Shown here piece after piece: positions 1-40,738 of a stretch of DNA of 40,738 nucleotides (position 1 is its first letter; each line of letters starts with the position of its first letter). The notes beneath the pieces were generated by a model. It did not search any database and was not told the DNA's origin. It saw nothing but the letters and a program-made list of their open reading frames with translations. This DNA comes from Holdemanella biformis DSM 3989. Lineage in GTDB: Bacteria > Bacillota_I > Bacilli_A > Erysipelotrichales > Erysipelotrichaceae. The position numbers and the translations under genes were made by a program. Where the stretch lies: assembly GCF_000156655.1 (NCBI RefSeq), contig NZ_DS996850.1, positions 101,567 through 142,304 on the forward strand, read 5' to 3'.

Positions 1-132
1 CTTTGTATTTAGGCATATACATTACAAACTTTAATCACAAAACGCATCAATGCATATAAATCTTTATACGTTTCCTTATTTATACGAACTGTACAATCAT
101 ATATCTTTTTCCACATTATTCATTTTCTTATA

Positions 133-141
133 TGATAAAAT
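133..141 (+). promoter_or_regulatory. Extended -10 promoter before the DUF975 gene
   Basis: TG at 133-134, one base, then TAAAAT at 136-141 forms an extended -10 element 26 bases before the chosen start codon. No good -35 hexamer lies at the usual distance. The first 130 bases of the window are AT-rich and show no gene. Confidence 0.4.
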
Positions 142-167
142 AAAATATAAGGAAGAAGGTGCTCCCT

Positions 168-854
168 ATGTGGAATCGACAACAAGTTAAAGAACAAGCT
201 AAACTCATTATGAAACGAAACTATTGGAAGATGTTTGTGGTAACTCTGCTTACAGGAATATTAACTGGTGGAAAAACAACGATTATTGAAAGAGTACAAG
301 ATTTTGCTTCAAACAATCTTTCTTATGATGCCCAACCTATATTCTATTCATCTAATTTCCAATATATATTTTATTCCTTTATTTCTGTTGCTAGTATTTT
401 AGGAATCCTCTATACAATCTTTATTGGTAATGTTATTGTAGTTGGAAAAAATGGATACTTTATAAAGAATAATAACGAGAATCCTGAACTAAGTGAAATA
501 TTCAAAGGGTTTAAAGGCAATTATTTAAATGTGGTAAAAATCCTGTTTTTAATGGATTTAAAAACCCTGCTATGGCTATTCTTATTCATAGTACCTGGAG
601 TTATTAAAGCTTACGAATATTCTATGATTCCATATCTATTGGCAGAAAATCCAAATCTTTCGGCTGATGAAGCCTTCTCTTTGTCCAAACAAATGACGAC
701 TGGACAAAAGATGGATCTATTTGTCTTAGATTTATCTTTTTTAGGATGGATAATTCTAGGCGCAATTTGTTGCGGAATTGGACTTCTATTTGTACAACCA
801 TATCCAGAAGCAACAAAAGCCGAAGTTTATTTAATTTTAAAACACAGAATATAG
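168..854 (+). CDS. DUF975 family integral membrane protein
   Basis: A 228-residue membrane protein of the DUF975 family. The family is polytopic and its function is not established. Seen here: an N-terminal basic amphipathic stretch (WNRQQVKEQAKLIMKRNYW), hydrophobic segments near residues 25-40, 70-95, 125-150 and 185-210, and the family-like stretch SADEAFSLSKQMTTGQKMD followed by GIGLLFVQPY and a YLIL tail. ATG 168 is preferred over GTG 159 because GGAAG (151-155) and AAGGTG (156-161) precede it at workable distances. It is the first gene of a plus-strand operon: the next start lies 12 bases after its stop, behind a strong AGGAGG. Family assignment is good, biological role unknown. Confidence 0.75.
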   Translation: MWNRQQVKEQAKLIMKRNYWKMFVVTLLTGILTGGKTTIIERVQDFASNNLSYDAQPIFYSSNFQYIFYSFISVASILGILYTIFIGNVIVVGKNGYFIKNNNENPELSEIFKGFKGNYLNVVKILFLMDLKTLLWLFLFIVPGVIKAYEYSMIPYLLAENPNLSADEAFSLSKQMTTGQKMDLFVLDLSFLGWIILGAICCGIGLLFVQPYPEATKAEVYLILKHRI

Positions 855-866
855 GAGGAATTATAT

Positions 867-1367
867 ATGTTTGAAAAAGTTGATATTCATAGTCTAAACT
901 TCAATCCTTTTGATAAGATTGGAAAAGACTGGCTACTTATCAGTGCTACAAAAAGCGGTAAAACCAACACTATGACCGCTTCTTGGGGGACACTTGGTCA
1001 CTTATGGAATAAGGATGTTGCGATAATCTTTATTCGACCACAAAGATACACAAAAGAATTCGTTGATGAAAGTGAGACGTTTACCCTATCTTTCTTTGAT
1101 GATAAGCATAAAGAACTATCTTACTTAGGCACAAAATCAGGTAAGGATGAAGATAAGATTTCAAAAGTGAATTTCCATATTGAAATGGTAGATGGAAATC
1201 CTACATTTGAAGAAGCTAAAGAAGTCTTTATTTGTAAGAAGCTCTATGTTGGAAAACTCGAAAAAGAATATTTCTTATTGCCTGAAATTTACGAAAAAAA
1301 TTATCCACTCGATGATTTGCACTATGTATATATTGGAGAAATTACAGATGTCTATTCAAACAAATAA
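867..1367 (+). CDS. Flavin reductase-like (FMN-binding split-barrel) domain protein
   Basis: A 166-residue protein of the flavin reductase-like family, soluble FMN-binding split barrels that reduce flavin or serve as FMN-dependent oxidoreductases. Typical signatures are WLLISATKSGKTNTMTASWG near residues 22-41 (the FMN phosphate-binding strand-loop), the FIRPQRYT segment near 60, and ETFTLSFFDD near 75. Later parts (KLYVGKLEKEYFLLPEIYEK and YVYIGEITDVY) form the C-terminal strands. AGGAGG at 854-859 sits at ideal spacing before ATG 867. The last 20 bases overlap the start of the next gene, so translational coupling is likely. The substrate cannot be read from the sequence. Confidence 0.8.
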   Translation: MFEKVDIHSLNFNPFDKIGKDWLLISATKSGKTNTMTASWGTLGHLWNKDVAIIFIRPQRYTKEFVDESETFTLSFFDDKHKELSYLGTKSGKDEDKISKVNFHIEMVDGNPTFEEAKEVFICKKLYVGKLEKEYFLLPEIYEKNYPLDDLHYVYIGEITDVYSNK

Positions 1368-2121
1368 AATTATTCATGTCAATAACGAACACATATTTGG
1401 TGCTACTACACTAAAAAATATTGCTCTTCCTGAAAAGAACAATACCGCACTCCATGTATGTATCGATCCAGAAGCTGTTATGATCAACCGCAAAAGATTA
1501 GCTGAAGAACTAAATATGCCTCTAGATAACTGGGCACTTCCTTGGCAAAAGCACACAAACAACATGGCCCACGTTACTTCTAGTGATAAAGGTAAGGGTG
1601 CCTATGACAAAAATACAAGCATTATGAATGTAGATGCCGTATATACGACAGAGCCAAACATTCTAATTGGTGTATTTACGGCTGACTGCTTAGGTATTCT
1701 TGTCATTGATGAAACAACACCATGCATATGTGCCATTCATTCTGGATGGAAAGGAACTACTTTAGAAATCACAAAAAAATGCTTGAGCGAATTAATCGAA
1801 AAAGATTTGATTCACCCCAAATCTTGTCACGTATATTTTTCTCCAAGTATTCAATTTGATTCTTTAGAAGTTGGCATGGAAGTTGTTGAACAAATGAAAC
1901 AAATCAGCATTGATACAACACCTTTCATTCGTTATATGCCAAATGAAAAAGCCTATATTGATAATCAAGGTATCAATATTGAAATGTGTAAAGAATTAGG
2001 GGTTCCGGCACAAAACATTCATCCAAGTGTATATGATACAAAAAAAGAGCTCAATACATGTTTTAGCTATCGTAATGATAAACAAACAGGCGAACACTTT
2101 ACCTTTGGATATATTAAATAA
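1348..2121 (+). CDS. YfiH/YlmD family multicopper-oxidase (laccase-domain) protein
   Basis: A 257-residue protein of the YfiH/YlmD/LACC1 family. Studied members bind zinc and act on purine nucleosides (phosphorylase or deaminase activity); older annotations call them polyphenol oxidases. The metal ligands are visible: His in PWQKHTNNMAHV, Cys in FTADCLGILVID and His in AIHSGWKGT. The conserved C-terminal CFSYRNDKQTGEHFTF is also present. An upstream in-frame start at 1192 would lie deep inside the flavin reductase gene. ATG 1348 is chosen because GGAGA precedes it by about ten bases and the protein then has the family length. Last gene of a three-gene operon, followed directly by a terminator. 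Confidence 0.85.
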   Translation: MSIQTNKIIHVNNEHIFGATTLKNIALPEKNNTALHVCIDPEAVMINRKRLAEELNMPLDNWALPWQKHTNNMAHVTSSDKGKGAYDKNTSIMNVDAVYTTEPNILIGVFTADCLGILVIDETTPCICAIHSGWKGTTLEITKKCLSELIEKDLIHPKSCHVYFSPSIQFDSLEVGMEVVEQMKQISIDTTPFIRYMPNEKAYIDNQGINIEMCKELGVPAQNIHPSVYDTKKELNTCFSYRNDKQTGEHFTFGYIK

Positions 2122-2122
2122 G

Positions 2123-2154
2123 CCCAAGCAATCTAGCTTGGGTTGTTTTGTCTT
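2123..2154 (+). terminator. Intrinsic terminator after yfiH
   Basis: CCCAAGC (2123-2129) pairs with GCTTGGG (2136-2142) around a six-base loop, followed by a T-rich tail. The convergent minus-strand gene has its stop codon at 2133-2135, inside the loop of this hairpin. Confidence 0.8.
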
Positions 2155-2414
2155 TCGCGAAGGCGATTATCTAAATTGACCTTACGATAGATTTCGGCAT
2201 GCAGTTCATAAAAATCCATCGATTTCAGCATGTCCTTTTTTTCTTTCGAACAATCCGGTCTGTCTAAGTAGTATAGGAAATGCGAATCTTGACACATATA
2301 GATAATTACGGCAAGCCCACAATCGAGGACATACGTTCTGGCATAAACATTTTTTTGATTATGAACTAATTCTCTTGCGAAATCTTCTGGTTCAAGATGG
2401 ACGACAGTACACAT
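2133..2414 (-). CDS. Small protein of unknown function (tandem paralogue A)
   Basis: A 93-residue protein that I do not recognise. ATG 2414 follows an AAAGGGGG ribosome site with eight bases spacing, so the gene looks translated. It is clearly related to the next gene upstream (2528-2785). Both start VV.L.P..FA, contain VLD.G.A.I.Y, an F.YYL segment and an SK-rich acidic/basic helix, and end in EL..EI..K. It differs by a four-base-pair-arginine-rich C-terminus (DNRLRERQNN). No signal peptide or membrane segment is visible. The size and strand-helix pattern would suit a small regulatory or adaptor domain, but that is only a guess. Confidence 0.65.
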   Translation of the reverse strand: MCTVVHLEPEDFARELVHNQKNVYARTYVLDCGLAVIIYMCQDSHFLYYLDRPDCSKEKKDMLKSMDFYELHAEIYRKVNLDNRLRERQNNPS

Positions 2415-2527
2415 TTCTTATACCCCCTTTGACACCTGCATTATGTATGAATTATGGATTCTTCTCAAGAATCTAATTTCATTTTTTCGTTTTCCAAGTT
2501 TTTATTTAAGATTCAAAAAATTTTATC

Positions 2528-2785
2528 TCAATTTGAGTTGGCTACAAAAATTTTAATCTTTAACGCTATTTCTTGCCTCAATTCCATTACATTCATTTCT
2601 CTTAATTCTTCTTTTTTAGAAACATCGACATCAAGACAATTCAAATAATAAAAATCATCCCCATCATAATATCCATACACAATACCGGCAATTCCATTAT
2701 CTAAAACAATCGGTGTGGGAATCAATTGTTTCTTCTTTTTCATCATTGCCTTCGCAAATTCAACCGGATTCAATCGAACTACCAT
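2528..2785 (-). CDS. Small protein of unknown function (tandem paralogue B)
   Basis: An 85-residue protein, paralogous to the gene at 2133-2414. The match runs along the whole length: MVVRLNPVEFAKAMM against CTVVHLEPEDFARELV, then TPIVLDNGIAGIVYG against TYVLDCGLAVIIYM, DDFYYLNCLDVDVSKKEEL against HFLYYLDRPDCSKEKKDM. ATG 2785 is preferred over GTG 2794 because AAAGAAAG at 2798-2805 is too close to the GTG but well placed for the ATG. The two genes are 113 bases apart and point away from the DeoR pair that follows. No function can be named. Confidence 0.65.
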   Translation of the reverse strand: MVVRLNPVEFAKAMMKKKKQLIPTPIVLDNGIAGIVYGYYDGDDFYYLNCLDVDVSKKEELREMNVMELRQEIALKIKIFVANSN

Positions 2786-2880
2786 ATCTATCACACACTT
2801 TCTTTAGACAGTCTCATTATGCACAGAAACAATATTGAATTCATTACTCACTTTCAAATTATTTGTATTCCCACTTTTTA

Positions 2881-2909
2881 TTCTGTTTTCAAAATATTTC
2901 GTTTATAAT
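2881..2909 (+). promoter_or_regulatory. Promoter of the tandem DeoR-type genes
   Basis: A perfect TATAAT at 2904-2909 lies 32 bases before the start codon, with a weak -35 (TTCTGT, 2881-2886) 17 bases upstream. AGGTGA at 2932-2937 serves as the ribosome site. Confidence 0.5.
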
Positions 2910-2941
2910 TTAATTGGATTCAAAAGAAAATAGGTGAAAAC

Positions 2942-3709
2942 ATGTCAAAGAAGAAAGAAGAAAGACAACTTCAAATTCGTCAAATTCTTGAAGGAAAAGA
3001 GAAAATAAAAGTCGCAGAACTTGCCAAATTACTTTCTGTTACTCCAGAAACACTACGTAAAGATTTAGATGAACTACAAGAAAGAAAAATATTAATTCGA
3101 GAACATGGATACGCCAAGATTCAAAGTTCTTCTGTCGAAACATTTGTCGAATTAAAAGCACAAAAAAATAAAGAAATGAAAAAAATTGTGGCCCTAGAAG
3201 CATTTAGCCGAATTGAAAATGGCATGATCGTATATTTGGATTCTGGAAGCACAATTTTAACGGCTATAAGTGCTTTACGAAACAAAAGTGACATCACCAT
3301 TGTCACCAACTCTATTCTTGTAGCTTATGAATGTGCCAACATGAATTTAAACATCATCATGGCTGGTGGTTTATTATTTAATATAGGGAAAAGAACCTAT
3401 GGACATTTCGCAACCGAAATCATCGACCATTTAAGCATTGATTTAGCCATCATGGGAACAGATGCTTTCACTGAAAAGAGTCATGGATTTACCACCATTT
3501 CAGCCGATGAACTTGGTTTTAAACGTCATGTTATGAATCAATCCGCAAAAAAAATCATGATCAGTGATGCAAGTAAAGTTAATAATAAGGCAGATATTGC
3601 GCCTTATGCCTTTTGTAAATTTAATGAGTTTGACGAATTCATCACAAACCATTTAACAGCAGAACAATATGATGTTGTAAAAACAGTCAAGAAAGTCACA
3701 CAGGTGTAG
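2942..3709 (+). CDS. DeoR/GlpR family transcriptional regulator (copy 1)
   Basis: A 255-residue DeoR-family regulator. The family has an N-terminal winged helix-turn-helix and a C-terminal sugar-phosphate-binding (DeoRC) domain, and usually represses carbohydrate genes until a phosphosugar binds. Seen here: ERQLQIRQILEGKEKIKVAE with the recognition helix in SVTPETLRKDLDELQERK (residues 30-50), the wing IREHGYAKI, then the sensor domain with YLDSGSTI near 100, TIVTNSILVA, MAGGLL near 140 and the IMGTDAF/HGFTT region. It is followed after three bases by a second, closely related regulator in the same operon. No metabolic operon is adjacent on this strand, so the effector is unknown. Confidence 0.9.
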   Translation: MSKKKEERQLQIRQILEGKEKIKVAELAKLLSVTPETLRKDLDELQERKILIREHGYAKIQSSSVETFVELKAQKNKEMKKIVALEAFSRIENGMIVYLDSGSTILTAISALRNKSDITIVTNSILVAYECANMNLNIIMAGGLLFNIGKRTYGHFATEIIDHLSIDLAIMGTDAFTEKSHGFTTISADELGFKRHVMNQSAKKIMISDASKVNNKADIAPYAFCKFNEFDEFITNHLTAEQYDVVKTVKKVTQV

Positions 3710-3712
3710 CTT

Positions 3713-4471
3713 ATGTCAAAAAAGAAAGATGAAAGACAATTCAAGATTCGTCAACTTCTGCAGGAACATCCAAAAATCAAGATATCCGATTTAGCTGATT
3801 ACTTTCAAACTTCAAGCGAAACCATTCGTAAAGATATTATTGAACTTGAAAATTCTAAAATCATAAAAAAAGAGCATGGCTATGCGCTACTTTTAGAAGA
3901 ACCTGATGAAATGCCCATTTCATTAAGAAATCAAGAATATATTGAGGAAAAGAAACAAATCATGAAGAAAGCCTGCACCTTTATCAAAGAAGGAATGGTT
4001 GTCTATTTAGATGCCGGTAGTACATGTCTTGCAGGTATTCCTTTTCTTCAATCCATTCATAATATTACGATTGTGACAAACTCCATCTTTGTAGCCTACA
4101 AATGCGCTAAACTAAACATGCACGTTATTTTAATTGGCGGAAACATTTCCAACAATGCCTATCGCTCTTATGGAAACTTTGCCAGTGAAACTATCGATTA
4201 TATTCATATTGATGTTGCGATTTTAGGAACCAAAGGATTTAAAGACAACAATGGATTTACTACTTATGAAAATGAATATGAATTAAAGCGACATATTCTT
4301 CAACAAAGTGAAAAAATCATTGTGGTAACTGACAAAAATAAATTTAATGCACAACCAGAATACACATACTGTAAATTCAAAGAAGTGGATGTATTTATTT
4401 CAAATACATTAACTAAAGAGAATAAATCTCAAATCCAAGTAATCCCAGAAATAATAGAGGCAGAAGTTTAA
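3713..4471 (+). CDS. DeoR/GlpR family transcriptional regulator (copy 2)
   Basis: A 252-residue paralogue of the preceding gene. The first 15 residues are nearly identical (MSKKKDERQFKIRQLL), and both domains are present: helix-turn-helix in FQTSSETIRKDIIELENSK, sensor domain with YLDAGSTC, TIVTNSIFVAYKCAK, LIGGNIS and AILGTKGF. The start codon lies three bases after the previous stop, and its ribosome site (AGGTG) is inside the end of that gene, so the two are translated together. The motifs are complete in both, so neither copy looks decayed. The pair may bind as heterodimers or answer two effectors; the sequence does not decide. Confidence 0.9.
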   Translation: MSKKKDERQFKIRQLLQEHPKIKISDLADYFQTSSETIRKDIIELENSKIIKKEHGYALLLEEPDEMPISLRNQEYIEEKKQIMKKACTFIKEGMVVYLDAGSTCLAGIPFLQSIHNITIVTNSIFVAYKCAKLNMHVILIGGNISNNAYRSYGNFASETIDYIHIDVAILGTKGFKDNNGFTTYENEYELKRHILQQSEKIIVVTDKNKFNAQPEYTYCKFKEVDVFISNTLTKENKSQIQVIPEIIEAEV

Positions 4472-4488
4472 ACCCTTCTGCCTTATGC
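4459..4488. terminator. Bidirectional terminator between deoR pair and CDF transporter
   Basis: GGCAGAAG (4459-4466) pairs with CTTCTGCC (4475-4482) around an eight-base loop, between two convergent genes. The 5' arm lies inside the last codons of the second DeoR gene, and the other side touches the stop codon of the CDF gene. The T tails are weak on both sides. Confidence 0.55.
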
Positions 4489-5643
4489 GTATGGATGATC
4501 AATTGTGAGTACGAAATAAATCTTTTTATCCGATTGAATATGCTTTAGAAGCATATCTTCTATTTCTTCTTGTGAATACTTTTCTTCAAACGGAATTACC
4601 AAATCAAACACCAAATTTACATGTGTTGGTCCTGACACAATTCTAAAATCATGAAATCCCCATTTTGGATCAATTTGATGAATAGCTTTGACTACTTTTG
4701 CACGGTACAACTCTGTTTCTGGATCATTTACCTTTACTGGATCCATATGTAAAACTAAATCAATATTCATATTTTCTTTAACTTCACGCTCTATATTATC
4801 AATATGATCATGCGTTTCAAAAATATCTTTTGAGGAATCCACTTCTACATGGGCACTCGCAAAAATCTTATTTGGACCATAATTATGTAGCATCATATCA
4901 TGTACACCTAAAATTGCAGGATGTGCCATAATCCTATCTACAATATTGTGTACAAGTTCAGGATCTGGTGCTTCTCCAATTAAAGAATTAATCATATCTC
5001 TTAATAAGCCATAAGCTCCATAAAGGATAATTCCTGAAACTACAATACCCATATATCCATCTAGATTAAAGTGAAGAACTGGAGACAATAATGTAGATAC
5101 AAGAACTGCCGTTGTTCCACATACATCACTAATTGAATCTAATGCCGTTGCTTCTAATAGACTTGAATCATATGTTTTAGAAAGTTTCTTATTGTATGCA
5201 TACATCCAAAATTTAACTATGATAGAAATTAAAAGAATAATGACGGATGCAATTCTAAAATCAATACTTCCCGGATGAATCACTTTAGAAATACTTTCTT
5301 TTGCGGTTTCAAAACCAAGAACTAAAATCAATATACCTACAAATAAAGACGCAATTGTTTCCGTTCTTTCATGACCAAATGGATGATCCTTATCTGCTGG
5401 CTTATTTGCGAGATGAAAAGATAAAATCGAAATAATATTCGAACCCGCATCTGTTAAGTTATTTACTCCGTCAGCTTGAATAGATACCGAATGTACAATG
5501 GTACCAATCATAAACTTAATCACAAATAAAAATAAGTTACTAAATATACCCACAATCCCCGATAATTTACCAACATTTGTTCTTACATTGGCATCTTTTG
5601 TATCTTGATAATTCTTTATAAATCTACGCACTAAAAAATTCAT
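4483..5643 (-). CDS. Cation diffusion facilitator (CDF) family metal efflux transporter
   Basis: A 386-residue CDF antiporter, which exports divalent metal ions from the cytoplasm in exchange for protons. Membrane segment II carries SIQADGVNNLTDAGSN, the next loop DHPFGHERTE, and segment V ALDSISDV, which supply the metal site. The DxxxD pattern in segment V (in place of HxxxD) fits manganese/iron-type members better than zinc-type ones, but specificity is not proven. The C-terminal cytoplasmic ferredoxin-like dimer domain follows (VDRIMAHPAILGVHDMML to HVEVDSS), with an extra C-terminal extension of about 80 residues after it. GGTGG precedes ATG 5643. Transcribed alone, towards the deoR pair. 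Confidence 0.88.
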   Translation of the reverse strand: MNFLVRRFIKNYQDTKDANVRTNVGKLSGIVGIFSNLFLFVIKFMIGTIVHSVSIQADGVNNLTDAGSNIISILSFHLANKPADKDHPFGHERTETIASLFVGILILVLGFETAKESISKVIHPGSIDFRIASVIILLISIIVKFWMYAYNKKLSKTYDSSLLEATALDSISDVCGTTAVLVSTLLSPVLHFNLDGYMGIVVSGIILYGAYGLLRDMINSLIGEAPDPELVHNIVDRIMAHPAILGVHDMMLHNYGPNKIFASAHVEVDSSKDIFETHDHIDNIEREVKENMNIDLVLHMDPVKVNDPETELYRAKVVKAIHQIDPKWGFHDFRIVSGPTHVNLVFDLVIPFEEKYSQEEIEDMLLKHIQSDKKIYFVLTIDHPYA

Positions 5644-5710
5644 TATTTACCACCTTCACGTCTCTAAAGTATAGCTTACCTAAAGACAAAATACAAAACG
5701 AAACAGGTAG

Positions 5711-5737
5711 TACAATATAACTTTCAAGTTGCAACTT
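5711..5737 (+). promoter_or_regulatory. Putative promoter and 12-bp palindrome before the HAD gene
   Basis: TACAAT (5711-5716) resembles a -10 box. Just downstream, AAGTTGCAACTT (5726-5737) is a perfect 12-base palindrome near the expected transcription start, where a repressor could bind. No regulator is assigned. Confidence 0.35.
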
Positions 5738-5779
5738 CATATGAAATCGTATACATTTTATGTAATGGAGGTACATTTT

Positions 5780-6631
5780 ATGATTAATAAAATTAAGGTC
5801 TTGGCTGCAGACGTCGATATGACTTTAAGTTCGAAAAGCAGTCCTTTACCTAAAATCACAATACAGGCTTTACAAGAATTGCATAATAGAGGCGTTAAGC
5901 TTGGCTTGGCAACCGGAAGAGAAATCACCGAAATGGAAAAAACAAAAGGAATATTTTGGAAATTAGGGTTTGAATTTGATTTCATAATCGGAATGAATGG
6001 TGGCATGATCTATGATCGAAACCTGGATAAGACATTTACAATGGACATGATGAGTATTGAAGAAATGAAAGAAGTCTTAACTTTCTTGATGCCAATCATT
6101 GAAGAAAATAAAGTGTCTATAAACGTTGAAGGAAATCAACTACACAACGTTATGAATATCAACGAGGATTTGTTAGATATGTCAAAACGAAGAAACATTC
6201 CACTTATTGATAAAACAGGTGATATTGATGGTTTTTGTGAAAAACCTGTTTATAAGTTCTTATTTAGAACAGACCCAGAAACAACGCAACTTATCCGTGA
6301 TCAAGTAGAAGTACAATATAAAGGGAAATACCAAACTATTGAAACATTCCCAGGAACTATCGAATTAATGTATAGTGGTTTCTCTAAAGGTAGAGGTTTA
6401 GAAATGTATTGCGAATGGAATCAAATCCACTTAGAAAATACAATTGCGTTTGGTGATAATGAAAACGATAATTCTTTACTACTCACAAGTGGATGGGGAG
6501 TCTGCCTAAAAGATGGCAATCCAAACACAAAGGCATTAGCCGACAATATTACTGACTACGATTGTCTTGATGGTGGTGTAGGACATTACATATTTGATCA
6601 TATATTAAACAACAAGGATGTGGAATTCTAG
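5780..6631 (+). CDS. Cof-type HAD-IIB phosphatase
   Basis: A 283-residue haloacid dehalogenase superfamily hydrolase of the Cof (HAD-IIB) type, cytoplasmic Mg-dependent phosphatases acting on sugar phosphates or cofactors. Motif I is DVDMTL near residue 10 (Asp nucleophile and Asp acid/base), motif II is in LATGREITE, and motif IV is GDNENDNSLL near 232. The cap domain lies between residues about 85 and 185. ATG 5780 is chosen over the upstream in-frame start because GGAGGT precedes it at the right distance and motif I then sits at the usual place. A terminator follows. A second Cof-type gene lies at 38934-39716. The substrate is unknown. Confidence 0.88.
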   Translation: MINKIKVLAADVDMTLSSKSSPLPKITIQALQELHNRGVKLGLATGREITEMEKTKGIFWKLGFEFDFIIGMNGGMIYDRNLDKTFTMDMMSIEEMKEVLTFLMPIIEENKVSINVEGNQLHNVMNINEDLLDMSKRRNIPLIDKTGDIDGFCEKPVYKFLFRTDPETTQLIRDQVEVQYKGKYQTIETFPGTIELMYSGFSKGRGLEMYCEWNQIHLENTIAFGDNENDNSLLLTSGWGVCLKDGNPNTKALADNITDYDCLDGGVGHYIFDHILNNKDVEF

Positions 6632-6648
6632 AAATCCACACCCTTTTC
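6616..6648 (+). terminator. Terminator after the HAD phosphatase gene
   Basis: GGATGTGGA (6616-6624) pairs with TCCACACCC (6635-6643) with one mismatch, followed by TTTT. The stop codon (6629-6631) is in the loop. Confidence 0.6.
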
Positions 6649-6725
6649 ATTAAAATAACTCGCTTTTTTTATTCTCCATATATTATCTTTTATCCTGTAT
6701 TCTTGCTATTAGTGTACACCAATTT

Positions 6726-6765
6726 AAAAGAAAGAAAACCCAATCAGCATAATGCGGATTGGGTT
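6726..6765 (-). terminator. Terminator of the mannose-type PTS operon
   Basis: On the minus strand AACCCAATC (6765-6757) pairs with GATTGGGTT (6745-6737), with a smaller GCAT/ATGC stem inside, and is followed by a TTCTTTCTTTT tail. It lies just after the stop of the DUF956 gene and ends the operon. Confidence 0.85.
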
Positions 6766-6773
6766 AACAATAC

Positions 6774-7160
6774 TTAGTTATTAGAATGCAGTAATTTATT
6801 TGGAATATACATTAAACCTCGTTTAAACACATCCCAAAAACTCAATGATCGAAGCATTCGATCTGCAGGTACATATTCTCTTATAGCACGAAGTGTTTTT
6901 TTGTTGTCTTTTGTAGAGAAAGTAAAGTATGTTTTCTCATTTATGAAAATCACAAATCGAGAAATACTTTTGTTAAATAAGACACTCGCTTCTACTCGAT
7001 CAATTGTATCCCATGGAATTTGAATACAATCTTCAACATTTCTTTCATTGTAGAATTCAAATGCTTTATTTCCAACCATGACATTTCCATTGGAACTCAA
7101 TCCTGCAAAAGATGTTGCCTTGATTGTTAAATCAACTTTTGAATTTAATGATTGTGCCAT
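6774..7160 (-). CDS. manO: DUF956 family protein, mannose PTS operon accessory (ManO-like)
   Basis: A 128-residue protein matching the DUF956 family, which is typically encoded as the last gene of mannose-family PTS operons in Bacillota (called ManO in some species); a regulatory role has been proposed but is not settled. Seen here: MAQSLNSKVDLTIKATSF, GNVMVGNKAFEFYNERN, IQIPWDTIDRVEASV near residue 50, and a C-terminal SFWDVFKRGLMYIP segment. The compact beta-rich start resembles PH-like domains, which is only an impression. It follows the IID gene by 18 bases and sits just before the operon terminator, so position and sequence agree. Confidence 0.85.
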   Translation of the reverse strand: MAQSLNSKVDLTIKATSFAGLSSNGNVMVGNKAFEFYNERNVEDCIQIPWDTIDRVEASVLFNKSISRFVIFINEKTYFTFSTKDNKKTLRAIREYVPADRMLRSLSFWDVFKRGLMYIPNKLLHSNN

Positions 7161-7178
7161 ATGTACCTCCTCAAGCTA

Positions 7179-8096
7179 TTACATAATTCCGATTACACGA
7201 CCAATAATACCAACTACGAATAATGCGATAATAATTGTGATTGGAGAAACTTTCTTCTTCAATAATTTACAGCATAATAAAGTTAATAATAAAGCTGCAA
7301 GACCTGGAATCAAAGAATCTAAGTTTTGTTGTAAAGTTGTAACTTTGATTTGATTTAAACCAGTAGCTCCTAATGAAGAATATTGTTCTAATGCACTCTT
7401 AATTCCGTCAGCATTTCCTTTAATTTGTGACCAATCAATGTATGCACCTTCAGATTGAGTAACACTTGAAACAACTGGAGTAAATGAAATACTTACCCAG
7501 CGTTGAACCAATGCACCAATGATAAACATACCTAAAATACTTGCACCTTGAGTAATTTTACCAAGAAGTCCACCAGACATATCTTCAGCAATTTTAGTAC
7601 CTACATTGTAACCAAATTCTTGTGTATACCACATGAACGCTAAACGAATTACGTTCCATAATACGAAGAATAAGATTGGTCCTAAAATGTTTCCACTTAA
7701 TGCTAAAGAAGCACCTAAAGCACCTAAGATTGGACGCATTGTAAACCAGAATACTGGGTCACCAACACCAGCTAAAGGACCCATCATACCAACTTTAACA
7801 CCTTGGATTGCTGTATCATCTACATTTTCACCATTTGCTTTTTCTTCTTCCAAAGCAAGTGTAACACCCATTACTGGACTTGATACATAAGGGTGAGTAT
7901 TATAGAACTCCATGTGACGTTTTAAAGCGGCAATTTGATCTTCCTTGTTAGGATATAATTTTTTGATTGCAGGAATGATTGAATAGCACCATCCACCATT
8001 TTGCATACGTTCATAGTTCCAAGAACCTTGAAGGAATTGATGACGCCACCAAACTTTTTTACGATCTTGTTTAGTTAATGTAATTTTTTCAGCCAT
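7179..8096 (-). CDS. manZ: PTS mannose/fructose/sorbose family transporter subunit IID
   Basis: A 305-residue IID subunit of a mannose-class phosphotransferase system, which together with IIC forms the sugar channel in the membrane. Seen here: KKVWWRHQFLQGSWNYERMQ near the N-terminus, the MQNGGWCYSIIPAIKKLY segment, the long cytoplasmic helix KRHMEFYNTHPY, SPVMGVTLALEEE near 90, VGMMGPLAGVGDP, and hydrophobic C-terminal helices. ATG 8096 is preferred to ATG 8102 because AAGGAGG sits only three bases from the latter but nine from the former. It lies 23 bases after the IIC gene and before DUF956. Sugar specificity of the class is broad: mannose, glucose, fructose, N-acylglucosamine. Confidence 0.93.
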   Translation of the reverse strand: MAEKITLTKQDRKKVWWRHQFLQGSWNYERMQNGGWCYSIIPAIKKLYPNKEDQIAALKRHMEFYNTHPYVSSPVMGVTLALEEEKANGENVDDTAIQGVKVGMMGPLAGVGDPVFWFTMRPILGALGASLALSGNILGPILFFVLWNVIRLAFMWYTQEFGYNVGTKIAEDMSGGLLGKITQGASILGMFIIGALVQRWVSISFTPVVSSVTQSEGAYIDWSQIKGNADGIKSALEQYSSLGATGLNQIKVTTLQQNLDSLIPGLAALLLTLLCCKLLKKKVSPITIIIALFVVGIIGRVIGIM

Positions 8097-8119
8097 TTTC
8101 ATTTACCTCCTTCAAAATC

Positions 8120-8938
8120 CTAGTAATCATTCAAGATGTCGCCTAATGGATCACCAGAACCAGTATTTGATCCTCCACCATTATTTTTAGCAGCATCTTT
8201 CAAACCTAAATAAACGATTGCGATAACAACACCAATTACACCTAATGCAATTAATGTAAATTCACTTACACAAGCAAATACGAAACCTAAAGCGAAGAAT
8301 GGCCAAGTTTCCTTTGTAGCCATCATGTTGATTACCATTGCATAACCAACAGCAGCAACCATTCCTCCACCAACTGTCATACCACCAGATAACCAAGCTG
8401 GCATTGCATTTAATACACTTGTTACAACTGAACTAGGCACGAAGCATAATGCAGCAGCAGGAATCGCAATACGAATACCTTGTAAGCAAATACCTACGAT
8501 TTGCCAACGTTCAATGGCTCCAAAATCACCTTTTTCAGCAGCACCATCCATGAAGTGAACAACTGGAATTGCAAGTGTACGGCAAAGCATAGTTAAGAAT
8601 AAACCAGCAACTGATAATGGAATAGCTACGGCAATTGCTGTAGAAATAGCAGTTGTAGTATCTGTTGTTCCACCATTTAAACCTAAAACCATGATAATTG
8701 CAGAAGCAACTGAAGCTAGTGCAGCATCTGGTGCAACCGCTGCACCAATGTTTGCCCAACCTAAAGCCATCAACTGCAAAGAACCACCTAACATAACGCC
8801 TTCTTTTAAGTGACCAGTAACCAAACCAATTAATGTACATGCTACTAATGGTTGGTGGAATTCATATTGGTCAAGAACCCCTTCCATACCGGCTAAGAAG
8901 GCAACAATTACAACTAAAATAACGCTAATCGCTGACAT
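8120..8938 (-). CDS. manY: PTS mannose/fructose/sorbose family transporter subunit IIC
   Basis: A 272-residue, very hydrophobic IIC subunit of a mannose-class PTS, the sugar-translocating membrane component. Typical features are the N-terminal LVVIVAFLAGMEGVLDQYEF, LVTGHLKEGVMLGGSLQLMA near residue 45, and GWANIGAAVAPDAALASV, which carries the conserved substrate-region residues. The C-terminus is a polar glycine- and asparagine-rich tail (NNGGGSNTGSGDPLG) that is unusual for the family and probably flexible. Third-from-last gene of the operon, 18 bases after the IIAB gene. Confidence 0.93.
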   Translation of the reverse strand: MSAISVILVVIVAFLAGMEGVLDQYEFHQPLVACTLIGLVTGHLKEGVMLGGSLQLMALGWANIGAAVAPDAALASVASAIIMVLGLNGGTTDTTTAISTAIAVAIPLSVAGLFLTMLCRTLAIPVVHFMDGAAEKGDFGAIERWQIVGICLQGIRIAIPAAALCFVPSSVVTSVLNAMPAWLSGGMTVGGGMVAAVGYAMVINMMATKETWPFFALGFVFACVSEFTLIALGVIGVVIAIVYLGLKDAAKNNGGGSNTGSGDPLGDILNDY

Positions 8939-8956
8939 AATAATCTCCCTCTAAAT

Positions 8957-9937
8957 TTACTTTAATTCTGTTTTTGCTTTTTTAAGAATTTCATCGAAGT
9001 TTTCAGGTGAATCCGTTGGAACCTTACGAACATCGATTTTAATTCCCATTGCTAATAATTCATCAAATGTTTTTACATCATCACTACCCATAGAAACGGC
9101 CTTTGTACATACAACCTTTCCTTGTGAGTGTGCCATTGAACCTAAGTTCAATTCTTTAATATCAACTCCACCTTTGATAGCCCTTAATGCATCTTGTGGT
9201 GTTTCAAACAACAACATTGCTTTTGTAGCTCCAAAACGAGGATCTTTTGCGACTTGGATCATCTTGTCAATTGGAACGACATTCGCTTTTACTCCTGGAG
9301 GAGCTGCCTGTTCGATCATGCTCTTTCTTAAATTGTCATGAGCTACATTGTCACTAACAACAATGATACGGTTTGGACCAACTGTCTTTGTCCAAGCTGT
9401 TGCTACCTGACCATGAAGTAAACGTGTATCAATACGTGCTAAGCCATATTTGATATGTCCATCTCCAAGTACTGTTCCTTCTGGAATAGCTCCTTGAGGT
9501 GCTGCACTTACTTCCGCTTTCTTTTCTTCTTTTGGTTCTAATTCTTTTGGATTGATCTGTACACCCTCTTGTGCAGTCTGCATTACGTGTGCTGCAATTT
9601 CGTGTGCCTTCTCCATTGAGAATCTAGAAGCATACGTTTCAATCAACATAGGCAAATTCAATCCTGTGACAATTGCCCATTTGTCTTCGTGACCATCTAA
9701 CAAGGCACTTGCCTGATTGAATGGAGTTCCTCCCCATAGGTCAACTAAGAACAATACTTCTTCTTGATTTTCAAAAGAAGCGATCGCATCTTCCATCTTC
9801 TTTCGAATGTCTTCAGGTCCTTCACTAGGCATCAAAGTACAAGGCTTTACATTGGCTTGTTCACCAAAAATCATAGCTCCTGACTGGAAGATACCATTCG
9901 CAAATTCACCATGACTTGCAAGAATAATTCCTACCAT
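8957..9937 (-). CDS. manX: PTS mannose/fructose/sorbose family IIAB component
   Basis: A 326-residue fused IIA-IIB protein that passes phosphate from HPr to the incoming sugar. The IIA domain (about 1-125) has the phosphorylated His9 in ASHGEFA and the conserved LVDLWGGTPFN near 65-75. A charged linker rich in Pro, Glu and Lys (about 129-155) leads to the IIB domain, where LARIDTRLLHGQVATAW carries the active His175. First gene of its own transcription unit: a promoter overlapped by a cre site, a RAT-like element and a long terminator hairpin lie in the 200 bases before it. This suggests both CcpA repression and antitermination. Confidence 0.95.
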   Translation of the reverse strand: MVGIILASHGEFANGIFQSGAMIFGEQANVKPCTLMPSEGPEDIRKKMEDAIASFENQEEVLFLVDLWGGTPFNQASALLDGHEDKWAIVTGLNLPMLIETYASRFSMEKAHEIAAHVMQTAQEGVQINPKELEPKEEKKAEVSAAPQGAIPEGTVLGDGHIKYGLARIDTRLLHGQVATAWTKTVGPNRIIVVSDNVAHDNLRKSMIEQAAPPGVKANVVPIDKMIQVAKDPRFGATKAMLLFETPQDALRAIKGGVDIKELNLGSMAHSQGKVVCTKAVSMGSDDVKTFDELLAMGIKIDVRKVPTDSPENFDEILKKAKTELK

Positions 9938-9970
9938 ATATTTTCATCCTTTCTTAGAAATTCAATACGC

Positions 9971-10060
9971 AAAAAAAAGACAGACATATACATTTAAACT
10001 GAAGATATACAATAAACCAATAAAGATTATATCTTCAATTAAAATAGTAAATGCCTGCCT
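9971..10060 (-). terminator. Very long leader terminator (attenuator) before manX
   Basis: Reading the minus strand, the stretch 10060 to 10028 pairs back with 10009 to 9978 to make a nearly continuous stem of about 30 base pairs. The base of the stem pairs AGGCAGGCATTTAC with GTATATGTCTGTCT, the top pairs GAAGATATA with TATATCTTC around an 18-base loop (10010-10027). A run of eight T follows (9978-9971). It lies between the promoter and manX, so it must be overcome for expression. Confidence 0.82.
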
Positions 10061-10077
10061 AACCAGTTACACGCTAT
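10045..10077 (-). promoter_or_regulatory. RAT-like antiterminator element in the manX leader
   Basis: The minus-strand core TGTAACTGGTTAGGCAGGCA (10071-10052) matches the RNA antiterminator (RAT) core of sacB/bglP type, roughly TGTTACTG-N5-GCAGGCA, with the same five-base spacing. Flanking AATAG/CTATT can close an outer stem, though the inner closing pairs differ from the classical RAT. Its 3' half is the 5' base of the terminator stem, so the two structures exclude each other. A BglG-type antiterminator protein is encoded immediately upstream. Confidence 0.6.
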
Positions 10078-10101
10078 TGAATATTCACTTTTTACATCAA
10101 A

Positions 10102-10130
10102 AATGTACCACCATCTGAAAGCGTTGTCAA
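10102..10130 (-). promoter_or_regulatory. Sigma-A type promoter of the mannose PTS operon
   Basis: A perfect TTGACA (10130-10125), 17-base spacer and TACATT (10107-10102) lie directly after the stop of the antiterminator gene, on the minus strand. Transcription would begin near 10095 and give a leader of about 160 bases. Confidence 0.82.
10116..10129. promoter_or_regulatory. CcpA binding site (cre) overlapping the manX -35 box
   Basis: TGAAAGCGTTGTCA matches the cre consensus TGWNANCGNTNWCA at every fixed position. It covers most of the -35 hexamer of the mannose PTS promoter, a position that gives catabolite repression. Confidence 0.8.
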
Positions 10131-10138
10131 CAATAAAA

Positions 10139-10972
10139 TCAAGAAGTTATCGTACTCGATAAGATTCTCTCCAAGTGTAAAGCCAAATAACCCAACTCTG
10201 AATCCGGCAAATCTTTATGTAAGACATGGCTCAATTGTTCACATAAAACACGAGCCTGCTCATATGCGAATGGAAACTTTTCTTTTGTGAATTCTGTAAT
10301 ATCCATCTGCAATTCCTCATCATTATTCAGTCTCAACAACAAAAACTTAATATGATTCATTAAACGAATATATGACAATGAATTCGCATCAATACGAATA
10401 TTTAAATCGGCCTGTAATTTCATGAAGAATTCACGAATCACACGCATAACTTCCATCGAATCTCCTACTTTATTTACCGATATAGCTGAGTGAATGTGTA
10501 AAGTAATAAAAGCAATTTCCTCTGCATTAATTTCTTCATGCGTATATTTTTCAATAACATCTTTTGCCTTTAATGCCACTGAATATTCATCAGGAAACAT
10601 AAGTTGAATATCCATATTAAATGGATTGGATGGAAAATCTTTCTCTTTAATTCTTTTTACCGCAAAATAAATATGATCTGCTAAAGATAATAAGATATCA
10701 TGTTCTACTTTACCAAATTTCTCTTTTGTTAAAGTAATAATCTCAGATGAAATTTCAATATACATTGGATCAATGTAATCAAAAATATTATTCGACTTCT
10801 GTTTCGCCTGATATGACTTTTGCATCTTATATTGCTTTGCATTTCGCGGAATTTCCACATTTTCCCCTTGCTTTTTACCAAATCCAATTCCTTTAGACAT
10901 CACAATTATTTCTTCATTTTCTTTTAAAACCAAGATTGTATTATGATTCAAAATCTTTAAAATTTCACACAT
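10139..10972 (-). CDS. BglG/LicT family transcription antiterminator
   Basis: A 277-residue PRD-containing antiterminator. The N-terminal RNA-binding (CAT) domain covers about residues 1-55 (KILNHNTILVLKENEEIIVM, then GIGFGKKQG). PRD1 follows with conserved histidines in LADHIYFAVKRI and ITLHIHSA, and PRD2 with histidines in LMNHIKFLLLRL and LALHLERIL. All four phosphorylatable His sites are therefore present. Such proteins bind RAT hairpins and prevent termination when the cognate PTS permease is active. It lies eight bases after a glucose-type EIICBA gene and just before the mannose PTS promoter and its RAT-like leader, so either system could be the sensor and the leader at 9971-10077 is the probable target. 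Confidence 0.92.
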   Translation of the reverse strand: MCEILKILNHNTILVLKENEEIIVMSKGIGFGKKQGENVEIPRNAKQYKMQKSYQAKQKSNNIFDYIDPMYIEISSEIITLTKEKFGKVEHDILLSLADHIYFAVKRIKEKDFPSNPFNMDIQLMFPDEYSVALKAKDVIEKYTHEEINAEEIAFITLHIHSAISVNKVGDSMEVMRVIREFFMKLQADLNIRIDANSLSYIRLMNHIKFLLLRLNNDEELQMDITEFTKEKFPFAYEQARVLCEQLSHVLHKDLPDSELGYLALHLERILSSTITS

Positions 10973-10979
10973 ATATCCA

Positions 10980-13070
10980 TTATCCCTTTACCCTTAACAT
11001 CATATCATGACATTGCATTTTTCCATATTTCTTTTCTAATTCAGCACCATCTTTTATTTTTGTGAATACAACTATGATATTTTCATCCAACGCATTTTCT
11101 TTGATATACGTTAGATCTGCATTCCACAATACATCTCCAGCTTTTACTTTCTGGTTTGGTTTTACCAACAATTCAAATCCCCTGCCATTAAGTTTTGCCG
11201 AATCCGTACCAAAATGAATTAAAATCTGCGTATTATCATCAATTGTAATACCAATCGCATGTTTTGTTGGATAAACCATTGAAATAACACCATCACAAGG
11301 TGCTACAACCACACCATCACTTGGACGAATCATAATTCCATCACCCATTAGTTTATGGGCAAACATAGAATCCGATGCTTCCTCTATAGGCATTACTTCC
11401 CCATTTACTAAACATTCAAGTTCAAACTGTGTTTTTGTTTCCAAAACAACTTCTTTATCATCAAAATCATAACTTTCCGGCACATTCAACATATACTCAT
11501 CCAATTTTGTTTTTATATTTGAAGCTTGTGGACCATAAATAATTTGAATCGCATTTGGCTGGCACATAATAGCTGCAGCCCCCGATTTTTTTAAAACCCC
11601 CTCATTAATTAAAGAATCATCTTTGATAGTCGCTCTTAATCTTGTGATACAACAATCTAAATCGGTAAAGTTACTACGTCCTCCTAAGCCTTGAACAATC
11701 ATCTGGCTTCTTGGATCAATCAAAGATTTATCAAAACTAAAATCATACTTTTTCTTATCAAACACCTTAATACTCTCATCTCTTCCCGGCGTTTTTAAAT
11801 CGCATTTAACAATCAGAAACTTAAATACCCCATAATACACAAAGAAGTATACTAAGCCAAGCAAAACCACAGTTATCCAATTTGTCTTCGCATTTCCTTG
11901 TAATATTCCAAACAACGTAAAATCAAGTAAACCTGCTGAAAAAGTAAATCCAATCGCAACCTGTAAAGCTTGTGCAATTACAAAACATGTGGCAGCTAAA
12001 AACACATGAACAACATATAACAATGGTGCCACAAACAAGAAAGAGAATTCAATCGGCTCTGTAATTCCTGTTAATGCACTTGTTAAAGCCGCCGAAAGCA
12101 ATAAACTCGCCGTCTTTTTCTTTGCTTCTGGATTTGCACATTGATACATAGCTAAAGCCGCACCAGGCAAGCCAAAAATCATAAATATAAATTCTCCCGA
12201 GAAAAATTTAGTTGCGTTCACACTAAAATGAGTCACACTTGGATCGGATAATTGCGCAAAGAAAATATTCTGTGCACCAGATATCATTGAACCATTTACC
12301 ATTTGTACACCGCCCAATGCACTCTGATAAAATGGCATGTACCAAACGTGATGCAAGCCAAAAGGAACTAAACTACGCTTAATAACTCCATAAATAAAAG
12401 TTCCAAAATAGCCAGAATCCGATATCAATCGGCCTAAATTATAAACGCCATGTTGTAATGGTGGCCAAACAAAATACATAAGCACACCTACAAATACATA
12501 TGTAACAGCGCAAACAATTGGAACAAAGCGTTCTCCTTCATAAAAAGAAATCACACTTGGTAGTTGAATCTGATAAAACCGATTATGTAAATAACTCACA
12601 CCAAGTCCAACTATAATTCCGCCAAACACACCCATTTCAAGCGACAACATACCGCATACCCAAGTAATGGATCCATCTAAAGCCTGGCCTGAAACTACAC
12701 CATTCACTATACTTCCATCTAAACAAAGTAACGCATTAATCGTGGCATGCATCACAAAAAAAGCAATAATAGCTGCAAGTGCCGCGACTTCCTTTCTTCG
12801 CTTAGACATTCCTAAGGCAATAGAAACCGCAAAAATTAATGGTAGATTATCAAATAAAATTTTGCCCACTTGTTTTAATAAAATTAAAACACTATATAAA
12901 AAGGTTCCTTGCCCTAATACCGATTCTAAATGCAATGCAGCTATCGTTGTTTCATTGGTTAAAGAACTTCCTACACCCAAAAAAATACCTGCTACAGGAA
13001 GTACTGCAATAGGCAACATAAAGGATTTTCCCATTCTTTGCAAAAAGCTAAATACATGATGTTGTTTCAT
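10980..13070 (-). CDS. PTS glucose/N-acetylglucosamine-type EIICBA permease
   Basis: A 696-residue three-domain PTS permease. The EIIC membrane domain spans about residues 1-400 (LPIAVLPVAGIFLGVGSSLT at the start, GLHHVWYMPF, LTGITEPIEFSFLF). The EIIB domain carries its phosphorylated cysteine in LDCCITRLRAT. The C-terminal EIIA domain carries the active His in QILIHFGTDSAKLNG plus VVAPCDGVI. Order C-B-A and length fit the glucose/GlcNAc/maltose superfamily; glucose and GlcNAc members cannot be told apart with certainty here. GAGGTG precedes ATG 13070. It is followed within eight bases by the antiterminator gene, so the two are one operon. Confidence 0.9.
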   Translation of the reverse strand: MKQHHVFSFLQRMGKSFMLPIAVLPVAGIFLGVGSSLTNETTIAALHLESVLGQGTFLYSVLILLKQVGKILFDNLPLIFAVSIALGMSKRRKEVAALAAIIAFFVMHATINALLCLDGSIVNGVVSGQALDGSITWVCGMLSLEMGVFGGIIVGLGVSYLHNRFYQIQLPSVISFYEGERFVPIVCAVTYVFVGVLMYFVWPPLQHGVYNLGRLISDSGYFGTFIYGVIKRSLVPFGLHHVWYMPFYQSALGGVQMVNGSMISGAQNIFFAQLSDPSVTHFSVNATKFFSGEFIFMIFGLPGAALAMYQCANPEAKKKTASLLLSAALTSALTGITEPIEFSFLFVAPLLYVVHVFLAATCFVIAQALQVAIGFTFSAGLLDFTLFGILQGNAKTNWITVVLLGLVYFFVYYGVFKFLIVKCDLKTPGRDESIKVFDKKKYDFSFDKSLIDPRSQMIVQGLGGRSNFTDLDCCITRLRATIKDDSLINEGVLKKSGAAAIMCQPNAIQIIYGPQASNIKTKLDEYMLNVPESYDFDDKEVVLETKTQFELECLVNGEVMPIEEASDSMFAHKLMGDGIMIRPSDGVVVAPCDGVISMVYPTKHAIGITIDDNTQILIHFGTDSAKLNGRGFELLVKPNQKVKAGDVLWNADLTYIKENALDENIIVVFTKIKDGAELEKKYGKMQCHDMMLRVKG

Positions 13071-13088
13071 TTATTAACACCTCTACTG

Positions 13089-13117
13089 TATTTATGATGA
13101 TAAATGACATTTGTCAA
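13089..13117 (-). promoter_or_regulatory. Promoter region with inverted repeat before EIICBA
   Basis: On the minus strand TTGACA (13117-13112) is followed 17 bases later by a poor TAAATA, which would place the start inside the ribosome site. The -10 assignment is therefore doubtful. The same stretch contains the inverted repeat TGACA-tt-TGTCA (13105-13116), a possible operator. No terminator or RAT-like hairpin is visible in this short leader. Confidence 0.35.
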
Positions 13118-13130
13118 AAAGTCCATAAAA

Positions 13131-13157
13131 AAAGGTAATGCAGAATCATTATCTTGA
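13131..13157 (-). terminator. Terminator of the transketolase/methyltransferase operon
   Basis: On the minus strand AGATAATG pairs with CATTACCT (one mismatch) around ATTCTG, followed by a run of seven T. The 5' arm contains the stop codon of the methyltransferase gene (13151-13149). Confidence 0.65.
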
Positions 13158-13733
13158 AATCTTCATTACCCAATAGCCCTTATCACGAGCTACTTTCTCT
13201 ACTTCATAGCCTTTTTCTTGTAAATAATTGATTGCACTTTGTGCACCATGCTGCTTGCGCATTACGATCCAGAAATGACCATCTGTAGCTAAATGTTCCA
13301 TACATTGATCAAACAATGAATAAATCATTGCCTTTCCCGTACGAATCGGCGGATTTAAAAGAATGCAAGCATACTGGCCTTCATTTATACCAGACTGACA
13401 TATTATCTTTGCCTTACGACGATACTTTTTCATGTTTGAATCAGCAAGCTGACAAGCTCTTTGATTCACATCAATCATTGTCATTTCGGTATACTTCCAA
13501 TATTCCATTAAAATAAGCGCAATAGGACCAATTCCACAACCTAGATCTAAACATGAAACTGGTTCTGACTGATTGTCTAATACAGTTTCTAATAGGATGC
13601 GTGTTCCTTCATCTAGCTTATCTTTACTGAAAACTCCAGCATTCGAATTTAACTTATATGTAAAATCACGAAAATGTATCGTAATTTCTTCTGGTGCATC
13701 TTTTACAATATCATTTGTGAAATAGTGTGCCAT
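13149..13733 (-). CDS. RsmC-like class I SAM-dependent methyltransferase
   Basis: A 194-residue methyltransferase of the single-domain RsmC/YbxB group; RsmC itself methylates a guanine in 16S rRNA, and the small Gram-positive proteins are usually annotated the same way. Seen here: an N-terminal HYFTND-type start, NAGVFSKDKLDEGT near residue 35, the SAM motif CLDLGCGIGPIALIL near 60-75, MTMIDVN, and the catalytic motif LLNPPIRTGKA (NPP-type) near 130. It starts one base after the stop of the transketolase C-subunit gene, so it is in that operon, though the functions are unrelated. The RNA target is inferred from the family only. Confidence 0.85.
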   Translation of the reverse strand: MAHYFTNDIVKDAPEEITIHFRDFTYKLNSNAGVFSKDKLDEGTRILLETVLDNQSEPVSCLDLGCGIGPIALILMEYWKYTEMTMIDVNQRACQLADSNMKKYRRKAKIICQSGINEGQYACILLNPPIRTGKAMIYSLFDQCMEHLATDGHFWIVMRKQHGAQSAINYLQEKGYEVEKVARDKGYWVMKISR

Positions 13734-13734
13734 A

Positions 13735-14649
13735 CTACTTTGTACAAGCTTCTACAATCGCATCTGCATCAATTTTGTATTTTGCGAATAATTGAGCTGG
13801 TTTTCCACTTTCACCAAATACATCTTGAACACCGACACGAACAAGTTTGCATGCCGTTCCTGCTTCAGCTAATACTTCGGCAACAGCACTACCTAAACCA
13901 CCAATAATTGAATGTTCTTCGCAAGTTACGATTTTATCGTGAGTTTTTGCAAGTTCAACAATCAATTCTTTATCGATTGGTTTAATTGTATGAATATTTA
14001 CTACAGTTGGAGCTGTTTCCATTTTCTTAGCAGCCTCTAATGCTTCTTGAACCATCAATCCAGTCGCAACTAGAGCCACTTTTTCACCTTTTTGAAGGAC
14101 AACACCTTTTCCTAGTTCAAATTTATAGTCATCGCCATTTACACTTTCAACGCCACTACGACCTAAACGAACGTAGCAAGGACCATCAATTTCAGCTACA
14201 GCCTTGCATGCTTGTTTAGCTTCATTGTAGTCACATGGAACGATAACTTTCATACCTGGAATGCCACGCATTAAGCTAACATCTTCAATACATTGGTGAC
14301 TAGCGCCATCTTCTCCAACACTAATTCCAGCGTGAGAAGCACAGATTTTAACATTTAATTGAGGATATCCAATACTGTTACGGATTTGTTCAAATCCACG
14401 TCCAGTCGCAAACATTGCAAAAGTTGATGCATATGCAATTTTTCCACTAGCCGCAAGACCAGCTGCAACACTCATCATATTTCCTTCAGCAATTCCCATG
14501 TCAAAGTGGCGAGCAGGATCTACTTTTTTAGCTTCTCCACTCTTTGTACTACCAGCTAAGTCCGCGTCTAATACAACGACATTTTTATTTTCAACCATTA
14601 ATTCTTTTAAAGCATCACCATAAGCGACACGTGTAGCTACTTTTGCCAT
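13735..14649 (-). CDS. Transketolase, C-terminal subunit
   Basis: A 304-residue protein covering the pyrimidine-binding and C-terminal domains of transketolase, a thiamine diphosphate enzyme moving two-carbon units in the pentose phosphate pathway. Seen here: VLDADLAGSTKSG, the catalytic glutamate region in FDMGIAEGNMMSVAAGLA, YASTFAMFATGRGFEQIRNS, ASHAGISVGEDGASHQ, and the C-terminal domain from about residue 180 (KVALVATG, CEEHSIIGGLGSAV). It begins at the stop of the N-terminal subunit with a one-base overlap, so the two halves are made together. Split transketolases are common in anaerobic Bacillota; DXP synthase-like proteins share this fold but are not split. Confidence 0.92.
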   Translation of the reverse strand: MAKVATRVAYGDALKELMVENKNVVVLDADLAGSTKSGEAKKVDPARHFDMGIAEGNMMSVAAGLAASGKIAYASTFAMFATGRGFEQIRNSIGYPQLNVKICASHAGISVGEDGASHQCIEDVSLMRGIPGMKVIVPCDYNEAKQACKAVAEIDGPCYVRLGRSGVESVNGDDYKFELGKGVVLQKGEKVALVATGLMVQEALEAAKKMETAPTVVNIHTIKPIDKELIVELAKTHDKIVTCEEHSIIGGLGSAVAEVLAEAGTACKLVRVGVQDVFGESGKPAQLFAKYKIDADAIVEACTK

Positions 14650-15464
14650 TATTCTGCCTCCAATTCTTTCATTGCAGCATGGTATTGTTCTTCATTTGGT
14701 GCTACTCCATGCCATCCTTGTTGATCTTCCATAAATGAAACACCTTTACCCTTAATTGTTTTGGCAACAATTACAGTTGGCATTCCTTTTGTTTCACGAG
14801 CCTCTTTTAGTGCAGCACGCAATTGATCAAAATCATGACCATCTATATTGATTACGTGACAGTTGAAAGCTTCGAATTTTTTATCCAAAGGATAAACACT
14901 CATACCTTCATCTACATGACCATCAATTTGAAGGTTGTTGTTGTCAACAATAATACATAAGTTATCTAACTTATAGTGAGCTGCTGACATTGTAGCTTCC
15001 CATACTTGTCCTTCTTGGCATTCGCCATCTCCAAGTACAGTATAAATACGATGATCATTTTTATCTAATTTATTTGCCAACGCCATACCTACAGCACAAG
15101 AAATACCTTGTCCTAAAGAACCTGTAGACATATCTACGCCTTCTACATAATTCATATTAGGATGTCCTTGTAAACGTGAATTGATAGCTCTGAAAGTAGT
15201 CAATTCTTCTTCTGGAAGGAATCCTTTTTCAGCAAGTACTGCATATAAAGCCGGACTTGCATGTCCCTTACTCAATACAAAACGATCACGATTTAATGTA
15301 TTTAAGTTTTCCTCATTAATATCCATTTCTTCAAAGTATAACTCTGTCAAAATGTCAGTTGCACCTAAACTTCCACCCGGGTGTCCACTTTGGGCACTAT
15401 ACACTTCTTTCACAATATTTCTACGAATATTTTTTGCGTGCAATGCAAGTTCCTTGTTTTCCAT
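14649..15464 (-). CDS. Transketolase, N-terminal subunit
   Basis: A 271-residue protein covering the diphosphate-binding domain of transketolase. Seen here: YSAQSGHPGGSLGATDIL near residue 25, LSKGHASPALYAVLAEKG, TGSLGQGISCAVGMALANK, and the thiamine diphosphate/metal motif GDGECQEGQVWEA continuing to IIVDNNNLQIDG. An in-frame start 69 bases upstream exists, but ATG 15464 gives the family length; AAAGGAG precedes it with a rather long 14-base spacing. An extended -10 promoter lies just upstream (15496-15501). Pairs with the C-terminal subunit encoded next to it. Confidence 0.92.
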   Translation of the reverse strand: MENKELALHAKNIRRNIVKEVYSAQSGHPGGSLGATDILTELYFEEMDINEENLNTLNRDRFVLSKGHASPALYAVLAEKGFLPEEELTTFRAINSRLQGHPNMNYVEGVDMSTGSLGQGISCAVGMALANKLDKNDHRIYTVLGDGECQEGQVWEATMSAAHYKLDNLCIIVDNNNLQIDGHVDEGMSVYPLDKKFEAFNCHVINIDGHDFDQLRAALKEARETKGMPTVIVAKTIKGKGVSFMEDQQGWHGVAPNEEQYHAAMKELEAE

Positions 15465-15495
15465 AATATTTAAGTTATCTCCTTTTTGCGCATAC

Positions 15496-15504
15496 ATTAT
15501 AACA
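15496..15504 (-). promoter_or_regulatory. Extended -10 promoter of the transketolase operon
   Basis: Minus-strand TG-T-TATAAT with the perfect TATAAT at 15501-15496, about 32 bases before the start codon. No convincing -35 hexamer, as expected for an extended -10 promoter. Confidence 0.55.
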
Positions 15505-15545
15505 AACTTTTCATCACAATACACCCTTTTCAAAAATCAATTATT

Positions 15546-15917
15546 TCACAAATGCGTATCTTGCCAAACATAAGCTGCTTCATTGATCATTTCTATATCA
15601 TTTTGTGAAATTCCAAGCAATTCTAAAACCTCAATCACATCCATCCCCTTTTCATACAACCTTTTAAAACAATCCATTCTCGCATTTGTCTGTTCTTGTT
15701 TGATTACTCTTTCTAACACTTCTTGAATCATATTTGATTGTGCATAATAGAACATACCATCCAATTTCATAGATAGTTTTTCATCTACATCCAAAAATAA
15801 TTTCCTTAGTGTATCAATATCACATCCTCGATTCATTAAAAGTAAATAAAAATCACGGACCTGTAAGTTGTACACTCTTTTGCGAAACATTTCAAATTCT
15901 ACATCTAATTTTTCCAT
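15546..15917 (-). CDS. Unknown 123-residue helical protein
   Basis: I do not recognise this protein. It is 123 residues, highly charged and predicted by eye to be almost wholly alpha-helical, without membrane segments or a signal peptide. Notable stretches are EFEMFRKRVYNLQVRDFYLL, LFLDVDEKLSMKLDGMFYYA and a C-terminal MDVIEVLELLGISQNDIEMI that looks like a small helix-turn-helix or helical repeat. ATG 15917 is chosen over an in-frame start at 15974 because AAGGAG precedes it at nine bases. It stands between the glgB terminator and the transketolase promoter. Its ribosome site can be buried in a 13-base-pair hairpin (15924-15968). Confidence 0.6.
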   Translation of the reverse strand: MEKLDVEFEMFRKRVYNLQVRDFYLLLMNRGCDIDTLRKLFLDVDEKLSMKLDGMFYYAQSNMIQEVLERVIKQEQTNARMDCFKRLYEKGMDVIEVLELLGISQNDIEMINEAAYVWQDTHL

Positions 15918-15923
15918 TTTATA

Positions 15924-15968
15924 TTCTCCTTTTTTTCTACACTCTCTTATACGTAAAAAAAAGGAGAA
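15924..15968 (-). repeat. 13-bp inverted repeat covering a ribosome binding site
   Basis: On the minus strand TTCTCC plus seven T (15968-15956) is perfectly complementary to seven A plus GGAGAA (15936-15924), with a 19-base loop. The second arm contains the AAGGAG of the 123-residue protein gene. In a transcript coming from upstream this hairpin would hide the ribosome site; a promoter inside the loop region would avoid it. Confidence 0.7.
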
Positions 15969-15973
15969 ATTCA

Positions 15974-16000
15974 CAAAAAAAGTGAGAAATTAATCTCACT
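15974..16000 (-). terminator. Terminator after glgB
   Basis: Minus-strand AGTGAGA (16000-15994) pairs with TCTCACT (15987-15981), followed by a run of T. The glgB stop codon (15998-15996) is inside the 5' arm. Confidence 0.75.
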
Positions 16001-17822
16001 TTTCAACTTCATAAATCATAGCACCAAAACTAGGTACGTTGACTTCAATCATATATGGCTGATTATGTCTTGCTAGACGCATAGCTTGTACTTCTTGAGG
16101 CGTATGGTCTTTTAAATTTCCATTATATTTATCCCACTCTGTATTTAAGATTTCCTTATATTTACCTTTACAAGGAACACCAAATTGTTGGTGATCATAT
16201 GGATTTGTAGAGAAATTCATAATAATGACAAAGTCTTTCTTTGACCCTCTACGAATAAATGAGAACGTATTTTGTCCAACATTATCTGCATCAATCCAAC
16301 AGAAACGACTCGGATCATAATCCTGATTGAAGAATGCATCATTTTCTGTGTAGATCTTACCTAAATCTTCACACAGATGTTTAAACGCATCATGCATTGG
16401 ATAATCCAATAAGAACCAGTCACAACTCTTTTGTTCATCCCACTCACGCAATTGACCAATTTCATTACCCATAAAATTCAATTTTTTACCAGGGTGTGCA
16501 AACATATATACATATAAAGCTCTTGCCTGGGCAAATTTATCTTCATAGCTTCCCCACATCTTATCTACAATGGTTGCCTTACCATGTACAACTTCATCAT
16601 GACTAAATGGCAAGATAAATCTTTCAGAATAGAAATAAGCCATTGAGAATGTAATATCGTGGTGATGCCACTTGCGATAAATTGGATCTCTTTTCAAATA
16701 AGACAATGTATCGTTCATCCATCCAAGATCCCACTTGTAGTCAAATCCTAAGCCTCCTGCATAACTAGGTTTCGTCACATTAGGGAAATCACTAGAGTCT
16801 TCTGCAATCAACATGATTTTTCCTTGATGTTCTTCATTCAACAAGTGATTCATACGCTTCATAAAATCACATGCACCTTCATTTACTCCATTATTTTTAT
16901 TTCCATGCCAGAAAATCGCATTACTGATCGCATCCATTCTCAATCCATCTACATGATAAACGTCTATCCAGAAATTAGCTGCAGACATTAAGAATGAACG
17001 AACCTCTTCTTTCCATAAGTCAAAGTTAGCTGTTCCCCATTCACTGTTGGCATCTTCTGGTTTTGCATATTCATATAAAGGCGTACCATCAAACATGCCT
17101 AATGCATAATTATCCTTCACAAAGTGCACTGGAACAAAGTCCATGATAACACCGATACCCGCTTCATGAAGTGCATTCACAAAGTGCATCAATTCATGAT
17201 TTGTTCCATAACGAGATGTACTTGAAAAATAACCCGTACATTGATATCCCCAAGAACCATCAAATGGATATTCACATAACGGCATAACTTCTACATGTGT
17301 AAAGTGATGTTTTTTACAGTGTTCAATTAGATCCTTTTCAATTTCATGATATTGTACAAATTCTTCGTTCTCATCCTCTTTTTTCCACGAACCAACATGC
17401 ATTTCATAAATATTCACAGGAGAATCAAAACCCTTATTTCTTTGATTCAACCACTCTTTGTCAGTCCATCCATCATAACTTAAATCCGATATGATACTTG
17501 CCGTGTTCGGTCTTAATTCACTATAAAAAGCATATGGATCCATTTTATCTACCAATTCACCATTTGCCTGCCATACACGATATTTATAAGAATCCTGATT
17601 CTTTGCACCTTGCACAAAGCATTCCCAAATACCACGTTTATCTTTTTTCATTTTACTAGCTTGATCATCCCAATTATTGAATGTCCCAATTACTGATATA
17701 TTTTTTGCGTTTGGAGCATATACTCGAAAGCGAACGCCATCCCCTTCTAAATGTGCACCAAAAATATTATATGCATGTATATCACGCCCTTCAAAAAAGG
17801 CTTTTGTCTTTCTTTGATCCAT
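15996..17822 (-). CDS. glgB: 1,4-alpha-glucan (glycogen) branching enzyme
   Basis: A 608-residue GH13 branching enzyme that cuts an alpha-1,4 glucan and rejoins the piece by an alpha-1,6 link. An N-terminal CBM48 domain (about 20-110, with VIGTFNNWDDQ) precedes the catalytic barrel. Key residues are the nucleophile Asp297 in VDGLRMDAISNAIFW, the acid/base Glu341 in LIAEDSSD, the conserved PFSHDEVVHGK further on, and NFMGNEIGQ. ATG 17822 follows GGAGG by ten bases and gives the family length. No other glycogen genes (glgC, glgA, glgP) are in the window, so it is an orphan here. A cre-like site lies upstream. Confidence 0.93.
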   Translation of the reverse strand: MDQRKTKAFFEGRDIHAYNIFGAHLEGDGVRFRVYAPNAKNISVIGTFNNWDDQASKMKKDKRGIWECFVQGAKNQDSYKYRVWQANGELVDKMDPYAFYSELRPNTASIISDLSYDGWTDKEWLNQRNKGFDSPVNIYEMHVGSWKKEDENEEFVQYHEIEKDLIEHCKKHHFTHVEVMPLCEYPFDGSWGYQCTGYFSSTSRYGTNHELMHFVNALHEAGIGVIMDFVPVHFVKDNYALGMFDGTPLYEYAKPEDANSEWGTANFDLWKEEVRSFLMSAANFWIDVYHVDGLRMDAISNAIFWHGNKNNGVNEGACDFMKRMNHLLNEEHQGKIMLIAEDSSDFPNVTKPSYAGGLGFDYKWDLGWMNDTLSYLKRDPIYRKWHHHDITFSMAYFYSERFILPFSHDEVVHGKATIVDKMWGSYEDKFAQARALYVYMFAHPGKKLNFMGNEIGQLREWDEQKSCDWFLLDYPMHDAFKHLCEDLGKIYTENDAFFNQDYDPSRFCWIDADNVGQNTFSFIRRGSKKDFVIIMNFSTNPYDHQQFGVPCKGKYKEILNTEWDKYNGNLKDHTPQEVQAMRLARHNQPYMIEVNVPSFGAMIYEVEK

Positions 17823-17891
17823 AATGATATAACCTCCGTACATATATTTTATACCGGAACGCAAGAAACTTAAAGCAGATTTTTTAGATTT

Positions 17892-17905
17892 TGAAAACGC
17901 TTACC
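17892..17905. promoter_or_regulatory. cre-like site upstream of glgB
   Basis: TGAAAACGCTTACC matches the cre consensus TGWNANCGNTNWCA at all fixed positions but the last. It lies about 70 bases before the glgB start, upstream of a TATAAA -10 box (near 17845), a position from which CcpA can activate as well as repress. Confidence 0.5.
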
Positions 17906-17910
17906 AATAC

Positions 17911-17937
17911 ACAAAAAGATGCAACTATCGTTGCACC
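17911..17937 (-). terminator. Terminator after dusB
   Basis: Minus-strand GGTGCAAC (17937-17930) pairs with GTTGCATC (17925-17918) around GATA, followed by five T. The dusB stop codon falls in the loop. Confidence 0.75.
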
Positions 17938-18890
17938 TCCATGAATTGATGTAATATATTCTCTAAATCTTCCAATGTATTCATTTGTGACATCTCATTC
18001 TTAAAGATTCTTGAACTTGGAAGCCCCTTTAAATACCAGCTAGCCAAACCTCGCATTTCACGAATAGCTACCTTTTCACCTTTTGTATCCGCTAATCCTT
18101 TGGCATGGTCCATACAAATCTCAATGCGATCTTCCATTGAAAATTCATGTTTCTGACCTGTAATCGAATCCACGCATTCTTGAATCAAAAATGGATTTCC
18201 AACAATTCCACGACCTAACATAACGGCATCACACCCTGTTTCATTCATCATACGATGAAAGTCTTCTACACTGCGAACATCCCCATTTCCGATAACCGGA
18301 ATCGACACAGCATCTTTTACTTGTTTAATATAAGACCAGTCGGCTTTTCCTTCATACATTTGATTACGTGTACGTCCATGCACAGCTACAGCACTAACAC
18401 CTACACTCTCCATAGCCTTCGCCATTTCAACACAATTGATATGATACGTATCAAAACCTAAACGCATCTTAACTGTTACTGGCTTACTTACATTTTGGAC
18501 AATATTGGATACAAGCTCTTTGGCATAGTCAATATCCTTCATCAAAAAACTTCCTGCCTGAGCTTTGATTACCTTATTTACCGGACATCCCATATTAAAG
18601 TCAATAATGTCACAATCTGTTTGTGTATCCAAATATTTAGCTGCATACACAACCGTATCAATGTCATGACCAAACAACTGAAAAGATACTGGATGCTCAT
18701 TTTCATCAATGGCACACATTTGTTTCGTCTTTAATGAATCATAGTACAATGCCTTGTCACTTACCATTTCATTACAAACTAAACCGGCACCAAAACGTTT
18801 CGCAATTCTTCGAAATGCGATATTACTAATACCTGCCATCGGCGCAATGACTACAGGATTTTCAATTTCTACATTTCCAATCTTAATCAT
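17925..18890 (-). CDS. dusB: tRNA-dihydrouridine synthase (DusB type)
   Basis: A 321-residue flavoenzyme that reduces uridine to dihydrouridine in tRNA using FMN and NADPH. Seen here: the barrel start NPVVIAPMAGISNIAFRRIA, the catalytic cysteine in DFNMGCPVNKVIKAQAGS, TVKMRLGFD, AVHGRTRNQMYEGKADW and the FMN-phosphate site in GNGDVRSVED and VMLGRGIVGNPF. ATG 18890 is chosen; it overlaps the last eight bases of hslO, which suggests translational coupling, and the ribosome site inside hslO is weak. The ftsH-hslO-dusB order is a well-known Gram-positive arrangement. Confidence 0.92.
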   Translation of the reverse strand: MIKIGNVEIENPVVIAPMAGISNIAFRRIAKRFGAGLVCNEMVSDKALYYDSLKTKQMCAIDENEHPVSFQLFGHDIDTVVYAAKYLDTQTDCDIIDFNMGCPVNKVIKAQAGSFLMKDIDYAKELVSNIVQNVSKPVTVKMRLGFDTYHINCVEMAKAMESVGVSAVAVHGRTRNQMYEGKADWSYIKQVKDAVSIPVIGNGDVRSVEDFHRMMNETGCDAVMLGRGIVGNPFLIQECVDSITGQKHEFSMEDRIEICMDHAKGLADTKGEKVAIREMRGLASWYLKGLPSSRIFKNEMSQMNTLEDLENILHQFMEVQR

Positions 18891-19767
18891 GCATCTTACT
18901 CGCAATCGCTCTTAATTCTTCTTCTGTAAAATGATACGATTCATTACAGAAATTACATGTGATATCACAACCATGTTCTTTATCGGCCATTTCTAACACA
19001 TCTGATTTTTTAATAGTACCCAAAGCTCTAGCCATACGTACCTTTGAACAAGGACAATCATATGCCACTGGTTGTGTTGTTAAAATCTTGGCATCTTCAA
19101 ACATATCATTTGCCAAAGCTTCTAAACTTGAATCATCATATTCCTGAATCAAAGTACTCATTGGTTTCAACCCTTCAAGCACGTGTTCACAAATAGAAAT
19201 ATCTGTTTCTGTTGCATCTGGAAGCATTTGTAGAATCATAGCTCCTGCACTAGCAACACGACCATCTGTACCAATTAAGACTCCACAAGATACCGCTGTT
19301 GGCGTTTGTTCAGATAAAGTAAAGTAGTAGGCAAAATCATCCCCAATTTCACCGCTTTGTAACTCAACCGAACCAGAAAAGTTTTCTTCCATGCTCAAAT
19401 CTTTCGTAACTGTTAAAGTTCCATCTGTACCTACAACAGCCCCTACATTTAATTTGCCTGGACGAATCAAAACATCCTCTACATGTGGATTTGAAACAAA
19501 CCCACGAACATTTCCATTCGCATATGCATCTACCACAATCGAACCAATTGGACCATGTCCATTAATTGTGATTGATAACATTTCCTCTTCAGATTTCAAC
19601 ATAGCACCCATCATACTCGCTACGGACAACGTTCTTCCTAAAGCTGCACAAGCACATGGATGTAAATCAAAACGATCTTGCGCTTCCTGTACTAAATCAG
19701 TTGTGCGCACAATATATAAACGAACATGCTCATTTAAAACAAGAGCTTTTAAAAGTTGATCTTTCAT
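18883..19767 (-). CDS. hslO: Hsp33 redox-regulated chaperonin
   Basis: A 294-residue Hsp33, a cytoplasmic holdase chaperone that is switched on by oxidation of a zinc-bound cysteine cluster. The four cysteines are present near the C-terminus as CPC in YDCPCSKVRM and CNFC in DITCNFCNESYHF. The N-terminal domain shows RLYIVRTTDLVQEAQ, LHPCACAALGRTL, INGHGPIGSIVVDA and GNVRGFVSNP. ATG 19767 follows GGAGG at close spacing; the in-frame start 60 bases upstream lies in the promoter. It has its own good promoter after the ftsH terminator and is coupled to dusB. Confidence 0.94.
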   Translation of the reverse strand: MKDQLLKALVLNEHVRLYIVRTTDLVQEAQDRFDLHPCACAALGRTLSVASMMGAMLKSEEEMLSITINGHGPIGSIVVDAYANGNVRGFVSNPHVEDVLIRPGKLNVGAVVGTDGTLTVTKDLSMEENFSGSVELQSGEIGDDFAYYFTLSEQTPTAVSCGVLIGTDGRVASAGAMILQMLPDATETDISICEHVLEGLKPMSTLIQEYDDSSLEALANDMFEDAKILTTQPVAYDCPCSKVRMARALGTIKKSDVLEMADKEHGCDITCNFCNESYHFTEEELRAIASKMHD

Positions 19768-19798
19768 AATATCCTCCACAATAAAATTCACTAGCACC

Positions 19799-19827
19799 AT
19801 TCTACTGAATTCTTGTATCCATTTCAA
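19799..19827 (-). promoter_or_regulatory. Promoter of hslO-dusB
   Basis: Minus-strand TTGAAA (19827-19822), a 17-base spacer and TAGAAT (19804-19799), 32 bases before the hslO start and just downstream of the ftsH terminator. Confidence 0.75.
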
Positions 19828-19829
19828 GC

Positions 19830-19857
19830 CAAACTAAAAGCCATCAATCGATGGCTT
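19830..19857 (-). terminator. Terminator after ftsH
   Basis: Minus-strand AAGCCATC (19857-19850) pairs with GATGGCTT (19845-19838) around four bases, followed by a short T-rich tail. Ten bases after the ftsH stop codon. Confidence 0.7.
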
Positions 19858-19867
19858 AAGTATGTAA

Positions 19868-21823
19868 TTAATCTTTTTTCTTAGTTAATTCATTGAACGC
19901 ATCATCCAAATCCTTTTGATCTACACCAGTTGAAGTTTCTGGAATCTCTGGAACTTGAACTACTTCTTGTTCTGGTTTTTCCTCTTCTTCACTTGTTTCA
20001 ACATTAGGATCTGTTAACTGTCCATAATTCATTAAGTTCGTGATTTCTTCATTTGTTAATGTTTCATGTTCATATAAATTATTCGCAATCAAATCCAACA
20101 AATCTTTATTTTCTGTTAAGATCTTACGACAATTTTCATGACACTCATCCACAATTGCACGAACCTCTTTATCAATTTCAGCTGCTACACCTGCAGAATA
20201 ATCACTACCCTTTGTATAATCTCTTCCTAAGAAGACATTTCCTTGAGGATCCGCATATTGAATAGGGCCCAAACTAGACATACCATATACACGAACCATG
20301 TTCTTAGCGATTTCTGTTAATTTTTCAATATCATTTACGGCACCCGCACTAATTTCTCCAAATTGAATTTCCTCAGCTGTACGACCACCAAGTAAACCAG
20401 TAATCTGTGCAATAAACTCAGATTTTCTGTGGAAATACTTCTCTTCACGAGGTGTCATCAAGTTATATCCACCCGCATCTCCACGAGGAATAATTGTAAC
20501 TTTCTGAACCATATCTGCATCTTCAAGCTTCAAACCAATAACGGCATGTCCTGCCTCATGGTAAGCCACAAGAATTTTATCTTTTTCAGTATACTTCTTA
20601 CTCTTTTTCGCAGGTCCCATCATAACACGGTCAATCGCTTCGTCTAAATCTGTCATAGTGACCTTAGCTTCATTTTTACGAACCGCTAAAATTGCACCTT
20701 CATTCAAGACGTTAGCTAAATCAGCCCCAGAAAATCCTGGAGTACGTTTTGCCAAGTTTGCAAGTGAAACATCACTCGCCAATTTTTTATTACGGGCATG
20801 CACATGTAAAATAGCTTCACGACCCTTAATATCTGGCAAGCTAACCGTAACACGACGATCAAAGCGACCACTACGTAACAATGCTGGATCTAATACATCA
20901 GGACGGTTTGTAGCTGCAATTACCACAATACCCGCATTATCTGTCATACCATCCATTTCAACCAACAATTGGTTCAATGTCTGTTCACGCTCATCATTTC
21001 CACCGCCCATACCAGCTCCACGCTGACGTCCTACGGCATCAATTTCATCAATAAAAATAATACATGGTGCACTCTTTTGTGCTGTTTTAAACATATCACG
21101 AACACGACTCGCACCTGTTCCGACAAACATTTCAACGAAGTCCGAACCTGAAATCGAGAAGAATGGAACATTGGCTTCTCCAGCTACGGCTTTGGCAAGC
21201 AATGTCTTACCAGTTCCTGGAGGACCTACCATTAAAATTCCCTTAGGAATATGTGCTCCCATATCCGTAAATTTCTTTGGTGAACGCAAATAATCAATAA
21301 TTTCTTTTACTTCTTCTTTTTCTTCTTCACAACCCGCAACATCTTTAAAACGAACTTTTACATTTGATTCAACACGAGCTTTTGATTTTGCAAATTCGAA
21401 GGCTTTATTGTTGCCTCCACCACCCATTTTTGCGAACATGAAATAGAAGAATACCGCTATAATTAAGAATGGAATAATTTGAGAAAGAATCGAAATCCAT
21501 ACACTGCCTTGATTAGGATCTTCTACAGTTAATTTTCCACCATTTCTCTGTAAAGACTTTTCTAACTTTTCAATATTCTTTTCTGTTCTTGGAACAATAA
21601 CCTTGTATCCAACTGTCTTTGAATTCTGCTCATAAGTTCCTTCCAAATGGATTACAGTGGAACTAATTGTCATAGAACTCTTTTTAAAATCAACTTCATC
21701 TACAATTTTCTCAAATTGTGTATAATTCATTTGTACAGTACTGCCCTGTGAACTATAAAAAACTAATGATAATACAATTGATAAAATGAAGATGGTTGGT
21801 AAATAATTTAACCACTTCTTCAT
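19868..21823 (-). CDS. ftsH: ATP-dependent zinc metalloprotease FtsH
   Basis: A 651-residue membrane-bound AAA+ protease that degrades misfolded membrane and short-lived regulatory proteins. Two membrane segments (about 8-25 and 108-130) flank an extracytoplasmic domain. Walker A GPPGTGKT is at 200-207, Walker B IIFIDEID at 255-262, and the second region of homology includes [20 protein letters not shown] near 304-323. The zinc site HEAGH is at 422-426. The acidic C-terminal tail ([15 protein letters not shown]) is variable between species. It follows hpt by ten bases, and a terminator ends the unit after it. Confidence 0.97.
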
Positions 21824-21833
21824 AATCTTCCTC

Positions 21834-22376
21834 CTACTGATAAATTTCCGGCTTTAAAACACCAATAAATGGTAGGTTACGATACTTTTGGTTGTAATCC
21901 AATCCGTATCCAACTACAAATTCATTTGGCACTTCAAAGCCAACATAATCCGCCTCAATTTCACAAACACGACGGCTTGGTTTATCTAATAATGTTACAC
22001 AACGAACATCTAGACAACCTTTATTTTTAAACATCTTTTTTACTTCAACCAAAGTTCTACCTGTATCAATAATATCTTCTACAACCAAAATAGAACGGTT
22101 TTTACAAGATAAGTCCATATCCTTTAAAATACGAACATCGCCAATAGATTCTGTTCCATCGTATGAACTAACTGACATAAAATCAATTTCACATGGAAAT
22201 TCAAAACGCTTGATCAATTCAGCCATGAAAGGAACACTACCCTTTAATAATCCAACTATGATTGGAGTATCTCCAGATTCTTTATAATCTGCTTCTATTT
22301 GATGTGCTAGTTCTACACAACGATTTTCAATTTCTTCTTCACTTAATAAAACTTTTTCAATATCTTGAGCTATCAT
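21834..22376 (-). CDS. hpt: Hypoxanthine phosphoribosyltransferase
   Basis: A 180-residue purine salvage enzyme converting hypoxanthine or guanine plus PRPP to IMP or GMP. The PRPP-binding motif VVEDIIDTG is at 98-106, the flexible-loop region SVSSYDGTES near 68-77, and GLLKGSVPFMAEL near 42-54. AAGGAG lies upstream of ATG 22376. The tilS-hpt-ftsH order is conserved in many Gram-positives. In this window it is one of several purine-linked genes, with the riboswitch at 29576 and the NCS2 permease at 36851. Confidence 0.94.
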   Translation of the reverse strand: MIAQDIEKVLLSEEEIENRCVELAHQIEADYKESGDTPIIVGLLKGSVPFMAELIKRFEFPCEIDFMSVSSYDGTESIGDVRILKDMDLSCKNRSILVVEDIIDTGRTLVEVKKMFKNKGCLDVRCVTLLDKPSRRVCEIEADYVGFEVPNEFVVGYGLDYNQKYRNLPFIGVLKPEIYQ

Positions 22377-22423
22377 ATGGTGTTTTTTCTCCTTAAGTTA
22401 CCTACACATTGTAACATAAACAT

Positions 22424-23608
22424 TTAATCAAGACCATTTATTTTAAAATAGAACTGTTGATTTTGTGAATAATGCCCTACATCACAACCAAGTCCTGGTA
22501 CAAAAATCACATTGCCCACATTATTTTCCACAACCAACCAATATTTTCTATATATCTTACTGATTTTTCGATCCACAAAAAACCGGTGTACATTCTTATT
22601 TCCAAATCGCATTTGAATTGTGTCATTTGCTCTAACGCGACGTATAACCAAAGGAAAGTCAGATGCATCTACACTAAACATTTCAATCGTCTTGCCCTCG
22701 TTTTTAACCACAAAATCCGCATAATCCTTAAATTCTAATTCATCCAATTTATAATACACATCTTTAGGACTAGGCATAAAATACAACTTACCACCATGTC
22801 TTTCCAATAAATAATTCTCTATTTCAATTAACACATTCCTTTTTAATTGAACACATAATTCTTCCATATATTTTTTTGAGAAATGATGATGCAAAGAATG
22901 AAATAAGAAAGTATCTAAATAAAGCCAAGCATCTTCTTGATCCAACAAGGAATCTACATCCTTGTTCCAATCCTTAAAAAATTCTTCTATGGCTTTTCTT
23001 TTTATTTGCCATACTTCATTCTCATTTTGAATTTTTAATATCCACGCTTCCTTTTCGTCTCGACTCATCTTTTCAATTTGTGTATGACGAATTACATTAC
23101 GCGTATAATGATTGGTTAAATTTGACTCATCAATCCCAAAAGATACGCCATTCTCATTACAATATTGTTGCAATTCACTCTTCGTGAAATTAAGTAAAGG
23201 ACGAATAATTTGATACCCCTGTCGTATACTCTTTTCTTTTAATCCATACCAGTCACAAATCATATTTCTATTCTTTTGAAACAAATATGTTTCAATCACA
23301 TCATCCATCTGATGAGCTACATATAATATTTTTGCATCAAACGCATCCGCCACTTCTTCAAAAAAAGCATAACGAACATCTCTTGCCCATGCCTGAAAAT
23401 TTCCTTTCTCATGTACCGGATAACAAACACGAACAGGAATATCATACTTTTCACAATAATCTTTGACTATATTCTCATCCCTGTCTGCTGTATCTCGATG
23501 TTTATAATTCACATGCGCAACAACAATGTCTTTGCCTTGTTTATTCAATTGATCTAATAAAGCCATACTGTCAGGTCCACCTGAACAAGCCACTACACAT
23601 TTTGACAT
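22424..23608 (-). CDS. tilS: tRNA(Ile)-lysidine synthetase
   Basis: A 394-residue enzyme that attaches lysine to C34 of the CAU-anticodon tRNA(Ile) and so changes it to read AUA. The PP-loop motif SGGPDS is at 9-14, followed by HVNYKHRDTADRDENIV and the HQMDDVIETYLFQ segment near 101-113. The C-terminal part (VIRRVRANDTIQMRFG and VENNVGNVIFVPGLG) matches the tRNA-binding C-terminal domain. It lies seven bases after a MazF-like gene and upstream of hpt. An essential gene in most bacteria. Confidence 0.93.
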   Translation of the reverse strand: MSKCVVACSGGPDSMALLDQLNKQGKDIVVAHVNYKHRDTADRDENIVKDYCEKYDIPVRVCYPVHEKGNFQAWARDVRYAFFEEVADAFDAKILYVAHQMDDVIETYLFQKNRNMICDWYGLKEKSIRQGYQIIRPLLNFTKSELQQYCNENGVSFGIDESNLTNHYTRNVIRHTQIEKMSRDEKEAWILKIQNENEVWQIKRKAIEEFFKDWNKDVDSLLDQEDAWLYLDTFLFHSLHHHFSKKYMEELCVQLKRNVLIEIENYLLERHGGKLYFMPSPKDVYYKLDELEFKDYADFVVKNEGKTIEMFSVDASDFPLVIRRVRANDTIQMRFGNKNVHRFFVDRKISKIYRKYWLVVENNVGNVIFVPGLGCDVGHYSQNQQFYFKINGLD

Positions 23609-23615
23609 ACGCCTA

Positions 23616-24164
23616 TTATAGCATCATTTGTAAAACGCATTTCTTTATTTTATCAAACAAATATGAATTTGGATCAATATGCGCCTTAACATCGATCACA
23701 CGAGCTGAATTGATCCATTTTGCATCATTCAAAAACAATACGCTCGATTTATTCAACCCCTCAATTTCTGGTAAACGCATTAAATGACGTTTCCCTACAC
23801 GCAAGACAGGATCGTATGCCTTATGATATGCACTACTATTCCCACTCATAGGTACCACAAAAATTTTTCCATGCTTCATTGCCAGAACTAAGCCAAAATG
23901 TTGATAACCAACCTCACTTAAATAAGCTAAACCAAAATCTGTAAAACAAATATCTCCTACCTTTACATATACTTTTGCCTCTAGACTCGAATACATTTGT
24001 TTCCTCTGACAAAAGTTCAGTTTAGAAAGCATATAATCATAAACCTCACTTTCATTTAACCCTGATAAAAGTTTTTCCTCCGCAATTCTAGCTTGTGATG
24101 TGATCCTTTGCGTATATTCTGTTGTTTTATTATTTTTCTTTTTTTGCCATTCATTCGGTTCCAT
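23616..24164 (-). CDS. MazF/PemK-like domain protein of unknown role
   Basis: A 182-residue protein whose residues about 67-165 resemble the MazF/PemK fold: VKVGDICFTDFG, SEVGYQHFGLVLA (compare SEQGGxRPVLV), FVVPMSGNSS and SSVLFLNDAKWINSARVID. The catalytic arginine of MazF toxins (in GxRP) is replaced (Gln-His), and the usual Thr after the central strand is Ser, so RNase activity is doubtful. A 60-residue charged helical N-terminal extension is unusual. No antitoxin gene lies next to it; instead it starts the tilS-hpt-ftsH unit. The ATG lies only about eight bases after a likely -10 box, so the mRNA may be nearly leaderless. The fold call is moderate, the function unknown. Confidence 0.5.
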   Translation of the reverse strand: MEPNEWQKKKNNKTTEYTQRITSQARIAEEKLLSGLNESEVYDYMLSKLNFCQRKQMYSSLEAKVYVKVGDICFTDFGLAYLSEVGYQHFGLVLAMKHGKIFVVPMSGNSSAYHKAYDPVLRVGKRHLMRLPEIEGLNKSSVLFLNDAKWINSARVIDVKAHIDPNSYLFDKIKKCVLQMML

Positions 24165-24171
24165 AAACCCT

Positions 24172-24180
24172 ATTCTAACA
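24172..24180 (-). promoter_or_regulatory. Extended -10 promoter of the mazF-like/tilS/hpt/ftsH unit
   Basis: Minus-strand TG-T-TAGAAT with TAGAAT at 24177-24172. The start codon at 24164 follows so closely that transcription would begin at or next to it. Only a weak AGGG precedes the ATG. Confidence 0.45.
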
Positions 24181-24201
24181 ACCCAATGTGAAAATAATAT
24201 T

Positions 24202-24227
24202 AAAAGTAGGCATTTTAGCCTACTTTT
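24202..24227 (-). terminator. Terminator after the tagO-type gene
   Basis: Minus-strand AAAAGTAGGC (24227-24218) pairs with GCCTACTTTT (24211-24202) around six bases, with a short AT-rich tail. The stop codon of the transferase gene is in the loop. Confidence 0.7.
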
Positions 24228-25282
24228 TTAAAAATTTTTCTAGATTTTCTTTGAATACGATGCCACAACCCAATCAAAGGATGGAATTTTTCACTAATCA
24301 TAGCCGATTTTTCAATAAATATTTCCACCGCTAACAAAATAGCTACCATGACAAAGAACCCAATATTTCGATTGATCATATACGCAAATGCACTCAGACC
24401 AAACAGTGACGTTAAACCACACATAATGATCACCGTATTTCGATGGCCAAATTGACGCATCAACAAATGATGAATATGACTCTTATCCGCTTCCATAAAT
24501 TTCATACCCTTTAAAGTACGTCTTAAAATTGCAGAAAGCGTATCAATAATTGGTAACATCAACAATAAAATTGGCAATGCCAAAGTTAAAATGGTACTTG
24601 ATTTAAACCCAAGCAAGGATATGGCTGAAATCATAAATCCCAAAAATAAAGATCCACAATCTCCCATAAAAATACTAGCAGGATGGGCATTATAGGCTAA
24701 AAAGCCAAACGTTCCCGACGCAAGAATAAAAGCTATACTCAACAAATCTAAACGTCTTTCAATAATTGCGATAGAACCAATGACAACAAGTACAATAACA
24801 CTCATGCCACCAGCCAAGCCATCCAATCCATCAATTAAATTGACTGCATTGGTAATACCTGCCACCCAAATAATTGTAAAAACAAATGAAATAATGCCCG
24901 TATCAATTTGTATACCCAAAGGTAAACGAATAATATCTACAGAAATCCCAAAATAAATTAATACTAAAGCCGCAATGACTTCTAAAGTCAATTTTACCAG
25001 TGGCTTTATATCAATCAAATCATCAATCAGCCCTGTAAAAAACATAATACTGCTTCCAATTACCAATCCCTTAATTTGTAAATCTGCCTTCACAAATATA
25101 GCCATTGTGATAATAAAAGATAAATAAATGGCAACACCACCAATACGTGAAATTTTTCCATGATGAACTGTACGTTTATTTTCCTTCGCATAAGCACCAC
25201 AATATATCGAATATTGTTTCACAATAGGTGTTAAAATCAAAGAAATTAAAAATGGTAATAAAATCATTCTATAATCAATCAC
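24215..25282 (-). CDS. tagO: Undecaprenyl-phosphate N-acetylhexosamine-1-phosphate transferase (TagO/WecA type)
   Basis: A 355-residue integral membrane transferase of the MraY/WecA/TagO family that puts a sugar-1-phosphate (usually GlcNAc-1-P) on undecaprenyl phosphate, the first step in teichoic acid or surface polysaccharide synthesis. Family motifs are TGLIDDLIDIKPLVKL, NAVNLIDGLDGLAGG, ASIFMGDCGSLFLGF and the HIHHLLMRQF loop; about ten membrane segments. GTG 25282 is chosen: it follows AAAGGGGG by ten bases and overlaps the stop of the previous gene as GTGA. MraY itself is less likely because the HIHH loop and motif spacing are WecA-like. Confidence 0.9.
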   Translation of the reverse strand: MIDYRMILLPFLISLILTPIVKQYSIYCGAYAKENKRTVHHGKISRIGGVAIYLSFIITMAIFVKADLQIKGLVIGSSIMFFTGLIDDLIDIKPLVKLTLEVIAALVLIYFGISVDIIRLPLGIQIDTGIISFVFTIIWVAGITNAVNLIDGLDGLAGGMSVIVLVVIGSIAIIERRLDLLSIAFILASGTFGFLAYNAHPASIFMGDCGSLFLGFMISAISLLGFKSSTILTLALPILLLMLPIIDTLSAILRRTLKGMKFMEADKSHIHHLLMRQFGHRNTVIIMCGLTSLFGLSAFAYMINRNIGFFVMVAILLAVEIFIEKSAMISEKFHPLIGLWHRIQRKSRKIFKKVG

Positions 25283-26217
25283 GCTGACTTTACCCCCTTT
25301 AATGCATCTATCATATCGTATTGTCCACGTTTTGTACAAAGAACTGGACACGAAATATTCTGAGAAATAAATTGCGAAGGGCCAAAACAATCTGCCATGC
25401 CCCCACTCAATTCAATTCCATGCATTAAAAAATATTCCTGTAAAGAAGCTGGAAGAGTATCAAAACAATGCTTAACCCACAAAGAAATTTGCGATGAAAC
25501 CATTTCAATGGCAGGCCATACTATACTTGATTCAATCTGAATTGGATGTAGGTTTTGCCTTGAATCAAAACCATAGCACATCAACAAAGTATTTTTCTGC
25601 TGCCAAAATGCATCACTTGCCATTTCCTTTAAATGTGCCGCATCCACTTTTGTGATAAAATAACCCGTCTTCATATAAACGATCCTTTGAATTTGTTCGT
25701 CTACTTGTGCTCCAGCATAATAAATCGTTTTAGATACAAGCACCTTATCATAAGCACATATATGAATTTCCGTATACGAATGCCCACTATGAACTAAAAA
25801 ACAAGGATTTTCTTCTTGTAAAACTTCTAAATTTGAAATAAATTCAACCTTACGTACTCCACAATTTAAAAATGCCTGCTGCCAAAGCTCACGTTGTCTT
25901 TGTGACAATTCACTTGGAACACTGACAAGTACGCTAGGTCTTAATAAACCATCAAAAGCATGAAGCTTATCAAGTCCTTCATGAATCAAAGGCTCAATCG
26001 AATGAAGAATTTGACCATGAGAAATTGGATACTGAATTTGAATCGTATCTAGATCCTTATATAAATAAGCAATTGCCTGATCGGATACGCCAAGAACTTC
26101 AGATCCCTTTTGTGCGATTATCGTTTTCAAAACTATTTCTTTCTGTGTAGAAAAATCATAAAATCGTGCAAGATACGCCCCAATATCCAGGGCAATCCAC
26201 TTATCAAGCAAAGCCAT
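25279..26217 (-). CDS. Divergent MreB/Mbl-like (actin-fold) protein
   Basis: A 312-residue protein with scattered but ordered resemblance to MreB/Mbl bacterial actins. WIALDIGAYLARFY stands where MreB has the first phosphate loop, VLVSVPSELSQRQRELWQQA matches the VPSGITEVERRAV region, FISNLEVLQEEN the EPMAAA helix, LVHSGHSYTEIHIC the second phosphate loop (DIGGGTTE), and ELSGGMADCFG the adenosine loop. The glycine- and threonine-rich nucleotide-binding residues are largely lost, so ATP binding is doubtful. Several Cys and Trp residues are unusual for MreB. It sits between a DUF1146 gene and a teichoic-acid-type transferase gene with overlaps at both ends, which supports an envelope or cell-shape role. 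Confidence 0.55.
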   Translation of the reverse strand: MALLDKWIALDIGAYLARFYDFSTQKEIVLKTIIAQKGSEVLGVSDQAIAYLYKDLDTIQIQYPISHGQILHSIEPLIHEGLDKLHAFDGLLRPSVLVSVPSELSQRQRELWQQAFLNCGVRKVEFISNLEVLQEENPCFLVHSGHSYTEIHICAYDKVLVSKTIYYAGAQVDEQIQRIVYMKTGYFITKVDAAHLKEMASDAFWQQKNTLLMCYGFDSRQNLHPIQIESSIVWPAIEMVSSQISLWVKHCFDTLPASLQEYFLMHGIELSGGMADCFGPSQFISQNISCPVLCTKRGQYDMIDALKGVKSA

Positions 26218-26410
26218 TATAGATTGTTAATTGTAGAATTGCCTGGCTTGATACATACGCAAGACAAAGCGATAATAGAAACATTAATATCTGCACTTTC
26301 TTAGGATTTTTTACACTACATATTTTTTCAAACTGAATACTTGAAATCGCATAAAAGCTTAAACCAAAACACGCAAAGAAAACGAAATAAGAAATTACTG
26401 AAGCCGCCAT
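26204..26410 (-). CDS. DUF1146 (YwzB-like) small membrane protein
   Basis: A 68-residue protein with two membrane segments (SVISYFVFFACFGLSFYAIS and KVQILMFLLSLCLAYVSS) separated by a short polar loop (SIQFEKICSVKNPK). This matches the DUF1146/YwzB pattern, found in Bacillota close to murA and mbl; its function is not known. ATG 26410 is chosen over GTG 26419 because AGGTGG precedes it at five bases. The start of the MreB-like gene overlaps its last 14 bases, and the ispE stop codon lies just before its start, so translation is probably coupled. Confidence 0.65.
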   Translation of the reverse strand: MAASVISYFVFFACFGLSFYAISSIQFEKICSVKNPKKVQILMFLLSLCLAYVSSQAILQLTIYNGFA

Positions 26411-26411
26411 A

Positions 26412-27245
26412 TTAGCCACCTACATGTATGATTTTGACAAAATCATACTTTTCTTTTAACTGTTCATATGCATTTAAAATCACATCTTCATCCACACTAA
26501 AGCCTAACATACTCGAACCTGATCCTGACATCAATATACGAACCAAACCAGCATCTTCCATATCCATTTTTACCTGATTCAATTCAGGCTCAATTTCAAA
26601 AGCGATAGGCTCTAATGCATTAGCCATAGTCTGATACAAAAGATCCATATTCTCTTCTCGAATACTCGACTCTACTAAATCCACATCCGGATGAAAAGGA
26701 CGAGACTCTTTCCATTTAGAGAACGCATTCGCAGTAGAAATTCCAAAATCCGGTTTTACAACCACAACATCAAATTTCCAATCACTCTCAATTGGCGTAA
26801 TCTTTTCGCCAATCCCTTTTACCCTTGCCCACTTATCATGAATACAGAAAGGAACATCTGCCCCTACCTGTTTTGTGATTTCATATAAATTTTCTTCTGT
26901 TTCTTCAATACCTTCCATTTTTAAAATAGCTTTACACACAGCCGCTGCATCAGCACTTCCGCCACCAAGACCTGCCTGAGCCGGAATATGCTTCTTGATT
27001 GATACTTTAAAACTAGAATCTAAATGATATGTATCCTTTAATACCTGAATCATCTTTGAAACTGTATTATTCTCAGGTAATTTCATACCTTCACATTCAA
27101 CCATGTCACAATCGCTTTTCTCAATCTCAATCTCATCATAAATTGAAATAGGTGCCATGATCATATCTAAAGAATGATATCCATTGTCCATTCTTTCTAC
27201 GACATCTAATGCTAAATTAATTTTTGCCCTTGCCTGTACCTGCAT
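26412..27245 (-). CDS. ispE: 4-diphosphocytidyl-2-C-methyl-D-erythritol kinase
   Basis: A 277-residue GHMP-family kinase of the MEP isoprenoid pathway, phosphorylating CDP-methylerythritol. Seen here: ARAKINLALDV near residue 5, GYHSLDMIM, the ATP-binding PAQAGLGGGSADA at 88-100, VGADVPFCI near 142 and the C-terminal MSGSGSSMLGF. It overlaps the end of rsmA by 29 bases and carries a GGGGTGA ribosome site within that gene. The rsmA-ispE order is common in Bacillota. Confidence 0.95.
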   Translation of the reverse strand: MQVQARAKINLALDVVERMDNGYHSLDMIMAPISIYDEIEIEKSDCDMVECEGMKLPENNTVSKMIQVLKDTYHLDSSFKVSIKKHIPAQAGLGGGSADAAAVCKAILKMEGIEETEENLYEITKQVGADVPFCIHDKWARVKGIGEKITPIESDWKFDVVVVKPDFGISTANAFSKWKESRPFHPDVDLVESSIREENMDLLYQTMANALEPIAFEIEPELNQVKMDMEDAGLVRILMSGSGSSMLGFSVDEDVILNAYEQLKEKYDFVKIIHVGG

Positions 27246-28086
27246 AAGTCACCCCATATAATCGAATAAAATCCTCCAATGTACATTGTTGCGCACGCGT
27301 ACTTGGATCTATATTTACTTGTTCTAACAATTGTTTTGCCAAAGTCTTATCTTTCACAAAATTTTGAAAATTATTATAAATTGTTTTTCTTCTTTGCGTA
27401 AAACAAGCCTTCACTAAATCAAAGAAGTAATTTTCATCTTCTAAATGATACTTATGATGAAAAGAGAATTGAATAACCATTGAATCCACATTTGGACTTG
27501 GCCAAAATACTCTACGAGATACATCCATGACTTTTTTTACATCACAACGATATTGCGTAATTACACTTAACGCATTGTATTCTTTATCATTTTCATGTGC
27601 CAAGAAACGCTCTCCCACTTCTTTTTGCATCATAACCGTAATTCTTTCAATTTCTTCATTTGCCTCAAACAGCTTAAATAAAATTGGTGTTGTGATGTAG
27701 TAAGGAAGATTGGACGCAAACACAACCTTTTGCCCAGGCTTTCTAAATTCACGAATCTTTTCATCAATATCCACCTTTAGAATATCTTCCAACACAATCT
27801 GAAGATGATCAAAACCAATCTCATTCTCTAATACAACCGGTAATCTTTCATCAATTTCAAAAGCCACAACCTGATCACTTTTTTCACATAAAAATTGAGT
27901 TAATGCCCCAATTCCAGGACCAATCTCAAAAACCAATTCATCTCTTGATTGAATCGCTGCATTCGCAATTTTTTCAACAACCCCAGGTTCAATAATAAAG
28001 TTTTGTCCAAAACTTTTCTTTGTGAAAACCTTATATTTTTCTTGAATTTCTTTTGTCTTTTTTACTGTCGCAATCGCCTGTTTCAT
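27217..28086 (-). CDS. rsmA: 16S rRNA (adenine1518-N6/adenine1519-N6)-dimethyltransferase
   Basis: A 289-residue KsgA/RsmA enzyme that dimethylates two adjacent adenines in helix 45 of 16S rRNA. Seen here: KKSFGQNFIIEPGVVEKI near residue 23, the SAM motif VFEIGPGIGALTQFL, VAFEIDERL, and the catalytic FASNLPYYITTPIL (NLPY). The C-terminal domain includes RVFWPSPNVDSMVI and the ACFTQRRKTIYNNF segment. It overlaps the RNase M5 gene by four bases (ATGA) and ispE by 29 bases. Confidence 0.96.
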   Translation of the reverse strand: MKQAIATVKKTKEIQEKYKVFTKKSFGQNFIIEPGVVEKIANAAIQSRDELVFEIGPGIGALTQFLCEKSDQVVAFEIDERLPVVLENEIGFDHLQIVLEDILKVDIDEKIREFRKPGQKVVFASNLPYYITTPILFKLFEANEEIERITVMMQKEVGERFLAHENDKEYNALSVITQYRCDVKKVMDVSRRVFWPSPNVDSMVIQFSFHHKYHLEDENYFFDLVKACFTQRRKTIYNNFQNFVKDKTLAKQLLEQVNIDPSTRAQQCTLEDFIRLYGVTYAGTGKGKN

Positions 28087-28607
28087 GAAAAAATCCTTTC
28101 TTCTATCTTTTTTCTTGTCATCTTCATCTGGTTTAAACGCTTAAAACATGTTTTTGCATTACAAGGACCAATATGAAAAGACTCACACACTTGAAAACGT
28201 AAAGCTTTGTTTCCAACTAAACCTAAATCAATAAAGTCTTGCCAACTTAATACTTCTTCTTTATTCTCAAACGTTACATAATTACATAAGGCATCCCATA
28301 AATCTTCTCTGTTCGCATGCTCTACGCCTACTTTTTTTGGTGTCTTTGCCTTTTCCTTATTAATAAACGCATGTTTACATCCTGGCACACTACCACCAAT
28401 CAATCTACGAATATGTTCTCCTGGCGTATCAGGATCCGTAAAGATAATGACTCCTCTAGTCTTTTGAGCTTGTCTTACACGCTCAATCGTTTTTTCATTG
28501 ACCTGATCCCCACCTGTTTCTATCGTGTCACAATCAAAAAAAGACTGCAACGTATTTGTGTCATTTTTTCCTTCAACGACAATAATTTCCTTAATATGTT
28601 GTTTCAT
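28083..28607 (-). CDS. rnmV: Ribonuclease M5
   Basis: A 174-residue TOPRIM-domain nuclease that matures 5S rRNA precursors in low-GC Gram-positives. The TOPRIM glutamate is in IIVVEGKNDTN (Glu12) and the DxD motif in IIFTDPDTPGEHIRR near 60-75. The C-terminal half (LGLVGNKALRFQVCESFHIG and NAKTCFKRLNQ) matches the 5S-binding part. ATG 28607 is chosen over an earlier in-frame start because it aligns with the family and has GGTGGAG before it. It overlaps yitT by 17 bases and rsmA by four. The rnmV-rsmA pair is characteristic of Bacillota. Confidence 0.93.
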   Translation of the reverse strand: MKQHIKEIIVVEGKNDTNTLQSFFDCDTIETGGDQVNEKTIERVRQAQKTRGVIIFTDPDTPGEHIRRLIGGSVPGCKHAFINKEKAKTPKKVGVEHANREDLWDALCNYVTFENKEEVLSWQDFIDLGLVGNKALRFQVCESFHIGPCNAKTCFKRLNQMKMTRKKIEERIFS

Positions 28608-29475
28608 TTGTCTCCACCACATGTTTCGATGTAAAACCAGCACCATGTACCTGATGTACATCATTCACAATAATAAAAGCTTTTGGATCAATTTCTAAGA
28701 CGCTTGATTCCAATAATGGATATTGTTTTTGTTTAATAACACACATCAACACAGGTTTAGGTGCTTGTGTATATCCGCCGCTTCCATCTAGAATCGTTAC
28801 ACCACGATCCACTGTTTCCAATAGAATGCGACGAATCTGTTTCCATTCTGTTGATATAATCATAACATTTTTTGCGGATTGCATGCCAAGCATGACCGTT
28901 TTATCAATGGCCACACCACAAACAAATACAGACATAATACCAATCAAAGCTGGTGTTAAACCGTGTGTTACAACACCTAATAATACAGTTAAACCATCAA
29001 CAATCATTACACTTGTTCCTTCAGGAATCTTAAAATATTTATGTAAGATCAATGCTAATATATCCATACCACCCGTACTTGAATTGACTCTAAACACCAA
29101 TCCTAAGCCAATACCTACAATCACTCCGGCATAGATTGTAGCTACATAAGGTGGCATCACAAATGTATCTTTAGGAAACATAGTAGCAACCTTAGATAAG
29201 CCTGTTACGAAAACTGGATATACAATTGTGGAAATCACAGATTTCATCGCAAACTGCTTTCCTAATAAAATAGCTCCCAATATAAATAGACCAATTGTCA
29301 AAGCATCAATCATTAAAACTATATCAACTGGAAGAATTGGATGTAATGCGACAGCCACACCAGCAACGCCTCCCGTTAATATATTATTAGGAAGTATAAA
29401 AAAGGAAACCGAACATGCGACCACAAAGTTTCCAAGTATAATCATTATTAAATCATGTATTCTATTCTTACTCAT
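28591..29475 (-). CDS. YitT family membrane protein (DUF161/DUF2179)
   Basis: A 294-residue protein with five or six membrane segments in the first 200 residues (LGNFVVACSVSFFILPNNIL, GGVAGVAVALHPIL, VGIGLGLVFRVNSSTGGMDI) and a C-terminal cytoplasmic DUF2179 domain (RGVTILDGSGGYTQAPKPVL, DPKAFIIVNDVHQVHGAGF). YitT family members are widespread in Bacillota; their transported substrate is not established. ATG 29475 follows AGAGGTG by five bases. First gene of a seven-gene chain with overlapping reading frames running to the tagO-type gene. Confidence 0.9.
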   Translation of the reverse strand: MSKNRIHDLIMIILGNFVVACSVSFFILPNNILTGGVAGVAVALHPILPVDIVLMIDALTIGLFILGAILLGKQFAMKSVISTIVYPVFVTGLSKVATMFPKDTFVMPPYVATIYAGVIVGIGLGLVFRVNSSTGGMDILALILHKYFKIPEGTSVMIVDGLTVLLGVVTHGLTPALIGIMSVFVCGVAIDKTVMLGMQSAKNVMIISTEWKQIRRILLETVDRGVTILDGSGGYTQAPKPVLMCVIKQKQYPLLESSVLEIDPKAFIIVNDVHQVHGAGFTSKHVVETNETTY

Positions 29476-29500
29476 ATGCACACCTCTACTAGCCTACATG

Positions 29501-29509
29501 ATTATAGCA
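29501..29509 (-). promoter_or_regulatory. Extended -10 promoter of the yitT-rnmV-rsmA-ispE chain
   Basis: Minus-strand TG-C-TATAAT with TATAAT at 29506-29501, about 25 bases before the yitT start. It diverges from the riboswitch promoter on the other strand. Confidence 0.65.
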
Positions 29510-29540
29510 TTTTTTTATGTATCATTTTAAAATTATTTAC

Positions 29541-29569
29541 TTGCATAAAATAAACTTTATCCGTATAAT
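29541..29569 (+). promoter_or_regulatory. Promoter of the riboswitch-controlled oxidoreductase gene
   Basis: TTGCAT (29541-29546), a 17-base spacer and a perfect TATAAT (29564-29569). Transcription would start at the GGG of 29575-29577, exactly where the riboswitch P1 stem begins. Confidence 0.85.
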
Positions 29570-29575
29570 AGTCCG

Positions 29576-29640
29576 GGTTATATAAGTTCATGATATGGTT
29601 GAACGTTCTTACCTACTACCGAAAATAGTAGACTATAGCC
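29576..29640 (+). promoter_or_regulatory. Purine riboswitch aptamer (guanine-type, variant core)
   Basis: Three-way junction of the purine class. P1 pairs GGTTATA (29576-29582) with TATAGCC (29634-29640). P2 pairs GTTCA with TGAAC around a loop holding the conserved GATATGG. P3 pairs TACTA with TAGTA around CCGAAAA. J3/1 reads GACTAT with C at the specificity position (xpt C74, base 29633), which indicates a guanine-like ligand. Against the xpt aptamer, the U25-A45 pair appears missing on both sides, and J2/3 reads GTTCTTACC where GTTTCTACC is usual. No terminator follows; AGGAGG lies about ten bases after P1, so control is probably at translation. Confidence 0.85.
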
Positions 29641-29661
29641 TTCAAGCAGGAGGAAAATAAA

Positions 29662-31032
29662 ATGCAATACGATATCATTATTATTGGTGCTGGGCCTGGA
29701 GGTATTTTCTCAGCATATGAGTTATTAAAAAACAAACCTGAATTAAAAATTGGTGTATTTGAAGCAGGTGCTCCATTAGAAAAAAGAAAATGTCCAATCG
29801 ATGGAAAGAAAATCAAATCATGTATCCACTGTAAATCATGTGCTATCATGAATGGTTTTGGTGGAGCCGGAGCATTCAGTGATGGAAAATATAATATCAC
29901 AAATGAATTTGGTGGAAACCTATATGAATATGTAGGTGAACAAGAAGCTATCGATTTAATGGAATATGTGGATGAAATCAACTGCAAGATGGGTGGAGAA
30001 AAAACGCGTTTATACGCAAACTCAGATGCAGCTATCGCTAAAAAATGTCTTCAAAATGATCTTCACTTATTAAAGGCAAAAGTTCGTCACTTAGGAACAG
30101 ATATTAATTATGTTGTACTTGAAAACTTATACAATGATTTAAAAGACAAAGCCGATTTTCATTTCTTTAAACACATTGATATAGTCAATAAAATTGAAGA
30201 TGGATATGAAGTTGTTTGTGGAGATGAAACATATACATCTACACAATGTATCATTTCTACAGGTCGTTCTGGAAGTAAATGGATGGAATCTGTATGTTCA
30301 AATCTAGGTATTGAAACAAAAAGTGATCGTGTAGACATTGGTGTTCGTGTTGAATTAAATGCCGATACATTCTCAGAATTAACAGACTCATTATATGAAT
30401 CTAAAATTGTATATCGTTCAAAGAAATACCAAGATCGCGTTCGTACATTCTGTATGAATCCTAGAGGTGTTGTCGTAAACGAAAACACAAACGGAATCAT
30501 CACTGTAAATGGTCACAGTTATGAAGATCCAGCTCGTTTCACAAATAACACAAACTTTGCCCTATTAGTATCAAACCACTTTACAGAACCATTCTCACAA
30601 AGTAACCAATATGGTGAAAGTATTGCCCGCCTATCCAATATGCTTGGTGGTGGTGTTATCGTACAACGCTTTGGTGATTTGATTCGTGGACAACGCTCAA
30701 CTCCAAGTCGTATTGCACAAGGATTCGTAACTCCTACATTGAAAGCTACACCAGGAGACTTATCTCTAGTTATTCCTAAACGTCAACTAGATGACATTAT
30801 CGAAATGATTTATGCCCTTGATAAAGTATGTCCATCAACAGCAAGTGATGATACATTATTATATGGTGTTGAAGTTAAATTCTATAACATGCAAGTAAAA
30901 GTAGACAAAAACTTAGAAACAAAACACAAAGGACTATTTGTTATCGGAGACTGTTCAGGTGTAACACACTCATTAAGTCATGCCAGTGCATCTGGTGTAT
31001 ATGTCGCTAGACACATTACAGAAAATCTATAA
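29662..31032 (+). CDS. COG2509-type FAD-dependent oxidoreductase
   Basis: A 456-residue FAD-binding protein of the uncharacterised COG2509 family. The dinucleotide fold begins at residue 4 with IIIIGAGPGGIFSA. A conserved four-cysteine cluster (C44, C54, C57 and C60, in KRKCP and CIHCKSC) is followed by the family signature NGFGGAGAFSDGKY. The C-terminal FAD site reads GLFVIGDCSGVTHSLSHASA near 428-447. Cysteines and FAD suggest a redox enzyme, possibly holding a metal, but the substrate is unknown. AGGAGG precedes ATG 29662. It is transcribed alone between a purine riboswitch and a strong terminator, so its level should follow a purine, an unexpected link that hints at a role in purine metabolism. 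Confidence 0.88.
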   Translation: MQYDIIIIGAGPGGIFSAYELLKNKPELKIGVFEAGAPLEKRKCPIDGKKIKSCIHCKSCAIMNGFGGAGAFSDGKYNITNEFGGNLYEYVGEQEAIDLMEYVDEINCKMGGEKTRLYANSDAAIAKKCLQNDLHLLKAKVRHLGTDINYVVLENLYNDLKDKADFHFFKHIDIVNKIEDGYEVVCGDETYTSTQCIISTGRSGSKWMESVCSNLGIETKSDRVDIGVRVELNADTFSELTDSLYESKIVYRSKKYQDRVRTFCMNPRGVVVNENTNGIITVNGHSYEDPARFTNNTNFALLVSNHFTEPFSQSNQYGESIARLSNMLGGGVIVQRFGDLIRGQRSTPSRIAQGFVTPTLKATPGDLSLVIPKRQLDDIIEMIYALDKVCPSTASDDTLLYGVEVKFYNMQVKVDKNLETKHKGLFVIGDCSGVTHSLSHASASGVYVARHITENL

Positions 31033-31040
31033 TACAACAC

Positions 31041-31068
31041 AAAGTGGATCGCTTGATCCACTTTTTTT
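31041..31068 (+). terminator. Strong terminator after the FAD oxidoreductase gene
   Basis: AAAGTGGATC (31041-31050) pairs with GATCCACTTT (31055-31064) around GCTT, followed by T to 31068. Eight bases after the stop codon; isolates the riboswitch unit from addBA. Confidence 0.93.
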
Positions 31069-31103
31069 ATTAACTCCAAAGTTATTAACTCTCGAGTTAA
31101 TAA
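31067..31103 (+). repeat. Triple 10-mer repeat / operator-like palindrome before addB
   Basis: TTATTAACTC occurs at 31067-31076 and again at 31082-31091, and its inverted copy GAGTTAATAA at 31094-31103, two bases after the second copy. The last two form a 22-base palindrome. A TATAAT (31113-31118) lies ten bases downstream, and AGGTGAT (31124-31130) before the addB start. The arrangement looks like a regulator binding site over the addBA promoter. Confidence 0.65.
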
Positions 31104-31136
31104 TAATGATGATATAATAATCTAGGTGATAATTTT

Positions 31137-33686
31137 ATGATACAAATTCCAGACAACAGTACAATATTAGCTCCGGCTACCCTACATTTATCTTTATACA
31201 AAGAGATTTTAAAACAAAAAAGAGATTGCCTTGGCATACAAGTTTTAACTTTATCAAGCTGGCTATCTTCTTTTTATCATGGACAAACAAAATCCGATAT
31301 TGAAATTCTTTATTTATACAAAGAAGCTTTAAAGAACACATCCCTTTCAAATGCCTTCTACTCCAGTAAAGAAGACTATGATTTTTTAAATGCCTGCCTA
31401 GACTTTATTAAAATGGCCAAAACCTATCAAATCCATAAATTTCCTTGTTCAACCCAAAAAGAAAAGGATTTAAATGAAATTTTAAATCTTCTATATCCCA
31501 TTCAGCTTAAAGAAGACCAAACTAAAGATGTTCTTTCAAGTTTACCAAATTTAGAAAATGTTTATATTCTTAAAAAAGAATATTCACAATTAGACAACTA
31601 TTGGATTCAAGTATTAATGGATCATGGGGCAAAATGGCTTGGTGAAAACCAATTATGTCAAACCCATTATTATAGTGTTGCCAATGCCAGAAAACAAATG
31701 GAAGTACTTGCCAATCTTATTATCGAAAACGATTATTTGGCGGATGATATTTTCGTTGCCTTAAATAATGCGAGTGATGAAAGTGTTCTAACACAAATTC
31801 TTACAGCTCATAAGATTCCATTCACAACTATACAAGAAACACATATTACATCGATTTATAATGAATGGATCAGTTACTTAACATGGATAAAAGATATGGA
31901 TCTTAAAAGTTTTATAAACCTCATTCAAACTTTATATCCACATGACAACTATCTAATACAATACTACACGTTATTCCCGGAAAAATTTTTTAAGTTTGAA
32001 CCGCACCTAAGTATTATTTCTTACGAAGAAAATGAAATCATTAATTCTTATCAATTTGAATCCTACCAAAGATTAGAGCAACAAGCATTGGAATGGATAC
32101 ATAATCATGCATTTTTATTTCATGCGTTAGACTTTATTGAAATCGCAAAACACATCCAAAATCTACATGAACATGTTTCAAAAGAAGATTTGAACGCCTT
32201 TAACGATGTAATGTCACTCATTCAAGATGTACATACACACATACATAATGCGGATGATTTAGATATTTTGATTCATCAAATCCAAAACCTTTCTGCCAAT
32301 CAAAAGGCCAATACAATTGAAGGTGTATTAATTGGATCAAGACAAGACATCACATCATTAAGGCCCATTGTCTTTTTAACTGGAACAAATGCCAATGCAT
32401 TTCCTAGTTTAAAACTACATTCAGGCATATTTGATGAAGCTTATGTAAAAAGCACAAATTTACCTAACCTTGAAACACGTATTCAGAATCAACAAACGCA
32501 AATATTTGATTGTTTATCCTTATGTGAAACACTATACATTCTATATCCACAAAGTGATTATCAAGGAAAGAATTATGAATCTAGTTCAGAAATCGAAAAC
32601 TGGATACAAACAAAACCAAAGTTTATCACAACCCCAGATTCTTTTAATTGGACTACCCCAAGCATTGATTTAAATGAAACAAGCGCAAAAGCTATATTCT
32701 TTAAAGACAATCACTTTAAAGGTTCTATTTCAAGACTCGAATCCTATGCAAGATGTCCTTTTTCTCATGCCTTAAAATACGGCTTGTTCTTAAAAGAGAA
32801 GGAAGATATTACCGATATTCGTATTCGTGGAAGCATTTTACATCACGTTTTAGAAATGATTTCTAAAGATAAACAAGATTATACTTCTTTATCCAAAGAA
32901 GAGATCTATCAATATGTAAGAAAAGAATTTGCGTTCGCAAAAAAAGTACTTTTGCAGCAAGTCACTTGGTTTAATTCACAAATTGAAGAAATCACAGACA
33001 AACTTGTTTTAATTTTTGAACAGCTTCATAGTTTTGAAACCAATTGGCACATGAATATTGATAAACAAGAACATAAGTTTTCCTATTCATATCCATGGAA
33101 TGAATATACTATCGATTTATATGGATATATTGACCGTATTGATAGTTCAAATACATCCTTTTGTATCTTTGACTATAAATCAAGTGACAAAGATATTAAC
33201 CTAAATGAATTTGAATCTGGTCTTGCCCTACAGTTAGCTACATATACTTTGGCTTATGAAAAAGAATCGAATTTAATTCCAGTTGGATGTTTTTACATTG
33301 CCCTAAGAACTTCACCAGAAACTCTTACCTATGGTAAATTAAATTATCGTAAAAAGGTTCCTGAATTAAATGTCATAAATGAACCCGACATGTTAGAGAC
33401 ATTCACAAAAAATCGCAAACTCAAAGGCTGGCATTTTAATGATGCAAGTATTTATTGTGATGACATTAAACAATATATGCCTGTAAAAAAGACAAATCCA
33501 GCTTTAGAAACGATCAAATCCGAATGGAGCCAAGTTATTGATAGTCTTTTAGAAGATATTTCTAGTGGCCAAGCCCTTCCAAATCATGTAAAAGATGCAT
33601 GTAAATATTGTGCATATAGATCCATTTGTAGAAATTCAGCGAATGAAGTTGAACCAAAACTTCGTGTAGAAAAGGAGGAAGAATAA
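31137..33686 (+). CDS. addB: Helicase-exonuclease AddAB subunit AddB (short form)
   Basis: An 849-residue AddB/RexB-type subunit of the double-strand break repair nuclease. The C-terminal PD-(D/E)XK nuclease domain is complete: a histidine in RIRGSILHHVLEM, then YGYIDRIDS and CIFDYKSSD. The iron-sulphur cysteines are C540 (ARCPFSHAL) and C822, C825, C831 (CKYCAYRSIC). The N-terminal helicase-like part starts PDNSTILAPATLHLS and shows no Walker A GxxxxGKT, unlike typical AddB. The protein is some 300 residues shorter than B. subtilis AddB. This resembles streptococcal RexB-like forms, in which ATPase function rests with the partner. Stop codon and addA start are one base apart. Confidence 0.88.
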   Translation: MIQIPDNSTILAPATLHLSLYKEILKQKRDCLGIQVLTLSSWLSSFYHGQTKSDIEILYLYKEALKNTSLSNAFYSSKEDYDFLNACLDFIKMAKTYQIHKFPCSTQKEKDLNEILNLLYPIQLKEDQTKDVLSSLPNLENVYILKKEYSQLDNYWIQVLMDHGAKWLGENQLCQTHYYSVANARKQMEVLANLIIENDYLADDIFVALNNASDESVLTQILTAHKIPFTTIQETHITSIYNEWISYLTWIKDMDLKSFINLIQTLYPHDNYLIQYYTLFPEKFFKFEPHLSIISYEENEIINSYQFESYQRLEQQALEWIHNHAFLFHALDFIEIAKHIQNLHEHVSKEDLNAFNDVMSLIQDVHTHIHNADDLDILIHQIQNLSANQKANTIEGVLIGSRQDITSLRPIVFLTGTNANAFPSLKLHSGIFDEAYVKSTNLPNLETRIQNQQTQIFDCLSLCETLYILYPQSDYQGKNYESSSEIENWIQTKPKFITTPDSFNWTTPSIDLNETSAKAIFFKDNHFKGSISRLESYARCPFSHALKYGLFLKEKEDITDIRIRGSILHHVLEMISKDKQDYTSLSKEEIYQYVRKEFAFAKKVLLQQVTWFNSQIEEITDKLVLIFEQLHSFETNWHMNIDKQEHKFSYSYPWNEYTIDLYGYIDRIDSSNTSFCIFDYKSSDKDINLNEFESGLALQLATYTLAYEKESNLIPVGCFYIALRTSPETLTYGKLNYRKKVPELNVINEPDMLETFTKNRKLKGWHFNDASIYCDDIKQYMPVKKTNPALETIKSEWSQVIDSLLEDISSGQALPNHVKDACKYCAYRSICRNSANEVEPKLRVEKEEE

Positions 33687-33687
33687 T

Positions 33688-36600
33688 ATGGATTTTTCAA
33701 TTCCCCAAAAAAAGGCTATAGACATTCGAAATACGAACGTTGTTGTTTCTGCAAGTGCAGGAAGTGGTAAAACTGCCGTTTTAGTTGAACGCCTATGTCA
33801 ATTGGTATTAAAAGACCATATTTCGATTGATTCCATATTAGCCATGACCTTCACAAAGGATGCTGCGGCTGAAATGAAAGCTCGTTTACTTTCGAAATTA
33901 AAAGAACAACCAAAAACGGACTATATTCTGCAACAAATGGCACTCCTTGAAACGGCTAGCATTTCAACAATTGATAGTTTCTGTTTATCTATTGTACAAA
34001 ATTATTACTATAAGATTCCCATCTCTTACACAATGTCTAAACAAACGGCATCCTCAGCTCAAACACGCATTGCCTTTGAAAATGCCTATAAGCATGCGAT
34101 TCAAGATTTAGACTTAAATGCCTATACACAACTAAAAATGTATTTCCATTCTTTTGGCAAAACCGAAGAAGATATTCAAAAATACATTGAAGATATTTTG
34201 GCAATCATTAACTCTAAATCCGAAGAAGATGCAAAGGCTTGGATAGAAAATATTCAAGAATCTTATACATATTTAAATCCTAAAATAATGGAATATGCCT
34301 TAAAGTATTTCCATAATCATTGTCTAGCCATGACTGAAATTTTAGATGAAGTAATCGACCAGATTTCAAAGCCTGAGGATTATGAAATTAAAAAGGAATA
34401 TTTATCCAAGTGTTTAGATACAACATCCTATTCGGATTTTAAATCACAATTCGAATTGTATTTAAAGAATACTATTGGCTTTAAAAAGACCATTGATAAG
34501 GTCGATTATTCTAAATATCAAACTTCTTTTAAAGAACATGAAACACGTATTGTAGAAAACTTATTTGATGAAGCATTCTACCTAAAGGATATTCAAAGTC
34601 ATAAAAATTTAGTTGATACATTATTTGATCTCACAAATAAAGTAAAATTGTATTTTCAATTAGAGAAGAAAAAAATGGAAGTAATCGACTTTAATGATAT
34701 GGAACACTTTGCGTATCAATTACTTCAAGATCCTATGATCAAAGAGGAGATGTACAATAAGTACCAAATGATTCTAGTCGACGAATTTCAGGATACCAAT
34801 GAGTTACAGGAAAAAATCATTGCGTCTTTCTGTCATGAAAATAATGTGTTTAGAGTGGGGGACATTAAACAATCTATCTATGGATTTAGACAAGCCAATC
34901 CAAAAATCATGCAAGCTTGGATGGAAAAAGAAGATGACAATAACACTCCTTTGTTACTGCAAGAAAACTATCGTTCCAATGCGAGCGTTATTCAATTCAA
35001 CAATGATTTTTATAGTAAGATCATGAACAATGAATTGTTAGGAGAACAATTTGAAGAGATTGATATTGCCAATGTAGGTACAAAAGGGCAAATGGAAAGT
35101 CCTCAATATCCAGTTCGTTTCTTATATACAGAATATAAAGATGAGGAAGGCAATAAAGCTACAATCAAGAAAAATCACAACGAAAATCGTTTTGATTTAA
35201 TTGCACAAGACATCATAGAAAAGCATAATGCGGGAATGCCCTATAAATCGATGTGTGTATTGACCCGTAATCATGCTCCACAAGAAAAACTGAAAGCTGT
35301 CTTTGAAGCCTATAACATTCCGGCTATGATTACCATTGATCATGGATTCTTTACAAATCCTGCCATTCAAATCGTCATTTCTACTTTAAAAGCTTTAGAA
35401 GATTTAACGGATGACATTTCTTTATGTGCCTCTTTAATGTCTCCATTATTTAATGTATCTTTTTCCCAAATTGCGAAGTGCTGTATTGATAAAGAAAAAG
35501 GCACATCTTTATATATGAGTATTAAAAACGAAGATTTTATGAAGCCATTCTTTGAGTTATACACAAATAAAAATAAAACAATCACACAACTGCTACAATA
35601 TATTTATGCATATAATAATTTCTATTACGCTTCTACAACAATTCAAGATAAGAATAACTTAGATTATTTATTAGAACTTGCAGGGCAATTTGAAAATCAA
35701 AATGATATTCATAGTTTTGTCTTACAATTATCTAAAGATGCAATGCAAGATCAAACACAAGAAGCAAGCTTGTATGGCAAAGAAGATGATGTTGTTCAAG
35801 TAAAGACAATGCATCAATCTAAAGGTCTGCAGTTCCCGGTTGTATATATTCTTTCGCAACACGAGCAAAGAGATAAACATGGCAGTTCTTGTATCTTGCT
35901 TGATTCAACATTAGGATTATCTTTAAAAGGATTAAGTTTAGATTATAAATTAAAATACAATTCGATCTATCATTTAGCTCTACAAACGAAAAAAGAACTC
36001 AATGATCTTGCAGAAGAAATGCGTGTATTCTATGTGGCGACAACCCGCCCTCAAAAAGAACTTGTCATTGTAGATACGATTGAAAGCATAGAAGATTTTT
36101 ATAGTCCATTAAACGCCTATACTTTATTAGAAGATGAAAGCTATACAGGATGGCTTTTACATACATATGCCAATACGAGTGATTCTCTAGTGGTTTTTGA
36201 TAAAAAATCAGAATTATATGAAAGACCATTAAAGGTGCGTCAAAATAACACGCCTTATACACTACCTACATATTCAAAAGCATCTAAGGCTTTTTCAAGT
36301 CAAACTGCAAGTGGTGCAAAAATTAAATTAGATTGGAAAGAGGTTTCTCTTTCTAAAAACATGGGAACCATTCGTGGAACTTTATTTCATGAAATTGTGG
36401 CACAATGCGCATATCCTTATCAAGAAAAGGAAATTATTTCTTATGCGACTTCTTATGGATATACTTTAAAAGATCATGATATCAAGCAGATTCTAGCTTT
36501 AAACGAAGATTCTCTTTACTCTTCTTGGATGAAAGAAAAGCATGTATTTGAACAAAGTTATATTATCGAAGAAAAAAATCAAGTTGTTCATGGCTTTATG

Positions 36601-36798
36601 GACTTAGTTATCTATAAAAAAGATGAAGTGATCATTGTCGATTTTAAGACAGATGCAACAGATAACGAGAAAAAATTAATTGATTTATATGCGATTCAGC
36701 TTCAAACCTATAAAAAAGCCATGAAAAAACTAACGAATTTGCCAATAAACACGTATATTTATGCTTTTCCTTTATCAAAGTGCATCTATTTAGAATAA
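33688..36798 (+). CDS. addA: Helicase-exonuclease AddAB subunit AddA
   Basis: A 1036-residue UvrD-type helicase-nuclease that unwinds and trims DNA ends to start recombination. Walker A is SASAGSGKTAVL (about 21-32), AMTFTKDAAAEMKAR is motif Ia, ILVDEFQDTNELQ Walker B (about 360-373), VGDIKQSIYGFRQANP motif III, VKTMHQSKGLQFPVVY motif V and FYVATTRPQKEL motif VI. The C-terminal nuclease domain shows GTLFHEIVAQ, VHGFMDLVIY and IIVDFKTDAT. It is shorter than B. subtilis AddA (1232). GGAGG lies nine bases before ATG 33688, inside the end of addB. Confidence 0.95.
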   Translation: MDFSIPQKKAIDIRNTNVVVSASAGSGKTAVLVERLCQLVLKDHISIDSILAMTFTKDAAAEMKARLLSKLKEQPKTDYILQQMALLETASISTIDSFCLSIVQNYYYKIPISYTMSKQTASSAQTRIAFENAYKHAIQDLDLNAYTQLKMYFHSFGKTEEDIQKYIEDILAIINSKSEEDAKAWIENIQESYTYLNPKIMEYALKYFHNHCLAMTEILDEVIDQISKPEDYEIKKEYLSKCLDTTSYSDFKSQFELYLKNTIGFKKTIDKVDYSKYQTSFKEHETRIVENLFDEAFYLKDIQSHKNLVDTLFDLTNKVKLYFQLEKKKMEVIDFNDMEHFAYQLLQDPMIKEEMYNKYQMILVDEFQDTNELQEKIIASFCHENNVFRVGDIKQSIYGFRQANPKIMQAWMEKEDDNNTPLLLQENYRSNASVIQFNNDFYSKIMNNELLGEQFEEIDIANVGTKGQMESPQYPVRFLYTEYKDEEGNKATIKKNHNENRFDLIAQDIIEKHNAGMPYKSMCVLTRNHAPQEKLKAVFEAYNIPAMITIDHGFFTNPAIQIVISTLKALEDLTDDISLCASLMSPLFNVSFSQIAKCCIDKEKGTSLYMSIKNEDFMKPFFELYTNKNKTITQLLQYIYAYNNFYYASTTIQDKNNLDYLLELAGQFENQNDIHSFVLQLSKDAMQDQTQEASLYGKEDDVVQVKTMHQSKGLQFPVVYILSQHEQRDKHGSSCILLDSTLGLSLKGLSLDYKLKYNSIYHLALQTKKELNDLAEEMRVFYVATTRPQKELVIVDTIESIEDFYSPLNAYTLLEDESYTGWLLHTYANTSDSLVVFDKKSELYERPLKVRQNNTPYTLPTYSKASKAFSSQTASGAKIKLDWKEVSLSKNMGTIRGTLFHEIVAQCAYPYQEKEIISYATSYGYTLKDHDIKQILALNEDSLYSSWMKEKHVFEQSYIIEEKNQVVHGFMDLVIYKKDEVIIVDFKTDATDNEKKLIDLYAIQLQTYKKAMKKLTNLPINTYIYAFPLSKCIYLE

Positions 36799-36802
36799 CT
36801 TA

Positions 36803-36811
36803 TGTTACAAT
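36803..36811 (+). promoter_or_regulatory. Extended -10 promoter of the NCS2 permease gene
   Basis: TG-T-TACAAT with TACAAT at 36806-36811, right after the addA stop codon and 40 bases before the permease start. The leader is too short for a purine riboswitch. Confidence 0.55.
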
Positions 36812-36850
36812 GGTAAAGTCTTTTTAAAAAAGAGAGAAGGAGAGCAAATC

Positions 36851-38179
36851 GTGGAAAAATTTTTTAAATTGAACGAGAAAGGTTCAAACGTTAAGACGGA
36901 GCTTATCGCTGGTCTTACAACATTCTTGGCTATGGCCTACATTCTTGGGGTTAACCCTTCAGTTTTAGCAGATGCTGGTATGGACAAGGCCTCTGTATTC
37001 CTTGCGACTGCAATTAGTGCGGGTGTCGCAAGTATTATTATGGGTCTTGTTGCCAACTATCCAGTCGCATTAGCTTCAGGTATGGGTGTAAACGCATTGT
37101 TTGCCTATACAATCTGTGGACAGATGGGCTTTAGCTGGGCAGCTGCATTAAGTGCTGTATTCATTTCAGGTGTTATCTTTATTCTTATTTCTGTTACTGG
37201 TGTTCGTAAAGCTATTATCAATGCGATTCCAGTACAATTAAAGTTGGCAATTGGAGCTGGAATTGGTTTCTTCATTGCGTTTGTTGGTTTAAAAAATGCG
37301 GGTATTATTGTTGCTAGTCCTGCAACATTTGTGACAATCGGAAACTTAACAGATCCAAAAGTATTACTAGCTATTGTTGGTTTATTAATTACGATTGCAT
37401 TAGTTATTAAAAATGTTCCTGCTGCCGTTTTTGTAGGTATGGTTATCACAGCTATTATTGGTATCATCCTTGGATTCATGGGAATAGCTGAAATGCCTAC
37501 TTTACCTGAACGTTTTATTTCGTTCGATTTTGAATTACAAGCCTTTGGAGCTTGCTTCTCAGGAATCTCTGAATTGTTCGCAAATCCATTCCAGGCTTTC
37601 GTTGTGATTTTCTCATTCTTGTTCGTTGACTTCTTTGATACAGCAGGAACACTTGTTGCGATTGGTAACCGTATTGGTTTAATCAATGATAAAGGTGAAC
37701 TTGAAAATGCTGAACAAGCATTGGTTGCAGATGCATTTGGTACAGTATTTGGTGCTGTTTTAGGTACGAGTACAGTAACTAGCTTTGTTGAATCTAGCTC
37801 TGGTGTTGGTGTCGGAGGACGTACAGGTTTAACTGCATGTACATCAGGTGTTTGTTTCTTACTAGCCGTATTCTTATCACCACTTATCTTAAGTACAGTT
37901 ACGAATGCAGTTACTGCACCAGCATTGATCGTTGTTGGTATTATGATGGCTCAACAATTAAAAGGTATTGATTGGGATGATATGATTTTTGCAGCAGCTG
38001 GATTTGTCACTGTTATTATGATGATCTTAATGTATTCTATTTCAAATGGTATCGCATGTGGATTTATCGTTTATACAGTTGCCATGATTGCTGCAGGTAA
38101 AGCAAAAGAAGTTCACCCAACGGTTTGGGCATTAATGGTTATCTTCGTATTATACTTTGCAACACCTTATATTATGTAA
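36851..38179 (+). CDS. NCS2 family purine permease (PbuG/AzgA type)
   Basis: A 442-residue membrane transporter of the nucleobase-cation symporter 2 family, AzgA-like branch, which takes up hypoxanthine, guanine or adenine with protons. Family features: N-terminal ELIAGLTTFLAMAYILGVNP, the ALASGMGVNALFAYTICGQM segment near 75-95, DFFDTAGTLVAIGNRIGL near 265, and GTSTVTSFVESSSGVGVGGRTGLTA near 305, the substrate-site region. About 12 to 14 membrane segments. GTG 36851 follows GAAGGAGAG. It lies behind addA with its own promoter, and a bidirectional terminator follows. Exact base specificity cannot be read from sequence. Confidence 0.92.
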   Translation: MEKFFKLNEKGSNVKTELIAGLTTFLAMAYILGVNPSVLADAGMDKASVFLATAISAGVASIIMGLVANYPVALASGMGVNALFAYTICGQMGFSWAAALSAVFISGVIFILISVTGVRKAIINAIPVQLKLAIGAGIGFFIAFVGLKNAGIIVASPATFVTIGNLTDPKVLLAIVGLLITIALVIKNVPAAVFVGMVITAIIGIILGFMGIAEMPTLPERFISFDFELQAFGACFSGISELFANPFQAFVVIFSFLFVDFFDTAGTLVAIGNRIGLINDKGELENAEQALVADAFGTVFGAVLGTSTVTSFVESSSGVGVGGRTGLTACTSGVCFLLAVFLSPLILSTVTNAVTAPALIVVGIMMAQQLKGIDWDDMIFAAAGFVTVIMMILMYSISNGIACGFIVYTVAMIAAGKAKEVHPTVWALMVIFVLYFATPYIM

Positions 38180-38183
38180 AAGA

Positions 38184-38210
38184 AAAAGTCGGTTCTCCGA
38201 CTTTTTTAAT
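38184..38210. terminator. Bidirectional terminator
   Basis: AAAAAGTCGG (38184-38193) pairs with CCGACTTTTT (38198-38207) around TTCT, A-rich on one side and T-rich on the other. It serves both the permease gene and the convergent cytidylate kinase-like gene, whose stop codon lies at its edge. Confidence 0.92.
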
Positions 38211-38868
38211 ACGTATTATTCTTTTCATATTGATTTTCAAAGGCATTCTTAAAAGTTGGGATGCCTTTTTTTACATCATAAAATGATGCTAGTAATTGTA
38301 CAGCTTCATCTGTGCTCATCTTTGATGTATTGATCATCAATGTATAATTACGTGCATTTCCCCATTTTTGATTGGTATAGAATTCATAAAATCTTGCCCT
38401 TTGCGTATCTTTTTCCTGCACAATTTTCTTGGCTTGTTTGGCAGGCACTTGATATTCGTCTATCGACCATTGAATACGTTCTTCTACATCACTGTAACAG
38501 AATACAGAAATAACATCCGGATTATCTTTTAAAATATAATCCGCACATCTTCCTACGATAACAGCGTCTTCTCTTTGGGAAATCTTTTGAATAAAATCAC
38601 TCGCCATATCATAAATTTGTGAATTTACACTTAATTCCGTAATATTTCTAAGTCCTAAAAGACCTTTAGATTCTATTGTAAATAATCCATTCGCATCTTG
38701 ATTCTGGTCTTTAAAGAAATCTGCACAAACCCCCATATTCACTGCAATTCTTTCCAAAATTTCTTTATTATAATAACTAATATCCAAATATTCAGCTAAC
38801 TTACGTGCAATTTCTCTTCCATTTGAACCAAATTGTCTAGATATCGTTATAATCACATTCTTTTCCAT
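38206..38868 (-). CDS. Cytidylate kinase-like family protein
   Basis: A 220-residue P-loop protein of the cytidylate kinase-like family, distinct from the housekeeping CMP kinase. The N-terminal VIITISRQFGSNGREIARKL contains a variant P-loop (GSNGREIA), DISYYNKEILERIA the base-binding-type helix, and DAVIVGRCADYILKDNPDV the Walker-B-like strand; SVFCYSDVEERIQW and QRARFYEFYTNQKWGNARNY form the lid and arginine region. Members occur widely in gut Bacillota; the physiological substrate is not established. GAGGGAA precedes the ATG. Divergently transcribed from the HAD gene next door. Confidence 0.85.
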   Translation of the reverse strand: MEKNVIITISRQFGSNGREIARKLAEYLDISYYNKEILERIAVNMGVCADFFKDQNQDANGLFTIESKGLLGLRNITELSVNSQIYDMASDFIQKISQREDAVIVGRCADYILKDNPDVISVFCYSDVEERIQWSIDEYQVPAKQAKKIVQEKDTQRARFYEFYTNQKWGNARNYTLMINTSKMSTDEAVQLLASFYDVKKGIPTFKNAFENQYEKNNTY

Positions 38869-38895
38869 GCCAATTCCCTCTTTTTTCTTATATCA

Positions 38896-38920
38896 TACAA
38901 TAATATGTTAAAATATTGTA
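38896..38920. promoter_or_regulatory. Divergent promoter region with AT-rich inverted repeat
   Basis: TACAATA (38896-38902) and TATTGTA (38914-38920) form an inverted repeat. Between the arms is a plus-strand extended -10 (TG-T-TAAAAT, 38906-38914) for the HAD gene. A TATAAG -10-like box for the minus-strand gene lies just beside it. Confidence 0.4.
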
Positions 38921-38933
38921 GTGGAGGAAGGTT

Positions 38934-39716
38934 ATGAAAAAAATTATTTTTTTAGATTTAGACGGAACTCTATGGACATTTGAAAAGATTCCTAGTTCTG
39001 CATTAGAAGCGATTGAACTAGCAAGAAAAAATGGGCATAAAATTTATATAAACACAGGAAGAACACGTTGTGAAATCCCTCAATTTTTATTCGATATGAA
39101 TTTAGATGGCTATTGTTTGGGATCTGGAAGTGAAATTATTATAAATAATAAACAAGTTCTTTTTAAACCATTAGAAAAAAGAGATACAAAATTTATTCAG
39201 CACATTGCTAAAGACACAGGCTATTCTTTAGAAGGAAGTCAAACAACATTCACTAGTGAAAAAAATAGAGAACGTATGCGCCAATTTAACACAGACAATC
39301 GCATGGGAAATCGTTTCTTGTCTTTTCCAGATATTTCAACAATTACAGATTCCGATTATGGTCAAGTCATGAAGGTCAGTATCCATTTTGATTCCCTTTC
39401 ACAACGAGAAGAAATTTTAAATCAAATCCCTGAACATTTAACTTTCACAAATTTCTTGCATCTAGGCGGAGAAATCACACATTCAGAATACAATAAAGCT
39501 ACGGCTATTCAGTTTGTCAAAAACTATTATAAAGAAAAATATGATACAGTTGCGATGGGTGATTCTGAAAATGATTTGCCGATGTTAGAATATGCTGATA
39601 TTTCTATTGCGATGGGAAACGGTGTCAAAGAGGTAAAAGAAAAAGCCGATTATGTCACAGATAAAATTGACAATGACGGCTTATACAAAGCTTTTAAACA
39701 TTTAAAGCTATTTTAG
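38934..39716 (+). CDS. Cof-type HAD-IIB phosphatase (second copy)
   Basis: A 260-residue Cof-like HAD phosphatase. Motif I is IIFLDLDGTLW at residues 3-13, motif II NTGRTRCEI, and motif IV MGDSENDLPMLEYADISIAMG near 205-225, with a conserved Lys (NKATAIQFVK) before it. The cap domain covers about 80-180. GGAGGAAGG directly precedes the ATG. It is not a close duplicate of the HAD gene at 5780-6631. A strong terminator follows. Phosphatase activity on sugar or nucleotide phosphates is likely, substrate unknown. Confidence 0.9.
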   Translation: MKKIIFLDLDGTLWTFEKIPSSALEAIELARKNGHKIYINTGRTRCEIPQFLFDMNLDGYCLGSGSEIIINNKQVLFKPLEKRDTKFIQHIAKDTGYSLEGSQTTFTSEKNRERMRQFNTDNRMGNRFLSFPDISTITDSDYGQVMKVSIHFDSLSQREEILNQIPEHLTFTNFLHLGGEITHSEYNKATAIQFVKNYYKEKYDTVAMGDSENDLPMLEYADISIAMGNGVKEVKEKADYVTDKIDNDGLYKAFKHLKLF

Positions 39717-39739
39717 AATCAGAAATGATTCTTTTTTTT
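39715..39739 (+). terminator. Terminator after the second HAD gene
   Basis: AGAATCA (39715-39721) pairs with TGATTCT (39726-39732) around GAAA, followed by a run of eight T. The T run reaches the stop codon of the convergent gene. Confidence 0.88.
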
Positions 39740-40046
39740 ACTGTTGTTGTTCCTTCATTACATCTGCGTATTTTCTACGACCTGGGTGTAAGTTATCAAC
39801 ATAGTAACGAACTGTTAAAGTTCCAGCAACCTTAGTACGAATCTTAGGCTCTACAATAAAGCCGTCTCCTTCTAACATTGCATCTAACATAGCTTTGCAG
39901 CATGTAGCTAAATTTTTTACGCCTGGTTCACATTCATTCATAAACTCTTTGGCATTCACTTCGATGTATAACCACATTTTATCATGAGCTTCTTGTTTCA
40001 TTTCCTGTAAACGAGCAGCGTATTGTTCTTGAGTCCATTTTTCCAT
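39738..40046 (-). CDS. Unknown 102-residue protein
   Basis: I do not recognise this protein. It is 102 residues, soluble, with a charged N-terminal helix (WTQEQYAARLQEMKQEAHDK), a central WLYIEVNAKEFMNECEPGVK and CCKAMLDAMLEGDGFIVEPK region with three cysteines, and a strand-rich C-terminal part (AGTLTVRYYVDNLHPGRRKY). ATG 40046 is chosen over GTG 40052 because AAGGA is better spaced. The composition looks like a real, expressed protein. A small DNA- or protein-binding domain would fit, without evidence. It is transcribed away from the damaged AEC transporter gene behind it. Confidence 0.6.
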   Translation of the reverse strand: MEKWTQEQYAARLQEMKQEAHDKMWLYIEVNAKEFMNECEPGVKNLATCCKAMLDAMLEGDGFIVEPKIRTKVAGTLTVRYYVDNLHPGRRKYADVMKEQQQ

Positions 40047-40140
40047 AATCACAACATCCTTTCTTATATCCTAATCATACAACATTCTACCTAATAACTC
40101 AAACTTTGGCCTTTATTTACAGTTACATTGGTCACATTTT

Positions 40141-40646
40141 TCACAAAGTGTGTAAAATAAACACAATTGGAATCGTTACCACACACGCAACACTTGTTAA
40201 AAATATAGCTTTACTTGCTAGCGTTGCATCTTCACCATACATAAGTGCATATACACTAGAATTACTTGCCACCGGCATACACATAATGAGTATAAGTGTA
40301 TTTTCAATCAATGGATCAATGTGAAATAAAGAAAGAGAAAACATATAAAACAAAGGTAATAAAATCATTTTAAATATAGTAAATGCCCATACTTTTACAT
40401 CCAACAACTCTTTGATATCCATATTCACTAAGCCAGCACCAATAACCATCATAGATAATGGTGTAGTCACATTACCTATATATGTGCATGTCTGAGCTAA
40501 AACATATGGAAGTTTAATATTAAAAATACAAAGTATTAGAGCAACAATGGATGCGATCATAGGTCCATTCATAAATTTCTTAAAAGAAAAGCCTCCCTTA
40601 CGAAATAAACTCTCTCCATATCCATACATCAAACAGTTGAGCGGTA
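40141..40646 (-). pseudogene. AEC family transporter, 5' part cut off by a transposon end
   Basis: The C-terminal 168 or so codons of an auxin efflux carrier (AEC) family transporter. Intact members are about 300-320 residues with ten membrane segments and export organic anions or similar solutes. The first native residues are PLNCLMYGYGESLFRKGGF, followed by four or five hydrophobic segments and the conserved VTTPLSMMVIGAGLVNMD and CMPVASNSSVYALMYG stretches. Upstream of 40646 the sequence changes to hairpin-rich DNA unlike a transporter. A run-on frame into that DNA gives an ATG at 40662, but the protein would lack its N-terminal half. Treated as a disrupted gene. Confidence 0.8.
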
Positions 40647-40738
40647 TTGAACCTCTCATCACTGAAGTGACGAGATTCTTGGGAACAGGTTTCTATCGAA
40701 ACCTTTCTTACCAAGCTATCCCCGCAGTTCCTGCGGTT
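40647..40738 (-). mobile_element. Right end of an IS200/IS605-type element (continues beyond window)
   Basis: From 40647 to the window end the minus strand reads as the right end of an IS200/IS605-family element. It has three compact hairpins followed by a TTCAA boundary (40651-40647), like the TCAA right-end cleavage site of IS608-type elements. It joins the AEC transporter coding sequence directly. Any tnpA/tnpB gene would lie beyond the window, on the minus strand. No terminal inverted repeat is expected in this family. Confidence 0.7.
40647..40738 (-). ncRNA. Probable 3' part of a TnpB omegaRNA (reRNA) scaffold
   Basis: Three minus-strand hairpins: CCGCAG/CTGCGG with a GAA loop (40736-40722), AGGTTTC/GAAACCT with a GATA loop (40704-40687), and CTCGTCAC/GTGATGAG with a TTCA loop (40674-40655, one G-U pair), ending in GGTTCAA. 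This matches the usual 3' scaffold of TnpB guide RNAs. The adjacent guide would be the flanking AEC sequence starting TACCGCTCAACTG. Only the end is visible, so the call rests on structure and boundary. Confidence 0.6.

Follow-up and report, generated by a model that had tools for sequence, protein, structure and literature searches.

The add adenine riboswitch of Vibrio vulnificus switches translation ON, its Shine-Dalgarno sequence being freed when the aptamer forms. The guanine riboswitches described are mostly OFF switches (PMC9295807, PMC11477304). The direct ligand contacts are made by U22, U47, U51 and position 74 (PMC3764141), and in xpt the C at position 74 is the Watson-Crick partner of guanine (PMC3764141, PMC11477304). 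C50 is listed among the universally conserved J2/3 residues and is part of the junction core (PMC3764141).

Guanine-II, xanthine-II and 2'-dG-III are rare variants that keep the same scaffold and precede atypical genes, and ON regulation is predicted for each of them (PMC9295807). Xanthine-II carries U51G with insertions in J2/3 and J3/1, and guanine-II has a one-nucleotide insertion in J2/3 (PMC9295807). An 8-oxoguanine class is mentioned as well (PMC9295807).

Here, we analysed a stretch of 40,738 nucleotides (the window) from the 2.5 Mb genome of Holdemanella biformis DSM 3989, in which a purine-class aptamer precedes a gene for a COG2509-type flavoenzyme. The features of this locus all lie on the plus strand. 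We consider it likely that the leader is a guanine-type purine riboswitch working as a translational ON switch for the flavoenzyme.

The aptamer and its junction

When the whole window was searched with cmscan against all Rfam families, RF00167 (Purine) was the sole match above the gathering threshold. It spans 29558-29655 with 51.0 bits against a gathering value of 37 and an E-value of 6.7e-6 for the window and 4227 families. The initial annotation had claimed a purine-class fold with C74 kept, and this covariance search, which it had proposed, bears the claim out, with L2 reading GAUAUGG and J3/1 reading AC. Our own covariance models R1 and R2 give the aptamer 66.9 and 84.1 bits, respectively, with the window sequence in both training sets. 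Covariation in the 18-aptamer set backs the three-stem junction.

The aptamer occupies 29574-29641. Its P1 pairs GGGUUAUA (29575-29582) with UAUAGCCU (29634-29641) in the Rfam alignment and the minimum-energy fold alike. In the Rfam alignment, J1/2 is UAA (29583-29585), the first U being U22 of xpt, and J3/1 is AC (29632-29633), the C being C74. P2-L2 is GUUCAU-GAUAUGG-UUGAAC (29586-29604), where 29586-29591 pair with 29599-29604, the 25-45 closing pair is G-C and the distal one U-U. The 8-nt J2/3 (29605-29612) follows, and then P3-L3, CUACUA-CCGAAAA-UAGUAG (29613-29631), where 29613-29618 pair with 29626-29631. The kissing bases GG of L2 and CC of L3 are present, and the ligand-contact residues U22, U47, U51 and C74 are all kept. 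Upstream, a candidate -10 box TATAAT (29564-29569), read by us and not listed by the consensus scan, would place the transcription start near 29575, at the first P1 strand; a weak -35 match, TTGCAT, lies at 29541-29546.

The same leader occurs in Holdemanella porci (G021, contig NZ_VUMR01000042.1) with 49.9 bits for RF00167. It has loop changes relative to the window that preserve the hairpins. The leader is confined to two Holdemanella genomes, so there is minimal covariation within it. The sequences show a purine-class aptamer that is conserved in a second Holdemanella species with its contact residues kept. Since U22, U47, U51 and C74 are kept, the ligand sensed is most likely guanine.

For comparison of the junction, 87 of 95 other purine aptamers could be parsed from the loci gathered in this analysis. 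The initial annotation took the U25-A45 pair as deleted on both sides, which is a matter of alignment choice: a G-C pair sits there, within a six-position P2. Among the 87, this pair is U-A in 40 and G-C in 20, and 35 have a P2 of six positions, so a junction deletion was ruled out as a specific mark. The L3 sequence CCGAAAA had likewise been singled out against CCGUAAA; L3 commonly varies among purine aptamers.

The claim of an altered J2/3 holds in part. The window has GUUCUUAC in place of the usual GUUUCUAC, so that C49 and U50 replace U and C while U47 and U51 are kept, and H. porci has GUUCAUAC. Position 49 is U in 81 and C in 6 of the 87 aptamers, and leaders of the xpt and permease types in Limosilactobacillus, Bacillus and Liquorilactobacillus carry U49C too; since it precedes such canonical genes, it was rejected as a variant mark. 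Position 51 is U throughout the 87. Position 50 is C in all 87, but U in the window and A in H. porci. As U49C is ordinary and position 50 is invariant elsewhere, the non-C residue at 50 is the true oddity.

Wider scans agree on this position. With two places of J2/3 left free, all other matches of the pattern in 295 genomes read GTTTCTACC, with C50. The C49 form, searched as TATAA..ATATGG..GTTCNTACC over 84,980 species genomes, returned 26 stretches, ten of which Rfam recognised as purine aptamers, nine with GTTCCTACC and one, from H. porci, with GTTCATACC. Within that pattern and those genomes, a structured aptamer with a non-C residue at 50 was confined to Holdemanella. Judged from these alignments, it is the one unusual core change, rare and in the second shell. 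C50 is otherwise invariant and belongs to the junction core, so replacing it could make binding weaker or different. The two substitutions, at 49 and 50, probably adjust affinity or kinetics and leave the choice of ligand as it is.

The initial annotation raised the idea of a changed specificity. In such a reading, the changes at 49 and 50 would direct the aptamer to another purine that the enzyme handles, such as 8-oxoguanine, xanthine, a nucleoside or a modified purine. In its favour is position 50 itself, changed in both Holdemanella species; the scaffold relatives, ON switches before atypical genes, did switch ligand by junction changes (PMC9295807), and a model derived from COG2509 leaders found aptamers also before 8-oxoguanine deaminase, guanine deaminase and XdhA genes. 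However, the four contact residues are the same and J2/3 still has 8 nt, whereas xanthine-II requires U51G with insertions and guanine-II a J2/3 insertion (PMC9295807). Moreover, the COG2509 leaders of other lineages have the canonical C50, so the association with the gene is independent of the Holdemanella change and needs no such change. Altogether a new ligand is conceivable but not indicated, and we regard it as unlikely. The leader could serve as a natural experiment on position 50 of the junction, to tell whether it tunes ligand choice or changes it.

A second alternative is that the aptamer is a decaying relic, now binding poorly and heading for loss, toward a short aptamer-less leader as in the sister genus. 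The change of C50 would suit it, and so would the overall fold of the window RNA, no stronger than that of shuffled sequences (z -0.24), and the 90%-identical homologues of the sister genus (L092, L093) that have no aptamer. Yet two species retain all three stems (P1, P2, P3), both loops and the pocket intact despite the diverged flanking DNA, which makes decay improbable.

Probable translational ON control

The terminator scan found none in the window leader. The 3' strand of P1 is followed by UC-AAGCA-GGAGG, where GGAGG (29649-29653) is the Shine-Dalgarno sequence, 8 nt before the ATG. A predicted hairpin of five pairs, CCUUC-AAGCA-GGAGG (29639-29653, -4.0 kcal/mol), joins the Shine-Dalgarno sequence to bases of the P1 3' strand. 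The CCU is common to that strand and the anti-Shine-Dalgarno strand, so pairing of CCUUC with the Shine-Dalgarno sequence and of CCU within P1 are mutually exclusive. The five pairs are identical in the two species, and the loop is AAGCA in the window and AAAUA in H. porci.

In folding calculations with the aptamer imposed, the Shine-Dalgarno sequence is unpaired at ~90-99% in the window RNA and 84-94% in H. porci. Folded without constraint, the H. porci RNA leaves it unpaired at only 3-5% and the window RNA at 51-61%; the two ensembles of the window RNA are nearly equal in computed energy (-16.29 with the aptamer imposed and -16.45 with the hairpin imposed).

These alternatives suggest how the switch would operate. 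Without ligand, CCUUC would pair with GGAGG and hide the ribosome site. A purine, most likely guanine, would bind the junction so that P1 closes and withdraws CCU from the hairpin. The Shine-Dalgarno sequence would then be freed, and the enzyme, presumably a part of purine metabolism, would be produced when the purine is abundant. Because the P1 3' strand can pair either in P1 or with the Shine-Dalgarno sequence, ligand binding should turn translation ON. This likely direction, missed in the initial annotation, lets the atypical gene fit without a new ligand.

The opposite control, an ordinary guanine OFF switch with expression reduced by the ligand, like those of xpt and pbuX, would match most described guanine riboswitches and the canonical pbuX riboswitch of the same genome, but it is the least probable reading, as the window leader has no terminator and a free Shine-Dalgarno sequence in the aptamer fold and other COG2509 leaders have ON-type terminators.

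The purine genes of this genome were surveyed around contig C29, where that pbuX riboswitch lies. Its aptamer scores 75.7 bits (L001:1501-1602), and in the leader the antiterminator GAAUCAAC/GUUGAUUC overlaps the terminator, an arrangement of the OFF type. The genes run in one direction (L396:1658-7041), pbuX being followed by those for the FAD, 2Fe-2S and Mo subunits of a xanthine dehydrogenase-related molybdenum hydroxylase and by a MocA-like gene; at 664.7 bits, the XdhA-like subunit does not reach the equivalog cut-off of 780. In the window itself, an NCS2-type permease (Xan_ur_permease, 129 bits; no NCBIfam match) is encoded at 36851-38179, 6 kb downstream of the riboswitch gene.

The COG2509 flavoenzyme and its purine associations

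The downstream gene (29662-31032) encodes a COG2509-type FAD-dependent oxidoreductase of 456 residues. Its FAD-depend_C domain (PF21688) scores 42.8 bits against a curated cut-off of 27, and the cysteines C44, C54, C57 and C60 show no variation among 57 homologues. The gene is atypical for a purine riboswitch, as first annotated. The four cysteines are consistent with an Fe-S ([4Fe-4S]) or zinc site. An AlphaFold model reached a mean pLDDT of 89.6, with 64-71 in the four-cysteine region, when built with the 57 diverse homologues in place of 9 close ones, which gave a pLDDT of 50. Among solved structures, Foldseek and VIA-align place it nearest to VP0956 of Vibrio parahaemolyticus (3nlc), with Z 36.4 and rmsd 2.9 over 410 residues; aminoacetone-oxidase/HI0933-type flavoproteins come next at Z ~23. 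VP0956 has the same fold but 23% identity, and its phmmer alignment shows no four-cysteine motif. The literature on COG2509, VP0956 and Holdemanella riboswitches held nothing useful, and no COG2509 function was found there.

COG2509 is widespread: in the window's family 122 of 196 genomes sampled carry it, as do 98 of 196 in Clostridia. A gene-first survey searched ~200 distinct COG2509 loci of the two groups with R1, a covariance model made from 18 purine aptamers. An aptamer lies directly upstream in three of them, those of H. porci (L111), G012 (L150; 34.6 bits in Rfam, slightly below threshold) and G555 (L193; 40.7 bits), and the xpt-pbuX-COG2509 operon of G102 begins with a canonical aptamer. 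The remaining loci of this set gave no aptamer with R1.

The aptamer-first survey used R2, made from four direct leaders, over 273 family and 391 Clostridia genomes. Among the loci examined, COG2509 was newly seen as the next gene after the aptamer in G835 and G863, which are of one genus, and in G1042 and G1077. These are 4 cases in ~53 loci outside the training set, where ~0.03 would be expected with random downstream genes; this comparison assumes independent cases, an assumption that G835 and G863 break, and with three cases the probability is ~3e-6.

Thus, the collection of COG2509 leaders that had been proposed yields purine aptamers directly before the gene in six further genomes (G012, G835, G863, G555, G1042 and G1077), though with junctions canonical at C50 and with most homologues free of an aptamer. 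Four of the six leaders have ON-type terminators that use aptamer strands: AAACUGCCUA/UAGGCAGUUU followed by a T run in G012, GUUGACUAC/GUAGUCAAC followed by a T run in G555, AACUGCC/GGCAGUU in G1042 and CCGACAGCCGG/CCGGUUGACGG in G1077. In the four-leader alignment, 9 of 20 pairs are kept with changes on both sides, against 0-2 in slid controls.

Broader rules were tried and rejected. COG2509 is no universal riboswitch target, as most homologues in the family and Clostridia are without an aptamer. Nor is its second subgroup (G012, G1042, G1077) always under riboswitch control, with none in 30 further loci. The leaders of close relatives' COG2509 genes matched no Rfam family. In six related genomes (L104, L105, L106, L108, L110, L113), a short element, TAGGAAA-TTTCAC-TTTCCC, recurs between the COG2509 promoter and the Shine-Dalgarno sequence, also with no Rfam match.

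Same-strand neighbours of COG2509 were tallied, with names by NCBIfam where scanned. In four family genomes (L092, L093, L095, L097) the gene immediately upstream is deoD for purine-nucleoside phosphorylase, and L101 looks similarly arranged by eye. The deoD loci are in the same chromosomal place as the Holdemanella riboswitch, with ksgA-rnmV-yitT on one side and addB-addA on the other, and the riboswitch stands where they carry deoD. Elsewhere, COG2509 is beside xpt in L091 and L262, pbuX in L091, adenylosuccinate synthase purA in six loci from both the family and Clostridia, purF in L202, and a nucleoside phosphorylase-like gene with an ABC permease in L265. The 80 upstream neighbours are otherwise mixed in the Pfam tally, dnaB being the most frequent with 5. 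The purine link is recurrent, not dominant.

In the sister genus (L092, L093), a region ~90 nt before COG2509 holds a promoter similar by eye, ATCCGTATAAT, and GGC/GCC outer strands. An A-rich stretch takes the place of the aptamer, suggestive of aptamer gain or loss at this site.

As several lineages have purine aptamers or purine genes beside COG2509, we place the enzyme in purine metabolism; it is probably a purine-linked flavoenzyme, and a purine-linked redox reaction with no assigned enzyme is possible. The fuller proposal is tentative: COG2509 may be a purine-pathway flavoenzyme for a redox step on a purine or purine-derived metabolite that has no assigned enzyme, put independently by several lineages under purine-activated ON riboswitches, with a position-50 variant in Holdemanella. 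The riboswitch and the deoD, xpt-pbuX, purA and purF neighbours narrow the substrate search to purine metabolism in anaerobic gut bacteria.

Other purine aptamers were seen in the surveys. One Clostridia genome (G958; L384, L385) has three matches. One precedes an 8-oxoguanine deaminase that passes the NCBIfam cut-off, another a guanine deaminase with a permease, and the third XdhA of xanthine dehydrogenase; the two matches that could be parsed have a 6-nt L3 (CCGUAA). In two family genomes, aptamers directly precede MATE-family efflux transporters (L391 ~2898-2965 and L394 ~4804-4872), which looks like purine-triggered efflux. Adenine-type aptamers with U74 and 6-nt L2 and L3 (L386 ~7805-7871 in G530 and L387 ~16587-16653 in G1079) have an amidohydrolase gene on one side and, on the other, a distant tyrS with an apparent T-box leader.

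Comparison with known purine riboswitches

The window aptamer is closest to guanine-I (xpt, RF00167), with which it shares the three-stem junction, the L2/L3 kissing bases, U22, U47, U51, C74 and the 8-nt J2/3. It differs in U49C, in the predicted translational ON control and in C50, which is conserved in guanine-I but replaced by U in the window and A in H. porci. Unlike the guanine-I targets, the gene is no transporter, PRT or biosynthesis gene.

Guanine-II, xanthine-II and 2'-dG-III have other hallmarks. Against xanthine-II, U51 is kept and neither J2/3 (8 nt) nor J3/1 (2 nt) has an insertion. The guanine-II insertion is likewise absent from the 8-nt J2/3, where a U48 deletion together with an insertion after C50 would look like two substitutions. 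Neither is the gene a PRT, allantoinase or nucleoside hydrolase, as are the targets of these variants. In mechanism, the leader is predicted to act like the add riboswitch of V. vulnificus, although the two are not homologous and position 74 is U in add and C here.
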